A stretch of 64,000 bases of DNA from Roseibium marinum (GTDB taxonomy: Bacteria > Pseudomonadota > Alphaproteobacteria > Rhizobiales > Stappiaceae). Numbering within the stretch: position 1 is the stretch's first letter; each line of letters begins with the position of its first letter. Under the pieces are notes generated by a model. That model saw only the letters and a list, made by a program, of their open reading frames with translations, did not search any database and had not been told where the DNA came from. The translations under genes and the position numbers were made by a program. The stretch lies in assembly GCF_002906165.1 (NCBI RefSeq), contig NZ_PPCN01000004.1:310001-374000 (forward strand), given 5' to 3'. Positions 1 to 64,000 of this stretch are shown here, piece by piece.

Positions 1-249
1 AGCTATGCCGTGATCGTGCGCGAATACCTGCCCGCGCGCGAAGCCGGCCAGCGTGTCGGGCTGGTGATCATGGCCACCATTTTAGGCATGGCGCTCGGCG
101 GCTGGCTCTCGGGATGGATCTACGACCTGACCGGCTCCTATGAGATGGCCTTCCTTAACGGCATCGCCTGGAACTTCGTCACAATCGCGATCATGGTCTT
201 CATTCTCATCAGCGGCCGCCCCCGACCCGCGGTCGCGGTAGGAAGATAA
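1..249 (+). CDS. MFS transporter, C-terminal fragment (cut by window edge)
   Basis: The frame is open from the first base and ends with TAA at 247-249. The visible ~82 residues are the last two membrane helices of a major facilitator superfamily permease. They include the GxxLGxxLGG-like stretch (ILGMALGGWLSG), a cytoplasmic-loop motif (WIYDLTGSYEMAF) and a final hydrophobic helix. The W[IL]xDxTGSY motif at the end of helix 11 is typical of MFS carriers. The substrate cannot be told from this part. The last dozen residues (SGRPRPAVAVGR) are low in information and are read across DNA that, on the other strand, encodes the end of a decayed FecCD permease. The C-terminus may therefore have been extended or altered by that junction. 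Confidence 0.8.
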   Translation, partial: SYAVIVREYLPAREAGQRVGLVIMATILGMALGGWLSGWIYDLTGSYEMAFLNGIAWNFVTIAIMVFILISGRPRPAVAVGR

Positions 250-376
250 AGAACACCCACCCGATCAGCCCGTGAGGATTCCGATAGGCATGTCCTAAAG
301 CGCCATCAGTGCGCGCCAGTATATCGGCCCAGATCAGGAAAACCGCTCCGAGCAGCAGCGCGGCAGGAAGGGCCAG
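209..376 (-). pseudogene. FecCD-type ABC permease, C-terminal relic
   Basis: Read on the minus strand, this stretch gives LPAALLLGAVFLIWADILART, then MPIGILTG in a shifted frame, then LIGWVFFIFL back in the first frame. That is the order seen at the end of FecCD iron-siderophore/cobalamin permeases (…SALxGAxxLxxADLLAR…ELPVGILTAxIGxPFFxxLL). Two compensating small indels flank the MPIGILTG block. Nothing FecCD-like can be seen upstream of about 376, and no partner binding protein or ATPase lies nearby. The relic overlaps the end of the MFS gene antiparallel to it. I read it as the remnant of a deleted siderophore-uptake locus. Confidence is moderate because only about 50 residues are left. Confidence 0.55.
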
Positions 377-603
377 GCCAGGGCCAGCTGTTTTATGAGA
401 TTTCTCCGTAATTTAAAGATGAAATTTTAAAAGCGGCCGTTCACAGGGAGTGAGCTTTCTCAACCACACAGGAACCCGGCGAATTTCCTCGATACGCGCT
501 CAGGTCAGACGCGGATGTTGAGCCTTCCGGCAAAACCACCCTGTGTGCCCCTTTAATTTCGATCCAGAGCCGGGTTCCGGAAAGCATCACCATCAAGTGA
601 ACA
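377..603. other. Intergenic stretch, no gene seen
   Basis: I find no credible coding frame, RNA gene or repeat here. It is moderately AT-rich around 400-435 and carries no clear promoter for a plus-strand gene. It separates the FecCD relic from the terminator of the chemoreceptor gene. Confidence 0.5.
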
Positions 604-641
604 AATTAAAACGGGAGGACCGTCAACAAACGGCCCTCCCG
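604..641 (-). terminator. Rho-independent terminator of the chemoreceptor gene
   Basis: On the minus strand an imperfect GC-rich stem (CGGGAGG-x-CCG paired with CGG-x-CCTCCCG, 8-nt loop) is followed by a T-rich tract (TTTTAATTTG). It lies about 36 bp after the stop codon of the chemoreceptor gene. Confidence 0.8.
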
Positions 642-676
642 GACAATATTGTTCCCGGCACAAATGAGCCGCGGTG

Positions 677-2707
677 TCAGGCTGCGTCGAGTTTCCCCAG
701 GAAATCGGAAAGCGCCTTGCGGAGGTTGCCACAATGCTGATCGACATCCGAGGAACAGACGCCGAGTTGCTCCGAGGTCTCGCTCACCGTGCGCACCGCC
801 AGATTCATCTGCTCCATGTTTTCTGAAACCCGTGTGGTCTGGGAAGCGGTTACCTGCGTGTTCTCCGCGATTTGCCGGGTTGCCGTACCCTGCTGCTCTA
901 CGGCTGCGGAAATGGACGCGGTGTTGGTGTCAACCTCCGTCATGGTGGTCGAAATCTGCTCGATTGCCGAAACCGCTTCTGTAGTCGAGGCCTGAATGGC
1001 GGCGATATGACCGCCGATCTCGTCGGTTGCCTTGGCGGTCTGGGTCGCCAGTTCCTTTACCTCGGCTGCCACCACAGCAAACCCCTTGCCCATCTCCCCG
1101 GCACGGGCCGCCTCGATGGTGGCATTGAGTGCAAGGAGATTTGTCTGCTCCGCGATTTCCTGAATGAGGGTGACCACCTGGCCGATCTTGTCGACTGCGT
1201 CGGCAAGGCCAGCAATCTTGTCGTTTGTCAGCGCCGCCTGGCTGCTTGCTGTGGCGACGACACCGGCCGTGGTGCTCACTTGGCGGCTGATCTCGGCGAT
1301 CGAGGCAGTCAGTTCTTCGGCAGCCGTCGCGACGGTTTCAACATTGCGGGAAGCGCTGTCGGCCGCATCCGCCGTGGACCCGACCATGGATTCGGAATTT
1401 CCCGCCGCTTCCGCCATGGTGTTTACAGCAGCGTGAAGAACCTGTGTCGAGCTTTCCAGTTCCACGAAATAGCTTTCCGTGCTCACCTTGAATTCCTCCG
1501 ACAGGCCTAGCAGCATGCTGCGGCGGTCTTCCGCTTGAGCCTCTTTCTGCCGGTCCATCTCTTCGGCCATCTGGCGCTGCTCGATGAGAGAGGTCCTAAA
1601 ACTGCCAAGAGCATCCCGCAGACGCCCGAGTTCATCTTTTGACGTCCACCCTGGAACGTCGGCTTCTAAATCACCGTCAGCAAGCCTTTTTGCGCATTCG
1701 GAAAGCTGCCCTGCCCGTCCGGCAAGCGTCCGGTTGAAATACAACCATCCGCCAATGGCAAGCACGATCATGACAAGTGTACCTGTGACCTGCATCAGTG
1801 TCGCCGACGAGCGCAAACTGTCGAGAGTGGCGATCCCTGCCTCCATGTCGGCGTGAATCAGCTCCTCTACCTCGTCCGCAAGCTGGATGAAGGAGTCAAA
1901 AGTTTCGTCAAAGGCGATATCCGCGCCGGAACCGGCCGTTTCCATGGACAGTGATTTTTCGCGCCGCTGATAGGCCAAGGCGATCAGCCGGTCGATATCG
2001 TCCAGGATAGCGGCATCTGCGGACAGGTCTGTCACACCGACCAAGGCTTCCTTGGCCTTCGCGAAACTGTCCGTCGCCTCGGCAAAGTCTTCGCCCTCAT
2101 CGCCACCAAGAATTTCCGCTACAAGCAGATGCCCGTGTGCAAGACGGTATCTGGCTTCGCCCGCGAGCCGTTGTGTCCGGGCGTCATCCGTCGCTGTGCT
2201 GGCAACGGTGGAAATCCTGTCAACCAGCTGATCATACAGTCCGTCGAATTCTTCATCCGCGCCTGACCCCACACCCTGCGCCTCCGACAGAGACGCATAA
2301 CGGGATTGGGTGGCAGCAATGAACTCGTCGACCGCCTCCTGTACGCGCTTGATCTTTTTGCGCGCCTCTTCCGACTGCGTCGGGAAAAATACACCCTCAT
2401 CATTCTTGCCGCCGTTCAGGATGGCATCTGTGTAGAATCTGGTTTCTTCCAGAAGATGCCAGACCTCGTCGATGCTTTCCCCGTCATCCCCCGACATGAT
2501 CTCCTCAAACAGCAAATGTGCGTGCGTTGCGGTGAGCTTTATCTCCATGGCCGCATCCCCGAGCGGCGCTAGCTCTTCTCCGAGCGCGCGTCCTTCCTCT
2601 CCGACTTTTCTCTGTAGATTGTGTGTCAGATAACCAGCCAAAATCGACACAAACAACAGCATACAAAATACAGAAATCAATTTACCGGATATACTATGCC
2701 TTAACAT
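677..2707 (-). CDS. Methyl-accepting chemotaxis protein with HAMP domain
   Basis: This is a membrane chemoreceptor that passes ligand or redox signals to the CheA/CheW array. The N-terminal helix ([20 protein letters not shown]) is followed by a roughly 300-residue helical sensory region with two similar halves (AxxHxLLxEIxxGDxGE occurs twice). A second membrane helix ([18 protein letters not shown]), a HAMP segment ([13 protein letters not shown]) and the conserved signalling hairpin ([19 protein letters not shown]) follow. I chose the ATG at 2707 (676 residues) because a GAGG lies 9 nt before it. An upstream ATG at 2767 adds 20 residues with no ribosome site. The duplicated ectodomain resembles HBM/four-helix-bundle sensors. 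The ligand is unknown and no che genes are nearby. Confidence 0.92.
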
Positions 2708-2960
2708 TCCCAGCAGCCTCAAAGTTGAACATGATGAGATCCAACCTAAAGCACTAAAATTAATCATAAATTACTTAGCTTAACATCATTAATATTGATA
2801 ATTATCAGAATAGAAAAGATTACATTGATGAAATTTACAAAATACACTGCAGATAAATGCTGACCATTCTTTCGAAATTTCCCCGCACGAGGCGAATGAA
2901 AAACAACTCTCCTCCTCTCAACCCTTGCCATCCCTTTCCAAAAATCCTACCTCCGGGACC

Positions 2961-5045
2961 ATGAAACAGGATGCTTTTCCCCCGCGCGCCGACGCGCGCC
3001 CCCTCACCCATCAGACCCACGGCATTTCCCGTCAGGACGATTATGACTGGCTCCGCGCCGAAAACTGGCAGGAGGTCATGCGGGATCCATCCGTTCTGGC
3101 TGAGGATATCCGCGCCTATCTGGAGGCCGAAAACGCCTATCAGGACGCGCAGATGGCCCCGACAGGCAAACTGCAGGAACAGCTCTTTGCGGAGATGCGC
3201 GGCCGCATCAAGGAGGACGACAGTTCCGTTCCGTCCCCCGACGGGCCCTATGCATATGGCCTGAGGTTCGAAACAGGCGGCCAGCAGCCGATTTTCTTCC
3301 GCACACCGCGAGACGGTGGCGAGGAGACGGTGCTGCTGCACGGTGACCGGGAAGCCGAAGGCAGACCCTATTTCAAGCTTGGCGGCGCCGGCCAGTCTCC
3401 GGATCACAAGCTGCTTGCCTGGGCTTATGACGACAAGGGCTCGGAATTCTATTCCCTGCGGATCCGCGACACCGCCACCGGCAAGGACATGGACTACCTG
3501 ATCGAGGACACCGCAGGCGGCGGCGTGTTCTCCACCGACGGCAAATTCGTCTTCTATATCCGCCTCGACGCCAACCATCGGCCCTCGAAGCTCTTCCGCC
3601 ATGAAATCGGCACGGACCCGGCAAAGGACGTGCTGGTTTACGAGGAACAGGACGCCGGCTTCTTCATGAGCGTGGGCAAGACCCAGTCGGGCGAGACGAT
3701 CGTGATCGAGATCCACGACCACGAAACCTCCGAAGTCTGGATGATCCCGGCTAACTTGCCGGCATCGGATCCGGTGCTGATCGCGCCGCGCGAGACCGGC
3801 ATCGAATATTCCGTCGATGACAATGGCGGCATGCTCTACATACTCACCAATGCCGGGGATGCGGAAGACTTCAAGATCGTCACCGCGCCGAAAGACAATC
3901 CGGGCCGGGACAACTGGACGGACCTGGTGGACCACAAGCCCGGCTGCCTGATCCTGTCCCATTGTGTCTACAAGTCGTTCATGACCCGGCTGGAGCGCGA
4001 GGACGGTCTGCCGCGCATCGTCATCCGCCGGCTGGCGGACAATATCGAGCATTCCATCGCCTTCGACGAGGAGGCCTATTCGCTGGGCCTCGGTGGTGGC
4101 TACGAGTTCGATACGGCGACCATCCGCTTTACCTATTCATCCATGACCACCCCGTCGCAGACCTTCGACTACAATGTCGAAACCCGCGAACGGGTACTCA
4201 GGAAGGAACAGGAAGTCCCCTCCGGTCACAAGGCCGCGGATTACGTTACCCGCCGCCTGATGGCCCCGGCGGCGGATGGCGAGACCGTGCCAATCTCCGT
4301 TCTTTACCGCAAGGACACCAGGCTCGACGGCTCCGCCCCGCTTCTGCTTTACGGGTATGGCTCCTATGGTATGACCATTCCGGCGAGCTTCAACACCAAC
4401 AGCCTTTCGCTGGTGGACCGGGGTTTCGTCTATGCCATAGCCCATATCCGAGGCGGCAAGGACAAGGGCTTCCGCTGGTACAAGGACGGCCGCCGGGAGA
4501 CAAAGAAGAACACCTTCACGGATTTCATCGCCGCGGCCGATCATCTGGTGGCGGAGAATTTCACCGCCCACGACAGGATCGTCGCCCAGGGCGGCTCCGC
4601 CGGCGGCATGCTGATGGGCGCCATCGCCAATCTCGCGCCAACGAAATTCGGCGGCATCCTCGCAGAGGTTCCCTTTGTCGACGTGCTGAACACCATGCTG
4701 GACGACACCCTGCCGCTGACCCCGCCGGAATGGCCGGAATGGGGCAATCCGGTCACCGACAAGGACGCCTACGAATATATCGCGTCCTATTCCCCTTACG
4801 ACAATGTCGTGGCGCAGGACTATCCGGCGATCCTGGCGGTCGCGGGCCTCACCGACCCGCGCGTCACCTATTGGGAACCCGCCAAATGGGTGGCTAAACT
4901 GCGCACACTCAAAACCGGCGACAGCCTGCTGATGCTGAAGACCAACATGGAAGCCGGCCACGGCGGCGCCTCCGGCCGCTTCGACCGGCTGAAGGAAGTC
5001 GCCCTCAACCAGGCTTTCGCCCTGATGGTGGCCGGCAAGGCATAG
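2961..5045 (+). CDS. ptrB: Oligopeptidase B (S9A prolyl-oligopeptidase family)
   Basis: This serine peptidase cuts short peptides after Arg or Lys and is usually cytosolic. The protein has 694 residues, the family's usual size. An N-terminal region and beta-propeller are followed by an alpha/beta-hydrolase domain. The nucleophile is in GGSAGGM (Ser546), with Asp632 in GLTDPRV and His667 in AGHGG. The spacing matches E. coli PtrB, where the triad is Ser532/Asp617/His652. The N-terminal HGISRQDDYDWLR block is also typical of the family. The ATG at 2961 is preferred over a TTG at 2925. The gene is divergent from the chemoreceptor across about 250 bp of AT-rich DNA and appears to be monocistronic. 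Confidence 0.95.
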   Translation: MKQDAFPPRADARPLTHQTHGISRQDDYDWLRAENWQEVMRDPSVLAEDIRAYLEAENAYQDAQMAPTGKLQEQLFAEMRGRIKEDDSSVPSPDGPYAYGLRFETGGQQPIFFRTPRDGGEETVLLHGDREAEGRPYFKLGGAGQSPDHKLLAWAYDDKGSEFYSLRIRDTATGKDMDYLIEDTAGGGVFSTDGKFVFYIRLDANHRPSKLFRHEIGTDPAKDVLVYEEQDAGFFMSVGKTQSGETIVIEIHDHETSEVWMIPANLPASDPVLIAPRETGIEYSVDDNGGMLYILTNAGDAEDFKIVTAPKDNPGRDNWTDLVDHKPGCLILSHCVYKSFMTRLEREDGLPRIVIRRLADNIEHSIAFDEEAYSLGLGGGYEFDTATIRFTYSSMTTPSQTFDYNVETRERVLRKEQEVPSGHKAADYVTRRLMAPAADGETVPISVLYRKDTRLDGSAPLLLYGYGSYGMTIPASFNTNSLSLVDRGFVYAIAHIRGGKDKGFRWYKDGRRETKKNTFTDFIAAADHLVAENFTAHDRIVAQGGSAGGMLMGAIANLAPTKFGGILAEVPFVDVLNTMLDDTLPLTPPEWPEWGNPVTDKDAYEYIASYSPYDNVVAQDYPAILAVAGLTDPRVTYWEPAKWVAKLRTLKTGDSLLMLKTNMEAGHGGASGRFDRLKEVALNQAFALMVAGKA

Positions 5046-5096
5046 GCGCCCGGGCCCTCGTCCGCGAAAAGCCGCTCACGCATATGTGAGACCCGG

Positions 5097-5120
5097 ACCG
5101 GACCCGACAGCGGGTCCGGT
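5097..5120 (+). terminator. Stem-loop after oligopeptidase B
   Basis: A perfect 10-bp stem (ACCGGACCCG / CGGGTCCGGT) with a 4-nt loop is followed by ATTTCCTTT. It lies about 50 bp after the ptrB stop. The T tract is weak, so termination efficiency is uncertain. Confidence 0.65.
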
Positions 5121-5192
5121 ATTTCCTTTGATCTCAAATCGCTTAGGTTGTTTTGCCACGACGAAGAAAGCAAAACGCCTGAGGATTGAGCC

Positions 5193-6767
5193 ATGACGAA
5201 GCCGCCACGCCGCGAGGTCCTGTTTGCCGCCGCCCTGTTCGCATCGGCCACGCTTGCCGAAGCCGCCGAGTTGCGCTGGTCGTCGCCGACCGATCCGCAG
5301 ACCATGGATCCGCATGCCGTCAGCTCCGCTCCCGTGCTCGGATTTCTGAACAATGTCTATGAGGGTCTGGTCCGGCGCGACAAGGACATGGCGATCGAGG
5401 GGTCATTGGCCGAAAGCTGGGAGCCGCTCGGCGGCGCTGGCTGGCGCTTTCATCTGCGTGAGGGTGTGAAGTTTCACGACGGTGCGGACTTCACCGCCGA
5501 GGACGTACTGTTTTCCTATGAGCGTGCCTCATCCGAAGCCTCGGATGTGAGCTCCTGGTTCGCTCCCGTCAGGGAGGTCAGGGCCGTCGACGATTACACG
5601 GTCGACTTTCTGACCAACGCTCCCGATCCGATCTTTCCCGATTCCATCGCCAATTTCATGATCCTGGACAAGGACTGGGCAAAGGCCAACGGGGCGGAGC
5701 TGCCGGCGAAGGAAACGCAAACCCACGCGACACTCAACGCCAATGGCACCGGCCCCTTCAAACTGGTCGCGCGGGAGCCGGGTGTCGAGACTGTCCTTGA
5801 GGCGAATAATAGCTGGTGGGACGAGCCGCGGCATAATCTCACCAGGGCAACCTTCATTCCCATTGCCAACCCGGCAACGGCGGTTGCAGCTCTTTTGAGC
5901 GGCCAGGTCGACCTGATCGATCCGGTGCCGGTTCAGGATGTCGACCGTATCAGGCGCAATGACGGCCTGACCCTGCATCAGGGCATCGAGGCCCGCGTCA
6001 TCATGCTGGGTTTCGGCCATCAGCACGACGGGTTGACCTCATCGAAGGGAACGGTCGGTAAAAATCCATTTCAGGATGTCAGGGTCCGCAAGGCCGTGCA
6101 GAAAGCCATCAATGCGGAGGCGCTGGTCGACAAGATCATGCGCGGCAACGCGGAAGTCGCCAGCCAGCTCGTCAGTGCACAGATGAAGGGCTACAGCAAA
6201 GCGGCGAGCGAACGGCTCGGATATGATCCGCAAGGCGCCAGGGCGCTGCTGGCGGAAGCCGGCTACCCGGACGGCTTTTCATTCGGTCTGAAATGCACCA
6301 ATGACCGCTACATCAACGATGAGGCCCTGTGCAGGGCGATTGCGGCGATGCTGAGCCAGGCTGGAATGAAGGCCGAGCTCACCACCATTCCGGTGCGCAA
6401 TTACTGGCCGGAATTGCGGGCGGGCAATTTCGACATGTATCTGCTCGGCTGGTCGCCGGGAACCTTCGACGCCGAACATCCGATCCGTTTCCTGGTTACG
6501 ACCAGGGACGATGACAAGAAGCTCGGAAGCTGGAATTTCGGCGGGTATTCCAATGCACGGGTGGATGAATTGCTGCCGCGGATTCAGCAGGAAATCGACC
6601 CGGACAGCCGCCAGGCAATGCTGGACGAAGTTGCCGGGATCGTCCGCGACGACGTGGTCTATGTTCCCCTGCACATCCAGCCGCTGCTCTGGGGATCTAA
6701 ATCCAATATCGACCTGACCCAGCGCGCGGACAATTTCCTGATGCTGCGCTGGGTTTCGGTCAACTAA
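5193..6767 (+). CDS. Peptide/nickel-type ABC transporter substrate-binding protein (SBP_bac_5)
   Basis: This is a periplasmic solute receptor of 524 residues, the usual length of cluster C binding proteins. It has a Sec signal peptide (hydrophobic core FAAALFASATLAEA). Typical markers follow: the N-terminal block DPQTMDPH, the family signature region WRFHLREGVKFHDGADFTAEDV, and NGTGPFKLV. The substrate is probably a di- or oligopeptide, but other ligands such as opines or glutathione are possible. No permease or ATPase genes of this system flank it, so it is an orphan receptor in this window. A strong palindrome downstream (6795-6858) may end its transcript. Confidence 0.9.
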   Translation: MTKPPRREVLFAAALFASATLAEAAELRWSSPTDPQTMDPHAVSSAPVLGFLNNVYEGLVRRDKDMAIEGSLAESWEPLGGAGWRFHLREGVKFHDGADFTAEDVLFSYERASSEASDVSSWFAPVREVRAVDDYTVDFLTNAPDPIFPDSIANFMILDKDWAKANGAELPAKETQTHATLNANGTGPFKLVAREPGVETVLEANNSWWDEPRHNLTRATFIPIANPATAVAALLSGQVDLIDPVPVQDVDRIRRNDGLTLHQGIEARVIMLGFGHQHDGLTSSKGTVGKNPFQDVRVRKAVQKAINAEALVDKIMRGNAEVASQLVSAQMKGYSKAASERLGYDPQGARALLAEAGYPDGFSFGLKCTNDRYINDEALCRAIAAMLSQAGMKAELTTIPVRNYWPELRAGNFDMYLLGWSPGTFDAEHPIRFLVTTRDDDKKLGSWNFGGYSNARVDELLPRIQQEIDPDSRQAMLDEVAGIVRDDVVYVPLHIQPLLWGSKSNIDLTQRADNFLMLRWVSVN

Positions 6768-6794
6768 GACGGGTCGCGTTCAAGCGGATTCATG

Positions 6795-6858
6795 GATTCA
6801 GGAAGACGCCCGAGGCGGCGTTTGCATTGCAAATGCGTTCGGGCGATTTCCTGAATTC
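6795..6858. repeat. 64-bp imperfect palindrome downstream of the binding-protein gene
   Basis: The left arm starts GATTCAGGAAGACGCCCGA and the right arm ends TCGGGCGATTTCCTGAATTC. Between them a second dyad (GCGTTTGCA / TGCAAATGC) forms the tip, so nearly the whole 64 bp folds into one long hairpin. No T tract follows on either strand. It could work as a 3' mRNA stabiliser or terminator, or be a REP-like repeat. It stands alone in this window. Confidence 0.6.
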
Positions 6859-7003
6859 AATTTGACGCGGCACGCTTTGGAGCGCAGAAGCGGATCGTGA
6901 CTTGATTTTGTCCAGGTCTTCGGATCAAGTCCAGGGTATTGCAAATCAGTCGTTTGACTTGCCTGATTTGCACTCCCCAACGCGCAGATCACTGGAGTTC
7001 ACC

Positions 7004-7387
7004 ATGCACCGCATAACCCGCAGTTCCCTGCCAGCGGCCCGTGGTCTGAAGACCGGCCTGCGCCTTGCCGCGATCCTCACGAGCGCGCTCGGGCTGGCCG
7101 CCTGCCAGCAGTATCAGACACCCTCCGATCTGCTCTTTGCCCCCGGATTCAGCACGACCCGGCAGAACATCCCCTATACCTACAACACACCGTATGACTG
7201 CCGGAACTTCAGCGGCTCCGGCTGGAAGGCGATCGCCAGCGGGCTGGTGCACAACTTCGGTGACCAATACCGGATTTCGCAAGCCGGGTGCTTCAAGACC
7301 AGGTCGGAATGCCAGGCTTATCTCACCGTCATGCACAGCTATATCGACGTTCCGCGCTTCATGCGCTGCAACCCCTATACAGCGTGA
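7004..7387 (+). CDS. Small putative lipoprotein of unknown function
   Basis: The protein has 127 residues. An N-terminal basic and hydrophobic segment ends in a lipobox-like LGLAAC, suggesting a lipid-anchored periplasmic protein. The mature part is rich in aromatic residues and has four further cysteines (CRNF, CFKTRSEC, MRCN), so disulphides are likely. I recognise no named domain. Adenylate/guanylate or transport motifs are absent. The start ATG at 7004 has GGAG 6 nt upstream. A 263-bp MITE-like element begins 25 bp after its stop codon. Confidence 0.7.
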   Translation: MHRITRSSLPAARGLKTGLRLAAILTSALGLAACQQYQTPSDLLFAPGFSTTRQNIPYTYNTPYDCRNFSGSGWKAIASGLVHNFGDQYRISQAGCFKTRSECQAYLTVMHSYIDVPRFMRCNPYTA

Positions 7388-7412
7388 GACCGGTTACACT
7401 CCGGCACCTGGA

Positions 7413-7675
7413 ATACCAACCTCAATAAATAGGAACCCATTTGATGGCCTTTTTCCTGTCTGCCGGCAAGGCGCGTTGCACAGAACGGCCTGCTTGGCCG
7501 TTCAAGCAGCGCAACGCTGTCCGGCGGGCTGGAAAAAGCCACCGAAGGCCGCGACTGGAACCTGTTCCGCCACGTCGCGCGTCTTGGCCGATGTCCCACA
7601 TCGCCCTGCAACACGCTCCTCGCGGAACAGGATCCAGTCGCGGTCAAATAGGTTCTTATTTATTGAGGTTGGTAT
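7413..7675. mobile_element. MITE-like element with 33-bp terminal inverted repeats
   Basis: The left end 7413-7445 (ATACCAACCTCAATAAATA…) and the right end 7643-7675 are inverted copies that match at all but two or three positions. Inside are two further dyads. One pairs the region near 7447-7480 with 7506-7540 (GCGCGTTGC / GCGCAACGC; CCTTTTTCC / GGAAAAAGCC), capped by AACGGCC-TGCTT-GGCCGTT. The other pairs CGACTGGAACCTGTTCCGC with GCGGAACAGGATCCAGTCG. There is no transposase. The outermost bases include TA at both ends, compatible with a TA-targeting (IS630/Tc1- or IS427-like) parent. The right repeat supplies the last codons and stop of the GNAT gene. Confidence 0.7.
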
Positions 7676-8157
7676 AACGCCTTGCGAAAAAAGACCGTCT
7701 CGCTGATCGGCGTCTCATAATAGGCCGGGATTTCCTCGAACCCCGCGGCCCTGTAGAGCTTGATGGCCCCTGTCATCGACGGCAGTGTATCCAGAAGCAT
7801 CTCGCGATACCCGGCGTGTGTGGCGGTTGCCAGAACCCGGTCGATCAGGGCCCCGCCAACGCCGCGTCCGCGCCCGGCAGGCAGGACGTAGAGCCGCTTC
7901 ATTTCGCAGGCGCCCTTGTCCGCGAACGGGCGCAACCCCACGCAGCCAAGGCTGCTGCCATCCGGATCTTTCGCCAGGTAAAGGCCCCCGGACGGCCGGG
8001 AATATTTGCCCGGCATGCCGGCCAGTTCTTCCTCGAAGCCCTGATAGGAGAGATCGATCCCCAGCCAGTCCACATAGGCCCGGAACAGGGATTTGACCAC
8101 GTCCAGATCTTCAGCCGTTTCAACCGAAGATATTGCAAAGTGATTGAGGGGCACCAT
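7660..8157 (-). CDS. GNAT-family N-acetyltransferase
   Basis: This is a 165-residue acetyl-CoA-dependent acyltransferase. The acetyl-CoA loop is visible as RLYVLPAGRGRGVGGALID (RGxGxG/A type), followed by the C-terminal MTGAIKLYRAAGFEEIPAYY block typical of the fold. The target is unknown, whether an amino acid, small molecule or antibiotic. Its last residues (LYQPQ and the stop) are read from the inverted repeat of the adjacent MITE-like element. The natural C-terminus has therefore probably been replaced after the core fold, and activity could still be intact. The start ATG at 8157 fits the usual family N-terminus (FAISSVETAEDLDVVKSLF). Confidence 0.88.
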   Translation of the reverse strand: MVPLNHFAISSVETAEDLDVVKSLFRAYVDWLGIDLSYQGFEEELAGMPGKYSRPSGGLYLAKDPDGSSLGCVGLRPFADKGACEMKRLYVLPAGRGRGVGGALIDRVLATATHAGYREMLLDTLPSMTGAIKLYRAAGFEEIPAYYETPISETVFFRKALYQPQ

Positions 8158-8187
8158 TGGACTGCATCTTGTGAGGAGAATCGCCGG

Positions 8188-9120
8188 TCAGTTTGAGGTG
8201 GTTCCAACCGGCGGAAGGGCTTTCAGATAGGCGGCGATTGCCTCCCGGTCGCTGGCTGGAAGCCTGGCCATATTTTCCTGAACATGAACCATTTCGCCGC
8301 CGACAGAATCATATTCTGGGGTAAAGCCGCTTTCAAGATAATAGGCAATGTCGGCGGCGCTCCAACTGCCGAAGCCGCCTTCAACCGGCGTGATGTTGGG
8401 GATCTTTCCCTCGCCCGTCGGCGCGGGTGCGCCGCCCAGCCAGTCGGCAAGAACCAGCCCGCCGGCAAAATCGCGCGGAGTGTGGCACTCGCCGCAATGG
8501 CCGGGACCTTCGGCAAGATAGCGGCCGCGCTCCCACAGGGTCCGGTCGGCTTCAACCCCGCTTTCCGGCGCGGCAATCACCGGCGCGGGGTCCAGATAAA
8601 GGCGCTTCCACAGCCCCAAGCCACGGCGGATATTGAACGGAAATCCGAGTTCGTGCGGCGCGGCCTTTCCTTCGACGGCCGGCAGAGAATTCAGAAAAGC
8701 GAAGAGATCGCCCAGATCGGTTCCGCTCATTCTGGCATAAGAGGTGTAGGGAAATGCCGGGTACAGATTTTCGCCGTCCGGTGACGTGCCGTGGGTCATC
8801 GCGTTGGCGAAATCGACAAGCGACCATGCGCCGATACCGTCAGCCTGGCTCGGGGAAATATTGGGCGCGACAAAAACGCCGAACGGCGTTTCCAGTCTCA
8901 GCCCGCCACCCAGCCTGAACAGATCCTCACCATTGGCGCTCTTCGCGGCGTGGCACGAGGCGCAGCCGCCCGCCCAGAAGACCAGTTCGCCCCTCGCCGC
9001 ATCCCCTACCTTCAGGAGGGCGGCGTCTTGCGCACTCATGCGAGTCGGTGCGGAAAGGCCCCATCCAATGCCCGCCCCGGCCAGGACGAGCACAAGAGCG
9101 GCGATCACAGCCTTTTTCAT
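8188..9120 (-). CDS. Exported di-haem cytochrome c
   Basis: The protein has 310 residues with an N-terminal signal anchor (AVIAALVLVLAGAGIGWGL). Two c-type haem sites are visible, CASCH (Cys53/Cys56/His57) and CGECH (Cys209/Cys212/His213), each in a cytochrome-c fold with a distal Met (for example NPxxP-like NISPSQ and ITPVEGG loops). It resembles the di- or tri-haem subunits of alcohol/aldehyde or sorbitol dehydrogenases, but only two haem motifs are present and no dehydrogenase gene is adjacent. It probably carries electrons in the periplasm. The gene after it on the same strand upstream encodes cytochrome c', and the 42-bp gap suggests co-transcription from 9624. Confidence 0.88.
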   Translation of the reverse strand: MKKAVIAALVLVLAGAGIGWGLSAPTRMSAQDAALLKVGDAARGELVFWAGGCASCHAAKSANGEDLFRLGGGLRLETPFGVFVAPNISPSQADGIGAWSLVDFANAMTHGTSPDGENLYPAFPYTSYARMSGTDLGDLFAFLNSLPAVEGKAAPHELGFPFNIRRGLGLWKRLYLDPAPVIAAPESGVEADRTLWERGRYLAEGPGHCGECHTPRDFAGGLVLADWLGGAPAPTGEGKIPNITPVEGGFGSWSAADIAYYLESGFTPEYDSVGGEMVHVQENMARLPASDREAIAAYLKALPPVGTTSN

Positions 9121-9162
9121 CGGGCCTCTCCGACCATTTTTGAATACCCGGTTCGCGTCCGG

Positions 9163-9624
9163 TCAGTTCTGCTTACGGTAAGTCTCGTGGCAGGATTTGC
9201 AAGTGCCCAGAACAGGACCGAACACCGCCTTGAAGGCGTCGATATCCGCCGGACCCGACTTGCCCGATGCCTCGGCCGCAGCTGCGGCGGCTACCGCGAA
9301 TTTGGCGAGCTGGGCCGCAAATCCCTCGGCATCGTTCCAGACCGCATCCGCCGCATCGCTGCTGGCATGGTCCGATCCGGCCGGAAAGAAGTTGCCGTAG
9401 GAAAGCGAGGCCGCCCTCATCGTGGTGATGGCCGCCTTGCCGGCAGCCGGGGTATAGGCGATTTCGCCTTTCATCATTCCGCCGCCGAGCCCGGCCGCCG
9501 CCCCGACGGAGGACATGATCGCCTGTCGGGTTGCGATCGGATCGGCAGCCGCCTGGGCTACTGCTCCCGCCAGGCCAAGCCCGGCAATCAGGCTCAAAGC
9601 CACGGCTTTTCGCAAAATATGCAT
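9163..9624 (-). CDS. Cytochrome c' (class II, c-556 type)
   Basis: The protein has 153 residues with a cleavable signal peptide (AVALSLIAGLGLAGAVAQA). A four-helix-bundle body ends in the C-terminal haem-binding motif CKSCH (Cys142, Cys145, His146), the hallmark of class II cytochromes c. These proteins bind NO or act in electron transfer and nitrosative stress protection. The start ATG at 9624 is chosen because GGGAGA lies at a suitable distance; the open frame extends 22 codons further upstream without a ribosome site. It heads a probable two-gene unit with the di-haem cytochrome. Confidence 0.92.
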   Translation of the reverse strand: MHILRKAVALSLIAGLGLAGAVAQAAADPIATRQAIMSSVGAAAGLGGGMMKGEIAYTPAAGKAAITTMRAASLSYGNFFPAGSDHASSDAADAVWNDAEGFAAQLAKFAVAAAAAAEASGKSGPADIDAFKAVFGPVLGTCKSCHETYRKQN

Positions 9625-9836
9625 TTTATTCTCCCTCTCGATACAAAGAGTCTGGCGGCACAAGACACACCAGCACTTCAAAAACTTCAACCTTCCCGCT
9701 TCCCCGCGCGTCTTCGGGGAACCAAACGGTCCTGGTGAATTACAGCCCGATTAAGATAAAGGGCAAAATCACGCTCCCGTGAGATGGGAGCAGATTGGTG
9801 TGCAATCCGTCAATTGACAAGTAACCGGCGGACAAC

Positions 9837-9865
9837 AAAAAACCCCGGTCCGCGCGGACCGGGGT
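9837..9865 (-). terminator. Rho-independent terminator of sodB
   Basis: On the minus strand a perfect 10-bp GC stem (ACCCCGGTCC / GGACCGGGGT) with a GCGC loop runs directly into TTTTTT. It lies 26 bp after the sodB stop. Confidence 0.92.
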
Positions 9866-9890
9866 CTGACGAAACGAATGTGTACCCGTC

Positions 9891-10493
9891 TTATTTCGTC
9901 GCGGCTTCATACATCTCCAGGACGTAGTCCCAGTTGATCATGTTGTCGATGAAGGCTTCCAGATACTTCGGACGCGCATTGCGGTAGTCGATGTAATAGG
10001 AGTGCTCCCAGACATCGCAGCCAAGAACCGGTGCGGCGCCATGGACCAGCGGATTTTCACCGTTCGGTGTCTTCATGATTTCCAGTTTGCCGTTCTTGAC
10101 GGCAAGCCATGCCCAGCCGGAACCGAACTGGCCGACACCGGCCGCGATGAAGTCGGCGCGGAACTTGTCGAAACCGCCGAGATCGCTGTCCATTGCGGAT
10201 GCGAGCGCACCCGGCAAAGACGAACCACCGCCGTCCTTTTTCATCCATTTCCAGAAATGGATGTGGTTGTAATGCTGGCCGGCATTGTTGAACAGGCCGG
10301 CGTTCTTGCCGTAACTTCCCTTGACGATCTCTTCCAGGGACTTGCCTTCCAGGCCGCTGCCCGCGAGCAGCTCGTTGCCCTTGGTGACATACGCCTGGTG
10401 GTGCTTGTCGTGGTGAAACTCGAGGGTCTCGGCGGACATGTAAGGGGCCAGTGCATCATATGCATACGGCAGATCAGGCAATTCGAAAGACAT
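9891..10493 (-). CDS. sodB: Superoxide dismutase, Fe type
   Basis: The enzyme dismutates superoxide to oxygen and hydrogen peroxide in the cytoplasm. It has 200 residues. The metal ligands are visible: His27 (LEFHHDKHH), His77 (NNAGQHYNH), Asp160 and His164 (CDVWEHSYY). Gln73 in the AGQHYNH block sits where Fe enzymes carry their active-site glutamine; Mn enzymes usually have Gly there. The tail DYRNARPKYLEAFI is typical of alphaproteobacterial SodB. ATG 10493 has an AGGAG nearby (minus-strand GAGGAGTTTGTC). It is monocistronic with its own strong terminator. Confidence 0.96.
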   Translation of the reverse strand: MSFELPDLPYAYDALAPYMSAETLEFHHDKHHQAYVTKGNELLAGSGLEGKSLEEIVKGSYGKNAGLFNNAGQHYNHIHFWKWMKKDGGGSSLPGALASAMDSDLGGFDKFRADFIAAGVGQFGSGWAWLAVKNGKLEIMKTPNGENPLVHGAAPVLGCDVWEHSYYIDYRNARPKYLEAFIDNMINWDYVLEMYEAATK

Positions 10494-10938
10494 GACAAAC
10501 TCCTCAAAAAGGTCGGTGACCGGCAGCCCCGGGGGCGTCCTGCATGCGGATAAAACCCCGACGACGTTCCAACACCTCAAGATCGTACAACGCCCCTGCT
10601 TTCAGGTGGTTCCACTCGAAAGCAGGCAGATCCGGAGCCTGAAGGGCTGCGTCGAGCGGCAAAATAGAATTGCTGAGCGTGGACGGCAAGCGCGGATCTC
10701 AAAATAAAATAAAAAATTCTTTTTAATTTGCGCCGAGACCGGCGATAGGCCGATAAATGACGAGCGGCTGCAGGTGGATCGGATGTATTCAAGGACTTCC
10801 GTCACAAGACTTCACCCCGAAATGGGCAACATTTCCTTAAACTCAATAAGTGTGATTTTCAGCACGACGTGTTTAGAAAATAAACCTTATCTCTTGTCTC
10901 ACAGCCAAATACGGCTGCAACGCGAACAGGAGATAGTT
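10494..10938. other. Divergent intergenic region between sodB and a small exported protein
   Basis: About 445 bp without a convincing gene. The middle (10700-10730) is strongly AT-rich (AAAATAAAATAAAAAATTC…) and should hold the sodB promoter. An inverted repeat-like CTGCTTTCAGG…GAAAGCAGG lies near 10598-10626. I see no clear Fur or Irr box. Confidence 0.45.
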
Positions 10939-11274
10939 ATGAAAATCAATAATACTTATTCAATAGCACTCATTGTTTCCGGCGGCATCCTTCTTGCCTC
11001 CACCATGACTTCGATGGCTGGCCCGAGCAACGGAAGTAACCTCAGAGAATGCTATAACAACTGGATTTCCTGGTGCAATGAACATACGGCAGGTTTTCCG
11101 AACAGCTGTTACGGCGAAAGCATGGACCGTTGCGACGGTATTCACAAAGCCTCGGTGTCGGGACTTACAGGCTTGAAGGTCAATTCCATGAAGTCTACCG
11201 CCCTGCGCAAGGCCAAGCGCGCGAACACCCCTCTGGTCGCCCCGACCGTTCAGCCGGTCCGCCGCGCGAACTGA
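10939..11274 (+). CDS. Small exported protein of unknown function
   Basis: The protein has 111 residues. A signal peptide (IALIVSGGILLASTMTSMAG) is followed by a short mature chain with four cysteines (ECYNNWISWC, NSCYGE, MDRCDG), which suggests two disulphides, and a basic tail ending in TVQPVRRAN. I do not recognise the family. ATG 10939 is preceded by AGGAG at a good distance, and a clear terminator follows at 11296-11329, so this is very probably a real single-gene unit. Confidence 0.75.
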   Translation: MKINNTYSIALIVSGGILLASTMTSMAGPSNGSNLRECYNNWISWCNEHTAGFPNSCYGESMDRCDGIHKASVSGLTGLKVNSMKSTALRKAKRANTPLVAPTVQPVRRAN

Positions 11275-11295
11275 TCTTCGCGCCGCTTTACTGCA

Positions 11296-11329
11296 AAAAG
11301 CCCTGCAATGGACGCATTGCGGGGCTTTT
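11296..11329 (+). terminator. Rho-independent terminator
   Basis: A 14-bp stem with one mismatch (AAAAGCCCTGCAAT / ATTGCGGGGCTTTT) ends in a short T run and lies 21 bp after the stop of the small exported protein. The A run on the other side could make it bidirectional. Confidence 0.85.
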
Positions 11330-11481
11330 GCGTTTCCGCCATTCCGTAACCGGCCGGACCGTCTCTCCCGGTCTGCGACGCTGCGCATGACCGGTGACTT
11401 TCAAATTCAGACATGGCAGGTTCGAAACGCTCCGGCCCGGGCTTTCCCACCGCTCCCTCACCTGCTTTTCACGAGGTCTAC

Positions 11482-12657
11482 ATGCCATCACAAGACCGCG
11501 CAGCCGCCGCGCTTGCCTTTGGCGGATTGTTTTCCCTGGCGGCGGCCATGGGCATCGGCCGGTTTGTCTACACGCCAATCCTGCCCTTCATGAGCGCCGG
11601 GCTGAACCTGCCCGCGGAAGATGCCGGACTGATCGCCTCGGCGAATTTTCTCGGCTATCTTGTCGGTGCTGTTGCGGCGGCCTCGAAATCCCTGCCGGGA
11701 AACCCGCGCTTCTGGTTCCTTGGCGGCCTTCTTGTCAGTGCTCTGACCAGCGCGGCCATGGCAACAACCACCGCACTGCCTGCCTTTCTGCTCATCCGCT
11801 TTGCCGGCGGTGCCGCCAGCGCATTCGTCCTCGTCTTTTCGACAACCCTGGTTCTGGAGCGCCTGAATACAGCCGGGCGCGGTGACCTGTCGGCACTGCA
11901 TTTTGCCGGTGTGGGATGTGGCATCGCGTTTTCCGCCCTGCTGGTTGCCGGGCTTGGTCAGACCGGCGCGGACTGGCGTGTCCTGTGGCTGGCAAGCGGA
12001 GCCGCCACCCTTGTGTTTCTGCTGATCGCGGCCAGGCTGGTTCCGGGAGAACCGGCCGGCTCCGTCTTGGCCGCTCGCGAGATCGGCTCGGATTCCGGCA
12101 CAACAGCACCCTATTTGAGCGGTGGCGTATTGCGCCTGATCCTCGCCTACGGCCTGTTCGGGTTCGGTTACGTGATCACGGCAACCTTCGTCTCGGTGAT
12201 CGCGCGCACGACGCCTGCGTTGCAGTCCACTGAACCGTTTGTCTGGCTCGCAGTGGGTCTGTGCGCCGCGCCATCCATCTACGTGTGGAACAGGATTGCG
12301 GCTCGCATCGGCGCCCGCCGGGCCTTCGCGCTCGCCTGCTTTCTGGAAGCCTGCGGCGTCGCCCTGACGGCGATCGCCGCCGCGCCCGTCCTGTTTCTTC
12401 TGGGAGCCGCCCTTCTGGGCGCAACCTTCATGGGCATCACGGCTCTCGGCCTCATCGAGGCCCGGCATCAGGCAAGTCCCGCGGGGCCCGCCGCGATCCG
12501 GCGGATGCTCGCCATCCTGACGGTCAGTTTCGGGGTCGGGCAGATCGTCGGCCCCTGGTTCGCCGGTCAACTGCACGATCTGACCGGTTCATTTCAGGCG
12601 CCTTCGCTTGCCGCCGCCGCGGTGCTGCTCGTCGCGGCCGTTCTGATGCTGCGCTAG
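11482..12657 (+). CDS. YbfB/YjiJ-family MFS transporter
   Basis: This is an inner-membrane permease of 391 residues with about 12 hydrophobic helices. The N-terminal signature GIGRFVYTPILPFM is characteristic of the YbfB/YjiJ group, as is the C-terminal FGVGQIVGPWFAGQLHDLTG. The substrate is unknown. ATG 11482 has GAGG 5 nt upstream; the frame is open 23 codons further upstream but reads unlike a permease N-terminus. The convergent neighbour is a class IV aminotransferase 21 bp downstream. Confidence 0.9.
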   Translation: MPSQDRAAAALAFGGLFSLAAAMGIGRFVYTPILPFMSAGLNLPAEDAGLIASANFLGYLVGAVAAASKSLPGNPRFWFLGGLLVSALTSAAMATTTALPAFLLIRFAGGAASAFVLVFSTTLVLERLNTAGRGDLSALHFAGVGCGIAFSALLVAGLGQTGADWRVLWLASGAATLVFLLIAARLVPGEPAGSVLAAREIGSDSGTTAPYLSGGVLRLILAYGLFGFGYVITATFVSVIARTTPALQSTEPFVWLAVGLCAAPSIYVWNRIAARIGARRAFALACFLEACGVALTAIAAAPVLFLLGAALLGATFMGITALGLIEARHQASPAGPAAIRRMLAILTVSFGVGQIVGPWFAGQLHDLTGSFQAPSLAAAAVLLVAAVLMLR

Positions 12658-12678
12658 GCTTCTATTGAAAACGGCAAC

Positions 12679-13536
12679 TTATGCGTGGGAAAATTCCCAG
12701 TAGAGCTCCCGTGCCCGCGCCGCGATCGGTCCGGGTTGCAGGTCCCGGTCCTCGATGCGCTTGACCGGTGTCACCTTGTTGTAGTTTCCGGTCGAAAAGA
12801 TCTCATCGGCTTCCAGGAATTCGTCATAGCCCATGGTCCGCTCGAACACCTCGTAGCCCGCCGATGACAACAGCCGGATCACCCTTTGCCGCGTGATCCC
12901 GTTGAGGAAGGTTCCGTTCGGCGCCGGCGTGTGCACCTTGCCCTCCTTGGCCATGAAAATATTAGCGGATGTCAGCTCGGCGACATTCCCGAGCATGTCG
13001 CGCACGACCGCATTGTCGAAACCGCGGTTCCTGGCCTCCAGCATCGCCCTTGCGTTGTTGGGATAAAGACAGCCCGCCTTGGCGTTGACCGGCATGGTCT
13101 CCATCGTCGGACGCCGGAACGGCGACAGCGTGATGCTGACGGACGCATCCTTCGCGGCCATCGGCGCATCGAAGAGACACAGGCAGAATCGGGTGCTCTG
13201 CGGGTCGGCGGCAATGACCCCCACCCCGTCGTTTTCAGCCCAGTACATCGGTTTGATGTAGATCTGCTGATCGCTTTTGAATTTGGCACAGCCTTCGCGG
13301 GTCAGCTCGGCCATCTCGCCGGTCCGCATGGTCGGATTAATGCCCAGAGCTTGTGCGGAATCGTTGACGCGTTTGCAGTGCAGATCGATATCCGGCATCA
13401 CCCCTTCGAAAAACCGCGCGCCGTCGAACACACTGGACCCCAGCCAGGAAGCGTGGGTGCGCGGTCCCATGATCGGTGGATTGCCTTCATGCCAGGTCCC
13501 GTCGATCCAGGTCCAGGTGTCGCTCCATCCGCTCAT
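12679..13536 (-). CDS. Branched-chain-type class IV aminotransferase
   Basis: This PLP enzyme has 285 residues and resembles IlvE/D-amino-acid transaminase-like proteins. The N-terminus (TWTWIDGTWHEGN, then SSVFDGARFFEG) is typical of the family. The likely PLP lysine is in VNAKAGCLYPNNARAM, followed by GNVAELTSANIFM and the cofactor phosphate loop LNGITRQRVI. It probably transfers an amino group between a branched-chain or related amino acid and 2-oxoglutarate; the exact substrate cannot be read. ATG 13536 has AGGGAAG 5 nt upstream. It is divergent from the VOC gene at 13806. Confidence 0.9.
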   Translation of the reverse strand: MSGWSDTWTWIDGTWHEGNPPIMGPRTHASWLGSSVFDGARFFEGVMPDIDLHCKRVNDSAQALGINPTMRTGEMAELTREGCAKFKSDQQIYIKPMYWAENDGVGVIAADPQSTRFCLCLFDAPMAAKDASVSITLSPFRRPTMETMPVNAKAGCLYPNNARAMLEARNRGFDNAVVRDMLGNVAELTSANIFMAKEGKVHTPAPNGTFLNGITRQRVIRLLSSAGYEVFERTMGYDEFLEADEIFSTGNYNKVTPVKRIEDRDLQPGPIAARARELYWEFSHA

Positions 13537-13805
13537 GTTTCTTCCCTTTTCAAGGCCGTTGATCCGCTGGGTGATATGCCGAAACAACACCTGCCTTCCG
13601 ATCACGTCAATAGCTTGCCAGAATTTTCCGGAAACTCGCCGAGTTTATTCCGCGGTGTATTTTCAAGAGGAATAAAATAAACAAAAATATTGAAAGGGCG
13701 AACAGTTCATTCCTGAACTCTTCGCCATGTCCGACACGCGCCTGTTGACAATCCGATGCCAATGTTCTCTATATGTTCTGATATTTTCCGAGGAGGCGTT
13801 TTGCC

Positions 13806-14240
13806 ATGGAACAGCGTATCTCGATGACGACACTCGCGGTCCCCGATGTTTCCGAGGCCCGTCGGTTCTTCGAGGAGGGATTGGGATGGAAGGTCAATGC
13901 GGCCCCGTCTCCCGAAGTCGTGTTTTTCCAGGTTCCCGGCTGCGCCTTCGCGCTTTACAGCCGGGCGGCACTTGCGGCTGAAATCGGTCGCGAGGTGACC
14001 GACAACACGACCGGCGCCATCACTCTGGCCTGGAATGCCCGCTCCGACGCCGAAGTCGACGAAGCTTTCAAAACCGCTCTGGCGGCAGGCGCCAAGCCTG
14101 TGAAGCAGCCGGAAAAAGCCTTCTGGGGCGGATATTCCTCCTATGTGGAGATTCCCGGCGGCCACCTTCTGGAAATTGCCCATAATCCCTTCTGGACCAT
14201 TGAGGCCGATGGCACCCTCACGCTACCCCCTCCACAATGA
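13806..14240 (+). CDS. VOC-family (glyoxalase/bleomycin-resistance-like) protein
   Basis: The protein has 144 residues with the paired beta-alpha-beta-beta-beta modules of the vicinal-oxygen-chelate fold (TTLAVPDVSEARRFFEEGLGW; AEVDEAFKTALAAGAKPVKQPEKAFWGG). The second half ends with a possible metal ligand, GGHLLEIAHNPFW. The reaction is unknown; members include lyases, dioxygenases and resistance proteins. GGAGG lies 11 nt before ATG 13806. A haloacid dehalogenase gene follows 125 bp later on the same strand. Confidence 0.88.
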   Translation: MEQRISMTTLAVPDVSEARRFFEEGLGWKVNAAPSPEVVFFQVPGCAFALYSRAALAAEIGREVTDNTTGAITLAWNARSDAEVDEAFKTALAAGAKPVKQPEKAFWGGYSSYVEIPGGHLLEIAHNPFWTIEADGTLTLPPPQ

Positions 14241-14365
14241 AAGCCTGAGCACCCCCCACATCATTCCTCCGATTACGACTATTGTCGCAACGCTCGTGCT
14301 TGACGCGGGAAGTGTCTCGCTGTTCTCTTCCGCGGTTCTTGAAATCAGGCGTTGGAGTTCCAGCC

Positions 14366-15028
14366 ATGGCACATGCCGCTTTTGTATTTGATGCATACGG
14401 CACCTTGTTTGACGTACATGCCGCTGTGCGCAAGCATGCCGCCAAACTGGGCCCCGATGCGCAGAAGCTCTCCGCACTCTGGCGTGAAAAGCAGCTCGAA
14501 TATTCCTGGGTCCGCGCGCTGATGGGCCAATACAAGGACTTTTGGGAATTGACTCAGCAGGGTCTGGACACGGCGTTCGCGCTGGTTCCTTCCGCCGACA
14601 AATCCCTGCGGGACGAGCTTCTGAGCGCTTATTGGGAACTGGATTGTTATCCGGAAGTCCCGCAAGTGCTGACGGACCTGAAGGCAAGCGGTGCCAAGGT
14701 CGCTATTCTGTCCAACGGTTCGCCCGCCATGCTGGAAGCCGCGGCTAGGGCGGCCGGACTGACGGAGCTTTTCGACGAGATCTTCTCCGTCGACGAGTTG
14801 AAGACCTTCAAGACCGATCCGCAGGTCTATGAGATGGTCACCACCCATTTCCGCATTTATCCGGAAGAAGTCTCCTTCCAGTCCTCGAACCGCTGGGACA
14901 TCGCCGGAGCGACCGCATTCGGGTTCCGGTCCGTTTGGATGAACCGGATGGCAATGCCGGACGAATATCTGGATCTTGCGCCCAAGGCCGTTCTCGCCGA
15001 TCTGACCGGACTCATGACCCTGGGTTGA
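14366..15028 (+). CDS. Haloacid dehalogenase, type II (L-2-haloacid dehalogenase-like)
   Basis: This is a HAD-superfamily hydrolase of 220 residues. The catalytic Asp is in FDAYGTLFD near the N-terminus. The motif II serine/asparagine stretch ILSNGSPAML, the lysine in ELKTFKTDPQVYE and the acidic loop SSNRWDIAGATAFG follow in the order of the type II haloacid dehalogenases. It would replace halogen by hydroxyl on short 2-haloacids with inversion, although relatives have other substrates. ATG 14366 has GGAG 8 nt upstream. It lies 345 bp before a TRAP uptake operon, which could bring in a carboxylate substrate, but the long gap argues for a separate promoter. Confidence 0.9.
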   Translation: MAHAAFVFDAYGTLFDVHAAVRKHAAKLGPDAQKLSALWREKQLEYSWVRALMGQYKDFWELTQQGLDTAFALVPSADKSLRDELLSAYWELDCYPEVPQVLTDLKASGAKVAILSNGSPAMLEAAARAAGLTELFDEIFSVDELKTFKTDPQVYEMVTTHFRIYPEEVSFQSSNRWDIAGATAFGFRSVWMNRMAMPDEYLDLAPKAVLADLTGLMTLG

Positions 15029-15373
15029 GAACTCCATATCCGAGACTTTTTCGAGCCGGAGGCAGGTCCTGCCTGCGCCCGAAACGGGTCACCGGGTTTA
15101 TCCATTTTTTTGACAGTCAAAACTATTGTTTCCATTTTGGAAAAGATGTTTTGAAATCACGGCAAGGTTGCAGGATTTCGAAACTGTAATATCCTTCTTG
15201 CGGTCGGGAGGAAAAGAAGAGCGGTGCGCTTCTGCTGGATCACTCCAAAATCGCTGAAAGAACAACGACTTAAAAACACGGGCGACTGGTTTGATATCGT
15301 TGGGAAGACAAGGGCGTTTCTAGAAAGGCCCTGCGTTCGCTCATTTTCTCCCGGACCGAATTGGGAGGAAACC
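15029..15373. other. Intergenic region upstream of the TRAP operon
   Basis: 345 bp without a gene. It contains a TTGACA at 15110-15115, overlapping AT-rich DNA, and a perfect palindrome at 15129-15143. A second AT-rich tract lies near 15260-15290. This is where the dctP promoter should be. Confidence 0.5.
15129..15143. promoter_or_regulatory. Candidate operator upstream of the TRAP operon
   Basis: TTTCCATTTTGGAAA is a perfect 15-bp dyad (TTTCCA-TTT-TGGAAA) about 230 bp before dctP, 14 nt after a TTGACA hexamer. Its form suits an IclR- or GntR-like dimer, but no regulator gene is adjacent, so the binding factor is unknown. Confidence 0.4.
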
Positions 15374-16480
15374 ATGAAACAACTGAACACACGCAGGCAG
15401 GCACTTCGCAAGATAGCCGGTGTCGGCGCGGCCGGAGCGGCGACCCTCGCAGCCCCGCATATCGCATCGGCTCAGGGACAGACCACCACCTGGAAAATCC
15501 AGTCGTCCTGGCCCGGTGGCGCGGGTCTCCAGATCTTCAAGGACTGGTGTGCGACCATCGAGGAAAAAACAGGCGGCGAACTGGCTTTCCAGGCGTTCGG
15601 CGCCAATGACGTCGTCGGCGATTTCCAGCTCTTCGACGCCGTGAAAAACGGCGTTCTGGATGCGGTCAATCCGTTCACCATCTATGCCCAGGGCATCATT
15701 CCGGCGGCGACGTTCCTGACCAGCTACCCGCTGGGCATGCGCAACCCGCATGAATGGGACGTCTTCTACTATTCGCTCGGCGGTCTTGAAATCGCCCGTG
15801 AACTCTATGCCGCGCAGAACATGATGTTCGTCGGACCGGTGCATCACGGCCCGAACATCATCCACTCCAAGGTACCGATCCGCTCCATCGACGATTTCCG
15901 CGGCCGCAAGATGCGCCTGCCGGGCGGCATGGTCGCCGAGGTCTTCACCGAAATCGGAGCGGAAACCACCGTTCTGCCGGGCTCGGAAATCTTCCCGGCG
16001 CTTGAAAAAGGCACGATCGACGTGGCCGACTATGTCGGCCCGGCCGTCAACTACTCGCTCGGCTTCAGCCAGGTGACCAAATACATCTCCATGGGCCCTC
16101 CGGGCTTCATGTCCCTGTACCAGCCGGTCGACCTTATGGACATCACCGTCGGCATGGACGCCTGGAACGCGCTCAGCCCGCAAATGCGGCAGTTCGTGGA
16201 AATGGAAACGCACGTCTATTCCGACATGCACCACGCGGCCATCCAGAAGGCCGACCAGGACGCCTGGGCGAAATTCGAGGCCGACGGCACCGAAATCACC
16301 CGGTTGAGCCAGGACGACGTGGAACTGATGACGGAAGTTGCCGTGCCGATCTGGTTCAACTACGCGAACCGCGACAAGGACAGCGCCCGTATCTTCAAGA
16401 TCCAGCTCGACTACATGATGTCCGGCTCGCTCGGATACGTGACGCCGGAGCAGATCGAGGGCCTGGAGCTCGACCTCTAG
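15374..16480 (+). CDS. dctP: TRAP transporter substrate-binding protein (DctP family)
   Basis: This periplasmic receptor of a tripartite ATP-independent transporter has 368 residues. It has a twin-arginine-like signal (TRRQALRKIAG, then a hydrophobic stretch ending IASAQG), and the mature part starts TTWKIQSSWPGG. The FRGRKMRLPGG block carries the carboxylate-binding arginine typical of DctP proteins. It resembles the mannitol/chloroaromatic or 2-oxoacid dimeric subgroup, but the substrate is not certain. ATG 15374 has GGGAGG 6 nt upstream. dctQ and dctM follow after an intercistronic hairpin, so the receptor is probably made in excess over the permease. Confidence 0.93.
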   Translation: MKQLNTRRQALRKIAGVGAAGAATLAAPHIASAQGQTTTWKIQSSWPGGAGLQIFKDWCATIEEKTGGELAFQAFGANDVVGDFQLFDAVKNGVLDAVNPFTIYAQGIIPAATFLTSYPLGMRNPHEWDVFYYSLGGLEIARELYAAQNMMFVGPVHHGPNIIHSKVPIRSIDDFRGRKMRLPGGMVAEVFTEIGAETTVLPGSEIFPALEKGTIDVADYVGPAVNYSLGFSQVTKYISMGPPGFMSLYQPVDLMDITVGMDAWNALSPQMRQFVEMETHVYSDMHHAAIQKADQDAWAKFEADGTEITRLSQDDVELMTEVAVPIWFNYANRDKDSARIFKIQLDYMMSGSLGYVTPEQIEGLELDL

Positions 16481-16549
16481 ATCAACGGACGTTCAATCGG
16501 AGACGATTGGAGCTCTGAAAGCTGGTCGGCTCCGATCGGCCTAAAGTGT

Positions 16550-16587
16550 CAGAACATCCCGCGTTCATCCGGACGCGGGGTGTTCTG
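16550..16587 (+). terminator. Intercistronic stem-loop between dctP and dctQ
   Basis: A 15-bp stem with one mismatch (CAGAACATCCCGCGT / ACGCGGGGTGTTCTG) lies in the 223-bp gap after dctP. There is no T tract. It probably protects the 3' end of the dctP message or attenuates read-through into dctQM. Confidence 0.65.
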
Positions 16588-16703
16588 GCCTCTTCAAGAC
16601 ACCTTGAGACCCGGACCCGTGCAGCCTTCTGCGCGGGCCCGCTTGAATTCGACTGGGGCCAGGACAAGACCAACGATCCGGCGCCCCTGGGGAAAGGTGA
16701 GGC

Positions 16704-18026
16704 ATGCCTCAATTGGACTTCACGTTGCCGCATTGGGCCTACTGGGTCGGACTGATCGTATTTCCGGTCATTGCGACAATTCTCGCGAAACGGCCAAAGC
16801 CGGAACAGCGGCAATATTCGCTGGTGCTCGCCTATTTCATTCTTGTCACAGGCGGGATACTCGGCCTGCACAGGCTCTATCTGAAACGCCTGCTGGGGCT
16901 TGTCTATATTCCCGTTTTCATCTGCATCCTGTTCGCCAATGCGCAGAGCCACGACGCAAGGTCGGTCGTTTCCGACATGGACAACCTGGTGCGTCAGTCC
17001 GAGCGGACACTCGAGCGGGAAACGGAGCGCGTCAGGTCGGCGGAAACCGCCCTGCCGTCCATGCAGCGGGCGCTTGCCTCTTCCGAGGAAGGCAGTATGG
17101 CCCTGCGCCGCGCGCAGCGCGACGTCCGCCGGGCGGAACAACGGATCGACCAGGGACGCGAGCGCATCGCCGAAGCGGAAACCGCCCTGGTGACGGCCAG
17201 GCCGGCGGCGGACGAAGCCCGCGAGACCCTCGATTTCTGGGGCAGCTTTGCGAAATACGCCTTCTGGCTGCTGCTGGCAGGCGTTCTGATCGACGCGGTC
17301 CTGCTGCCCGTTCTGGTGCGCAAGGCCAATGCCAATCTGCCGCCCGATCCCGAACTCAGCGAGGCGGAGAAGAAACTCAAGGCCCTGGAGGAAGCGGAGC
17401 GCAAGGACGATGCCAGTCACGTCTCCTCCGGCTGGACCGGGTGGATCGACCGGCTGTCGCTCTTTTGCGGCGAATTCGTCAGCTACTGGGCCGTCATCGC
17501 GGTGATCGTCTATTATTTCGAGGTAATGAGCCGCTACGTCTTCGGCAGCCCGACCAACTGGGCTCACGAGGCGATGTATCTCATGTTCGGCATGCAGTAC
17601 CTGATCGCCGGGTCCTACGCGATGCTGACCGAGTCCCATGTGCGCGTCGACGTCTTCTACGCACCCCTGTCACGGCGCCGCAAGGCGGTCGTCGATCTGC
17701 TGACCTCGGTCTTCTTCTTCATCTTCGCCGGCACCTTGCTTTACACGTCCTGGATCTTTGCCTTCGACGCGATCGCCGTTCCCTCGGGCAACGCGCTTGT
17801 CTCCGACTGGGCGCGCGGCCAGATCGGTCTTGGCGAGGCGTTGAACGGCCTGACCCTCTCCCAATGGACGGATCCAAACGTCCGCTGGGGCGAAATCAGC
17901 TTCAACGAGTGGGAGGTGCCGCTGTGGCCGATGAAATGGGTCATGGTGCTCGGAGGCCTGCTCCTGGTGCTTCAGGGAATATCGAAATTCGCGCAGGACA
18001 TCCGCGCGCTAATGGGCAGGGCTTGA
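16704..18026 (+). CDS. dctQ: TRAP small permease DctQ with an unusual N-terminal TM2/coiled-coil extension
   Basis: The protein has 440 residues, against about 160-220 for ordinary DctQ. Residues 1-80 form membrane helices with a TM2-like GGILGLHRLYLKR motif. Residues about 90-180 are a long charged heptad-rich helix (QSERTLERETERVRSAE…), followed by another membrane helix (YAFWLLLAGVLIDAVLLPVL) and a Glu/Lys-rich linker. Residues about 245-440 are the DctQ domain (FEVMSRYVFGSPTNWAHEA; LTESHVRVDVFYAPLS). The DctQ part should stabilise DctM and contact the loaded receptor. The role of the extension is unknown. GGTGAGG precedes ATG 16704, and dctM starts 4 nt after the stop. Confidence 0.9.
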   Translation: MPQLDFTLPHWAYWVGLIVFPVIATILAKRPKPEQRQYSLVLAYFILVTGGILGLHRLYLKRLLGLVYIPVFICILFANAQSHDARSVVSDMDNLVRQSERTLERETERVRSAETALPSMQRALASSEEGSMALRRAQRDVRRAEQRIDQGRERIAEAETALVTARPAADEARETLDFWGSFAKYAFWLLLAGVLIDAVLLPVLVRKANANLPPDPELSEAEKKLKALEEAERKDDASHVSSGWTGWIDRLSLFCGEFVSYWAVIAVIVYYFEVMSRYVFGSPTNWAHEAMYLMFGMQYLIAGSYAMLTESHVRVDVFYAPLSRRRKAVVDLLTSVFFFIFAGTLLYTSWIFAFDAIAVPSGNALVSDWARGQIGLGEALNGLTLSQWTDPNVRWGEISFNEWEVPLWPMKWVMVLGGLLLVLQGISKFAQDIRALMGRA

Positions 18027-18030
18027 CTCC

Positions 18031-19386
18031 ATGGGACTTGAAATCGGAATTGAGTGGCTGACACTCATCATGTTCGGCTCGCTGCTGGTCCTGCTCATGG
18101 CCGGCCTGCCGCTTGCCTTCGTTACCGGAGGCCTCGCCTGCGTCTTCCTGTTCGTGCTGGGCGATGAGCGGGCGCTCAACATCGTGCCGTCACGCATCTT
18201 CCCGCTGATGACCAATTACCAGCTCTCGGCGATCCCGCTGTTCATCTTCATGGCGTCGATGCTGGAACGGGCGGGCATCATCAACGAAATGTTCGACGTC
18301 ATCTACAAGGTGCTCGGCGGCGTCAAGGGCGGCCTGGCGGCGGCCACAATCATCGCCTCCACCATACTTGCCGCCATGGTCGGCGTCATCGGCGCGGCTG
18401 TCGTGACCATGGGCATCATCGCGCTCCCCGCCATGCTGAAACGCGACTACGATCCCAAGATCGCCATGGGCTCGATCATGGCCGGCGGCACGCTCGGCAT
18501 CCTGATCCCCCCGTCGATCCTGGCGATCATCTATGCCGTGGTGGCCGAGCAGTCGGTGGGCGAACTCTTCATCGGCGCGGTTGTCCCCGGCCTCATGCTG
18601 TCGGGCCTCTACATTCTCTACGTCATCCTGAGCTGCGTGATAGACCCCAAGAAAGGCCCGCCGATTCCCGTTGAAGAACGGATCCCCTTCAGGGAAAAGA
18701 TGCGGCTCCTGTCCAACATGTCGGCTCCGATCGTGCTGATCGTCATCGTCCTCGGCGTGATCTTCACCGGCGTGGCGACCCCGGTCGAAGCGGCCGGGAT
18801 CGGCACGTTCGGCGCCATCATCGTCGCCGCCATTCACCGCAATCTCGACTGGCAGACCCTGCGCGAGGCCTCCCTGACCACCCTCAAGGCGTCCGCCATG
18901 GTGATCTGGATCATGTTCGGGGCGACGATCTTCGTCGGTCTCTATGTGCTCGAAGGCGGTCAGCAATTCGTGCAGGGCGCGCTTGAAGCCACCGGTCTCG
19001 GCCCCTGGGGCATCTTGATCATCATGCAGGTCGTCCTGGTCGTGCTCGGCATGTTCCTCGACTGGGTCGGAATTCTTCTCCTCTGCGTGCCGATCTTCGT
19101 GCCGATCATCAAGGCACTGGGCGCGGCCTCCTTCGGTCTCGACAGTCCGGACGATCTGGTGCTGTGGTTCGGGGTTCTTTATCTGGTCAACATGCAGATG
19201 AGCTTCCTGTCGCCTCCCTTCGGCTATGCGCTCTTCTATCTGCGCGGCGTCGCGCCGAAAGAAATTCCGATGACGGATATCTTCAAATCCGCCCTGCCCT
19301 TTCTGGCGCTGCAGATCGTCGGGCTTGTGCTGTGCATGCTGTTCCCGGAACTGATCACCTGGTTGCCGAACATGGTCTACGGCTGA
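18031..19386 (+). CDS. dctM: TRAP transporter large permease (DctM)
   Basis: This is the 451-residue Na+/substrate symport channel of the TRAP system. Many hydrophobic helices are visible, with the family signatures AGGTLGILIPPS and FLDWVGILLLCVPIFVPI. It works with DctQ (16704-18026) and the DctP receptor. The 4-nt gap to dctQ shows tight translational coupling. A stem-loop follows 6 bp after the stop. Confidence 0.95.
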   Translation: MGLEIGIEWLTLIMFGSLLVLLMAGLPLAFVTGGLACVFLFVLGDERALNIVPSRIFPLMTNYQLSAIPLFIFMASMLERAGIINEMFDVIYKVLGGVKGGLAAATIIASTILAAMVGVIGAAVVTMGIIALPAMLKRDYDPKIAMGSIMAGGTLGILIPPSILAIIYAVVAEQSVGELFIGAVVPGLMLSGLYILYVILSCVIDPKKGPPIPVEERIPFREKMRLLSNMSAPIVLIVIVLGVIFTGVATPVEAAGIGTFGAIIVAAIHRNLDWQTLREASLTTLKASAMVIWIMFGATIFVGLYVLEGGQQFVQGALEATGLGPWGILIIMQVVLVVLGMFLDWVGILLLCVPIFVPIIKALGAASFGLDSPDDLVLWFGVLYLVNMQMSFLSPPFGYALFYLRGVAPKEIPMTDIFKSALPFLALQIVGLVLCMLFPELITWLPNMVYG

Positions 19387-19392
19387 CCGAAA

Positions 19393-19423
19393 AGGGCTGC
19401 GCTCCACATACGAGCGCAGCCCT
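19393..19423 (+). terminator. Stem-loop after dctM
   Basis: A perfect 12-bp stem (AGGGCTGCGCTC / GAGCGCAGCCCT) with a 7-nt loop, 6 bp after the dctM stop. There is no T tract after it. Confidence 0.7.
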
Positions 19424-19508
19424 CCAATGCGAAACACCAGTCAGGCACAAGCTTCGTTAATTATTCCAGTGTAAGAAACAACGGTTGAGACAGCGAAGGT
19501 CCACTGGA

Positions 19509-19814
19509 ATGTCACAGACCCATTTTCACTCGGAAGACCGGCCCACGCCTGCGACGAGGACCCGTCTGCGTTCGGGCAAGCTGTTCGACCTGGACAAAAA
19601 GCCGATCTGCGAATGCACCTTGTACGATCTGGAAGACGGCGATATCGGCATCGTCGTTGCGGAAACCGAGTTGTCCGTACCGGACCGGGTGCTCATTCAG
19701 GATGACAAGGATCTGACGCTGGCATTCACACAGATCCGCTGGCGCATGGGCCCCTATCTTTTCGGCGCCTATCTGGAGCCGCCGATACCGCTCGGCATGA
19801 CCGCACGCTCCTGA
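19509..19814 (+). CDS. Small PilZ-like protein of unknown function
   Basis: The protein has 101 residues. The layout TRTRLRSGKLFD…ICECTLYDLEDGDIGIVV…VPDRVLIQDDKDLTLAFTQIRWRMGPYLFGAYLEPP recalls the short beta-barrel of PilZ-type domains (charged RxxR start, a D-x-S/E-x-x-G-like turn, final F-G-A-x-F/L strand). The key c-di-GMP residues (RxxxR and DxSxxG) are not clearly conserved, so it may be a degenerate PilZ that does not bind nucleotide. ATG 19509 is preferred over an upstream TTG at 19485. Confidence 0.55.
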   Translation: MSQTHFHSEDRPTPATRTRLRSGKLFDLDKKPICECTLYDLEDGDIGIVVAETELSVPDRVLIQDDKDLTLAFTQIRWRMGPYLFGAYLEPPIPLGMTARS

Positions 19815-19835
19815 AAGAATTTTCCAACCAGCCGT

Positions 19836-20255
19836 CTACTTTACCTGCGGCGTCATTTCCTCAAAACAGACCAGCTCCGGATCGACAGGATCCCAGGAGA
19901 CCGCGCGCGACACGTAAATCGCCCGTTCCGGCGTGACGCTTTCCGGATCGTCCAGCGAAGACGCCCTGACGACCACGAGCCCCTTCATGCCGCCGCGCGT
20001 ATGATAGATCGCGCTGCCGCACACGGGACAGAACCGCCTGTTGATGGTCCGGCCGCTGTCGGCGGTCTTCTCATATTCGGTAAGCGCGCCCGTCAGCGAG
20101 AAGGCTTCTTGCGCAAAGACGGTGTGCGTCGCATGCCCGGTGCCGCCGATCTTGCGGCAGTCCCGGCAATAGCATTGCACCGTGAGCTTCGGCGGGGCCT
20201 GGCAGACATAGCGCACCGCCTCGCACAGGCATCCACCGGTCAGTTTTCGGGTCAC
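19836..20255 (-). CDS. GFA-family (glutathione-dependent formaldehyde-activating-like) protein
   Basis: The protein has 139 residues with the zinc-binding cysteine pattern of the GFA/CENP-V fold: GGCLCEAVRY, CYCRDCRKIGG and RRFCPVCGSAIY. Such proteins are implicated in S-hydroxymethylglutathione formation or other thiol adduct chemistry, but most are of unknown substrate. The start is GTG at 20255. Its 5' end lies 24 bp after the stop of the methylmalonyl-CoA mutase large-subunit gene on the same strand, so it may be the last gene of the mutA-mutB unit. Confidence 0.88.
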   Translation of the reverse strand: MTRKLTGGCLCEAVRYVCQAPPKLTVQCYCRDCRKIGGTGHATHTVFAQEAFSLTGALTEYEKTADSGRTINRRFCPVCGSAIYHTRGGMKGLVVVRASSLDDPESVTPERAIYVSRAVSWDPVDPELVCFEEMTPQVK

Positions 20256-20278
20256 CTACCTGCTCCTGCGGCCTGTTG

Positions 20279-22444
20279 TTACTCGGCCGCCTCGGCGGTT
20301 CCATAGCCGAGCTGCTCGTTCAGCTTGCCGATCAGACCGACGGCGGCTTCCGCGATCACCGTTCCCGGCGGGAAGATCGCCGCCGCGCCGGCTTTATACA
20401 GGGCGTCGTAATCCTGCGGGGGCACCACACCGCCAACGACGATCATGATGTCCTCCCGGCCTTCCTCGGCCAGCGCCTTCTTCAGGGCAGGCACCAGCGT
20501 CAGGTGACCGGCGGCAAGCGAGGACACGCCGACGACATGCACGTCATTTTCCACCGCCTGCCGGGCGGCTTCCTCGGGTGTCTGGAACAGCGGGCCGATA
20601 TCGACATCGAAACCGAGATCGGCAAAGGCGGAAGCGATCACCTTCTGGCCGCGGTCATGGCCGTCCTGCCCCATCTTGGCGACCAGAATGCGCGGCCGGC
20701 GCCCGTCATTGTCCTCAAAGGCCTCGACCAGCTTCTGCACTTTTTCAATGGTCCCGGACATGGCGCCCGCCTCCCGCTTGTAGACCCCGGAAATCGATTT
20801 GATCTCGGCCTTGTGCCGGTCGAAGACCTTTTCCATTGCCAGCGAAATTTCCCCGACCGTCGCCATGGACCGGGCCGCCTTGACCGAGAGATCCAGCAGA
20901 TTGCCCTCCCCGGTTTCGGCGCATGTCGTCAGCGCATCGAGCGCTGACTGGGTTTCCGCCTCATCGCGCTCCGCGCGCAGCCGCTTCAGCTTGTCTATCT
21001 GGGCGGCGCGCACCTGCGCGTTATCGACCTTCAGGACGTCAATTTCCTGCTCGCTCTCCGGCTTGTATTTATTGACGCCGACCACCGTCTGGGCACCGCC
21101 GTCGATCCGCGCCTGGGTCTTGGCGGCGGCTTCCTCGATGCGCAGTTTCGGAATGCCTTTCTCGATGGCCTTGGCCATGCCGCCGAGCTCTTCCACTTCA
21201 CGGATATGCGCCATCGCCTTTTCGGCAAGATCGGCGGTCAGCTTCTCGACATAATACGAACCGCCCCAGGGATCGATCACCTGGGTGGTGCCGCTTTCCT
21301 GCTGAAGAAAAAGCTGGGTGTTGCGGGCGATGCGGGCGGAAAAGTCCGTCGGCAGGGCGAGCGCCTCGTCGAGGGCGTTGGTGTGCAGGGACTGGGTGTG
21401 CCCTTGCGTTGCCGCCATCGCCTCGACACAGGTGCGGATCACGTTGTTGAAGACGTCCTGAGCGGTCAGCGACCAGCCGGAGGTCTGGGAATGGGTGCGC
21501 AGGGACAGGGATTTCGGATTCTTCGGCTGGAAGTTTTCCTCCATCAGCGTCGCCCAGATCAGCCGCGCCGCGCGCAGCTTGGCGACTTCCATGAAGAAGT
21601 TCATGCCTATTGCCCAGAAGAAGGACAGCCTCGGCGCGAACTGATCGATATCCATACCGGCTGCCACCCCGGCGCGGGCATATTCGATACCGTCGGCTAT
21701 CGTATAGGCAAGTTCCAGATCCGCCGTCGCCCCCGCTTCCTGCATGTGATAGCCGGAAATCGAGATCGAGTTGAAACGCGGCATGTTCTGCGACGTGAAC
21801 TGGAAGATGTCGGAAATGATCCGCATCGAATGTCCGGGCGGATAGATATAGGTGTTGCGGACCATGAACTCCTTGAGAATGTCGTTCTGGATGGTTCCGG
21901 AAAGGTCCTTCCAGGCAACGCCCTGCTCTTCCGCGGCAACGATATAAAGCGCCAGAACAGGCAGGACCGCACCGTTCATGGTCATGGAGACGCTCATCTT
22001 GTCCAGCGGAATGCCGGAAAACAGCGTGCGCATGTCATAGATGGAATCGATCGCCACACCCGCCATGCCGACATCGCCCGAAACACGCGGATGGTCGCTG
22101 TCATAGCCCCGGTGGGTGGCCAGATCGAAGGCCACCGACAGGCCTTTCTGGCCGGCAGCCAGATTGCGCCGGTAAAAGGCGTTCGAATCCTCCGCCGTGG
22201 AAAATCCGGCATATTGGCGCACGGTCCAGGGCTGCTGGACATACATGGTCGGATAGGGTCCGCGCAGGAAAGGCGGCAGGCCAGGCCAGGTATCGACATG
22301 CTTCAGCCCGTCAAGGTCTGCGGCCTGATAGACCGGCGGAACCTCGATATCTTCAGGCGTCCGCCAACCCGGCCGCGATCCGGCTTCCGCTTTCTTGAGG
22401 AAATTGCCGAACGGCTTTCCGGCATAATTCGGGATCCTGCTCAT
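20279..22444 (-). CDS. mutB: Methylmalonyl-CoA mutase, large (catalytic) subunit
   Basis: This adenosylcobalamin enzyme interconverts methylmalonyl-CoA and succinyl-CoA in propionate, Val/Ile and odd-chain catabolism. It has 721 residues. The N-terminal TIM barrel includes [18 protein letters not shown] and RARAGV-type substrate-binding segments. The C-terminal cobalamin domain carries the DxHxxG motif (GQDGHDRG, about residue 590-597), then SSLAAGH and VVGG. It overlaps the end of mutA by 4 bp (ATGA), showing coupling. MeaB, which protects and loads this enzyme, is 12 kb away at 36081. Confidence 0.96.
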
Positions 22445-24462
22445 TTTAGGACCTCCAGATCCGATTGCCCGCCATCATAAACCGATTTCAGACGCGCATG
22501 CGCGTCTTTCAGCAATCCCAGCAGATCGCAGCCGGCATAAAGGAATGTGCCGATGCCCGCCCCCGCAAAATCCGCCTCGCGCGCACCCGGCCTGCCCGCC
22601 AGATATAGATGCACGGCACCGGCCGCCTTGAGCGCACGCGCAGCGGATTCCGCTTCATCTTCGTAGACATCGTCGCAGGAGACAAGACAGGCGAGTGTGG
22701 CGCCACTCTCCTTGAACGCGGCAAGAAGCTCTTCCAGCGAAGCGTGGACCGCCGGACCGGCCACCCTTATGCCGCCTGCCGCAAAGGCATTCGCCGTCCA
22801 GCTGGCTCTTGGCGTGAATTGCGCAGGCGTGCCGAGACTTGCCAGAAAGATTTTTGGCGGCGCACCGGTTGCCGCCTCGAAGCTTGCTGCGGCTGCGCGC
22901 AGCTCTTCGAAGGGCTCAGCGATCCGGCCACCTTGCAGCACGGGAAAGGAAGGATCGCGTTTCTCTGGGTCCTTGCGGGAGGAAGGATCGACCAACGAAA
23001 CGCCCTCAAGAGCCAGCGCTCGCAACGCAGCGAACCACCGGCCGTCGCCCGGCGGCGGCAGTGCCGTCAGATCCGGCAGCTCCGGCCGCAGCGCCTGCCG
23101 GGCGCCCCCGCCGTCCCGAAGCACGTGGACCGCGGTCTCCGAGAGATCCGGGAACTCGCTCACTCCGGTGATCGGACGCTTCCTGCGGGCGACTTTGCTG
23201 TCCAGTTCGGCCTTCGCCGCGCCTATGTGTTTTTGAACCAGCCCCTGGCTCAGGGCGTCCGGCAGTCCGCCCGCCGCCTCGATCTCCTGAAACAGCTCCC
23301 AGGCAGCCACGCAAAGCTTCTCGGTCCTGTCTTCCATCGCCCCGGAGCCCGCCGCCGGATCCGTCACCTTCGCCAGATTGCTCTCTTCCAGAAGAATGGA
23401 CTGGGTGTTGCGCGCAAGCCTGCGTGCAAAACCGTCCGGCAGACCGACGGCAAGTGTGTGCGGCAGAACGCAGACACTATCGGCACCGCCGATACCGGAC
23501 GAAAAGGCCGCGACGGTGTTGCGCAGCAGATTGACCCATGGATCGCGCTCGGTAAGCATCCGGTAGGACGTCGTCATATGCAGCGCCGCCGGGGATTGCG
23601 GCAGTCCCGCCGCCTCCAGGACACAGGACCAGAGTGCCCGTATGGCTCTTGCCTTGGCAATTGTGCCGAACTGGTCGGCATCCGCCACCAGGCACATGGA
23701 TATCCGCTCCGCCCACTCCTGCGGAGCCAGCCCGGCGTCTTCAAGCTGGCGCAGATGGGCGACAGCTGCCGCCAGCACAAAAGCCAGTTCCTGCGCCGGA
23801 GTCGCACCGGCATTGTGCCAGACAGAACCATCGGCATTCATGGCCCGCATCGCACTGCCGGTGTCCCGGACGGACAGGACAAGGTCCTGCATCCGCTTTG
23901 TGATGACTTCGAAATCCTGACGTGCCGTTGCGTTCACGGCCATCCAGCCATAGGGGTCGAAACCCGCGGTTATCGCCACCAGGGACGGGTCGAGCTTTCG
24001 CCTTTCCAGAAGCGCCAGCATCAGCGCCAGAAACTCAGGTGTCCGCGGCCCCGCGTCGATCCGTATATCTATAAGGTCTGGCTGAACGTCACTCAGGAGA
24101 GCTTCCATGCCGGCCAGGTCGCTCACACCGATAGCGTGACCATTCGACGAGAGCGCGCCGGGCAGAACCAGCTCAAGGCCGCTTGCGCCGGATTGGAGAT
24201 CGTCAAGGAGTTGTGCATTCGCCTCATCCGGATCCGCGATGTCGATCCTTTGCACGACCCGCCAGTCGCCTGCGTCGGAGCGGAGCGATCGCGCAGGCGT
24301 ATCCGGCCGCCGAGCGTAAAGCGGCGCGATCTCCAGACCGTCTTCCGTCGAGCTGAACAGCTTCTCCCTGGGCGCTCCTTTCAGTGCCCTGTCGACAGAC
24401 GCCCACCACGCCTCCTCGTCGGAGGAAAAGAAACTGTCGGGTCCGGTAAAGCTGCTCGGCAT
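22441..24462 (-). CDS. mutA: Methylmalonyl-CoA mutase, small subunit
   Basis: This is the 673-residue non-catalytic partner of MutB. It keeps the barrel and Rossmann-like parts ([22 protein letters not shown]…), but the cobalamin DxHxxG histidine motif is absent, as in known small subunits. ATG 24462 has GGGAG 9 nt upstream. Other in-frame ATGs at 24471 and further upstream lack a proper ribosome site. The reading frame is coupled to mutB by the 4-bp overlap. The 500 bp upstream carry two palindromes that may serve its regulation. Confidence 0.93.
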
Positions 24463-24603
24463 TGCAATCATCTCCCTTGGTACCGTTTTAGTCCCCGGCC
24501 TCGAAACTTGGCAACTCAGCAGAAAGGGTAAGGTTCGCCCGCTCAGGACATTCCCTAGGGTAATGTTTGCGAATTCCGACAAGACTGTGAATGCAGGAAG
24601 TGC

Positions 24604-24624
24604 TTAATTCGTCGCACGAATTAA
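24604..24624. promoter_or_regulatory. Candidate operator for mutA-mutB
   Basis: TTAATTCGT-CGC-ACGAATTAA is a perfect dyad with 9-bp arms, about 140 bp upstream of the mutA start. The form suits a homodimeric HTH repressor or activator. It does not match the TTTGCAAA boxes I know for short-chain acyl-CoA regulators. Confidence 0.5.
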
Positions 24625-24858
24625 ATTTATAGCGGAAATTGTGCACCTGTTCTTCCACAATCGAAGACTATGCGCATGTAGAAAGAAGGCAAAATTTGCG
24701 CAAGATGACAAGAAACTGTCAAATTTTTGGCGTATTAAGCCAAATTCACCACTTTTCCCTATTGGTACGATCATCAATTGTATTGTAGCTTATGGCTGTT
24801 GACGCATGGGAATTTCTACCGCCCAATAATGAAGTGCGCGACATTCGGGTTCGGTCTC

Positions 24859-24879
24859 ACCTGCAAGGGTTGGACAGGA
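24859..24879 (+). promoter_or_regulatory. Lux-box-like dyad upstream of the LuxR-type gene
   Basis: ACCTG-N11-CAGGA resembles the lux box core ACCTG-N10-CAGGT but is one base longer. It is about 85 bp before the LuxR-type gene, where autoregulation would act. It is a weak call. Confidence 0.3.
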
Positions 24880-24962
24880 CACGTGACTAACCCATCAGCG
24901 GACACACCCTCGGAAAATTTCGGGGTGTCTGCAAAAAAGCGGCAAAAAACAGGCCGCAAAGG

Positions 24963-25673
24963 ATGTGCACAGTGCTTGATCAAACGGAATTGAAAAGCAA
25001 ACTCAGAGCAATCTCGGAAGCGAACGCAGCCCACCACGTGCTGGATATTCTTGAATCCAACCTTCGGCGCATGGGCGCAACCCATATTCTCATCACTGGC
25101 CTGCCGATGCCGAACCGTCCGATCGACAATCTCGTTCAGCGGTTTCGTTGGCCCGACCAGCGCAATGACGGCATTGAAAGCACCTCGCTTTCCGCGAACG
25201 ACAGCGCACTGATGCTTGGCCTCGGCTCCAACAGAGCCCGGATCTGGACAATAACCGCAGGCGACATGGAGCATTCAGATCTTCTGGCTTCCGCCGGCGA
25301 AGGCAGTCAGATCGTGGTCGTTCCGGTTACGGAACTCTATCCGTTCCAGGCATTCGTCTTTGCCAGCGGCCCCGCGCTGCAAGTCAACAAATACGATCTC
25401 GCCAACCTCGAAGTTCTGTCGGCAGCGGCCTTCTCGCGCCTGCGCGAACTCGGCGTGATTTCCGGCCAGCGCCCGGGCGCCCTGTCGACCCGCGAGCGCA
25501 GGGTCCTCGAACTCACGGCCTATGGCAAGACAGCCGGCCAGATTGCCGACGTGCTCGACATCTCCCAGCGGACTGTCCATGCGCATCTGCAAAACGCCAG
25601 TGTCAAGCTGAACGCTTCCAACAAGACGCACACCGTCGTCGAGGCGCTTCGCTACGGCCAGATCAGCGTTTAA
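24963..25673 (+). CDS. LuxR-family transcriptional regulator (quorum-type solo)
   Basis: The protein has 236 residues. An N-terminal alpha/beta ligand-binding-like region (residues ~1-165, with FxWPDQ and PFQAFVFASGP segments) resembles acyl-homoserine-lactone-binding folds. The C-terminal GerE helix-turn-helix (LSTRERRVLELTAYGKTAGQ, then SQRTVHAHLQNASVKL) is well conserved. No luxI synthase is in the window, so this is a solo. ATG 24963 lacks spacing from AAAGG; a GTG at 24972 would sit 8 nt after it and is an alternative start. A strong terminator follows. Confidence 0.85.
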   Translation: MCTVLDQTELKSKLRAISEANAAHHVLDILESNLRRMGATHILITGLPMPNRPIDNLVQRFRWPDQRNDGIESTSLSANDSALMLGLGSNRARIWTITAGDMEHSDLLASAGEGSQIVVVPVTELYPFQAFVFASGPALQVNKYDLANLEVLSAAAFSRLRELGVISGQRPGALSTRERRVLELTAYGKTAGQIADVLDISQRTVHAHLQNASVKLNASNKTHTVVEALRYGQISV

Positions 25674-25729
25674 TTTCGGGAATACCGTGAGCTGAAAGGC
25701 TGTGAGGTTTTAACCGGAACAAGTAATCA

Positions 25730-25756
25730 AGGCGCGCCGGTGGCGCGCCTTTTTTA
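25730..25756 (+). terminator. Rho-independent terminator of the LuxR-type gene
   Basis: A perfect 8-bp GC stem (GGCGCGCC / GGCGCGCC, self-complementary) with a 3-nt loop is followed by TTTTTT. It is about 57 bp after the stop. Confidence 0.9.
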
Positions 25757-25827
25757 ATTCCGGTCCATGTTAATGTCATCAGCCGTATCTGAGCGGCGCG
25801 CCACGCCGGGCGGCGGCGCCAATCGTC

Positions 25828-26235
25828 TCAGTAGGTCATCATCGGCGGCAGTTCCTTGGCCTGATCGACCCACTTGGTCACCTGGCTTTCGCTGGGAACC
25901 TGGCGCACGAGTTTCTTTTCCTCGTTCACCTCTTTCATCTTTGCCGCGAGATTGGCCGCATTGCGATTTCTGAGTTCCTTCACCGTATCGACACCGGCCG
26001 CTTCCAGGAGTTCGGAATATTCCTCCCCGACACCGCTGATGCGCATCAGGTCGGCCATATTGGCCCATTTCAAAAGGCGCTTGCCTTCAATACCGGTTTC
26101 GTCCTCAAGAGCCTTGCGCCCCTTCGGGTCCTTGGCACGCTCCAGATACGCTCCCGTCGTCTTGATGCCAATTTTACCCAGCTTGGCAGCATAGGTCGGG
26201 CCGATGCCCTCGATTTCGGCGATGGAATAAGACAT
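25828..26235 (-). CDS. DUF4332-like helix-hairpin-helix protein
   Basis: The protein has 135 residues. Two helix-hairpin-helix-like units are visible (IEGIGPTYAAKLGKIGIKTTGAYL and ISGVGEEYSELLEAAGVDTVKEL), as in DUF4332 proteins, which are thought to bind nucleic acid through these turns. The function is not established. ATG 26235 is preferred with GGGAG 10 nt upstream; a GTG at 26241 is an alternative. It lies just downstream of another small conserved gene on the same strand. Confidence 0.75.
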   Translation of the reverse strand: MSYSIAEIEGIGPTYAAKLGKIGIKTTGAYLERAKDPKGRKALEDETGIEGKRLLKWANMADLMRISGVGEEYSELLEAAGVDTVKELRNRNAANLAAKMKEVNEEKKLVRQVPSESQVTKWVDQAKELPPMMTY

Positions 26236-26280
26236 CCGCACAGAACTCCCTTCAAGACCGGTAACCGAACGCTGGGGCAG

Positions 26281-26673
26281 TCAGACGATTTGGCTCAGTC
26301 CCGGAATTTGTGAAACCACTTCATCCACAACGTCTTCCCCTGCTTTTTCCTTAGCATAGGAGATGAGTTCTTTGACAACACTTTGAACCCCGTTCATGTC
26401 GAGTCCGGCATTTGTCAACTCATTTAGCGCCGCCATGGCGCCCATTCCGCCACCCATCATGCTTCCCAGGCCGCCCAGAAGGCCGCCGCCGGAAGACTGC
26501 TGCGCGCGCGCGGCAACCAGCTCCGTGGCTCCCGGAAGAGCGTCGAAGATAAGCTGCATCTTGTCGTCGGGGCCTTCCTTGTTCAAAAAACCCAGAATGA
26601 TGCCGATGGCATTCTTGGCGACATCTTCATCGATCCCCGCCGCTGTCATAATCCGGTTGACGAGTTCTTCCAT
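26281..26673 (-). CDS. Small conserved protein, DUF2267/DUF2780-like
   Basis: The protein has 130 residues. An N-terminal helical part (MEELVNRIMTAAGIDEDVAK, then IILGFLNKEGP) is followed by a Gly/Met-rich linker (GGGLLGGLGSMMGGGMGAM) and a C-terminal helical part ending QIPGLSQIV. The pattern matches small alphaproteobacterial proteins annotated as DUF2267 or DUF2780. The role is unknown. ATG 26673 has GGGAG 6 nt upstream; the frame also opens at a TTG at 26691. Confidence 0.7.
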   Translation of the reverse strand: MEELVNRIMTAAGIDEDVAKNAIGIILGFLNKEGPDDKMQLIFDALPGATELVAARAQQSSGGGLLGGLGSMMGGGMGAMAALNELTNAGLDMNGVQSVVKELISYAKEKAGEDVVDEVVSQIPGLSQIV

Positions 26674-26713
26674 ACCGTTCTCCCAATTCAATAAGCTGGC
26701 GCTGCATCCGCCT

Positions 26714-26753
26714 GGCGCTTCAGGTGCCGGCGCTTCAGGTCCCCGCGCTTTAG
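26714..26753. repeat. Short 15-bp tandem repeat
   Basis: GGCGCTTCAGGTGCC, GGCGCTTCAGGTCCC and a partial third unit CGCGCTTTAG are adjacent. The copy number is low and the significance unknown. Confidence 0.5.
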
Positions 26754-26917
26754 TTTATGGACTCAAAATAAGCTGGCCCTCTATACAGGGCCGGACGCAG
26801 GTCCGTCGATGGGTCATAATCACCGATCCCTGGTATTAAGTCGGGGACGCGCATTTTTTCCCGGGCTGGGTTAGGCTGCCGCAACGACGACCGGATTCGG
26901 AGGGAGACAGCTAAATC

Positions 26918-28477
26918 GTGACGGCAAAAGACAGCATATTTATCGGTGCCAGTACCAGGGACGAGACGCTCGCCCTCAAGCTCGCCAACCGCCATGGCCT
27001 CATTGCGGGCGCGACCGGCACCGGCAAAACCGTTTCCCTGCAGATACTGGCGGAGGGCTTTTCCAGGGCCGGCGTTCCGGTTTTCTGTGCCGATATCAAG
27101 GGCGACCTGTCGGGACTGGCCGCGGAAGGCGTTTCCAAGGACTTTCTGGAAAAACGGGCAAAGGATGTCGGCCTCGAAAAGACCTACTCCTACCATGCCT
27201 TTCCTGCCGTCCTCTGGGATCTTTTCGGCGAACAGGGTCATCCGATCCGCACCACGGTGTCGGAAATCGGTCCGCTGCTGCTGGCCCGCCTGCTGGAACT
27301 CAATGACACCCAGGAAGGCGTGCTCAACGTCCTGTTCGAACTGGCCGACGATGAAGGTCTCCTGCTTCTGGATCTGAAGGACCTGCGCGCCATGCTGGCT
27401 CATGTGGCCGAGCGCGCGTCCGAGCTTTCAACCCTTTATGGCAATGTCTCGAAAGCCTCGGTCGGCGCGATCCAGCGAAGGCTTCTGGTGCTTGAGCGCC
27501 AGGGCGGCGAAAACTTCTTCGGCGAACCGGCGCTCGACATCCGCGATTTCATCCGAACCGCGCCGGACGGCCGGGGCGTCGTCAACATTCTGGCCGCCGA
27601 CAAGCTGATGACCTCACCACGGCTTTACGGTGTGTTCCTGCTCTGGCTCCTGTCCGAACTCTTCGAGGAACTGCCTGAAATCGGCGATCCGGAAAAACCG
27701 AAGCTCGTGTTCTTCTTCGATGAGGCCCATCTTCTGTTCACCGATGCCCCCAAAGCGCTGATCGAAAAGGTGGAACAGGTCGTGCGCCTGATCCGCTCGA
27801 AGGGTGTCGGGGTTTATTTTGTCACCCAGAACCCGCTCGATGTGCCCGAAACCGTGCTGTCCCAGCTTGGTAACCGCATTCAGCATGCCCTGCGGGCCTT
27901 CACGCCGCGTGACCAGAAAGCCGTCCGGGCCGCCGCTGAAACCTTCCGCCCGAATCCGGACCTCGACACCGAGCGCGTCATCACCGAGCTGGGCGTCGGG
28001 GAGGCCCTGGTTTCCACGCTGGAAGGAAAGGGAATTCCCTCGGTCGTGGAACGCACGCTGATCCGTCCTCCCTCCTCCCGGCTTGGCCCGATCACACAGG
28101 CCGAGCGGCGCACTCTCATCCAGTCCGGCCCTGTTTTCGGCATATACGACCGCACCAAGGACAGGAAATCCGCTTATGAAATCCTGACCGGCCGCGCGGA
28201 GGAAACGCAGCGCCAGGAAGAGCGGCGCAGGGAAAAGGAAGAAACCCAGGCCCGCAAGCACGGCGAACCGCGCCGCACCCGTTCCGGATTCCAGTTGCCG
28301 GATTTCGGCCGGGACGATCGCCCTCGCCGGGACAGTGTGCAACGCCGCTCGAACCGCCGCAGCCAGCGGGACAACGTGCTGGAGGCCGGGCTCAAATCCG
28401 CCGCGCGCAGCCTCGGCACCTCGCTGGGGCGGGCCCTGGTCCGCGGTCTTCTGGGCTCGCTGAAACGCGGCAACTGA
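26918..28477 (+). CDS. HerA-like ATPase (DUF853 family)
   Basis: This is a 519-residue P-loop ATPase of the FtsK/HerA clade. Walker A is GATGTGKT (residues 31-38) and Walker B is [12 protein letters not shown] (about residues 262-273), followed by a sensor-like [12 protein letters not shown]. The C-terminal 90 residues are Arg/Glu-rich and probably disordered. Relatives act as hexameric DNA translocases; the precise role of DUF853 proteins is not known. Start GTG 26918 is preceded by GGAGGGAG. A CDF transporter gene follows 8 bp downstream and may be co-transcribed. Confidence 0.9.
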
Positions 28478-28485
28478 GCGACCGT

Positions 28486-29454
28486 ATGGCCGGCGACAGG
28501 GCACGATATCTGGCGGTTGAGCGCAAGGCTCTGGCCTGGGGCAAATGGGCTAATCTCTTCATGGCTTTCGCCGGCATAGCAACGGCCTGGGCCTCGCAAT
28601 CCGATGCCATGCTGGTCGACGGGCTGTATTCGGCTGTGAATTTCGTCTCCGCGATCGCCGCGGCCCGAATAGGTGCGCGCGTCGGCCTGCCCCCTACCCG
28701 CACCCGGCCCTGGGGACACGATTTCGACGAAGTGCTCTACGTGACGTTCCGCAGCCTGATCCTGATCGGCGTGCTGGTGTTCGCCGCCTTCGTTGCCGGG
28801 ACGAAGATCTGGACGTTCTTCTCCGGCGGCAGCGTACCCGAACTGGTTTTCGGTCCGATCGCGGTCTACGCCGTGGTGATCGTTGCCATCTGCCTGGGTC
28901 TGGCCTTGAACTACTACCGCGCCTACCGCCGGACGGGAAAACGCAGCTCCATCCTGAAGATGGAAACCCGCGCGGCGCTGATCGACGGTGCGCTCAGCCT
29001 CGGCTCGGGAGCCGCGCTGCTGTCCCTGCCTTTTCTGGAAGGAACGGTTCTGGGGCCATATGTTCCCATCGGCGACGCCGTGATCGTGCTTGTGCTGATC
29101 CTGGCCATCATCTGGCAACCCCTCGCCACCTTCCGCACAACCCTTGCCGACCTTGCCGGCATCAGCGCGCCGAGCGGCACCCATGCCAAGGCCGCGCGGG
29201 CGGCACGCGATGTTGCCCGGGAGAAAGGCTACAAGTTTCACCGCGCCGCCGTTCTGCAGGCGGGACGCATGCATTGGGTCGTGGTCTATCTCGATCCGGA
29301 ACAGCCTGTCCGGGCAGCAGAAGTGGATGCATTCCGGGACACCCTGGCGGCCCGCCTGGAGGACAGGATCGGGCCGACCCGGCTGGAAGTCGTTGTGACC
29401 GCGTCCGATGGTCTGTCGCATTCCCGGCCATGCCCCGGCGCTGCAACACGTTAA
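28486..29454 (+). CDS. Cation diffusion facilitator-like transporter
   Basis: The protein has 322 residues with about six membrane helices. A CDF-like N-terminal domain is followed by a cytoplasmic beta-alpha-beta domain (HWVVVYLDPEQPVRAAEVDAF). The loop GHDFDEVLY corresponds to the CDF GHGKAE region. However, the canonical metal site in helix 2 reads DGLYSAVN instead of D-x-x-x-D with a neighbouring His, and helix 5 (AALIDGALSLG) lacks the usual His. Metal transport is therefore doubtful or non-canonical. The gene starts 8 bp after the HerA-like gene. Confidence 0.82.
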   Translation: MAGDRARYLAVERKALAWGKWANLFMAFAGIATAWASQSDAMLVDGLYSAVNFVSAIAAARIGARVGLPPTRTRPWGHDFDEVLYVTFRSLILIGVLVFAAFVAGTKIWTFFSGGSVPELVFGPIAVYAVVIVAICLGLALNYYRAYRRTGKRSSILKMETRAALIDGALSLGSGAALLSLPFLEGTVLGPYVPIGDAVIVLVLILAIIWQPLATFRTTLADLAGISAPSGTHAKAARAARDVAREKGYKFHRAAVLQAGRMHWVVVYLDPEQPVRAAEVDAFRDTLAARLEDRIGPTRLEVVVTASDGLSHSRPCPGAATR

Positions 29455-29527
29455 AAATTCCGATGGTAATAAGATCGTTACCCCTATGCGTTACTCTTTC
29501 CGGGCAAACAATCGCAGGTAGGCCGTT

Positions 29528-31465
29528 ATGCGCAACCGGGGCAATGACAGACTCTTTTCAGGCAGCAGCAGCTGTTTGAAATCCCCGCTTTCAGCCATGA
29601 GAGCGGTATCTTTGTGCTGGCTGCTCCTGATCGTGCTCATTCCCGGCCTGCCGGCGAGCTCCCGGGCCCAGGATACGGCCATGCCGGACACTGCGACCAG
29701 GCAAGAGCCAGGAGCACTTGATCCCGACAGGGTCGAACAGGCCCAGCTGTATCTGCGTGACAATCCCATTTCTCCTCCGGACACCACAAGTCCCCGCGCG
29801 ACACTCGAAAGCTTCGTCTTCGTCATGCGCGAGGCAAGCCAGTTGTGGAACGCCGTGCGGCAGGATTACGAAAACAGCAACCGGATCTTCCTGACCGAGG
29901 AACAACGCGCGAAACAGGTGATGATCACGGCGCTACTGGAAAAGGCGGCGCAAACCTTTGACTTGTCGGAAATACCGGTAACCTCCCGTGAGCGGGCCGG
30001 CATCGAGATCGCCCTGCAGCTTCAGGAAATTCTCGACCGTATCCCGGCGCACGACTTTTCCGCCATTCCCGGTTTTCCCGCAGGCCGCTTCGTGCATTCA
30101 GCCGGCAACGCGGACCTGCCCGAGCGGTGGATGCTGCCGAGCACCAGCATCAGCATCTTACGCCAGGAGACCGGCGAACAGCGGGGAAATTTTCTGTTCT
30201 CGGCAGACTCTGTCGGCAGGATCCCCGACGACTATGCCGTCGTGAGCGTGCTGCCCCTGCGCGCGGACCGCGGCGAGGACCTGTTTCAATATTACATCTA
30301 CACGCCCGGCAATCTCATTGCCCCGCGCTGGTATGAATTCATCGAGGCCGGTCCGGGCTGGCTCCATCGAAATTTCGCCGACCAAGCCTACTGGCAGTGG
30401 CTTGCGCTCGCCATCCTGCTCGCAGCCTATGCGGCCTGCATCGGATTTTTCGTTCGCTGGCGCAGGTGGCGCGCTGTTTCCGTCAACGAACGCACCCGGG
30501 TCGGCCACTCGATCCTCAACCCCGTTCTCGTGATCCTGAGCGCGGTGGTTTTCCGCTATCTGTGTGAGGACCATATCAACATCACCGGCGCGGTGCTCGT
30601 CGCAATCGCGACCATCACGACGGCGGTGATCTGGTCCGCGACCGCATGGCTGGTCTATCACCTGCTGCAACTGATCTATCTCTGGTTCGTGCGCGGCCCG
30701 GGCACGGCCCGGCAAGGTCTTGACGCCAGCCTGCTGCGGACCGGCTTCCGGGTTTTTTCCCTGGCGATCGCCCTGATCGTTCTCGGATACGGAGCCACTC
30801 AGATCGGCATTCCGATCTACGGCGTCATCGCGGGTCTGGGTGTCGGCGGTCTCGCCATCGCGCTCGCGGCCCAGCCGACGATTGAAAACCTGATCGGAGG
30901 CGTCATCCTCTATGCGGACCGGATGGTCCGTGTCGGCGAGTTCTGCCAGTTCGACGAACTCGCGGGCACCATCGAATCCATCGGCATCAGGTCGACGCGT
31001 ATCCGCGCGCTCGACCGCACGGTCATCACCATCGCCAATGCAGACCTCGCCAGACGCAAGATCATCAACTTCAGCGAGCGTGACCAGTTTCATTTCCGGC
31101 ACACACTCGGGCTTCGATATGAGACGGAACCGGAAAACCTGAAAAGGATTCTTGCCGCGATCCGCGACTATCTGACCGCTCACGAAAAGGTTCTCGCCGA
31201 AACGACGCGTGTCCGGATGATCGGTTTCAACGACTATGCGGTCCCGGTCGAGACCAATGCCTATGTGCTCGCTCCCGACTATACCGGGTTCCTCGAAATA
31301 CAGGAACAGATGCTCTTTGACATCCGCGCCATCATCGAGGCCAACGGTTCGAGCTTCGCGTATCCTTCCTCCACCGTCTACCTGTCCAAAGACAGCGAAC
31401 CGTCCGCGGTAGACCCGGCCAAAGATACCGGTCAGCACCCCGGAAAGGACCGGCAGGTCGCCTGA
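29528..31465 (+). CDS. MscS-family mechanosensitive channel with large N-terminal domain
   Basis: The protein has 645 residues. A signal-like hydrophobic segment (AVSLCWLLLIVLIPGLPASSRA) is followed by a ~250-residue periplasmic helical region and several membrane helices. The pore helix and beta domain of MscS are visible (IYGVIAGLGVGGLAIALAA, then QPTIENLIGGVILYADRMVRVGE). It should release solutes on osmotic down-shock. The larger N-terminus is as in YbdG/YnaI/MscK-like members. ATG 29528 has AGGTAGG upstream; an internal ATG at 29597 would begin directly at the signal segment. Confidence 0.92.
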   Translation: MRNRGNDRLFSGSSSCLKSPLSAMRAVSLCWLLLIVLIPGLPASSRAQDTAMPDTATRQEPGALDPDRVEQAQLYLRDNPISPPDTTSPRATLESFVFVMREASQLWNAVRQDYENSNRIFLTEEQRAKQVMITALLEKAAQTFDLSEIPVTSRERAGIEIALQLQEILDRIPAHDFSAIPGFPAGRFVHSAGNADLPERWMLPSTSISILRQETGEQRGNFLFSADSVGRIPDDYAVVSVLPLRADRGEDLFQYYIYTPGNLIAPRWYEFIEAGPGWLHRNFADQAYWQWLALAILLAAYAACIGFFVRWRRWRAVSVNERTRVGHSILNPVLVILSAVVFRYLCEDHINITGAVLVAIATITTAVIWSATAWLVYHLLQLIYLWFVRGPGTARQGLDASLLRTGFRVFSLAIALIVLGYGATQIGIPIYGVIAGLGVGGLAIALAAQPTIENLIGGVILYADRMVRVGEFCQFDELAGTIESIGIRSTRIRALDRTVITIANADLARRKIINFSERDQFHFRHTLGLRYETEPENLKRILAAIRDYLTAHEKVLAETTRVRMIGFNDYAVPVETNAYVLAPDYTGFLEIQEQMLFDIRAIIEANGSSFAYPSSTVYLSKDSEPSAVDPAKDTGQHPGKDRQVA

Positions 31466-31615
31466 CGGCAAGACGGTTGCAAGCAGCGGAAGCAAACAAA
31501 AAAGAGCGGAATATCCATTTGCGCTCGTTGCTCTGTTGTGGCCTTTTAGGGTCCTTCTGAAAGGGGCCGAGTCTGTTCGACCCGATCGAATCCGTTTAAA
31601 TTTCAAGGATCCGTC

Positions 31616-33004
31616 ATGCGTTCCATCGATAAGGTCTTGTCGCATATTGATGCCAATCTCGAGTCCAGCCTCGAGCGACTGTTTCATCTCCTTAAAATCA
31701 AGAGTATTTCCACAGACCCGGCCTTTGCCGGGCCCTGCCGCGAAGCCGCCGTCTGGCTTGCCGGTGAGTTGAACGCTATCGGAATTGCTGCATCGGTCCG
31801 CAGCACCAGCGGTCATCCGATGGTTGTCGGCCACCGCCAGTCCGGCAAATCGGGACCGCATGTGCTGTTTTACGGCCATTATGACGTTCAACCGGTCGAT
31901 CCGCTGGACCTATGGGACAGAGACCCTTTCGATCCCGCCATCGTCACGCGTGAGGACGGCACCAAGGTAATCGTCGCCCGCGGCGCATCCGACGACAAGG
32001 GCCAGCTCATGACATTCGTGGAAGCCGCCCGCGCTTTCATCGCCGAAACCGGCGATCTGCCCGTCGACGTCACAATCCTGTTCGAGGGAGAAGAGGAATC
32101 CGGCTCGCCTTCCCTTCATCCCTTTCTGGAAGCCAACAAGGACGAACTGTCCTGCGATTTCGCACTCGTCTGCGACACCGGCATGTGGGACGCCTCGACC
32201 CCGGCGATCTCCGTCATGCTGCGCGGCATGGTCGGCGACGAGATCATCGTCAGGGCGGCCAGCCGGGACCTGCATTCGGGCATGTATGGCGGATCGGCGC
32301 AGAACCCGAACCACATTGTGGCGGACATCATCGCCGGCCTGCATGATGAAAACGGCCGGGTCACGCTGCCCGGGTTCTACGACGGCGTCATCGAAGTGCC
32401 GGATCAGGTAAAGGAATTGTGGCAGAAGCTCGGGTTTTCCGCCGAGGAATTCCTCGGGGAGGTCGGACTGAAATTCCCCCGGGGAGAAAAGGACCGCTCG
32501 GCGCTTGAGCATATATGGACCCGTCCGACCGCGGAAGTGAACGGCATGTGGGGCGGCTATCAGGGCGCGGGATCCAAGACCGTCATCCCGGCCGAAGCCC
32601 ATGCCAAATTCACGTTCCGGCTGGTCGGCGATCAGGATCCGGATAAGGTGCAGGAAAGTTTCCGGGCCTATGTGCGCTCGAAGCTTCCCCCCGATTGCAC
32701 GGTTGAATTCATTGCCAAGAAAGGCAGCCCCGCGCTGCGACTCGATTTCGGCATGCCGGCGCTGGAAAAAGGCAAGAAAGCGCTCAAGGATGAATGGGGC
32801 AAGGACGCGGTGCTCTCCGGCATGGGCGGTTCCATACCGATCGTCGGCGATTTCAAACGCATGCTTGGTATGGATTCCCTGCTCATCGGCTTCGGCCAGG
32901 ATGATGACCAGATCCATTCACCGAACGAAAAATACAATCTGACCAGCTTCCACAAGGGCATCCGGTCCTGGGCGCGCGTCCTGAACGAACTGGCGGATGA
33001 CTGA
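31616..33004 (+). CDS. M20-family dipeptidase
   Basis: This is a 462-residue zinc metallopeptidase of the M20/CNDP type. The metal ligands and catalytic residues are visible: FYGHYDVQPVDP (His and Asp), RGASDDKGQ (bridging Asp), FEGEEESGSPS (catalytic and metal Glu) and VCDTG (Asp). The C-terminal SGMGGSIPIVGDFKRMLG and DDDQIHSPNEKYN complete the second metal site. It probably hydrolyses dipeptides such as Xaa-His or Cys-Gly. AAGGA lies 7 nt before ATG 31616. Confidence 0.95.
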   Translation: MRSIDKVLSHIDANLESSLERLFHLLKIKSISTDPAFAGPCREAAVWLAGELNAIGIAASVRSTSGHPMVVGHRQSGKSGPHVLFYGHYDVQPVDPLDLWDRDPFDPAIVTREDGTKVIVARGASDDKGQLMTFVEAARAFIAETGDLPVDVTILFEGEEESGSPSLHPFLEANKDELSCDFALVCDTGMWDASTPAISVMLRGMVGDEIIVRAASRDLHSGMYGGSAQNPNHIVADIIAGLHDENGRVTLPGFYDGVIEVPDQVKELWQKLGFSAEEFLGEVGLKFPRGEKDRSALEHIWTRPTAEVNGMWGGYQGAGSKTVIPAEAHAKFTFRLVGDQDPDKVQESFRAYVRSKLPPDCTVEFIAKKGSPALRLDFGMPALEKGKKALKDEWGKDAVLSGMGGSIPIVGDFKRMLGMDSLLIGFGQDDDQIHSPNEKYNLTSFHKGIRSWARVLNELADD

Positions 33005-33152
33005 ATTGAGACGGAATCTCCCGCGTCAAGAACAACGCGGCCTATTCCGATATTTAGAAATGGAAACTTTTCCCGCTTTCCTTTGAGATCTGTGAAAGCG
33101 GCGGATACCGGCGGGCGGCGGAAACGTACGCCTGTTCCACAGGAGGACACTC

Positions 33153-33734
33153 ATGAAATCCATCTGCGTCTTTTGCGGATCCAGCCACGGCGCCATTGAA
33201 GCTTATGGCCAGGCGGCGGCGGCAACCGGCCGTGCCATTGCCGAACAGGGCTACCGGCTTGTCTACGGCGGCGCCAAGGTCGGCCTCATGGGCACGATCG
33301 CGGACGCGGCCCTTGCAGCCGGCGGCGAAGTGATCGGCGTTCTGCCCAAATCCCTTCAGGAAAAGGAGATCGGGCACCAGGGCCTGAGCGAACTCCACCT
33401 GGTCGGCTCGATGCACGAGCGCAAGGCGCTGATGGCCGATCTCTCCGATGGATTTGTCGCCCTGCCGGGTGGTGTCGGCACGCTGGAAGAAATTTTCGAG
33501 GTCTGGACCTGGGGCCAGCTCGGGTATCACCGCAAGCCCTGCGGCTTCCTGAATGTCGAAGGCTATTACGACCACCTGATCGCCTTCCTGGATCACCAGA
33601 CCCGGGAAGGCTTCACTAAGAAGGCGATGCGTGACATGGCGATGTTCTCCGACACGCCGGAAGACCTGATCGGACAGTTCAAGTCCTACACCCCGCCCTC
33701 TTCTCCCAAATGGATCACCAAGGAGGAAACCTGA
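33153..33734 (+). CDS. LOG-family protein (TIGR00730, cytokinin-riboside phosphoribohydrolase-like)
   Basis: The protein has 193 residues in a Rossmann-like fold. It has the signatures YGGAKVGLMG (residues 38-47) and PGGVGTLEEIFEVWTW (from about residue 106). It removes the base from AMP or N6-modified AMP; in many bacteria it is a general nucleotide 5'-monophosphate nucleosidase, in plant-associated ones it can release cytokinins. GGAGG lies before ATG 33153. Confidence 0.93.
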   Translation: MKSICVFCGSSHGAIEAYGQAAAATGRAIAEQGYRLVYGGAKVGLMGTIADAALAAGGEVIGVLPKSLQEKEIGHQGLSELHLVGSMHERKALMADLSDGFVALPGGVGTLEEIFEVWTWGQLGYHRKPCGFLNVEGYYDHLIAFLDHQTREGFTKKAMRDMAMFSDTPEDLIGQFKSYTPPSSPKWITKEET

Positions 33735-33888
33735 GCGTTTGCGGGCTAAATTCGCCTGGGCGCCCCCTGGATCCGGTTCGATTGTCCACAGGGTAAGCTG
33801 CTCCCTTTGCAAACAACACGTTAGTTGGTAAGTCCGTTGTCCAGTCCGCGCGCAAGAGCGTGGCCGAAACTCCTTCCGAGATATTTTT

Positions 33889-34479
33889 ATGCGTACAAGA
33901 GCTATCGGTTTTGCATGTCTACTTGCTCTTACAGGAGCCGCGTGTTCTCCCACCGGCGATTATGACGGCACATCGGGCCGCCTGGTCAGGACCTCCGATC
34001 TGACGCTGGTACAGATCACCGAGGACAGTATCGGCGGGATCACCAGCGAGACCCCCTACGGCTCGAAGGCGATAGAAGCCGCCCTGCCCGGCTTCACCAC
34101 GGAAGGCATTCAGACCGCCGAGGAAAACAACACTGAATGGGCGCTGGCCGCCTTCAACAGCGACGGCTTTCAGGTTCTTCAGATTTTCAAGGGCCAGAAC
34201 GGCAAGGTCCGCTCGGTTCACGGCGTGACTCATCATCTCAAGGGCCCGAACGGCGAACGCATCGGCATGACCTTCGGAGAAGTCGGCTCGGCGCGGGTCG
34301 ACTGCCGTGTCGGCAACAACCTTTGGCGCGGCATGGCGATCTGCAAATCGCAGGGTCATCCGAATGTCGAACTGGTCTACGCCATCCCCGGATACCAGGG
34401 TCCGTTCGACCAACTGCCGGCGTCCAACGACCTGTTCGACGCGGAACTCCAGCGCATTCTCTGGACGCCGAAGAGCTAG
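33889..34479 (+). CDS. DUF1131-like (RpoE-regulated YfeY-type) lipoprotein
   Basis: The protein has 196 residues. The signal ends in a lipobox (LTGAAC, Cys19). The body matches the DUF1131 layout: a central SIGGITSETPYGSKAIEAAL block, LPGF, and later GPNGERIGMTFGEVG and RVGNNLWRGMAIC. It is likely anchored to a membrane facing the periplasm. The function is unknown. Its TAG stop (34477-34479) lies inside the left inverted repeat of a MITE-like element, so the last residues may have been changed by the insertion. Confidence 0.75.
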   Translation: MRTRAIGFACLLALTGAACSPTGDYDGTSGRLVRTSDLTLVQITEDSIGGITSETPYGSKAIEAALPGFTTEGIQTAEENNTEWALAAFNSDGFQVLQIFKGQNGKVRSVHGVTHHLKGPNGERIGMTFGEVGSARVDCRVGNNLWRGMAICKSQGHPNVELVYAIPGYQGPFDQLPASNDLFDAELQRILWTPKS

Positions 34480-34844
34480 GGCGTAAACTCATAAATGAAG
34501 ATGAAATGGTTTGAGGCGAATTGGTCTTCATCAAGGAGCGAAAGCGCAGGAAATGTGGTTCATTTTCAAGCCTTTTGCGACGCTCGAGCATCCCGTGTTC
34601 ACTCGAACACGGACAAGATGCTCGACCACTTGGCATGCGATCAACTTGTCTGCTTTCGTGTTCACACGAAAGCAGGTTGATCTTTGGAGGACCAATTCGG
34701 TCAAATCCGAAGGACATGAAAATGGCTTCACCCCGTGTCGTCAGCGTGCTTGACCGGGCAGTAAGCCCGCTCATCGCGCGCTTCCTAACGGGGTTTCGCC
34801 ATTTCCCATGCCATTTCGTCTTCATTTATGAGTTTACGCCCTAG
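34476..34844. mobile_element. MITE-like element with 34-bp terminal inverted repeats
   Basis: The ends 34476-34509 and 34811-34844 (CTAGGGCGTAAACTCATAAA…) are inverted copies with a single mismatch. The outer CTAG fits insertion at a TA or CTAG target, as for IS630- or IS427-type transposons. The inside folds strongly: CGAATTGGTC (near 34518) pairs with GACCAATTCG (near 34689), CCGTGTTC pairs with GAACACGG inside arms CGAGCAT/ATGCTCG, and GATCAAC…CTGCTTTCGTG pairs with CACGAAAGCAG…GTTGATC. No transposase is encoded. It lies between the lipoprotein gene and phyH. Confidence 0.8.
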
Positions 34845-34864
34845 GCTACCAACCCTGGTTCGGC

Positions 34865-35902
34865 CTAGACATGCGGCTCCGAGCGCACCGTCACGTCGCC
34901 GACCGGCCGCCAGATGTTGCGCTGCTTCAGGGTCTTTTCGGCGAAATCGGCCAGCGACATCAGCATCGGCATCTCCCGATCCTTCAGGAAGGGCAGTGAC
35001 TTGATGTCGAGCCCGGTCCAGGGCAGGAACGGATTGCGCCGCATGTGCCAGTGGATTTCCGAACGGACCGTCGGCTTGTCCGACGGCGTGCGGCCATGAA
35101 AGGCGAAAGTGTCGGCGACGATAAGCGTGTTCTCCGGCACCGCCATCCTGACCGGCTGCGGCAGCCCCAGCGCTGCCAGCTCATCGGCCCTGATCCGGAA
35201 CGAACCGCTGGCGTGATGGGAGCGCGGGTCCTTGGAGGCTGACAGGGAACACTGGTATTCCCATTCAAGCCGCTCCGGCGTCAGCTTGTGCGAGCCCGGC
35301 ACGAAGAAGAACGGTCCGTCCTCCTCGCCCACATCCTGCAGGAACAGCCAGGCCTTGGAGGTGGCGTGGAAGGTGTCTGAATGGGCGTCCGACTGCGGAT
35401 CCTTCTTCTTGACCTTCAGCGGCTCGACAAGCACGGTCTGCAGGAAGTTGAGCGGCTGTCCTCCGTGGGAAGCCGCGTAACGGATCATGGCGAGCGCGCG
35501 CGGATCGTGTACGGCCGCTGCCAGGGCGGCATTCCTTTGCAGGACCTCCGGTGGCAGCAGCGTCATGCGGGTCACCGCCTGCCCCTGGCGCATTTCCCGG
35601 GTCTCGAACGGCTGGCTGAAAGCCTCTTCCTTCAACTGCCTGAAAACCTCGTCCGGCAGGAAGTCCTTGACCAGGAAATAGCCGTTCTCGTCGAAAAACG
35701 CGCGGTGTTCGCGATCGACACTATCCGCCAGACGCGCACGCCGCTGCGATGCCAGTTTCGCCGCGATCGTCACCCGCTTCCGGTGCAGGCCCCAGGTGTT
35801 CAGCCGTTCGCTGCCGAGGAAGGGATTTTTGCGCGGGGACTTGTCCGTCCCGGCAAGACCAATGAGCCAGAGAGGCGCTTTCAGATAGGATAAGGGCGTC
35901 AT
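34865..35902 (-). CDS. Phytanoyl-CoA dioxygenase family protein
   Basis: This is a 345-residue non-haem Fe(II)/2-oxoglutarate oxygenase. The iron triad appears as the HxD in SDAHSDTFH and a distal His in FAFHGRTPSDK, with a 2-oxoglutarate-binding Arg region following (VRSEIHWHMRR). The FFFVPGSHKLTPERL block is a family hallmark. It hydroxylates an unknown small molecule or acyl chain. The start ATG 35902 has a weak ribosome site. It stands alone between a MITE-like element and meaB. Confidence 0.9.
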   Translation of the reverse strand: MTPLSYLKAPLWLIGLAGTDKSPRKNPFLGSERLNTWGLHRKRVTIAAKLASQRRARLADSVDREHRAFFDENGYFLVKDFLPDEVFRQLKEEAFSQPFETREMRQGQAVTRMTLLPPEVLQRNAALAAAVHDPRALAMIRYAASHGGQPLNFLQTVLVEPLKVKKKDPQSDAHSDTFHATSKAWLFLQDVGEEDGPFFFVPGSHKLTPERLEWEYQCSLSASKDPRSHHASGSFRIRADELAALGLPQPVRMAVPENTLIVADTFAFHGRTPSDKPTVRSEIHWHMRRNPFLPWTGLDIKSLPFLKDREMPMLMSLADFAEKTLKQRNIWRPVGDVTVRSEPHV

Positions 35903-36080
35903 GCTGTACCGGTAAATGCAGGAAAAATCATGTGCCCGTATCTATCAGATTTATGCGGCTTTTCACAATGGAGATAGCCGTCCGGAGAAAGCTGTCCGGC
36001 GCCGGCAGGCCAGGCGGGGTTTCATGTTCACCATTTTGCGGCCGTGACCTTTGCCGATTCCTGCGGTAAAGGCTTGATGC

Positions 36081-37079
36081 ATGATGACCAAGGCACGATC
36101 CATCGATCCCGGGCAGCTTGCCGCGGATCTGAAGGCAGGAAAGCGCGCTGCGCTGGCGCGGGCGATCACGCTGGTGGAATCAAGGAAAACCGATCACCGG
36201 CGCCTGGCGCACCAGTTGATTCAGGATCTCCTGCCGCTGACGGGAAACGCGCTGCGCGTCGGCATCACCGGCGTGCCGGGCGTCGGCAAATCCACGACGA
36301 TCGACACGCTCGGCTCCAACCTGACCGCCGCCGGGCACAAGGTTGCGGTTCTTGCCGTCGATCCGTCCTCGACCCGCACCGGCGGATCGATCCTCGGCGA
36401 CAAGACCCGCATGGCAAGGCTGGCGGTCGATCCCAATGCCTTCATCCGTCCGTCCCCCTCCGCCGGCACGCTCGGAGGCGTGGCCGCCAAGACCCGCGAA
36501 ACCATGCTTTTATGCGAAGCCGCCGGTTTCGACGTGATCCTTGTGGAAACCGTCGGCATCGGTCAGTCGGAAACGACGGTCGCCGATATGGTCGACTTCT
36601 TTCTCGTGCTGATGCTCCCCGGCGCCGGCGACGAGCTTCAGGGGATCAAGAAGGGCGTTCTGGAAATCGCCGATATGATCGCGGTCAACAAGGCCGAGGG
36701 AGACGGTCTGACAAGCGCCAGATCCGCCGCCTCGAACTACCGCGCCGCGCTGCATATTCTTGCACCGAGATCTCCCACATGGACGCCTCCGGTAATCACG
36801 ATTTCGGGCCTCGCCAACGAGGGCCTGGAGCATCTGTGGGAGCAGATCGGCATCTACCGGGAACGCACGCAGGCCAGCGGCGAGTGGCAGGAAAAACGCA
36901 GCCGGCAACAGGTTGCCTGGATGTGGGACATGCTGCGCCAGCGGATGATGGAAGCGCTCAAGACCAACCGGCAAACCGCCGACCGGCTGAAAACGCTTGA
37001 GGCCAGCGTCCGCGACGGCACAACGGCGGTCTCCTTCGCCGTGGATGAGTTGGCGGGGCTGATGGGCCTGGAGGAATGA
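36081..37079 (+). CDS. meaB: Methylmalonyl-CoA mutase-associated GTPase MeaB
   Basis: This is a 332-residue G3E-family GTPase that gates cobalamin loading of, and protects, methylmalonyl-CoA mutase. P-loop GVPGVGKSTT (about residues 63-72), the switch DPSSTRTGGSILGDKTRM, ETVGIGQSE and the NKAEGD guanine-specificity motif (NKxD) are all visible. The partner mutase genes mutA/mutB are at 20279-24462 on the other strand. Pyroglutamyl peptidase follows 7 bp after its stop. Confidence 0.96.
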   Translation: MMTKARSIDPGQLAADLKAGKRAALARAITLVESRKTDHRRLAHQLIQDLLPLTGNALRVGITGVPGVGKSTTIDTLGSNLTAAGHKVAVLAVDPSSTRTGGSILGDKTRMARLAVDPNAFIRPSPSAGTLGGVAAKTRETMLLCEAAGFDVILVETVGIGQSETTVADMVDFFLVLMLPGAGDELQGIKKGVLEIADMIAVNKAEGDGLTSARSAASNYRAALHILAPRSPTWTPPVITISGLANEGLEHLWEQIGIYRERTQASGEWQEKRSRQQVAWMWDMLRQRMMEALKTNRQTADRLKTLEASVRDGTTAVSFAVDELAGLMGLEE

Positions 37080-37086
37080 ACGGCGG

Positions 37087-37695
37087 ATGAGGCACACTGT
37101 GAAAACCATTCTGGTTACAGGCTTTTCGCCGTTTCCGGGCGCTCCGGTAAACCCCACCGAAAAGCTGATGCGCCGTCTGCCGAAACGGCTGGGCAGGAAC
37201 CGCTCCGGCGCCTGCTTCGTGTTTCATGTCCTGCCGACCACCTGGGCGGGCCGGTGGCAGGTGACGGAAAAGCTGCGCCTTGAGATCCGGCCCGACGCCA
37301 TCGTCCATTTCGGCGTCGACGGCACCCGCCGCACGCTCAATATCGAAACCCGCGCGGTCAACCGGGCGACCCGCGTGCGCCCCGATGCGGAGGGCCATTC
37401 GCCCGGCCGGCCGGAACTCGGCAGCGGCCAGCAACGGGCGCGAAGCGCCACCCTGCCCGGCCGCGCGCTCTTGCGGGCAGCCGGGACGGCAGGCGCGCCG
37501 GCGGCATTGTCCACCGATGCCGGCACCTATCTTTGCAACGCCACGCTCTGGGATTCCCTCGGCTCCGGCATTCCGAGCATCTTCGTTCATGTTCCCTCGC
37601 TCCCCAGGGGCCGCCGCGACAGGCGTCCGCCCTTTCATGTCATTGAAGACGCGGCTGTCCGTCTGCTTCAGGAAACCGCCAGGCGTTTGCGGTAG
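37087..37695 (+). CDS. pcp: Pyroglutamyl-peptidase I (C15 family)
   Basis: This is a 202-residue cysteine peptidase that removes N-terminal pyroglutamate. The family N-terminus is present (ILVTGFSPFPGAPVNPTEKL). The catalytic Cys is in DAGTYLCNATLWDSL and the His in IFVHVPSLP. The acidic member of the triad is less clear (the usual E-x-x-x in the middle reads around GAPAALSTD). The gene starts 7 bp after meaB, so the two are probably transcribed together although functionally unrelated. Confidence 0.88.
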   Translation: MRHTVKTILVTGFSPFPGAPVNPTEKLMRRLPKRLGRNRSGACFVFHVLPTTWAGRWQVTEKLRLEIRPDAIVHFGVDGTRRTLNIETRAVNRATRVRPDAEGHSPGRPELGSGQQRARSATLPGRALLRAAGTAGAPAALSTDAGTYLCNATLWDSLGSGIPSIFVHVPSLPRGRRDRRPPFHVIEDAAVRLLQETARRLR

Positions 37696-37795
37696 AGACG
37701 CATCCGACACTCAACCGGCACAGCTTTTGCTCCCTCTGAAATGGAAACGGGATCGCTTCCCATTCCGGGACGCTTGAAGCAACTGGCCGGAGCCC

Positions 37796-39166
37796 ATGAC
37801 ACGAGAATTTTCAAAACTGAACCGCCGCGCGTTTCTTGCCGGGACAGCTTTGTGCCTTTCCGGGACAGTGGCCTCGGCGCAAATGAAGGTCGCCGACCTC
37901 AGGGGCTCCATAGATTCCGCGGAACTCGGGCTGGTTCCGAACGCCGCGGACGATCAGACCGCCCAGTTCCAGAACGCCGTCAATCGTGCCGTTGAACGCG
38001 GACGGGCGCTGTTTCTGCCCGCCGGCACCTATCCGGTCGCCAATCTGCGGCTGCCCTCCGGCACGCTCATCGTCGGCGTTCCGGGCCGCACGCGGCTTGT
38101 CTATCAGGGCGGCGGCGGACAGCTCATCCGCGCGGAAGGGGTCAGCAATATCGGCCTCAACGGGGTCACCTTCGACGGTGCCAACCGCTCCATAGGCGAC
38201 TTCACCGAAGGCCTGCTGCACTTCATCGGCGTGCGCAATGCCGTGCTCGACAATTGCGAGATTACCGGTTCGTCGAAAATGGGCCTCGTCATGGACCGCT
38301 GCTCGGGCCGGGTGGAAAACTGCCGCATCTCCGGCGCCGCTGAAGCCGGCATTCGCTCCAATGAGGCCGATGGCCTCGCGATCACCGGCAACACGGTCAC
38401 CGATTGCGCCAACGGCGGCATCTGGGTGCACCGCTGGCGCGAGGGAGAGGACGGCACCATCGTCTCCGGCAACCGGGTGGAGCGCATCGGCGCCCGCTAC
38501 GGCGGCACGGGTCAGTTCGGCAACGGCATCAACGTGTTCCGCGCCCACGGTGTGATGGTGTCCAACAACCGGATCGCCGATTGCGCCTTTTCCGCCATCC
38601 GCTCCAACACCGGATCGAATGTGCAAATCATCGGCAACTCCTGCCAGCGCTCCGGTGAGACCGGGATCTATTCCGAATTCGGCTTCCAGGGCGCGATCAT
38701 TTCGGACAACATCGTCGATGGCGGCACGACGGGAATTTCCATCGCCAACTTCATGGACGGCGGCCGCATGGCGGTGTGCTCCGGAAACCTCGTCCGCAAC
38801 ATCTCCGACGTCGGCCCCTACCCTTCTGAAGTCGCCGGTTTCGGCATCGGTATTTCCGCGGAAGCTGACACCGCCCTGACCGGCAACGTGATCGAGGGCG
38901 CGCCGAAATTCGGCATGCTGCTCGGTTGGGGACCCTACATGCGCAACATCGCCGCCTCCCAGAACATTATCCGGGACTGCGGCACGGGCATTGCTGTCAC
39001 CGTGGTGGAGGGCGCCGGGCCGGCCGTCATCACCAACAATATCGTCCAGGGCGCAAAATCAGGGTCCATCAACGGCTTCCGCTGGCTGGACAAGGTCACC
39101 GGTGAGCTCAACAACGCGTCGGACTTCGCCAACCTGACCATAGAAGGCAATCAGATCGCCGCCTGA
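37796..39166 (+). CDS. TIGR03808-type Tat-exported parallel beta-helix protein
   Basis: The protein has 456 residues. A twin-arginine signal (KLNRRAFLAGTALCLSG) is followed by a pectate-lyase-like N-cap (ADDQTAQFQNAVNRAVERG) and at least ten beta-helix coils of about 20-25 residues with repeated N-x-I/V motifs (ISGNTVTD, VSGNRVE, VSNNRIAD, IIGNSC). This family is found almost only in Rhizobiales and relatives and is of unknown function. GGAG lies 4 nt before ATG 37796. Confidence 0.92.
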   Translation: MTREFSKLNRRAFLAGTALCLSGTVASAQMKVADLRGSIDSAELGLVPNAADDQTAQFQNAVNRAVERGRALFLPAGTYPVANLRLPSGTLIVGVPGRTRLVYQGGGGQLIRAEGVSNIGLNGVTFDGANRSIGDFTEGLLHFIGVRNAVLDNCEITGSSKMGLVMDRCSGRVENCRISGAAEAGIRSNEADGLAITGNTVTDCANGGIWVHRWREGEDGTIVSGNRVERIGARYGGTGQFGNGINVFRAHGVMVSNNRIADCAFSAIRSNTGSNVQIIGNSCQRSGETGIYSEFGFQGAIISDNIVDGGTTGISIANFMDGGRMAVCSGNLVRNISDVGPYPSEVAGFGIGISAEADTALTGNVIEGAPKFGMLLGWGPYMRNIAASQNIIRDCGTGIAVTVVEGAGPAVITNNIVQGAKSGSINGFRWLDKVTGELNNASDFANLTIEGNQIAA

Positions 39167-39267
39167 GCGGATACTCAAAGCTGAAAGAACAGGTTTCTGA
39201 CGCGGAGGCTTACTTTAATTGGCAATTATAACAATTATGATTTCTCTTTTTATGATATGTTATTGTT

Positions 39268-39285
39268 TTTTACGTAATTTCTAGT
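39268..39285 (+). promoter_or_regulatory. Possible fourth SARP-type direct repeat (weak)
   Basis: TTTTACG-TAAT-TTCTAGT: the first heptamer is identical to that of the site at 56921-56938, and the second matches in 5 of 7 positions with the same 11-bp period. It ends 26 bp before the 39312 gene, closer than the 90-106 bp of the other three sites. It suggests that this orphan gene may belong to the same regulon. Confidence 0.4.
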
Positions 39286-39311
39286 TGCATTCACTCTGAC
39301 AGGGGGCAACT

Positions 39312-40535
39312 ATGGCCGACTTTATAACAACTGAAAGCGGAATTTACGTAGTTTCGAACGAGACAGAATTCAATCAAGCAATTGATAAAGTAAATGCGGG
39401 AGGGCACGACAAGATCAATATCGTCGCGCCCTTTACATTGACAGATAACACCCGCCCGTTCACGAAATCCGCAGAAGTCACAAGCTCAACGGACAGTGAG
39501 ATCCACGACGGCGGTTTTTCGGTCGTGACGGTCAAAAACAGCGCAATCGTAAAGTTCGGCGTCCGATCGAAAGGGACAGGGACCAGCTACGTCATTGGAC
39601 CGAACGGTTCGGCGCTCGTCGGCGTCTCGGGTGGCTCTCTGGCGAATTTGGCTGTCCTTGAAAGTGGCAAGTTCAAGGTTCCCTCGGGAGAAAAATTTTC
39701 CATCGGTGGCGCTTTGTCACTTGGCCACTACTCGGAACTGACGCTTGGCGGCATTCTTTACAACAACCAACCCGTCACCACCGACCGATCTTTGGTTACA
39801 GTGGAAGGCAGTCTGGGAAGCGCCTCCAACCAGGACCATGAGGGCGAAGGAATTCTGCAGGCGGAGCCCGCGATGGGCCCGTTGATCCTGGCAGGCGAGA
39901 CGTTTATGACAATCGCGCCCGACACTGTCGTCATTCTCGGAAAGACGAAGGTCGACACGATTTGCCAGATAAAGTCCGATGGGACAGGGAGCGTCTGGAG
40001 CGCCGACACGATTGAAGTTGTCGGCAATAATCTTCAGGACCCGGGTCAGATTGCAGGAACCAATGTTTCCACGATCGAACTGAAAAACGGCGGCCTTTTT
40101 TGCGGAAGAGTGAGCGACGGCGTCTTTGACGGGAATACCGCGGACACGATCATAAACACGAGCGGTGATTTTCAGATGGGTGCCAAGGGGTCCTGCACCG
40201 TCAAAGATTACAAGCAGACCGGCGGTCACCTGAAGTTCCAAATTGACAATTTCGAGGGGCACACGGCCCATTTGTCGCTTTCGGAGACTGTAGACGTATC
40301 GGGAGGCAATCTCGAAATAGAGGCACGCCTTTATCATATACCCGACAGCACCAAGTCCACGGTTTCGACACTTATCACTGCGCCAGGATCATCCGCAGGA
40401 CTGCAAGAGCTCGCCCACCGTGTCGAGTTCAAGGGCTTTCACGCAATTGAACCTAATAAAAAACTGACCCTTACACCTTCTGTTGAAGTCGTCGGCGACA
40501 AACTCAATCTCGTCTTGACGGTAATTGACCACTAA
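39312..40535 (+). CDS. Beta-rich repetitive protein of unknown function (autotransporter-passenger-like)
   Basis: The protein has 407 residues. No signal peptide and no membrane helix are visible. The chain is rich in Gly, Ser, Thr and short hydrophobic strands. It resembles right-handed beta-helix passenger domains (GGSLANLAVLESGKFKVPSGE, then LSLGHYSELTLGG; TFMTIAPDTVVILGKTKVD). No beta-barrel translocator follows. Codon use and base composition are more AT-rich than neighbouring genes, and 120 bp of strongly AT-rich DNA precede it, which points to horizontal acquisition. AGGGGGC lies before ATG 39312. Confidence 0.7.
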   Translation: MADFITTESGIYVVSNETEFNQAIDKVNAGGHDKINIVAPFTLTDNTRPFTKSAEVTSSTDSEIHDGGFSVVTVKNSAIVKFGVRSKGTGTSYVIGPNGSALVGVSGGSLANLAVLESGKFKVPSGEKFSIGGALSLGHYSELTLGGILYNNQPVTTDRSLVTVEGSLGSASNQDHEGEGILQAEPAMGPLILAGETFMTIAPDTVVILGKTKVDTICQIKSDGTGSVWSADTIEVVGNNLQDPGQIAGTNVSTIELKNGGLFCGRVSDGVFDGNTADTIINTSGDFQMGAKGSCTVKDYKQTGGHLKFQIDNFEGHTAHLSLSETVDVSGGNLEIEARLYHIPDSTKSTVSTLITAPGSSAGLQELAHRVEFKGFHAIEPNKKLTLTPSVEVVGDKLNLVLTVIDH

Positions 40536-40592
40536 AAGATCCGAACTGACAAAAGCCCAAATGCTTGTCGGTTCTTGTGATGGGACCAAACC

Positions 40593-40632
40593 CGTCCCCA
40601 TGCCAGCTTCGAAAGAGGTTCGCATGGGGACG
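40593..40632 (+). terminator. Stem-loop after the beta-rich protein gene
   Basis: A perfect 11-bp stem (CGTCCCCATGC / GCATGGGGACG) with an 18-nt loop, 57 bp after the stop codon. There is no T tract. Confidence 0.5.
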
Positions 40633-40646
40633 CGCTCCAGGTAAGC

Positions 40647-40676
40647 AGACCTCCAACCGGAACCGATTGAAGGTCT
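40647..40676. terminator. Second stem-loop between convergent genes
   Basis: AGACCTCCAACCGG pairs with CCGATTGAAGGTCT (two mismatches, 2-nt loop), followed by AAAAACTT. It lies between the convergent beta-rich gene and the DDAH gene and could serve either. Confidence 0.5.
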
Positions 40677-40708
40677 AAAAACTTATCGATTTCAAAAGGT
40701 TTGCGCCA

Positions 40709-41509
40709 TCAGGCGAGAGAAAACCTCAAGGACAGGCAGGATAAGCCGCCATCGACCTTGCGCGCCTCGTGGGTCGGCAGCACCACCGTGTCGAACCCGG
40801 CGTCCCTTATGACGGCAAGTGTCTTCGGGAAGCCCTCCGGGACGAGCACCACGTCGTTCACACGGATGACGTTGGCCGCATAATCCTCGCCCTCCGGCAC
40901 CTCGATCACCCGGCGCCCTTCAAAAATACCACTTTCCGCCATGACCCTCGTTGCCAGAATGACGCCGTCTCCCAGCGTCGAGCAGGCCGTCTTGAAATGC
41001 AGCACCCCTTCCGGCGTGTCGCGGACCTCAGCCCTGTAGCCCCATGCGTCCAGCAGGTCCGCTAAGGCCAGCGCCCCGTCCCGGTCGGTGCGGGCCGACA
41101 GGCCGATCAGGATGACATCGTCCAGCATCAGGATATCGCCGCCATCGACATGACCGGCGCCCGGCAGGTCGACGACCTTGTCGAAATGCTTTTCAAGCGC
41201 GGCGCGCATTTCCCGGCCCTCCCCCAGACGGCTTTCCGCCCCGGGCCTAAGCTGGATAGCGCCTTCCGGAAGGCAGAAGGCCGGGTCTTCGACAAAACAG
41301 CTGTCCGGAAAGGCCTCCAGCGGCGGCAGGACATCGACGGTGAAGCCGGCATCCCGCAAGGCCTTGACGTAAAGACCGTGTTCCTCCCTAAACGTCTCGC
41401 TACTCGGATCGCCCGCATCGACCGCGCGCAGCCCCTCGGCAACACTGTCGGCGGGGGTTCTGGTGATCGCGTGAGTGAAACGGAAGGACAGTCCGGCCCG
41501 GTGCGGCAT
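40709..41509 (-). CDS. Dimethylarginine dimethylaminohydrolase-like amidinohydrolase
   Basis: This 266-residue guanidino-group hydrolase yields citrulline from methylated arginines or arginine. FVEDPA (Glu74-Asp75), His171 in LHFKTACSTL and the nucleophile Cys258 in DGGLSCLSLRF appear in the order of DDAH/arginine deiminase enzymes. HVDGGD around residues 120-125 is also conserved. It is the last gene of a same-strand group with an asparaginase-like and an aminotransferase gene (41556-43841). The 46-bp gap to the asparaginase stop suggests an operon for amino-acid nitrogen release. Confidence 0.93.
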   Translation of the reverse strand: MPHRAGLSFRFTHAITRTPADSVAEGLRAVDAGDPSSETFREEHGLYVKALRDAGFTVDVLPPLEAFPDSCFVEDPAFCLPEGAIQLRPGAESRLGEGREMRAALEKHFDKVVDLPGAGHVDGGDILMLDDVILIGLSARTDRDGALALADLLDAWGYRAEVRDTPEGVLHFKTACSTLGDGVILATRVMAESGIFEGRRVIEVPEGEDYAANVIRVNDVVLVPEGFPKTLAVIRDAGFDTVVLPTHEARKVDGGLSCLSLRFSLA

Positions 41510-41555
41510 GAGAAGTCTCCAGACGGAATGATATATGGAAAGCGGGGATCGGAGC

Positions 41556-42584
41556 TCAGTTCAGCGCCGTTTTCAGGGTCGATAGAAATTCCGGCCTAGG
41601 CCTGATATGCCCGGCCTGGATCCCGCGCCGCGTCAGAACCGGTGGATTGACGAGCCCGTCCAGAAGCACGGATTCGTCGTCATTGAGGTCGAGCATCGTC
41701 TCAATGACCGTCGCCATCATCACTTCGGCCGCGCGCGTTGCTCCGTCGTCGCATTTGAGCGTCACACCGAAGCCGAGTTCGGGGATGGACGCGCAGAAGA
41801 CCCCTTCCGCCCCTGTCTTGACGAACACCCGGCCCCGGAAGCCTTCCATCACCTTCGTGCAGAAACGGTCCGCGCCGGCAACCATATAGGGCTCGTTGAT
41901 GCAGGCATCGAACAGCCGCTGCGCGGCATCCGCCCGCAGCAGTTCCAGGCCCTCCCCGGTCCCGAAAGCGGCGAACGCCCGGGCAAAGCTCCTGAGCGGC
42001 GACGCATAGGTCGGGATGGAGCAGCCATCCGTGCCGCAGACGTCCTCGGACAGCGTGTCGCCGGTCAGTTGTTCCATCACCAGCCGGATTTCCCGCTGGA
42101 CAGGATGGAAAGGTTCGACATACCCGCGTGTTTCAACGCCCATGACCTTCGCGAGCCCCAGGAACCCGGCGTGCTTGCCCGAACAATTGTTGTGCAGGCC
42201 GCAGGGCGTTTCGTTGGCGAGGATCAGCTTGGCCGCATCCTCCATGCGCTGCGGCCATTGCGGTCCGCATTCCAGCGCGTCTTCGGTCAGGCCGGCCTTC
42301 AGCAGCATGACCCGGGCCGCGTTCGCATGCATTTCCTCGCCGTTGTGGGAGGCGCAGGCGAGCGCCAGTTCGGCATCCGTCAGCGCCAGCGCTTCCGCGG
42401 CGCCCGATTCCACCAGTGGCAGAGCCTGCATCGCCTTGATGGCGGACCTTGGAAACACCCGGGCGTCCACATTGCCGATCCCGCAAACGAGTTTGCCGGC
42501 GGCATCGCAAATCGCCACGCTGCCGCGGTGAAGACTTTCGGTCAGGCTGCCACGGGTAACGTCCACGAGTGCGGGATTGTCCAT
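41556..42584 (-). CDS. L-asparaginase, Asparaginase_II (thermolabile Rhizobium) type
   Basis: The protein has 342 residues and resembles the inducible, thermolabile asparaginase of Rhizobium etli rather than the E. coli type. Conserved blocks are VDVTRGSLTESLHRGSVAI, SHNGEEMHANAARVML, NCSGKHAGFLGLA and CGTDGCSIPTYA. It would release ammonia and aspartate from asparagine. ATG 42584 has GATGAGA upstream; the frame remains open 21 codons further upstream without a site. It is flanked on the same strand by an aminotransferase (78 bp upstream) and a DDAH (46 bp downstream). Confidence 0.92.
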   Translation of the reverse strand: MDNPALVDVTRGSLTESLHRGSVAICDAAGKLVCGIGNVDARVFPRSAIKAMQALPLVESGAAEALALTDAELALACASHNGEEMHANAARVMLLKAGLTEDALECGPQWPQRMEDAAKLILANETPCGLHNNCSGKHAGFLGLAKVMGVETRGYVEPFHPVQREIRLVMEQLTGDTLSEDVCGTDGCSIPTYASPLRSFARAFAAFGTGEGLELLRADAAQRLFDACINEPYMVAGADRFCTKVMEGFRGRVFVKTGAEGVFCASIPELGFGVTLKCDDGATRAAEVMMATVIETMLDLNDDESVLLDGLVNPPVLTRRGIQAGHIRPRPEFLSTLKTALN

Positions 42585-42662
42585 GAAGTTTCTCATCCGG
42601 AACGGGTTCACTTTTTTCCGCGTCCAGCTGAACGCGGAATATTTCAAGCAGGCAGTGGAAGG

Positions 42663-43841
42663 CTAAGCGGATTCGGCCCGCCCTGCAGTCAAAAAGGCCG
42701 AGAGCCGCGCCAGAGCCTCGTCGATCACTTGCTCCCGCTTGCAGAAACAGAAGCGGATATAGCCCGTGGGGGCGTCAGATCCGTAAAAGGCGGAAACGGG
42801 CACTGCGGCAACGCCTGCCTGTCTCACCAGGGTCTCGCAGGCTTCGATGTCTGTTCTGCCCAGTCCAAGCCCCTCAATGCCGCAGGTCAGGAAATAGGTC
42901 GCCGCGCAAGGCAAAACCGCGAAGCCGAGCGCTGACAGCCCCTGCGCCATCCGGTCGCGCTTCGCCATAAGGTCCCGCGCGAGGCCGTGATAGTAACCGT
43001 CGTCCTTGCGCAGGCCGAAGGCAACCGCCTTTTGCAGGGCCGGCGGCGTCGTGAAGGTCACCCATTGATGCGCTTTGGCGATCGGGTCGAGCAGACTGGC
43101 CGGGCCGGTGACATAGCCGACCTTCCATCCGGTCAAAGAGAAGGTCTTGCCGGCCGAACCGATCCTGACCGTGCGCTCCCGCATACCCTCAAGGACCATG
43201 AGAGGCCTGTGCGCCTTGCCGTCGAACACCAGATGCTCATAGACCTCGTCGCAGATCGCATAGGCGTCATGCCTGAGGCAAAGATCCGCGATGAACTGTA
43301 GTTCGTCCTCCGTGAACACCTTGGCGGTCGGGTTCATCGGATTGTTGAGGAGAATGGCCTTGGTCTTGTCGGAAAAGGCATTCCGCAGGGCCTGCCTGTC
43401 GAGGTTCCAGTCCGGCGGCGTGACCCGCACCCGGACAGGAACCCCGCCTGCCCGCTTCACAAGGGGTAGATAGCAGTCATACAGCGGTTCGATCAGCACC
43501 ACTTCATCGCCGGGAGACACAAGTGCGAGAATGCAGTCGGCCAGCGCCTCCGTCGCGCCCGACGTCACCAGAACCTCATTCAGAGGATCGATATCGAGGC
43601 CGTAAAACCGATTGTTCGCATCCGCGACCGCCTGGCGCAATTCCGGCACTCCAAGCATCGGCGGATACTGGTTCGGGCCCTCCAGCAGCGCTCTTGCCGC
43701 AGCCTGGAGGATATCTTCCGGGCCGTCCACATCGGGAAATCCCTGTCCCAGATTGACCGCACCATGGGTCATGGCGAGACGGGACATGGTCTCGAACACG
43801 GTTGTATCGATGCCGGTAAAGACCGGATTGGTCGGCTTCAT
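42663..43841 (-). CDS. Class I/II PLP aminotransferase (methionine/kynurenine aminotransferase-like)
   Basis: This fold-type I aminotransferase has 392 residues. NLGQGFPDVDGPEDI, QYPPMLGVPELRQAVA and NNPMNPTAKVFTEDEL match the YbdL/kynurenine aminotransferase group. The PLP lysine is in GSAGKTFSLTGWKVGY, and the C-terminal GYIRFCFCK carries the substrate-carboxylate Arg. The substrate may be Met, Phe or Glu/Gln. It is the first gene of the aminotransferase-asparaginase-DDAH unit. Confidence 0.93.
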   Translation of the reverse strand: MKPTNPVFTGIDTTVFETMSRLAMTHGAVNLGQGFPDVDGPEDILQAAARALLEGPNQYPPMLGVPELRQAVADANNRFYGLDIDPLNEVLVTSGATEALADCILALVSPGDEVVLIEPLYDCYLPLVKRAGGVPVRVRVTPPDWNLDRQALRNAFSDKTKAILLNNPMNPTAKVFTEDELQFIADLCLRHDAYAICDEVYEHLVFDGKAHRPLMVLEGMRERTVRIGSAGKTFSLTGWKVGYVTGPASLLDPIAKAHQWVTFTTPPALQKAVAFGLRKDDGYYHGLARDLMAKRDRMAQGLSALGFAVLPCAATYFLTCGIEGLGLGRTDIEACETLVRQAGVAAVPVSAFYGSDAPTGYIRFCFCKREQVIDEALARLSAFLTAGRAESA

Positions 43842-44003
43842 GGCTCCTCCCGGAAGGCTTTTCCGCCGGTTTTAATCCTCCAGAAGATGTGCGTCGAGCT
43901 TTTTCCTGACGACCGGAAGGTCACCAGACACCTGTCAGGGCAGGACCGGAATGAACCGGTCTCCCCCTCGTCCGTCCGAAAGCAGATTGGGGCAATTAAA
44001 ATA

Positions 44004-44747
44004 CTAGCTCATTCCAAGCTTGAGCCTGGTCAGCTCATTGAGCGACGGTTCGCGCCGGGTTGAATCTTCCTGTTCATCCCCTTCAGCGTCCTCCAACCGG
44101 CGCCTGAGGACGTCCTCTATCAAGGGGACCAGATCGGCGTGTTTGACATGCAGAAAATGATAGAAGGCGATTTCTCCCAGCGAGGGTTGAAGCGGGTAGA
44201 CATCCGTCAATCCCATTTCCCTGATCAGCCGATTGCCGGTGTCCTCGCCGACAACAACCACGTCGATGCGGTCCCGGAGCAGCATTTCAAAAAGCTGCTC
44301 GGGTTCCTCCGCTGTCCAGACTTCCAAAAAACCCTCGGCCAGCTCACCGGCGAAACGGGCACCGCCAACGTGCCCGGCCCTGAGATATTTGAGTTCCGAG
44401 AGGGATTTTCCCTGCAATTGCGGATTGCGGGTAAAGGCGAAAATGCGCGCGACCACGACGGGCACGTCGACCCGGATCAGTGTCTTGTGGCGATCGCTGA
44501 CACCTTCCACCCGCACGAGTTCGCCGTCGGTTTTTCCCGAGGCGGCATCAAGAAGGGCCCGGCGCGGGTTTGAAATCACCGTCTCGATCTGAATGCCCAG
44601 TTCCGCGTAGGCCTGGGAAAGGATCTTTTCGGCGACCGGTGTCAAACCTGGCGCCACAAAACTTGAAAACCGCAGCTTTTCTTGCGCGGATACACAGCCC
44701 GCGGATGTCAGGATGCCCCACAAGGCACAGACCAGCAGCCGCTGCAT
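44004..44747 (-). CDS. Periplasmic solute-binding protein (SBP_bac_3-like), orphan
   Basis: The protein has 247 residues with a signal peptide (LLVCALWGILTSAGCVSA). The bilobal binding fold of polar-amino-acid receptors is suggested by ETVISNPRRALLDAASGKTDGELVR and the second-lobe LLRDRIDVVVVGEDTGNRLI. It lacks the typical tyrosine/arginine carboxylate-binding segments at the start. It may therefore be a sensor or a diverged receptor rather than a transporter part. No permease genes are adjacent. Another member of the same type lies about 230 bp upstream on the same strand. Confidence 0.8.
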   Translation of the reverse strand: MQRLLVCALWGILTSAGCVSAQEKLRFSSFVAPGLTPVAEKILSQAYAELGIQIETVISNPRRALLDAASGKTDGELVRVEGVSDRHKTLIRVDVPVVVARIFAFTRNPQLQGKSLSELKYLRAGHVGGARFAGELAEGFLEVWTAEEPEQLFEMLLRDRIDVVVVGEDTGNRLIREMGLTDVYPLQPSLGEIAFYHFLHVKHADLVPLIEDVLRRRLEDAEGDEQEDSTRREPSLNELTRLKLGMS

Positions 44748-44981
44748 TTACTCTCCCTATGATCCGAACTGTCTGTATTTTCGAAATCATGACAGTTTCC
44801 GGCTGAATATCGGAAGCCGTCGCGTCATAACTTTACGGGAAGCTACCGGAAAAATGCAACCTGTCGGCATTGCGCCTGAAGCTAACGACAATGATTGAAT
44901 TTGCACCCCAACCGGACGGCTGTCTCATCAGTTGAAGAGATAAACGCACCTGGTGCGAAAGACAGGAACAGGCAGGTTTCG

Positions 44982-45734
44982 CTATGACGGTGTGCGGTAG
45001 TATTCCCGGGCAATCCTGTCGACATAGCCTTCATCGACAAGATCCCTGATGATCCTGTTCAGCGCACCGATCCGGTGGGCCCACGCAGACTTTTTCGAGA
45101 CCCCGAGAAAAAGATCGACGGAGCTGCCGGGGCTGTAGGGAGCTTTTTCAACTGTGGAAGCCAATCCCTGCCGCCTGATATAATAATCGAACTGGCAGTC
45201 CGTCCCGATAATGACTGCAATTCTGCGCTTCAACAGCATGTCCATAAGGGTTTGCTCCTCAGGCACGCCGATCTTGTTCAAGGTCGCGTCCTTGTCGAAC
45301 CGGTCGAAATAGGCCGAATGCAGCACGTAACCGATCTGATGTCCGGAAAGGTCCGGATAGCCGCGAATATCCTTTGACAGTCCACGCAGTGTGTAGAACG
45401 CCGTCCTGCATTTGAAATAGGGCGTATCCGTATAGACGATGTATTTGGCCTGTTCGTCCCGGTAGGCCAGGCCGGTCATGACATCGACGGCTCCGCTCTG
45501 CATCGAGGCCAGTCCCCGTCCCAAGGGCATCTGGGCGACCTTCAGATCCGCATCGCTTCGGCGGGCAATCTCCTTGATGAGATCGACATCCGGACCCGCT
45601 TCGCTCTCGGATGTCGAAATCCGCTTTGGGGACCATGCATCCGTTGCCAGCAGCATCTCGGCCGACTTCGCCGGTAGAGTTGCGGCCGCAAATACGAGAA
45701 GCGGCAACAGGCACCGGAGGTGAACAAGCGACAT
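44982..45734 (-). CDS. Periplasmic solute-binding protein (SBP_bac_3-like), orphan
   Basis: The protein has 250 residues with a signal peptide (CLLPLLVFAAATLPAKSA). Features of the amino-acid-receptor fold are visible: ESEAGPDVDLIKEIARRSDADL, GLASMQSGAVDVMTGLAYRDEQAKY and RIAVIIGTDCQFDYYIRR. The C-terminal part (NRIIRDLVDEGYVDRIAREYY) is typical of extracellular SBP_bac_3 domains. It is similar in size and order to the protein at 44004-44747, so the pair may descend from a duplication. It has no transporter partner here. Confidence 0.83.
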   Translation of the reverse strand: MSLVHLRCLLPLLVFAAATLPAKSAEMLLATDAWSPKRISTSESEAGPDVDLIKEIARRSDADLKVAQMPLGRGLASMQSGAVDVMTGLAYRDEQAKYIVYTDTPYFKCRTAFYTLRGLSKDIRGYPDLSGHQIGYVLHSAYFDRFDKDATLNKIGVPEEQTLMDMLLKRRIAVIIGTDCQFDYYIRRQGLASTVEKAPYSPGSSVDLFLGVSKKSAWAHRIGALNRIIRDLVDEGYVDRIAREYYRTPS

Positions 45735-46119
45735 ATGGCAACCCTGGATTTCAAAAAAAGCTCACCCCCATTGGAGCGGATATAAATTAATAATATCAGA
45801 AAGTTAGCAATAATTGAATCCAGCCAGGGAAATCTCCGCACAAGAAGCTGAAAACGCTAGGTCAGATTGACAATGGCTAGAATGAACCTGTGGGAATTCG
45901 CCTTCAAATAGGGGACCAGGCTTAACCGGGCGTTGAGTCACTGCCATGGGATTCCGGCTGTGCGGAAACCGCTCGACCACATTGCCGGTCCTGTTTCCGG
46001 ACTTTGCCTGCCCCGCGCATACCCGCATTGCGCTTAAGTCCTGAATTTGAAGGAGATTGAGATATAGTCGGATTTTGCCAGGGCCGTGCCCTACGGCAGC
46101 TGAAACGCGGAAAGAGAAC
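45735..46119. other. Divergent intergenic region before the cyclase gene
   Basis: 385 bp without a gene. It has an AT-rich patch at 45779-45815 (TATAAATTAATAATATC), probably the promoter of the minus-strand binding-protein gene. A TTGACA occurs at 45867-45872 without a convincing -10 partner. AAGGAGA lies near 46050 immediately before a possible TTG start at 46057. Confidence 0.45.
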
Positions 46120-47934
46120 GTGCCACAGCGTAAAAAACTCTTCATCACGCCGACGCTGGCAACCGTCATCGGAAGTTTCGTGCTGATTACCGCCGCGGCG
46201 ATCCTGATCATTCAGGCAATCACCTCGCAACAGATCATCCGCCAGTTGGGTGGGGACCTTGTCGATCTCGGCATGGAGTCCGCGCAAACCGCCTTTGCCG
46301 AACAGCTTCACGCGGTCACGGAAACCGGCGAATACACAAAGCTCGCCTGGCAAAAGGGTGAACTTGCCTTCGATGATCCGGACCTGTTGGTCAGCTTTCT
46401 TTATGGCGCCCTCGCCCCGACGGAGCAGGTCTCCTTTCTGGTGCTGGTCGATGAAACCGGCAAAGGGGTGGATGTGGACCGCGGCGATGCCGACGGCACC
46501 CTTATCGGCGGCGACGTGGATATTGCGACCGACATCCCCATCCTCCTGGCGCTGACGGAACAGGCAGCCGGGAAACCCGAGCCTTTCTGGAGCGACGCCC
46601 TTTTCATGCCGGAACGCGATCACACGTATTTCGTCCATGTACAGCCGCTTTATGAAGGGGAGGATTATCGGGGCAGTCTGCTGGTCGGCATGTCTCTCGA
46701 CAGGATGTCCGAGATCGCCTGGTATATTTCGACCGATGATATCTCTGTCTTCCTGATGAAGGACGGCAGCCACGAAATCATTGCTCATGAGGATCTGCAT
46801 GAAAAATTCGATCACCTGAGCGCGGCAACACCCCTTCTCCATATCAGCCGGATACCGGACGACTTCCTGGCGACGTTCGAAGACATGAAGAAGCTCGACA
46901 ATACCGCCTTCGACATCGCGGAGGCGCTTGACCTTCACTACGGCTACGACGAGACAGGCGACAAGCGCTTCGTCGTCCTTGAACAGAAGAACGAAAACCT
47001 CGAGGGCCTGCCCGCGCGTATCGGCGTGCATTTTCCCGCCGCCTATCTTGACCAGCCGCTTCGGGAACTGATGGTTGCGATCGTCGTCGGCGCCGGCCTT
47101 CTTTTGCTGTCCCTGCTCGGTGCCGTGCTACTGGCCCAGCGCATCGCCCGGCCGATGCAACGGGCGTCGATGGCGGCCATGCAGGTTGCCAATCTCGATC
47201 TGGAGGCCGTTGAACCGCTTCCCGGCAGCGTCATCCGCGAACTGGACGACCTTTCCGGCGGTTTCAATTCGATGGTCGCCGGACTGAAGGCGTTCAGCCG
47301 CTATGTCCCCAGGACCCTCGTTCAAAAGCTCCTGCGCGAGGGCCGCGCCGACGCACCGCCGGAAGCGCGCGAAGTGGCGGTGCTGTTCACCGACATTGCC
47401 GGCTTCACGTCCGCGTCCGAAGGCATGTCGGCGACGCAGACCGCCGACTTCGTGAACCATCACCTGTCCCTGCTCGGCGCGGAGATCACCAGGGAGGGCG
47501 GCACGATCGACAAATATATCGGCGACAGCATCATGGCCTTCTGGGGCGCGCCGGAACGGCTCGACAACCCGGCCGCACCGGCCGCCCGCGCGGCCCTTGC
47601 CATGGCGAGGGCCATCCACGCGGACAACGAGGCCCGCATCGCCCGTGGCGAGGCCCCGGTCCGCATCCGCATCGGCCTCCACATCGGGCCTCTCGTCGTC
47701 GGCGACATCGGCGCCCCGGAGCGGGTCAACTACACGGTCATCGGCGACACGGTGAACGCCACCTCAAGACTGGAAAGCCTCGGCAAGGACATCGATCCGG
47801 ATGCGGAGGTGATCATCCTGGCTTCGAGAGAAGTCGCCGAAAGGCTGGACGGGGGAATCCGGCAGAAGCCTATCGGCGCGCACACGGTCAAGGGCCGCGT
47901 CGAGCCGATGGAGGTCGTCCGGCTGGGAGAATAG
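46120..47934 (+). CDS. Membrane-bound class III adenylate/guanylate cyclase with cache-like sensor and HAMP
   Basis: The protein has 604 residues. N-terminal helix VIGSFVLITAAAILIIQAI, a ~280-residue extracytoplasmic cache-like sensor, second helix MVAIVVGAGLLLLSLLGAVLL, HAMP, and a C-terminal cyclase domain follow in order. The catalytic domain has both metal Asp residues (VLFTDIAGFTS and YIGDSIMAFWGAP) and the transition-state Asn/Arg region (VNYTVIGDTVNATSRLE). It should make cAMP (or cGMP) in response to an external ligand. The GTG at 46120 has GGAAAGAG upstream; the frame also opens at a TTG at 46057. Confidence 0.92.
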   Translation: MPQRKKLFITPTLATVIGSFVLITAAAILIIQAITSQQIIRQLGGDLVDLGMESAQTAFAEQLHAVTETGEYTKLAWQKGELAFDDPDLLVSFLYGALAPTEQVSFLVLVDETGKGVDVDRGDADGTLIGGDVDIATDIPILLALTEQAAGKPEPFWSDALFMPERDHTYFVHVQPLYEGEDYRGSLLVGMSLDRMSEIAWYISTDDISVFLMKDGSHEIIAHEDLHEKFDHLSAATPLLHISRIPDDFLATFEDMKKLDNTAFDIAEALDLHYGYDETGDKRFVVLEQKNENLEGLPARIGVHFPAAYLDQPLRELMVAIVVGAGLLLLSLLGAVLLAQRIARPMQRASMAAMQVANLDLEAVEPLPGSVIRELDDLSGGFNSMVAGLKAFSRYVPRTLVQKLLREGRADAPPEAREVAVLFTDIAGFTSASEGMSATQTADFVNHHLSLLGAEITREGGTIDKYIGDSIMAFWGAPERLDNPAAPAARAALAMARAIHADNEARIARGEAPVRIRIGLHIGPLVVGDIGAPERVNYTVIGDTVNATSRLESLGKDIDPDAEVIILASREVAERLDGGIRQKPIGAHTVKGRVEPMEVVRLGE

Positions 47935-48001
47935 GTCCCCGGGCCAGGCATGGCCCTCGGTGCAAGCCGGTCGGATTGGCAAACAAGGTCCGGCGGTGGC
48001 C

Positions 48002-51000
48002 TCAGCTTGAACCGGACAGCACTTCGTGGACATTCTCCGAAATCGGCGCTGAACCTGTTACGGCGTTGGTTTCCAGGGTTTCGACTGCAATCTTGCTGGC
48101 CGCTTCGTGATAGCCGCGGCGCTTGAGAAAACTGAACAGGCTGCCGGAAGCCTGGGTGTGGAGGGCGCGGGCTCCGACCTTGTTCGAGGCCGCGAGCGAC
48201 TGCTCGTAGATATCAATGATTTCCTCGTCCGGTGACGGGCCGAACCGGTCCAGAATGATTGCCTTGATGCGCAGGAGTTCGGCGTCGAAATATTGCACGC
48301 CGGAGCGTGCCGAAAAGTCCAGTCCGATGGAAATTGCTTCCTGTGCCTGTGTCAGTTTCCCCTGATCCAGCAAGGCTTCGGCCAGCCAGGCTTGCGCGTA
48401 AGGCAGGGCGAGCCGGGCACCTGTGTCGACGTATTCGGCAAGCCCCTGCCTGAGCATTTCCAGCCCCTGCGCCTGACAGAGCCGGTCTTGAGCCCGGCCC
48501 AGATTAATCCGGGCCTGCGCGCGAAACTGGGCAAATCCCTGGCCGTCCGAGAGGACTTCGGCCACCTTCGCATGGTGCTCTGCCTGAGCGTGGTTGCCCA
48601 TGAAATTATGCATGCCGGAAATGAAATTGTGGGCAAATCCTGTGCTGGCATCGTGATTGCAGACTTCCGTTTCACTGATCAGCGAAGCAGCGGACCTGAC
48701 GGCCCTGTCAAAGTTGCCGGACAGGCTATGGATCCAGAGCAGATAAGCATTCGCGGTAACACGCAGGTTGACCCCGAACCGCAGGGCCATTTCCTCGTCG
48801 AACGGAGCCTCGTAGGCGGCCACGGCGGTAGTCAGGTCCTGTTCCGCCTGTGCGAACGCCCCCTTGTAGTAACTGGAGATGCCGCGCGCATAAAATCCGG
48901 CGATCTTGTTGAGAGGATCCCCTGTTTCCGGTGCCAGGCTTAGAAAATCTTCCGCCAGTTCGACGGCGGTATGGAGTTCTGCGCGAACGATGCAATTGCT
49001 CCAGAGTCCCCACAGGATCTCGCTGTTCTGAGACTTGTCCACGCAGATATTCGACAGGGATTTCGCCCGCCGGTAGACTGATTTGACTTCCGCGGAGGCA
49101 AATCCGTTTTCAGCCAGCAACTGAGGTCCAAGAAGCAGGAGAAACTGCTTGATCCTTTCATTGTATTTGCCCGACGCATTGTTTCTGTTGGCCAGGTCCA
49201 GAGCCCGGCGGAAGTGCTGAGCGGCTTCGTGATGTGCCGACACCCCCACCGCCTGCCGGCCCGCGATCTCCAGAAAATCGATTGCCTTGTCAGAAACTCC
49301 GGCCTTTTCCAAATGCCACGCGATAAGTTCCGGCTCGATGGAACTGGTCGCCATGATCTCGGTTTGAAGGGCTTCGGCGATGCGCCGGTGATAGCTCTTG
49401 CAGGTGCTGCGCAGGATCGAGATGTAGGTCAGCTCCTGAACCAAAGCATGTTTGAATTCGTAGCGGGCATATGGGATCTGTCCTATTCGAAACACCAGAT
49501 CCTGATCCTGCAGCTGTTGCAGATAGTCCTGAAGCTGCGTCTCCCCGCAGTCGGTGACCACCTTCAGCAAGGCGTAGTCGAACACCTTGCCGATCGCAGC
49601 TGCGATATGCAGAATTTCTTTTTCGTCACCCATCCGGTCAATGCGAGCCATCAGGGTTTCCTGCAAACTCGCCGGAACGATCGGGGATTTGGCAAATTGC
49701 GCCGTAGCTTCCAGCGGCAGACCGTTCATCAGTTCTTCGAGAAAAAGCGGAATGCCGTCCGATCGCCGGGCAACTTCCGCCGTATCGGCCTCAGTGAGAT
49801 AACTGGGCCGGATGTGTCGCGCCAGGGAGCTAATCTGCTGCTTGCTCAACCGGCTAAGCTCCAGTTGGCATACTGTTTCAGGCGGCGAATATTCGGGTTC
49901 CAAAACCGGCCGCGTGACTGAAACCAGCAGGATACGCGTGGCGGCAATGCTGATTTGCAGCGCATGCAGCAGATCCGATGAGCTGGAATCCATCCAGTGC
50001 ACATCCTCGAAAACCAGTATGACCGGCGCCTGTTCGGCCATCTGCAACAAACAGCCGAGGATAGTGCCAACAAGCCCCGCGGCGTCCGCCTCATGTTCCG
50101 GGGACCTGATATCCGGTTCCAGCAGCGTCCAAAGGTGATTCAGGTCGTGTTCCGAGCTGCGGCCAAGGTCCGCGAGCCAGGAGGACAGAACCTTTGCCTG
50201 CGTGTCTCTGTCATCCGATGGCTTGAATCCGATAACCCGCCTCAGTTCCTGGATGAGCGGATAAAAAGCCGTGTTCCTATGGTGTAGCGAACCGCTGAAA
50301 TTGAGGCGCGTCGCAACTTCCACCACCTTGTTGCGCAGGAAATGATGGACCAGCCTCGATTTGCCGATGCCCGGTTCGCCCACGATCGAAACGGCCTGCC
50401 CTCCGCCCTCAAGCACCTTGTGCCAAAGAGTGGCAAGCGTCTTCAGCTCTTCGTCCCGGCCGGTGAAGGAAGATAGAGTGTTCTGCCGTTCGCCGATGTC
50501 GAAACGGTTGGCCGCAACCCGTTCGCTGCCGATACGGTAGGCACCGGTCGCGTGTCCGGGGATGGGGACGAAACTGGTCTTGAAGGCGCGACGCATCAGG
50601 GCGAGCGTCGCTCCGCACACCAGGACACCGATGCCGGTAGCCGTGAAACTCAGCGTGGTGGCCTGTGTGATCAGCCCTCCGGACAGATGTCCGGGCGTCA
50701 AATTATCCGCCTGCCCGATCTGAACCAGAGCTTCTCCGCTGGCGATACCGCAGCAGATCTGCACCTCGTCTCCGGTCGTTGTGTCAACACCTTTGCCGTG
50801 CAGATCCGTTGCTGCGAAAACCGCTCTTTCAGCGTCGAGTTCACCCACCGCCGGATATCCGAAAATCGCCAGACACCGGTCTCCGGAGCGGCCCAGGAAC
50901 CGGCCTCCGAATTTCGGAACAGTGTCGCGGCACAAGGCTTCCATCGTTTCCATCAGCTCACTGCTGTCTTCGGCATCAAGCTGCTGACCGGTCGTGGTTT

Positions 51001-51829
51001 GGAAGGAAACACCGAACGCCGCGATTGTGACCAGACGCTTCTCAGGTTTGCCTCCCGCCACTGCATTGCTGCGTTCCAGCCGGTGAACGGCTGAGTCTCC
51101 TCCTTGCTGGCGAAGCCGGTTGAACACTTCGACAGTTTCCGCGGACGGGTCCGTATTGAGCTCCTGCCGCAGAATTTGTTCCAGCCGGTTGAACTGCATG
51201 ACGGCATCCGCGCGCCGCCCGAGGGCGTCCAGGCTTCTCATCGCCCTCCGGTGTGCGGCTTCGTGGGAGGGATCCAGAGCGATTATGGCCTGTGCGGTCT
51301 TTAGCGAAATATGCGGTTCACCGTGTTTCTCGTCGTACGTCAAAACGGTTTCGAGCGCGGAAATCGCGATATCACAGAGACGGTATCGCTCGCTCTGCAG
51401 CCAATCCGCGAAAGGGGCCGAGCGAATGTTTAATCCTTCCGCGAACTCCCCCTTGAAGATATGCGGAATGTGCCGAATGCGCTCGATGTCGCCCGAAAGG
51501 GCGATCCTCTCCAACTCCTGAGTGTCGACGGAGACGATATCGCTCCGCAGGGCCAGGTTATCCTGGTGGGTCTCGAATGGGTCCGGGCTTCCGCCTTCCT
51601 TCAGGATTTTACGCAGAGCGGCCAATTCCTGACGCAGGCTGGCGCGTGCCTGCTCTTCCCCGCTGCGCGGCCAAAGACAGGCAGCGACGCTCTCGCGCGT
51701 GCAATCTCCGCCGCGGCTTTGCGCCAGCCTGGCGAGAAGAGCCCAGGACTTTCGGGTTCCAAGCCGGAATTGGTGTCCTTCTTTACTGCTGAGAACACAG
51801 CCGTCCAGCAGAGTGAGTTGCAGTTCCAA
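48002..51829 (-). CDS. Large SARP-type transcriptional regulator (wHTH-BTAD-cyclase-like-AAA-TPR)
   Basis: The protein has 1275 residues. Residues ~1-95 form an OmpR-type winged helix (RKSWALLARLAQSRGGDCTR; ARASLRQELAALRKIL). Residues ~100-245 form a BTAD domain (ALDPSHEAAHRRAMRSLDAL, ILRQELNTDPSAET). Residues ~265-430 resemble a class III cyclase (GGRFLGRSGDRCLAIFGYP; GIASGEALVQIG) but lack the usual paired metal Asp residues, so they are probably inactive. Residues ~455-750 are an AAA/STAND ATPase (Walker A GEPGIGKS at 484-491; VFEDVHWMD). The remaining ~450 residues are TPR-like helices. The start is a TTG with GGAGG 8 nt upstream. It is divergent from the transglutaminase-hdc operon and probably binds the repeats at 51908, 56565 and 56921. 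Confidence 0.9.
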   Translation of the reverse strand: MELQLTLLDGCVLSSKEGHQFRLGTRKSWALLARLAQSRGGDCTRESVAACLWPRSGEEQARASLRQELAALRKILKEGGSPDPFETHQDNLALRSDIVSVDTQELERIALSGDIERIRHIPHIFKGEFAEGLNIRSAPFADWLQSERYRLCDIAISALETVLTYDEKHGEPHISLKTAQAIIALDPSHEAAHRRAMRSLDALGRRADAVMQFNRLEQILRQELNTDPSAETVEVFNRLRQQGGDSAVHRLERSNAVAGGKPEKRLVTIAAFGVSFQTTTGQQLDAEDSSELMETMEALCRDTVPKFGGRFLGRSGDRCLAIFGYPAVGELDAERAVFAATDLHGKGVDTTTGDEVQICCGIASGEALVQIGQADNLTPGHLSGGLITQATTLSFTATGIGVLVCGATLALMRRAFKTSFVPIPGHATGAYRIGSERVAANRFDIGERQNTLSSFTGRDEELKTLATLWHKVLEGGGQAVSIVGEPGIGKSRLVHHFLRNKVVEVATRLNFSGSLHHRNTAFYPLIQELRRVIGFKPSDDRDTQAKVLSSWLADLGRSSEHDLNHLWTLLEPDIRSPEHEADAAGLVGTILGCLLQMAEQAPVILVFEDVHWMDSSSSDLLHALQISIAATRILLVSVTRPVLEPEYSPPETVCQLELSRLSKQQISSLARHIRPSYLTEADTAEVARRSDGIPLFLEELMNGLPLEATAQFAKSPIVPASLQETLMARIDRMGDEKEILHIAAAIGKVFDYALLKVVTDCGETQLQDYLQQLQDQDLVFRIGQIPYARYEFKHALVQELTYISILRSTCKSYHRRIAEALQTEIMATSSIEPELIAWHLEKAGVSDKAIDFLEIAGRQAVGVSAHHEAAQHFRRALDLANRNNASGKYNERIKQFLLLLGPQLLAENGFASAEVKSVYRRAKSLSNICVDKSQNSEILWGLWSNCIVRAELHTAVELAEDFLSLAPETGDPLNKIAGFYARGISSYYKGAFAQAEQDLTTAVAAYEAPFDEEMALRFGVNLRVTANAYLLWIHSLSGNFDRAVRSAASLISETEVCNHDASTGFAHNFISGMHNFMGNHAQAEHHAKVAEVLSDGQGFAQFRAQARINLGRAQDRLCQAQGLEMLRQGLAEYVDTGARLALPYAQAWLAEALLDQGKLTQAQEAISIGLDFSARSGVQYFDAELLRIKAIILDRFGPSPDEEIIDIYEQSLAASNKVGARALHTQASGSLFSFLKRRGYHEAASKIAVETLETNAVTGSAPISENVHEVLSGSS

Positions 51830-51907
51830 ACGTGCCCCCTCCAGCTGGAGTGCGGAAAGACATCATAGAAAGTTGCATTATACATAATTACAATTACGGA
51901 ACTCATT

Positions 51908-51925
51908 ATTTGCGTATTTTTTACG
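51908..51925 (+). promoter_or_regulatory. SARP-type direct repeat upstream of the transglutaminase-hdc operon
   Basis: ATTTGCG-TATT-TTTTACG: two heptamers with a 4-bp spacer (11-bp period), 104 bp before the transglutaminase ATG and about 80 bp from the regulator's own start. The same element occurs at 56565-56582 (minus) and 56921-56938 (plus). Confidence 0.75.
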
Positions 51926-52029
51926 CCAGCAAACGGGTTGAGTGATTAATAATTGACAAGCGGAGACTGTACTGAGCAGACGGACAAATTGCCGGCTGCA
52001 TAGTTTTCAGACTTGGAAGGAACGGGTCA

Positions 52030-53319
52030 ATGGATCAGCTGGTAACGGAAAACACCGGTCTCTCGGTGGCGGGGCAAACGCTTTTCAATCACGACGAGAC
52101 TTTTCACGAAATCGAGAAGCACATTACGGTTCCCGAAGAACTGCAGGACACCCCGATCTTCAAAAGCGGATTGGTGCTCGAGATACGCAATTTGGAAAAC
52201 CCGATCGCCCGGCAAATTGTCGAGGCGATGAAGGCATCCTCCTCCGCTCACGCTTTCGCCTCGGTTCAAGACCTCAGGGACAACATCGCCTTTCGTCTCC
52301 ATGCCATCGATGCGATGACATTCTGCAATACCGGCAAGTATGACATGGATTACTTCAATCCCTCGATCGATCTGCAGCCGCGTATTGGCAGTACCGATGC
52401 GTCGCGGCTCAGCAGGTTCTGGGCTTTTTTGCATCCCCATGCGCAGGACAACGCGGAATTCAGCCAGGTTCGGGGCACACTCGCCTCGGAAGCCATTGCG
52501 CCGATGGCCAACGCGACCTTTCCCTTCCGCGGAGAATGCGCCGGCGCGTTCCAGATGGCCGTCTATTTCGGCTTGCTGACGGGCCTGGGGCAGAAAAGAT
52601 TTGACGCGATGGCGTCCGATTTCGGCACCATGTATATCGGTCCCTGGAGCCTGGTCAGAGGCACGCCAAATCCAGCGACCCTGTTCATGAAATCCGCTTC
52701 GCTGAAGGACCCGCCCATCCCCGGCGACTACATGTATTTCAAAAACAAGGATGACTATCTCACATGGGCGCCGGACGGATTCTGGACCGGCCTCAATGCG
52801 ATGTATATGGGCAAGGACGAGATGGGAACCCGTCACTATTCCGGTATGGGTGCCTCCTGGCTTAGCGAGACAAACCTGAGGGCATCCCTGATTAACGCCT
52901 ATTATCACGACTGCTTCCCGCATACGATTTCCAACCCTGTGAAGGAAGTGCGTTTCACGGAGCGAAATTTGTTGACCATCCCGGCCCAACTGCAGGCGGC
53001 ATCCGTCCCCTCCACACCGGCGCGCGATGTTCAGCGCGGTCCCGCCTTCGACACGACCCGCCTGCGCAAGGCAGGATTTGCCATGGATGATGCCGGTATC
53101 TGGGTGCACCCGGGCACGACACTCGGGCAAATGTGCAAGGATCTGGAAATTTCACCGGACGACCTTCATCAGGTGGCAAGCGCCGGCATAAAAAATCCGC
53201 CCCATCGGTACACGCGCGACGGCATATCGGTCATAATTCACTATGCGGATCCGGCAACGGACCGCAGGGATACCGATGCGCCGGTCACCGCTCATGTCAA
53301 CCCCAAGCAGGGTTCGTGA
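52030..53319 (+). CDS. Tgl-type protein-glutamine gamma-glutamyltransferase (transglutaminase)
   Basis: The protein has 429 residues, with no signal peptide. Its middle matches Bacillus Tgl, the minimal NlpC-like transglutaminase that cross-links spore-coat proteins: an N-terminal helical block (DLRDNIAFRLHAIDAMTFC), the nucleophile motif FRGECAGAFQMAVYF (Glu169-Cys170) and PGDYMYFKNKD (231-241). WTGLNAMYMG (252-261) aligns with Tgl WRGENVIxLG. The catalytic Glu of that last motif is Leu255 here and the following His position is Ser271. The E-C pair before the nucleophile is kept. About 130 C-terminal residues are extra and unrecognised. GGAAGGAA precedes ATG 52030. It is translationally linked to hdc (3-nt gap). 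Confidence 0.8.
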   Translation: MDQLVTENTGLSVAGQTLFNHDETFHEIEKHITVPEELQDTPIFKSGLVLEIRNLENPIARQIVEAMKASSSAHAFASVQDLRDNIAFRLHAIDAMTFCNTGKYDMDYFNPSIDLQPRIGSTDASRLSRFWAFLHPHAQDNAEFSQVRGTLASEAIAPMANATFPFRGECAGAFQMAVYFGLLTGLGQKRFDAMASDFGTMYIGPWSLVRGTPNPATLFMKSASLKDPPIPGDYMYFKNKDDYLTWAPDGFWTGLNAMYMGKDEMGTRHYSGMGASWLSETNLRASLINAYYHDCFPHTISNPVKEVRFTERNLLTIPAQLQAASVPSTPARDVQRGPAFDTTRLRKAGFAMDDAGIWVHPGTTLGQMCKDLEISPDDLHQVASAGIKNPPHRYTRDGISVIIHYADPATDRRDTDAPVTAHVNPKQGS

Positions 53320-53322
53320 ACC

Positions 53323-54222
53323 ATGAGCATCTACCCGGAACGGACATCCCATGACCTTCATCTGAAACACGTGGTCAACAACGCGGTGGGTCCGTTCCCG
53401 GCCAATTGCGCGGGTTACATGAACCCGCCGGCGGCGGGATGGGGTTACATCGCCGCCCTGAAACTGTCCATCGGCACGGTCGCGGCGGACATGGACACGG
53501 GCCTTGACGGCATCGTGTCCTATGACCGGGCGGAGTGCGAGGACGCCTATATCGGCCAGATCAACATGCTCACCGCGTCCTCGTTTTGCGGCGTCAATGG
53601 CGCGGTCTGGGGATATGATCTGGCCCGGCACGACGACCTGGCCGCCGGTCTGGTCAAACCGCTGATGATGCTGCCCCGTCACGATGGCGTGGAAATTCCC
53701 GTCATGCCGATGGCTCCCCTGCTGGACGCGGCTTACCGGTTGTTCGGCTCGCGCAACCAGCGGCGGTTCCCGCCATTGCCGGGATCCATGGTGGTGTGCG
53801 CCAACAAATCCCGGACCATAAACCCGGAGCGGGAAACAACGGTCTGGTGCGCCCTTGCGATCGCCATCGCTCAGGACCGGCTCACGACCGCCAATCTTTT
53901 CATCGAAGACAGCTCGGACACGGAAACCACGGGCGAGGCTCCGCTTGTCGATATCGATCGCAACATCGCACGATCGATCCTGCTGTGCGGTGCAGATCAG
54001 GGCGTTGCCTACCAGCAGATTTTCATCGGCCACAAGGCCTTGAAAATCAAGAAAGGGACGGTCGGCTGTGCTTTGGCCTGCGTGCCGTATGTCACCCTGC
54101 CACACGACGCCATTCCCCGGAATATGCATCCGGAAGTGCTGGTGGACCTCACTCTCAGTCAATGGGAACAGGCCCTGGATCTCGATCCCATGGCGCCCTA
54201 CCCCGGAAACTATCGCGGCTGA
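53323..54222 (+). CDS. hdcA: Pyruvoyl-dependent histidine decarboxylase proenzyme
   Basis: The 299-residue proenzyme converts histidine to histamine and CO2. It matches the Lactobacillus/Clostridium enzyme over its length: GIVSYDRAECEDAYIGQINM, TASSFCGVNGAVWGYDL, and later SMVVCANK, NLFIED and PYVTLPHDAIP. The self-cleavage pair Ser86-Ser87 in TASSF would give a pyruvoyl group on the alpha chain. The substrate pocket Tyr67-Asp68 and an acid residue Glu195 in the F-I-E-D motif are conserved. No PLP motif is present. It starts 3 nt after the transglutaminase stop. No histidine/histamine antiporter is seen in the window. The enzyme class is well known in Gram-positive bacteria and unusual here. 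Confidence 0.92.
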   Translation: MSIYPERTSHDLHLKHVVNNAVGPFPANCAGYMNPPAAGWGYIAALKLSIGTVAADMDTGLDGIVSYDRAECEDAYIGQINMLTASSFCGVNGAVWGYDLARHDDLAAGLVKPLMMLPRHDGVEIPVMPMAPLLDAAYRLFGSRNQRRFPPLPGSMVVCANKSRTINPERETTVWCALAIAIAQDRLTTANLFIEDSSDTETTGEAPLVDIDRNIARSILLCGADQGVAYQQIFIGHKALKIKKGTVGCALACVPYVTLPHDAIPRNMHPEVLVDLTLSQWEQALDLDPMAPYPGNYRG

Positions 54223-54452
54223 GTCATATCGCGCCCTACCGTCGAACCCCGGCCCGTCGCCCCCTGAACGCGACAGGAACCGATCATGAAATACTGCATG
54301 TGAGTCCCATCCACGTGAGCCCCATCGTTGACCGTTACACGCCGAACGGGATTTCAGGACGCTCATCCCGCCCTTTAAAAAGAAGTGGAATGCCCCGGTC
54401 AGGCTGTTTGCCAGGGAGCTTGGAAGTGGAAAAGAGCAACGGTCTCAAAGTG

Positions 54453-54492
54453 CCGCAGCCTCCCGCTCTCAGATGAACGCGGGAGGCTGCGG
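54453..54492. terminator. Bidirectional-type stem-loop between hdcA and the exported Cys protein
   Basis: A perfect 14-bp stem (CCGCAGCCTCCCGC / GCGGGAGGCTGCGG) with a 12-nt loop sits between the convergent hdcA and the gene at 54500. No strong T tract follows on either strand. The 230 bp between hdcA and this stem hold no other recognisable feature. Confidence 0.65.
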
Positions 54493-54499
54493 GAGATTT

Positions 54500-54946
54500 C
54501 TACCGCCAGATCGCGCCCTTGAACTGGCCCGTGGCGTCCTTCGGCGTGATACCGGAAAGATCGCAATGGTTGGCGTTGCCGGGAACGGCCGCCTGGATCA
54601 GCCGCGCGCTTTTGACCGGAGCGTTGATGGCACAATAGGCGTCAAAACGTGCGGGCAGACCCGCCAGCGTGTTTGCGAGATTGCCCCCGGGCCGGCAATT
54701 GACGCTTGCCCCGGTCATGCGGCCGCTCTGGTTGACTTCTTCGCCGCTGAAGTCGCATTGCTTCCCGGTCGACGTACCTGCCACGCCCCGGGGGCCTCCC
54801 AAGGTTACGCCGCGAATGACCACGCCAGAGGTCACCGGTTTCGTCCCGGCCTGGGCGGTGTCGTCCTGAGCGGCGGCAGGCAGGGCGACGGCGCAAGCCA
54901 TGCCGAGAGCCAGCAGGCAGGCGAGCGATATTGATCTGGAAGTCAT
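54500..54946 (-). CDS. Small exported cysteine-containing protein of unknown function
   Basis: The protein has 148 residues. A signal peptide (LACLLALGMACAVALPAAAQ) leads into a mature part with four cysteines (KQCDFSG, VNCRPGG, AYCAIN, NHCDLSG), probably two disulphides; CDFSG and CDLSG look like an internal repeat. No named family is recognised. AGGAGA lies 7 nt before ATG 54946. It is the third gene of a minus-strand series with the tail-collar and RhiA-like genes (gap about 94 bp). Confidence 0.7.
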   Translation of the reverse strand: MTSRSISLACLLALGMACAVALPAAAQDDTAQAGTKPVTSGVVIRGVTLGGPRGVAGTSTGKQCDFSGEEVNQSGRMTGASVNCRPGGNLANTLAGLPARFDAYCAINAPVKSARLIQAAVPGNANHCDLSGITPKDATGQFKGAIWR

Positions 54947-55040
54947 TGATATTCTCCTGTTCTTTAAAGTCGATCGGATGGATTTGCGGGCAAGCCTCGC
55001 TGACGGGAGGAAAAAGGGATCGAGCGGTCCCGGTCACCTG

Positions 55041-55628
55041 TCAGCGAAACTTGATGATGTAGTTGACGGCGACATTCTTCGGCCGTGTCTCGGGGGCGGT
55101 CCTTGCCGGAGAATCCGGTGAACCTGTCGGTTTGCTCGAAATAGACGTTCCCGCCGCACTGCCCTGCTGCGAGATGGCTGCCGGCTGGGTGATGTCATAC
55201 GAGTGCGTGTGATCCTGCAGAGCATCGCACTGGAGAGAGCCGACGACATTCGCCACGTTGTTCCCGGTCGGGTCGAGACGATGTCCCGCGTCCGGGTCCA
55301 TACCGGCTCCGGCATCGGCACCGCGCAGGAACAGGCCGCGGTAGTCCGGAAGGCGGAACTCCAGGTCCGCCCCGGAATTCTGCTTCCCGTAAAGCTCACC
55401 CAGGACAGCGTGGAGTTCCGGATAAGCGGCCGCATTAAGGTAACGACCGTCGCAAAGCATCCAGCCTTGCGATTCCACGTGACTTAGCGGCGAGTCGGCC
55501 AGCGTTCCTTGCGCCGCCCCCGTGCTGGCGCAGGGCGCGTTCGCCCAGGTCGTATTTGGAGACCCCGAGACCGGGTCGACCTGTCCTGCAAAAGGGCACA
55601 CGGTGCCAACGGGCGGTCCAGAAAACAT
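55041..55628 (-). CDS. Phage tail collar domain protein (microcystin-dependent-protein-like)
   Basis: The protein has 195 residues. A tail-collar domain (SQGWMLCDGRYLNAAAYPEL, then FRLPDYRGLFLRGADAG) is followed by a C-terminal tip typical of these proteins (TRPKNVAVNYIIKF). Such proteins occur in phage tail fibres and, outside prophages, as secreted or cell-surface proteins of unknown role. No other phage gene is near, so a prophage is unlikely. It lies between the RhiA-like and small exported Cys genes on the same strand. Confidence 0.88.
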   Translation of the reverse strand: MFSGPPVGTVCPFAGQVDPVSGSPNTTWANAPCASTGAAQGTLADSPLSHVESQGWMLCDGRYLNAAAYPELHAVLGELYGKQNSGADLEFRLPDYRGLFLRGADAGAGMDPDAGHRLDPTGNNVANVVGSLQCDALQDHTHSYDITQPAAISQQGSAAGTSISSKPTGSPDSPARTAPETRPKNVAVNYIIKFR

Positions 55629-55784
55629 GGTTCATCCCCTTTCAATGTTACGTGTTGAGGAAGGGACCGGAGGCATTGTCTCAGACGCGTATGCGCTGCC
55701 GGGAGGTGCAGCCATCGGCAAGGCGCGCTCCGATCCCACCGGCGCCGCGCGGTTGGCGCGGAGCCGGATCTGGGCGATGGCCGA

Positions 55785-56474
55785 TCAGGCCGGTGAAATG
55801 TCCCAGGTATTGTCAGCCTGGAGTACACAATTGAGATCGTAGACCGCGGGCGGGAACTTGGCTTCGGCGGTCTGGGCGATCGTATCGATATTCAGAACCG
55901 TGCCGATTTTCACGTTCGTTCCCGCGGCGAGCCAGTAGCTCGGGGTCGGCGTGAAAGTGTGCGTCAGATTGGTCCCGGCCTGAACACAGTAGGTACCGGT
56001 TCCCGACATGCCGATGCCGACGGAATACCGGTTGTTCGGAACGTCTGCGGCATCCTTGATGACCAGAGATCCGGTCGGAGGACCCTTGACCGGCGTGCTG
56101 AGTCCGGGCCCCGGTGTCAGCGAAAACTCGGTCGTGTTGTTTCCAGCGGGACTGCAGTCCACTTCGCCCGAAGCGTAGAAATCGACGCCCGGCATCAACT
56201 GGCCCGTATCGCTCCAGACGAAATTGTAGTCGATTTCCCAGGTGAACCTGATCCTGTTGCCGACCCGGATCTCATAAGGCGAACAGAACCAGGCCATCGA
56301 GAACACATCTGCAACCTGCTGCGGCATCTTCTGATAGACGTAAAAGGTCCAGGGCTGAGCGGCTTCGTTGATGAGCGTCATGGAATATTTGGTTCCCTGG
56401 GCTGCCACCGCTTCCTGAGATGCGAGCAGTTCATGGCTCAACGATTGCCTTGCATAACTGATTTCAAGTGTCAT
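55785..56474 (-). CDS. RhiA-like beta-sandwich protein (tentative)
   Basis: The protein has 229 residues with no signal peptide or membrane helix. Characteristic blocks are TLINEAAQPWTFYVYQKMP, FSMAWFCSPYEIRVGN, FTWEIDYNFVWSDTGQLMPG and YSVGIGMSGTGTYCVQA, ending VYDLNCVLQADNTWDIS. I recall this pattern from proteins annotated as RhiA (rhizosphere-induced) in rhizobia and from related uncharacterised proteins in Pseudomonas, Burkholderia and actinobacteria; the name is from memory. GAGGAAA precedes ATG 56474. A SARP-type direct repeat lies 90 bp upstream, facing it. Confidence 0.7.
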   Translation of the reverse strand: MTLEISYARQSLSHELLASQEAVAAQGTKYSMTLINEAAQPWTFYVYQKMPQQVADVFSMAWFCSPYEIRVGNRIRFTWEIDYNFVWSDTGQLMPGVDFYASGEVDCSPAGNNTTEFSLTPGPGLSTPVKGPPTGSLVIKDAADVPNNRYSVGIGMSGTGTYCVQAGTNLTHTFTPTPSYWLAAGTNVKIGTVLNIDTIAQTAEAKFPPAVYDLNCVLQADNTWDISPA

Positions 56475-56564
56475 TTGACTTTCCTCTCGTGAAGGTTCGA
56501 TCCCTCGGCCATCGGTGTGGCCTGTGGACCGCTTCAACGTAGTCGGGACCTTCAGATTTCAGTC

Positions 56565-56582
56565 AGTCAAAAATACGTAAAT
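56565..56582 (-). promoter_or_regulatory. SARP-type direct repeat upstream of the RhiA-like gene
   Basis: On the minus strand: ATTTACG-TATT-TTTGACT, the same heptamer/4-bp/heptamer layout as at 51908 and 56921. It ends 90 bp before ATG 56474 and points towards it. Confidence 0.75.
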
Positions 56583-56735
56583 TATTGATTTCATGCGATA
56601 ATTTTTTATCCAGATTTTTTACGGCCATCATTTATCCGTAAAATCCAGACATGTGACAGCAACCCGAAAAGCTGCGCGGGTTGTCGTCAGGTCCCGGGTT
56701 TCATTTCAAGAAGCAATCGGAGGATAAACAAAGCG

Positions 56736-56771
56736 GCGCCTTGCACGCGCCCGGGTACGCGTGCAAGGCGC
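56736..56771. terminator. Strong isolated stem-loop
   Basis: GCGCCTTGCACGCG pairs perfectly with CGCGTGCAAGGCGC (14 bp, 8-nt loop CCCGGGTA). It lies in the middle of a divergent region, not after any visible gene. It may be a boundary terminator, an sRNA 3' end, or the remnant of a lost gene. Confidence 0.5.
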
Positions 56772-56920
56772 GCTCCGGAACTATCTCCAATAAAGTATGC
56801 CATAGAATTACTGCATACATTATTTAAGAAGTATAATTTATGCATGACACGAGAGATGATTTAATAGTCTAGACGAATTGAATATTAGCAATGAAATACC
56901 ATCATCGGAGGATTGCTATT

Positions 56921-56938
56921 TTTTACGTATTTTTTACT
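56921..56938 (+). promoter_or_regulatory. SARP-type direct repeat upstream of the AidA-like pair
   Basis: TTTTACG-TATT-TTTTACT, the cleanest copy: the two heptamers differ only in the last base. It ends 106 bp before ATG 57045. Confidence 0.8.
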
Positions 56939-57044
56939 GACAGAAAACATTCGGCTCGCATACCCTGATGCCGCTGGAAGCCAGAGCCGAGAGCATCAAG
57001 ACCTGCAACCGTCGTTGCATAGAGCCAAATGGAAAGGAAGTCTT

Positions 57045-57455
57045 ATGGCCGTCATTCAACCGGGCATTTGCTCCTGCTTCATCCAGATCTGGGTGAATTC
57101 GAATGCACTTCTCAACAGCAAGGCCACGGGCATCTATCTCGTAGACAACACGCTTCACGACGGAGGATCGAACGAAGGCTCCGCAAATCTCCTTACCGTC
57201 GTAAACACAGGCACATATATCTGCTGGTCGCTGCTGAATATCGACCCGGTTTCCGGGATGCAACTGCGGATCCGGAGTTTCGGCGATGCCGGTATCTTCG
57301 GCGCCGGTGGAGCCCCGCAAATGGTCAATGCGACAACATGGACCGGACAGGCGCAGGCCGAGGGGACAGATCGTTACGCAATCAATTTCAGTGCGTTCAA
57401 CTCCTGCTCTACACCCATTTTGACCAGAGTTACCCCGAGCCTGAAAGCCGGCTGA
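57045..57455 (+). CDS. AidA/PixA (inclusion-body protein)-like, shorter member
   Basis: The protein has 136 residues with no signal peptide. Strand pattern and the late block TWTGQAQAEGTDRYAINFSAF resemble the AidA/PixA family (Pfam inclusion-body protein), in which W-x-x-Q/G-x-V-x-x-x-G-T-E/Q-x-Y-x-x-x-F is conserved. Family members include quorum-regulated AidA of Ralstonia/Burkholderia and PixA of Xenorhabdus inclusions. It lacks the usual C-terminal YFxWDP segment, so it is shorter. AAAGGAAG precedes ATG 57045. It lies 106 bp after a SARP-type site and is followed after about 36 bp by a longer paralogue. Confidence 0.68.
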   Translation: MAVIQPGICSCFIQIWVNSNALLNSKATGIYLVDNTLHDGGSNEGSANLLTVVNTGTYICWSLLNIDPVSGMQLRIRSFGDAGIFGAGGAPQMVNATTWTGQAQAEGTDRYAINFSAFNSCSTPILTRVTPSLKAG

Positions 57456-57491
57456 TCGGACGACATGTCCAATGCCCCCAAGGAACCCACA

Positions 57492-57986
57492 ATGACCACT
57501 CCCGAAATCGTGGCCGAAGTCTCACTTGTTCCATCGACAAAAATTCAACCGCAAACCAGCATCACTATTGCGGTGGACACTGCCTATGTCGCCGGGCAGC
57601 AGAGCGGTAATATCGTCCAGGGTATTTACATGATGGACAATCGTGTTGCCAACGGCACAACCGGCGAAGGGACACTTGAACTCAGCACCGTTTGCAACAT
57701 CGGAGACCTTGTCGGTTTCAACGCGGTCCCCATTAACGCACTGGGCTCTTCTGAAGACGAAGTGGAGATCACGGCAATCAATGTCTCTTACGGCAGCGTT
57801 TTCAGCGCTGCCGGCATGCCGCGCCCGCAACCGGCTCTTCCCGGAGAACCCGCCGGGGCCTACTGGATCGGCCAGGCATTCAACAAGGGAACGCAGACCT
57901 ATCAGATCCAGATCAAGGTGACCGTCGGCAAGCTCCAGCCGATTTCGTATTTCGTAAGCTGGAACCCGTTCATAACCTGCAAGTGA
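57492..57986 (+). CDS. AidA/PixA (inclusion-body protein)-like, longer member
   Basis: The protein has 164 residues with no signal peptide. N-terminal ITIAVDTAYVAG, middle CNIGDLVGFNAVPINALGS and C-terminal GAYWIGQAFNKGTQTYQIQI, then YFVSWNPFI, match AidA/PixA proteins (typically …YFQWDPxI). ATG 57492 has AAGGA 7 nt upstream; an in-frame ATG at 57465 (9 codons earlier) has a weaker site. It is a paralogue of the gene at 57045 and probably co-transcribed. The family forms inclusions or is produced under quorum control in other bacteria; the molecular role is unknown. Confidence 0.75.
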   Translation: MTTPEIVAEVSLVPSTKIQPQTSITIAVDTAYVAGQQSGNIVQGIYMMDNRVANGTTGEGTLELSTVCNIGDLVGFNAVPINALGSSEDEVEITAINVSYGSVFSAAGMPRPQPALPGEPAGAYWIGQAFNKGTQTYQIQIKVTVGKLQPISYFVSWNPFITCK

Positions 57987-58034
57987 TATTTCCCGGATGA
58001 CCTGTCCGTCTCGGCGCAGCGCCACCTGTTGTTT

Positions 58035-58898
58035 CTATTCGTACTGCAACAGCTTTTCATTGACGGCATCGACGGCGCGCAGCCGCTCTCTGCCCTCGCG
58101 GCCGCTGAGCAAGGTGGCACGCACGACGATCTGGTGGCAAAGCGCCAGCACGGCGGCATGATTGAACTGCGGACCTTCCGAATGGGTGCGGCAATGGAAA
58201 TGCCAGCGTGCGCTGGAATGGCGCGGCATGCTCTCGTCGGAGATCAGCGCAAGGTCACCGCCGGCTTCCGTCACCGCGTCCAGGAGGCGGCTGGTGCCCG
58301 CCATCCGGCGCCGGAGCACAATCGCGATCACCAGATCGCCCTTTTCGATCCGCGCCACATGCTCGCCGAGGGTCTCGCCGCCTTGCGGAAAGACCACCAC
58401 CTCGGGAACGATTTTGGTGAGCTGCCAATAGAGATACTGCGCGAAGGAATGACTTATGCGCTGCCCGGCGATCCAGACCTTGCGTGTCGAAATCACGGCC
58501 CGCGAGAGCGCGTCGAGATCGGCCGCGCTGAGCTTGCTGAAGGTCCAGTCGAGATTGTCCTTGTCCTCGCGCATGTCCATGGCGAGCGCGGCGGCGTTCG
58601 CTTCCGGCTCGGCGTGGGCGAAGAACAGCCGTGATCCGGTCTCGCGTTCGTCGCGCACGGCCTTCTTCGCCTTGTCGTAGCTTTCAAAACCGATGCGCCG
58701 TACAAAGCGTGACACCGTAGCCTTGGAAACCTCGCACAGCCGTGCCAGCTCCTGGGCGTCATAGCTGCCGAGCTCCCCCGGAAAGTCGAGAAGGAATTCG
58801 GCAAGGCGCCGCTCCGCCGGACTGAGCACCGGCAGAACGCGTTGCACCCTGCCCAGGAACGGCTCGTCATCACTGTGATTTTGAAACTCTGATTTCAT
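58035..58898 (-). CDS. MurR/RpiR-family transcriptional regulator
   Basis: The protein has 287 residues. The N-terminal RpiR helix-turn-helix (LARLCEVSKATVSRFVRRIG) precedes a sugar-isomerase (SIS) domain (KVWIAGQRISHSFAQYLYWQL; GDLVIAIVLRRR). These proteins sense phosphosugars or related small acids. ATG 58898 is preferred; an upstream GTG at 58976 has no ribosome site. An operator-like TGAAACTCTGATTTCAT lies over this start codon, and its twin sits upstream of the divergent tctC gene, suggesting control of both. Confidence 0.9.
   Translation of the reverse strand: MKSEFQNHSDDEPFLGRVQRVLPVLSPAERRLAEFLLDFPGELGSYDAQELARLCEVSKATVSRFVRRIGFESYDKAKKAVRDERETGSRLFFAHAEPEANAAALAMDMREDKDNLDWTFSKLSAADLDALSRAVISTRKVWIAGQRISHSFAQYLYWQLTKIVPEVVVFPQGGETLGEHVARIEKGDLVIAIVLRRRMAGTSRLLDAVTEAGGDLALISDESMPRHSSARWHFHCRTHSEGPQFNHAAVLALCHQIVVRATLLSGREGRERLRAVDAVNEKLLQYE
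58882..58898. promoter_or_regulatory. Putative RpiR operator 1 (overlaps its start codon)
   Basis: TGAAA-CTCTGA-TTTCA(T): inverted arms with a 6-bp spacer. It matches the site at 59101-59117 at 15 of 17 positions (TGAAACTSTRATTTCAT). Confidence 0.6.
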
Positions 58899-58913
58899 CT
58901 CTCCAATTAACGA

Positions 58914-58927
58914 TTTCACTGATGAAA
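58914..58927. promoter_or_regulatory. Putative RpiR operator 2
   Basis: TTTCA-CTGA-TGAAA: a perfect 14-bp dyad with the arms in the opposite order, just upstream of the preferred RpiR start. Confidence 0.5.
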
Positions 58928-59100
58928 TTGCAAGTCCTCTCCGATTATCGCTGCGGGAATTGGAATGTTCCCGCACCGCAATCCGCTGAACTCGACGATA
59001 AACACGGCATTTCCGGGACTTTTTCCGCCTAGGACTTCATCAGCCTGACCAAATATATTGCACTTGCCCGATTTGCCTGTTTTTCCGCTTGCGGCAAATA

Positions 59101-59117
59101 TGAAACTGTAATTTCAT
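59101..59117. promoter_or_regulatory. Putative RpiR operator 3, upstream of tctC
   Basis: TGAAA-CTGTAA-TTTCA(T), the twin of 58882-58898, 57 bp before tctC. A related GAAATTGAATTTC dyad follows at about 59124-59136. Confidence 0.6.
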
Positions 59118-59174
59118 TTTCTGGAAATTGAATTTCGTATTCGCCGTCCCGTATCCTTACCCAGGAGTTCCGCC

Positions 59175-60140
59175 ATGCCTGCTACTTCCAGATTGACGAT
59201 TGCCATCCTTGCCGCCGGCCTTGCCATGACCGGACCCGCGGCGTTTGCCGCTGATTATCCCGAACGTCCGGTGCGCATCCTCGTTTCGTTCCCGCCGGGT
59301 GGATCGAGCGATCTCGTCGCCCGTCTCCTGGCGGAAAAGCTGAGTGGCGAACTCGGCCAGCAGTTTGTCGTCGAGAACAAGCCGGGGGCCGCCGGCACGG
59401 TTGCCGCGACAGAGCTCAAGAATGCGGCCAATGACGGCTACACCTTGATGCTGTCCAACCTCACCCCGTTCAGCGTCGCGCCGACCCGGTTTCCCGACAC
59501 GCCTTATGACCCGGTCGAGGATTTCACCCATATCGCCTATATCGGCGCGGTTCACCTGGGCATGTTCGCGTCACCCGAACTCGGTACTCCCGACATGGCA
59601 GCCTTCACGGAAAAGGCCAAAGCCGAGCCGGGCGTGCTGGACTTCGGCTCCTCCGGGGTCGGTTCCTGGGGCCATGTCTTCGCCGTCGCTTTCGCCAACG
59701 AGGCCGGCGTCGAACTGTCCCACATACCCTACAAGGGCTCCGGGCCCATGCGTCTCGACTTCCGTGCCGGCGTGATCCCTGTGATATTCGACGCCGTGCC
59801 GCAGAACCTGCCCAATGTCGCGGAAGGCAATGCCATCCCGCTCGCCGTCAGCGCCACGGAACGCCTCGCGACGCTGCCCGACACACCCACCTTTGTCGAA
59901 CTCGGCTATGACATCGTCGCGGAAAACTGGCTGGGCATCTCGGCTCCCGCCGGCATCGACGCGAAGATAACCGGGACATTGCAGGAAGCCCTTGCAACCG
60001 CGCTGCAATCCGACGACGTCGTCAAACAGTTCGACACCTGGGGTATCGTCCGGTCGGACATGTCGAGTGAAGCCTTCGCCGATTATGTCGCGGCTTCTGC
60101 CGAAAGCTGGGCGCCGCTCGTCAAGCAGGCGAGTGAATGA
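59175..60140 (+). CDS. tctC: TctC-family periplasmic substrate-binding protein
   Basis: This is the receptor of a tripartite tricarboxylate-type transporter. It has 321 residues with a signal peptide (IAILAAGLAMTGPAAFA). ADYPERPVRILVSFPPGGSS is the family N-terminus, followed by VVENKPGAAGTVAA and IPYKGSGPMRLD. The ligand is a carboxylate of unknown identity. CAGGAG lies 7 nt before ATG 59175. It is the first gene of a four-gene unit (tctC, BMP-like, tctB, tctA) divergent from the RpiR regulator. Confidence 0.94.
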   Translation: MPATSRLTIAILAAGLAMTGPAAFAADYPERPVRILVSFPPGGSSDLVARLLAEKLSGELGQQFVVENKPGAAGTVAATELKNAANDGYTLMLSNLTPFSVAPTRFPDTPYDPVEDFTHIAYIGAVHLGMFASPELGTPDMAAFTEKAKAEPGVLDFGSSGVGSWGHVFAVAFANEAGVELSHIPYKGSGPMRLDFRAGVIPVIFDAVPQNLPNVAEGNAIPLAVSATERLATLPDTPTFVELGYDIVAENWLGISAPAGIDAKITGTLQEALATALQSDDVVKQFDTWGIVRSDMSSEAFADYVAASAESWAPLVKQASE

Positions 60141-61114
60141 TGCGTATCCGCCCGCTTTCCCCCTCCGGGAAAGATCTGCCGGAAATCGCCGTCGTTGTCG
60201 TCGGCGAGGCAAATGACGACGGCTTCAACGCCAGCGGTCTGGCGGGTGCGCGGGCGGCGAAAGACGCCGGCATTGCCAGGATCAGCATCATCGACGGCCT
60301 TGCCTATGATGCGCGCGCCATTACCGAAAGCCTTCTGGCCGCCATGGCGGATTTTGACGGGCTGGTGTTCATTGGCGGCCAGGGGGACAGTGTGATGCCG
60401 CACATCGCCCGCGCCTTTGGCCGCAAGCGGTTTGCGATCGTTCAGGGCGAGAGCCGTTTGGCGAACCTCGCATGCTACGATGTTGCCCAGGAGCAATCGG
60501 CGTTTCTCGCCGGTTGCCTCGCCGCCTGGATGACACGCACCGGCACGGTCGGCCATTTGTCCGGCCACCGCGTGCGGCCGGGACTGAAGGCACGCGCCGC
60601 CTTTGTAGAGGGCGTGCGCCACGCGGCCCCGGACGTTGCGGTCCTGACCTCGTTCTGCGGTTCTCAGGACGACAACCAGGTGACCCGCCAATGGGCGGAT
60701 GCGCAGATAGAAGCGGGAGCGGATATCATTTTCACGATGTTGAACGGCGCCCGCTCCGGAGCGATCGACGCCTGCCGCGCCGGGGAAGCCTGGCAGATCG
60801 GCAACGCGCTCGACTGGGTCGCGCTTCATCCGGACGTCTTCCTCGCCTCCGCGCTTGCCCGCATCGACCGGGGCGTCGAACGCGCGATTGCCGATGTCGC
60901 CGCAGGCAATATGCCTGTCGCCAGCGTCTCGCTTGGTCTGGCGGAGGGCGATTATGTCGGACTCAGTCTTGGCGGAGAAGTCCCCGATGACGTCGCAGAA
61001 CGTCTTCAGCCGGTCGTTCGGGCCCTCAAGGGCGGTGATCTTGCGCTTGGCGGTGACTTCGACGGTCCGGAGTTCGTTCCCGGTGTGGCAGCGGAGGCAA
61101 GGGAATGCTCCTGA
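60137..61114 (+). CDS. BMP-family (basic membrane protein/PnrA-like) protein without signal peptide
   Basis: The protein has 325 residues. The C-terminal two-thirds match PnrA/Med-type nucleoside-binding proteins (YDVAQEQSAFLAGCLAAWMT, then GLKARAAFVEGVRHAAPDV and QVTRQWADAQIEAGADIIFT). It has no signal peptide or lipobox, so it is probably cytoplasmic. It overlaps tctC by 4 bp and tctB by 10 bp, so it belongs firmly to the operon. It may be a ligand sensor, or an enzyme on a BMP/periplasmic-binding fold acting on the imported compound. The true ligand is unknown. Confidence 0.8.
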   Translation: MMRIRPLSPSGKDLPEIAVVVVGEANDDGFNASGLAGARAAKDAGIARISIIDGLAYDARAITESLLAAMADFDGLVFIGGQGDSVMPHIARAFGRKRFAIVQGESRLANLACYDVAQEQSAFLAGCLAAWMTRTGTVGHLSGHRVRPGLKARAAFVEGVRHAAPDVAVLTSFCGSQDDNQVTRQWADAQIEAGADIIFTMLNGARSGAIDACRAGEAWQIGNALDWVALHPDVFLASALARIDRGVERAIADVAAGNMPVASVSLGLAEGDYVGLSLGGEVPDDVAERLQPVVRALKGGDLALGGDFDGPEFVPGVAAEARECS

Positions 61115-61551
61115 AACGGCTCAAGGAACAGTTCGGAACGCTTTTGCTTCTGGCCATCGGGCTGTTCTTCGTGATCGGCGCACTGTCGTTCCTGGATCCC
61201 GGCACGCCGCGGCGCATGGGACCGGGCGCCTTCCCGATGATCGCCGGCCTCGTCCTTGTCGCCCTTGCCTGTATCGCGCTCGTCAGGGATCTGCGGCAAG
61301 CAGCCGATTATACGCCTGCCGACTGGCGGTCCGTCGGCGCTGTCGCCGTGGCCGTCGCGCTGTTTGCCATCGTCACGCCTTCCTTTGGCGTCCTGCCGGC
61401 GGCGGGCGCATGCGCGTTCGCGGCAAGCTTTGCCGTCGGCCGTCTGTCGCACCAGCGGCGGGCCGCGCTCGTGGCAGGCGCCATTGCAGGTGTCTGGCTG
61501 ATTTTCATTGTCGGGCTGAAACTGCCGCTCGAAGCGTTCAAGGGGTTCTGA
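61105..61551 (+). CDS. tctB: TctB-family small permease
   Basis: This is the 148-residue small membrane subunit of the tripartite tricarboxylate transporter. Four hydrophobic helices are visible (LLLLAIGLFFVIGALSF; MIAGLVLVALACIALV; AVAVAVALFAIV; GAIAGVWLIFIVGL), with the GxGxFPxxxG-like MGPGAFPMIAG typical of TctB. It starts inside the end of the BMP-like gene and is followed by tctA after 4 nt. Confidence 0.9.
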   Translation: MLLKRLKEQFGTLLLLAIGLFFVIGALSFLDPGTPRRMGPGAFPMIAGLVLVALACIALVRDLRQAADYTPADWRSVGAVAVAVALFAIVTPSFGVLPAAGACAFAASFAVGRLSHQRRAALVAGAIAGVWLIFIVGLKLPLEAFKGF

Positions 61552-61555
61552 TCCG

Positions 61556-63034
61556 ATGCTGGACAATCTCGCGCTCGGCTTTGCCACCGCCACCACGCTT
61601 CCGAACCTTCTCTACTGTTTTCTCGGTACATTTCTGGGAACGTTCATCGGCGTCCTGCCGGGGCTCGGCCCGCTTGCGGCGGTCGCCATGCTGCTGCCGG
61701 TGTCGTTCTATCTGCCGCCCGAGACCGCGCTGGTCATGCTGGCCGGAGTTTATTACGGCGCCGAATATGGCGGTTCCATCGCCTCGATCCTGCTCAACAT
61801 TCCCGGAACGCCATCTTCGTCGATCACCTGCCTTGACGGCTATCCCATGGCCCGCCAAGGCCGCGCCGGCGTGGCGCTTTTGATGACCGCACTCGCCTCG
61901 TTCTTCGGCGGCGTGTTCGGAATTCTCGTGATGGCCGGGCTTGCGCCCGTGCTCGCGGAGTTCGCACTGCTGCTTCAGCCGGCGGATTATTTCGCCGTGA
62001 TGCTGCTCGGACTGGTGGCCGCATCGGTGGTCAGCAATTCAGGCACCTTGCGTGGCGTCATGATGGTCTGCCTCGGAGTGCTTCTCGGCACGGTCGGCGT
62101 CGACGTCAACAGCGGCGTCACGCGCTTTACCGGCGGGGTTCAGGACCTGCGCGACGGCGTAGGCCTGGTGGTCGTCGCCATGGGTCTCTTCGGTGTCTCC
62201 GAGGCAATGACCTCGGCGCGCGGCGCGACCCCGTCCTACGCCACGGAAAAAGTCTCCTGGCGGCGTTTTCTGCCACAGGCGGACGAATGGCTGCGCGCGC
62301 TCGCACCGGCACTGCGCGGCAGCCTCATCGGCAGTTTCTTCGGAACGCTGCCCGGCACCGGCCAGACGGTCGCCTCGTCCATCGCCTATGCTCTCGAAAA
62401 GCGCGTCTCCCCCAATCGTGCCCAGTTCGGCAAGGGGGCGATAGAGGGCGTCGTGGTGCCTGAATCCGCCAACAACGCCGCCGCCCAGACCGCCTTCATC
62501 CCGACGTTGACGCTCGGCATCCCCGGCAGCACGACCATGGCGCTGATGATCGGTGCCCTGATGATCCACGGCGTTACCCCGGGCCCGCGGCTGATTTCCG
62601 AACACCCTGCCCTCTTCTGGGGCTTGATCGTCTCATTCCTGTTCGGCAATCTGTTTTTGCTCGTGCTCAACATTCCGCTGATCGGCATCTGGGTGCGGCT
62701 GTTGCAGATCCCGCATTATTTTCTCTATCCTGCGGTCGTCGTCCTCATCTCCATCGGTGTCTACAGTATCGATCACAACCTGTTCGACGTCTGGACGATG
62801 CTCGCCTTCGGCTTTCTCGGATATGTGCTGCGGCTCTATCGCTATGAACCCGCACCGCTTCTCATCGGCTTCATTCTCGGCCCGATGATGGAAGAATATC
62901 TCAGGCGCGCCATGCTGCTGTCGCGCGGAGACCCGATGGTCTTCTTCGAGCGGCCTGGCAGTGCGGTCCTGATCGGGATTTCGATTGTCCTTCTCGTCCT
63001 CACCGCCTTGCCACGACGCAAACAGAAAGCGTGA
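61556..63034 (+). CDS. tctA: TctA-family large permease
   Basis: This is the 492-residue, 12-helix transport subunit. The conserved first block (GTFIGVLPGLGPLAAVAML), YYGAEYGGSIASILLNIPGT and the second repeat GSFFGTLPGTGQTVASSIAY, then VVVPESANNAAAQTAFIP, are all present. It moves the TctC ligand with Na+ or H+. The gene ends the tctC-BMP-tctB-tctA unit; the SDR gene downstream is convergent. Confidence 0.95.
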   Translation: MLDNLALGFATATTLPNLLYCFLGTFLGTFIGVLPGLGPLAAVAMLLPVSFYLPPETALVMLAGVYYGAEYGGSIASILLNIPGTPSSSITCLDGYPMARQGRAGVALLMTALASFFGGVFGILVMAGLAPVLAEFALLLQPADYFAVMLLGLVAASVVSNSGTLRGVMMVCLGVLLGTVGVDVNSGVTRFTGGVQDLRDGVGLVVVAMGLFGVSEAMTSARGATPSYATEKVSWRRFLPQADEWLRALAPALRGSLIGSFFGTLPGTGQTVASSIAYALEKRVSPNRAQFGKGAIEGVVVPESANNAAAQTAFIPTLTLGIPGSTTMALMIGALMIHGVTPGPRLISEHPALFWGLIVSFLFGNLFLLVLNIPLIGIWVRLLQIPHYFLYPAVVVLISIGVYSIDHNLFDVWTMLAFGFLGYVLRLYRYEPAPLLIGFILGPMMEEYLRRAMLLSRGDPMVFFERPGSAVLIGISIVLLVLTALPRRKQKA

Positions 63035-63119
63035 TGCGCCGTTTTCAGGAGACTCCCGGAAACGTCTCCTGCGGGACAGGCCCCTCCGGCGGCGCATCTG
63101 TTTCGGGTCCGCCGGTTCC

Positions 63120-63977
63120 TTAACCGCCCTGGCTGCCGGATACGGCGCTGTCCACCTTCCCCAGACCGACCTGGCTTCGCATCAGGGCCATATAATCCTC
63201 CTCGGACGTCTCCCGCCGGGCCTCGACCCAGGGCCTGATCCCGTCGGTGGCGATATAGCGAAGCCGGTCGGTGCCGTCGGTGGCGGCGTTGAACGTGACA
63301 TCGGCCACTTCCTCCGACGTGCCGCCACTGCGCCCGGAAGCAATTTTTCCAAAGACCTTTTGCGCCGAGGCGATCACCGGCTGGTAGTCCTCTATCCCGG
63401 AAAAAGCCGTAGCCTCTTCGGCGCCGCGCCGCATGAACCCCGTCGAGGTCACGCCGCCCGGCTCGATCAGCTTGACCGCGATTCCGAACGGGGCGACTTC
63501 GTGATGAAGCGACTCGGAAAATCCCTCGACCGCGAACTTGGAGGCCGCGTAAAGCGAAATGAACGGCAGGCCGAACACGCCCGCCCCGGAGGTGACGTTC
63601 AAAATGACACCGGACCGCCGCGCCCGGAAATGGGGAAGAAGCGCGCGCACCACATCCATCAGGCCAAACACATTCACCTCGAACTGCTCCAGCACCTTCT
63701 CGCGCGGGGTGGCCTCGAACGGGCCGTGTAGCCCGAACCCCGCATTGTTGACGACAGCATCGATCGCGTCGAAGCGTTCGATCCCCTCCGCAACCGCCGC
63801 TCCGATACTCTTGCGGTCCTGCACGTCCAGCTTCACGACATGCACGCCACCGGGAAACTCCGGCTTGCGGGCCGGATTGCGCATTGTGGCGACCACATTC
63901 CATCCGCCATCCGCGAAACGATGCACCATCGCCTCGCCGAAGCCGCTTGAACATCCGGTAATCAGAACTGTTTTCAT
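63120..63977 (-). CDS. Short-chain dehydrogenase/reductase
   Basis: This is a 285-residue classical SDR. The cofactor motif TGCSSGFGEAM (TGxxxGxG), NNAG (VVNNAGFGLHG) and the catalytic YAASK (ISLYAASKFAVEG) with its upstream Ser (LNVTSGAGVFG) are visible. It uses NAD(P)H on an unknown alcohol or carbonyl. Lacking an acidic residue after the first glycine loop would fit NADPH (MRNPARKPE). The start ATG is 63977, near the right edge of the window; any upstream partner is outside. Confidence 0.93.
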   Translation of the reverse strand: MKTVLITGCSSGFGEAMVHRFADGGWNVVATMRNPARKPEFPGGVHVVKLDVQDRKSIGAAVAEGIERFDAIDAVVNNAGFGLHGPFEATPREKVLEQFEVNVFGLMDVVRALLPHFRARRSGVILNVTSGAGVFGLPFISLYAASKFAVEGFSESLHHEVAPFGIAVKLIEPGGVTSTGFMRRGAEEATAFSGIEDYQPVIASAQKVFGKIASGRSGGTSEEVADVTFNAATDGTDRLRYIATDGIRPWVEARRETSEEDYMALMRSQVGLGKVDSAVSGSQGG

Positions 63978-64000
63978 CGTCTTGCATTCCTTTTTCAGTC

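Follow-up and report, generated by a model that had tools for sequence, protein, structure and literature searches.

A Tgl-type transglutaminase homologue (TGL) and a pyruvoyl-dependent histidine decarboxylase (HDC), encoded back to back in Roseibium marinum, are very probably functionally coupled. The two genes adjoin at at least nine loci and occur together in Roseibium genomes even where they are unlinked, which supports an earlier idea that both enzymes work together. Their co-retention suggests that some marine bacteria may attach histamine to proteins of their own. The pair lies in a 64,000-nucleotide stretch of the R. marinum genome (the window), to which all coordinates refer, and an earlier note made from the letters of this DNA had described it as two tightly coupled genes with a self-cleaving decarboxylase. 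Both open reading frames were confirmed on the forward strand, with lengths of 429 and 299 amino acids and a 3-nt gap, and both family assignments of that note hold, since each protein scores above its Pfam gathering cut-off.

The TGL gene (52030..53319, + strand) encodes a protein matching PF20085 over residues 57-275 in a profile search (E 1e-15, 58.2 bits, gathering cut-off 23.7), followed by a C-terminal stretch of ~90 aa with no Pfam match. Its score against the NCBIfam Tgl equivalog PRK03187 is far under the cut-off (40.5 versus 307 bits), and judged by its sequence the protein is a relative of Tgl and not one to be filed as Tgl itself. A profile of ten TGL relatives matches the solved Tgl structures 7c9j (8e-9) and 4p8i (1e-4). 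The predicted catalytic pair Glu169-Cys170 (52534..52539, + strand) aligns with Glu115-Cys116 of Bacillus subtilis Tgl and, in the ten-relative profile alignment, Asn256 aligns with Asn188; the second acid of the B. subtilis enzyme, Glu187, corresponds to Leu255, and its His200 falls outside the aligned part of the window protein. The TGL alignment comprises 19 rows representing 18 distinct loci, since L002 and L008 are one locus. The Glu-Cys pair is present in 19/19 rows and is kept together with the Asn at 18/18 distinct loci among the matches listed, and Leu occupies position 255 in 18/19 rows (17/18 distinct loci), Glu being found solely in L014. According to the available part of PMC6490927, activity is undetectable in the B. 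subtilis variants C116A, E115A and H200A, residual in N188A and ~60% in E187A, so that Leu255 need not abolish the activity of TGL. The window protein thus resembles the Bacillus spore-coat enzyme in its Glu-Cys pair, following Asn and profile-matched core, but differs in its length (429 aa compared with 254-260 in the PDB chains), added C-terminal stretch, Leu in place of Glu187, score under the equivalog cut-off, occurrence in Gram-negative hosts and pairing with HDC. AlphaFold predicted TGL with low confidence (mean pLDDT 59.0 with 10 sequences and 44.2 with 7 sequences), insufficient for a fold search.

The HDC gene (53323..54222, + strand) encodes a protein with a strong match to PF02329 (E 1.4e-76, 257.9 bits, gathering cut-off 25) that remains under the cut-off of the NCBIfam equivalog TIGR00541 (243.9 versus 346.65 bits). 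As neither protein attains its equivalog cut-off, TGL and HDC are both divergent members of their families. The PDB chains of the Lactobacillus enzyme (1hq6) align to HDC with E-values of 6e-30 and 3e-14, and the junction between the chains falls on the predicted self-cleavage site Ser86-Ser87 within the motif TASSF (53578..53583, + strand). This Ser-Ser pair is found in all 17 HDCs compared, in agreement with the autocatalytic site of the earlier note. Tyr67, Asp68, Glu71, Ser86, Ser87, Phe193 and Glu195, which we take to be active-site residues, are invariant in 17/17 HDCs, as are Ile64, Asn81, Phe88 and Lys162, in a set that leaves out Methylocystis and Rhizobium plasmid relatives divergent at some active-site positions. 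HDC is 38% identical to the Limosilactobacillus reuteri protein and shares the active-site residues and self-cleavage pair of HdcA from Lactobacillus/Limosilactobacillus (1pya/1hq6). It differs from HdcA in falling under the TIGR00541 cut-off and in its partners: the order on pLRI01 is hdcC-hdcA-hdcB-hisS, whereas HDC is accompanied by TGL and a regulator-like protein instead of the antiporter gene hdcC and the maturation gene hdcB.

The regulator-like protein is encoded divergently from the TGL-HDC operon (48002..51829, - strand), across an intergenic region at 51830..52029. Pfam and NCBIfam profile searches of its 1275 residues identified a SARP/BTAD N-terminus and an AAA_16 ATPase, both above the Pfam cut-off, and a TPR-like C-terminus under it. 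Residues 258-1231 match the TOMM kinase/cyclase model TIGR03903 at 371.4 bits, under the cut-off of 705.75. The protein therefore resembles TOMM kinase/cyclase fusions in this long match and SARP regulators in its BTAD N-terminus, but it scores below the former's cut-off and has no kinase domain among its Pfam matches. This SARP/AAA gene is an addition to the two-gene finding of the earlier note. AAA relatives, complete or truncated where a contig stops, stand beside TGL at 18/18 distinct loci among the matches listed, comprising all nine loci with linked TGL and HDC, all seven unlinked Roseibium loci and, in part, L013 and L014. Between the window genome (G000) and the Roseibium genome G356 (locus L024), dN/dS is 0.17 for TGL, 0.05 for HDC and 0.09 for the SARP/AAA gene, indicating that all three are maintained. 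No viral connection emerged, as no TGL relative was confirmed in viral contigs and none matched in phages. With rows up to E 0.1 considered, PADLOC returned no defence-system row for TGL or HDC, and for the AAA protein a single weak one (SngB, E 0.03).

Loci at which TGL and HDC are adjacent behind a divergent SARP/AAA protein (class I) number at least nine, in at least six lineages. They comprise the window, G356, a Salipiger plasmid, an uncultured Rhodobacteraceae MAG (L006), Yoonia vestfoldensis (L007), an alphaproteobacterial MAG (G148, locus L008), a MAG labelled Anaerolineae (L009), Palleronia abyssalis (L012) and G1047 (locus L045). The prospect, raised in the earlier note, that the two genes are never adjacent in relatives has thereby fallen away. 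TGL and HDC share one strand at 9/9 of these loci, and wherever the start of HDC can be placed clearly the gap does not exceed 75 nt (the start is unclear in L006, in which the AAA gene is in two frames and the contig stops just past HDC). The Anaerolineae label of L009 is probably the result of misbinning, because its sequence is 89% identical to L008 at the DNA level over 13.8 kb. Outside Roseibium, identity to the window proteins is 69-79% for HDC, 44-56% for TGL and, by segment, 27-42% for the AAA protein.

A second arrangement (class II) was found in seven Roseibium genomes: G318 (locus L010), G331, G332, G334, G342, G350 and G357 (locus L011). Here HDC is not beside TGL but elsewhere in the genome, and the AAA protein is encoded upstream of TGL on the same strand, aligning with the window protein only from residue 252 or 267; that of G318, the one Pfam-tested, has no BTAD domain. 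Class II HDCs score 424-439 bits against PF02329, compared with 411 for G339 and 257 for the window. The TGL place has transporter and isocitrate-dehydrogenase-like neighbours common to 7/7 genomes, and the HDC place has regulator and oxidoreductase neighbours common to the same seven and also to G339 and G324 (neighbours named by eye). Both places are old, as each has constant neighbours in all seven. Hits above 590 bits to the class II AAA protein occur in exactly the nine TGL genomes among 45 Roseibium, the best match in a Roseibium genome lacking TGL being 248 bits.

The window's family was represented by 87 genomes. TGL was present in nine, all of them Roseibium, and HDC in 11, namely the nine TGL genomes, G339 and, as a fragment, G324. 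Within the 45 Roseibium genomes, 9/9 of those with TGL also had HDC, and an intact HDC without TGL was found once, in G339, where a genome search returned neither TGL nor an AAA match. What G324 retains at the HDC place is a remnant interrupted by stop codons, and at its TGL place there is the remnant of an AAA tail beside the conserved transporter and no TGL match; TGL has been lost while HDC and the TGL-linked AAA gene have decayed, a case of joint decay. Among 394 genomes from the Palleronia (G740) family, two had TGL and the same two had HDC; since the family was picked via G740, one of these two pairs, that of G1047, is independent. Background frequencies were low, with HDC in 2/289 genomes of a class sample (the window's own and G148) and TGL in 1/398 genomes of a phylum sample (the window's own). 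Two MAGs of unstated completeness, L013 and L014, have TGL family members, and a search of both genomes gave no HDC; like G339, they run counter to the association.

The association was evaluated with an rpoB phylogeny covering 43 of the 45 Roseibium, leaving out G354 and G345, which have partial rpoB and neither TGL nor HDC; the tree is based on one gene with midpoint rooting, and several of its deep branches are weakly supported. Dependent evolution of TGL and HDC was favoured over independent evolution (LR 25.85, p 3.4e-5; Fisher 1.8e-8). Because physical linkage alone would give a correlation, the linked G000 and G356 were removed, and the association persisted on the remaining 41 taxa (LR 19.20, p 7.2e-4; Fisher 3.6e-7). 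On that smaller tree, 334 data sets were simulated with the two traits evolving independently, counting only those in which each trait occurred in at least three tips; the LR peaked at 12.24, and 19.19 was never attained. The HDC of G334 is a whole 291-aa frame, an in-frame stop lying outside the gene; when it was scored as broken, the LR was 14.95 (p 0.0048).

The most likely chemistry, to which we give about an even chance, is the transfer of histamine by TGL to protein glutamine. HDC, with its conserved active site, would cleave itself at Ser86-Ser87 to generate the pyruvoyl cofactor and produce histamine from histidine. Cys170 of TGL would then form, with a glutamine side chain on the targeted protein, a thioester which histamine, a small primary amine, could resolve to yield a gamma-glutamyl-histamine (histaminylated) protein. 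The SARP/AAA protein may control or assist the pair, as its divergent placement and constant company suggest, and the target may vary by lineage or be encoded elsewhere in the genome. The available part of PMC6490927 describes B. subtilis Tgl as produced in active form and incorporating a small primary amine without further known requirements. Such a mechanism would account for an amine source being kept with a transglutaminase even when the two are unlinked.

No substrate is conserved beside the TGL-HDC pair across loci. In the window, the pair and the SARP/AAA gene belong to an accessory island of ~10.1 kb (47896..58029; ends approximate, the left end possibly nearer 47832) defined by comparison with G337, the sister genome of G356 in the rpoB phylogeny, in which the island is absent and ~180-240 bp occupy its site. 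The island also carries five genes that the earlier note had offered as substrates. Three are on the - strand: a RhiC homologue (54500..54946; 67% to RhiC of Rhizobium johnstonii pRL10), a tail-collar protein that is RhiB by its position between rhiA and rhiC (55041..55628; PF07484 1e-14; 78% to the pRL10 gene) and a RhiA homologue of uncertain start codon (55785..56537; 71% and 78% to rhizobial RhiA). The other two, on the + strand, are similar to inclusion-body proteins: a MakCD-like protein, also of uncertain start codon (56913..57455; NF049870 5e-14, 52.4 bits, under the cut-off of 110), and a PixA/MakCD-like protein (57465..57986; NF049870 2.5e-15 and PF12306 0.0037, both under cut-off). 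According to the available part of PMC2275737, RhiA is plentiful in the cytoplasm of R. leguminosarum and has no known function. None of the five matched at the other fetched class I loci except G356 (L006 stops past HDC), and rhiABC occurs in rhizobia with no TGL or HDC within the stretches read. We therefore discarded the rhiCBA and PixA-like genes as partners of TGL and as general substrates; they are passengers of the island and stand outside the module itself. A downstream gene pair in Palleronia L012 (P405/P817) was likewise rejected and taken as passengers, because it is also present in Sinorhizobium with no TGL or HDC in the fetched stretch.

A better candidate is found in Yoonia and G1047. 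In both, HDC is followed by a giant LamG-repeat protein (73% identity between the two), a small Cys-containing protein, a HINT-like protein, a second similar protein without a Pfam match, an asparagine synthase and a glycosyltransferase (Pfam-tested in G1047, named by eye in Yoonia). The HINT-like protein matches PT-HINT with an E-value of 0.006, under the cut-off, and an HExxH motif was read by eye. Its C-terminus contains GARDRQRRKK-type units, four in Yoonia and seven in G1047, each with one glutamine and also carrying lysine. These units hold all seven glutamines of the 194-residue tail in G1047 and 4/7 tail glutamines in Yoonia, whereas 10,000 shuffled tails contained DRQR at most twice and once. 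A Streptomyces canus homologue, the one read among six plasmid hits, does not have the repeat tail, and BLAST with the low-complexity filter on returned no plasmid match to the tail. We infer that the glutamines of the repeat protein would be targets of TGL. With its place beside the pair at two loci, it is the best substrate candidate, better than the rhi/PixA-like neighbours.

The main rival to histaminylation is a shared regulon with separate outputs, in which TGL would cross-link glutamine to lysine in the manner of spore-coat Tgl, histamine would be a secreted or signalling product and the SARP/AAA protein would switch both on. We regard this as unlikely, though more likely than the other alternatives. 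In its favour, the repeat units beside two of the pairs contain lysine as well as glutamine, and an AAA relative accompanies TGL at 18/18 loci with HDC in 16 of the 18 genomes (among the matches listed). Cross-linking is also the chemistry of B. subtilis Tgl in the available part of PMC6490927. Separate jobs would not easily explain why TGL and HDC are kept and lost together where they are unlinked, however, and in class II genomes the AAA gene and HDC are far apart.

TGL might instead join histamine to free glutamine or glutamate, or to a peptide, yielding gamma-glutamyl-histamine or a histamine-amide natural product. The SARP/BTAD match and the TOMM kinase/cyclase similarity (under cut-off) of the regulator-like protein fit such a product, as do the asparagine synthase in the Yoonia and G1047 clusters and the glycosyltransferase in G1047. 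These biosynthetic genes occur at only two of the nine class I loci (L006 ends at HDC), however, and the members of the Tgl family known to us act on protein glutamine, making this reading rather improbable.

Two further explanations have very little in their favour. In lactic acid bacteria, pyruvoyl HDC serves acid resistance, and G339 has HDC alone, but ordinary acid resistance or histidine catabolism with TGL as a passenger is most improbable, given that purifying selection acts on TGL and that its distribution follows that of HDC. The absence of an antiporter, previously put forward against this explanation, stands for the fetched loci, where neither hdcC nor hdcB matched in any locus longer than 5 kb, the L. 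reuteri record itself excepted; genome-wide, the lack of an L. reuteri antiporter homologue in eight genomes comes from a search without a positive control and is less secure. TGL could also have other chemistry, because its score is far under the Tgl equivalog cut-off and Glu187 has become Leu, and together with the extra C-terminal stretch this might point to a deamidase, hydrolase or inactive relative regulating HDC or its product in another way; we give that little credence, as Glu169-Cys170-Asn256 is invariant at 18 loci among the matches listed and B. subtilis Tgl largely tolerates the loss of Glu187 (PMC6490927, available part).

Protein monoaminylation, including serotonylation and histaminylation, has been described in animals, where mammalian transglutaminase 2 (TGM2) belongs to a different transglutaminase family than TGL. 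Protein histaminylation by TGM2 is known in mammals (PMC3743044, available part) and is the same reaction as proposed here, histamine being placed on protein glutamine by a transglutaminase, but in the bacterial module there is a genetic tie between the transglutaminase and the enzyme predicted to make its histamine. The literature searched on parts of this combination contained no description of a bacterial TGL-HDC pair among the matches listed. We tentatively propose, with somewhat less than even confidence, that histaminylation by TGL and HDC is the first genetically dedicated bacterial pathway of protein monoaminylation, in which histamine is made and written on glutamine under SARP/AAA regulation, with lineage-specific substrates, among them the multi-copy GARDRQRRKK repeat protein, and with the components inherited and lost together. 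If this is true, an amine-making enzyme travelling with its transferase would suggest that such protein marking evolved independently, the module would be a simple genetic system for testing what histaminylation does, and pyruvoyl HDC would gain a second role besides acid resistance.

Relatives of the pyruvoyl-dependent histidine decarboxylase (HDC) were also found on plasmids, including HDC-like proteins on those of Rhizobium (L005, 9956-10948; L043; L044), none of which had a match to the transglutaminase homologue (TGL) beside it. In the L005 protein, the one aligned, the active site is changed, with SGDRC replacing SYDRA and ATSY replacing ASSF, and judging from sequence the Rhizobium proteins are possibly another pyruvoyl decarboxylase. 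A Methylocystis plasmid stretch (L004), within which no TGL match was found, encodes an HDC (11899-12882) whose N-terminal extension resembles, by eye, a signal; such an HDC would lie outside the cytoplasm. A second HDC fragment (L046, 11359-11586; 67% identical), interrupted by the contig end, is present in G742, the MAG containing the TGL-HDC locus L006.

The Roseibium accessory island that holds TGL and HDC also contains a homologue of the rhiCBA operon (window 54500-56537, minus strand) and a tandem pair of PixA/MakCD-like inclusion-body proteins (56913-57986, plus strand). In Rhizobium leguminosarum the rhi genes are located on plasmids and expressed in the rhizosphere. Two genes annotated as inclusion body family protein (L005, 7173-8399) also lie close to the HDC-like gene on that Rhizobium plasmid.

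In Palleronia, HDC is followed 3' by two proteins of 405 and 817 aa (L012, 12315-16053), neither with a Pfam match; the two also occur together in Sinorhizobium americanum (L119), where an AAA-like protein showing 24% identity is encoded nearby. Roseibium genome G334 has a second protein (L057, 5111-7345; contig G334:C12) that matches the C-terminal region of the AAA protein encoded with TGL in class II loci, with 52% identity over its own final ~380 residues, and that has a different N-terminus. Repeat proteins in Yoonia (L116) and genome G1047 (L115) carry four and seven GARDRQRRKK-type units, respectively, and are neighboured by a LamG giant and HINT-like, Asn synthase and glycosyltransferase-like genes; together these resemble a cluster for biosynthesis or for a surface protein, of an uncharacterised kind.
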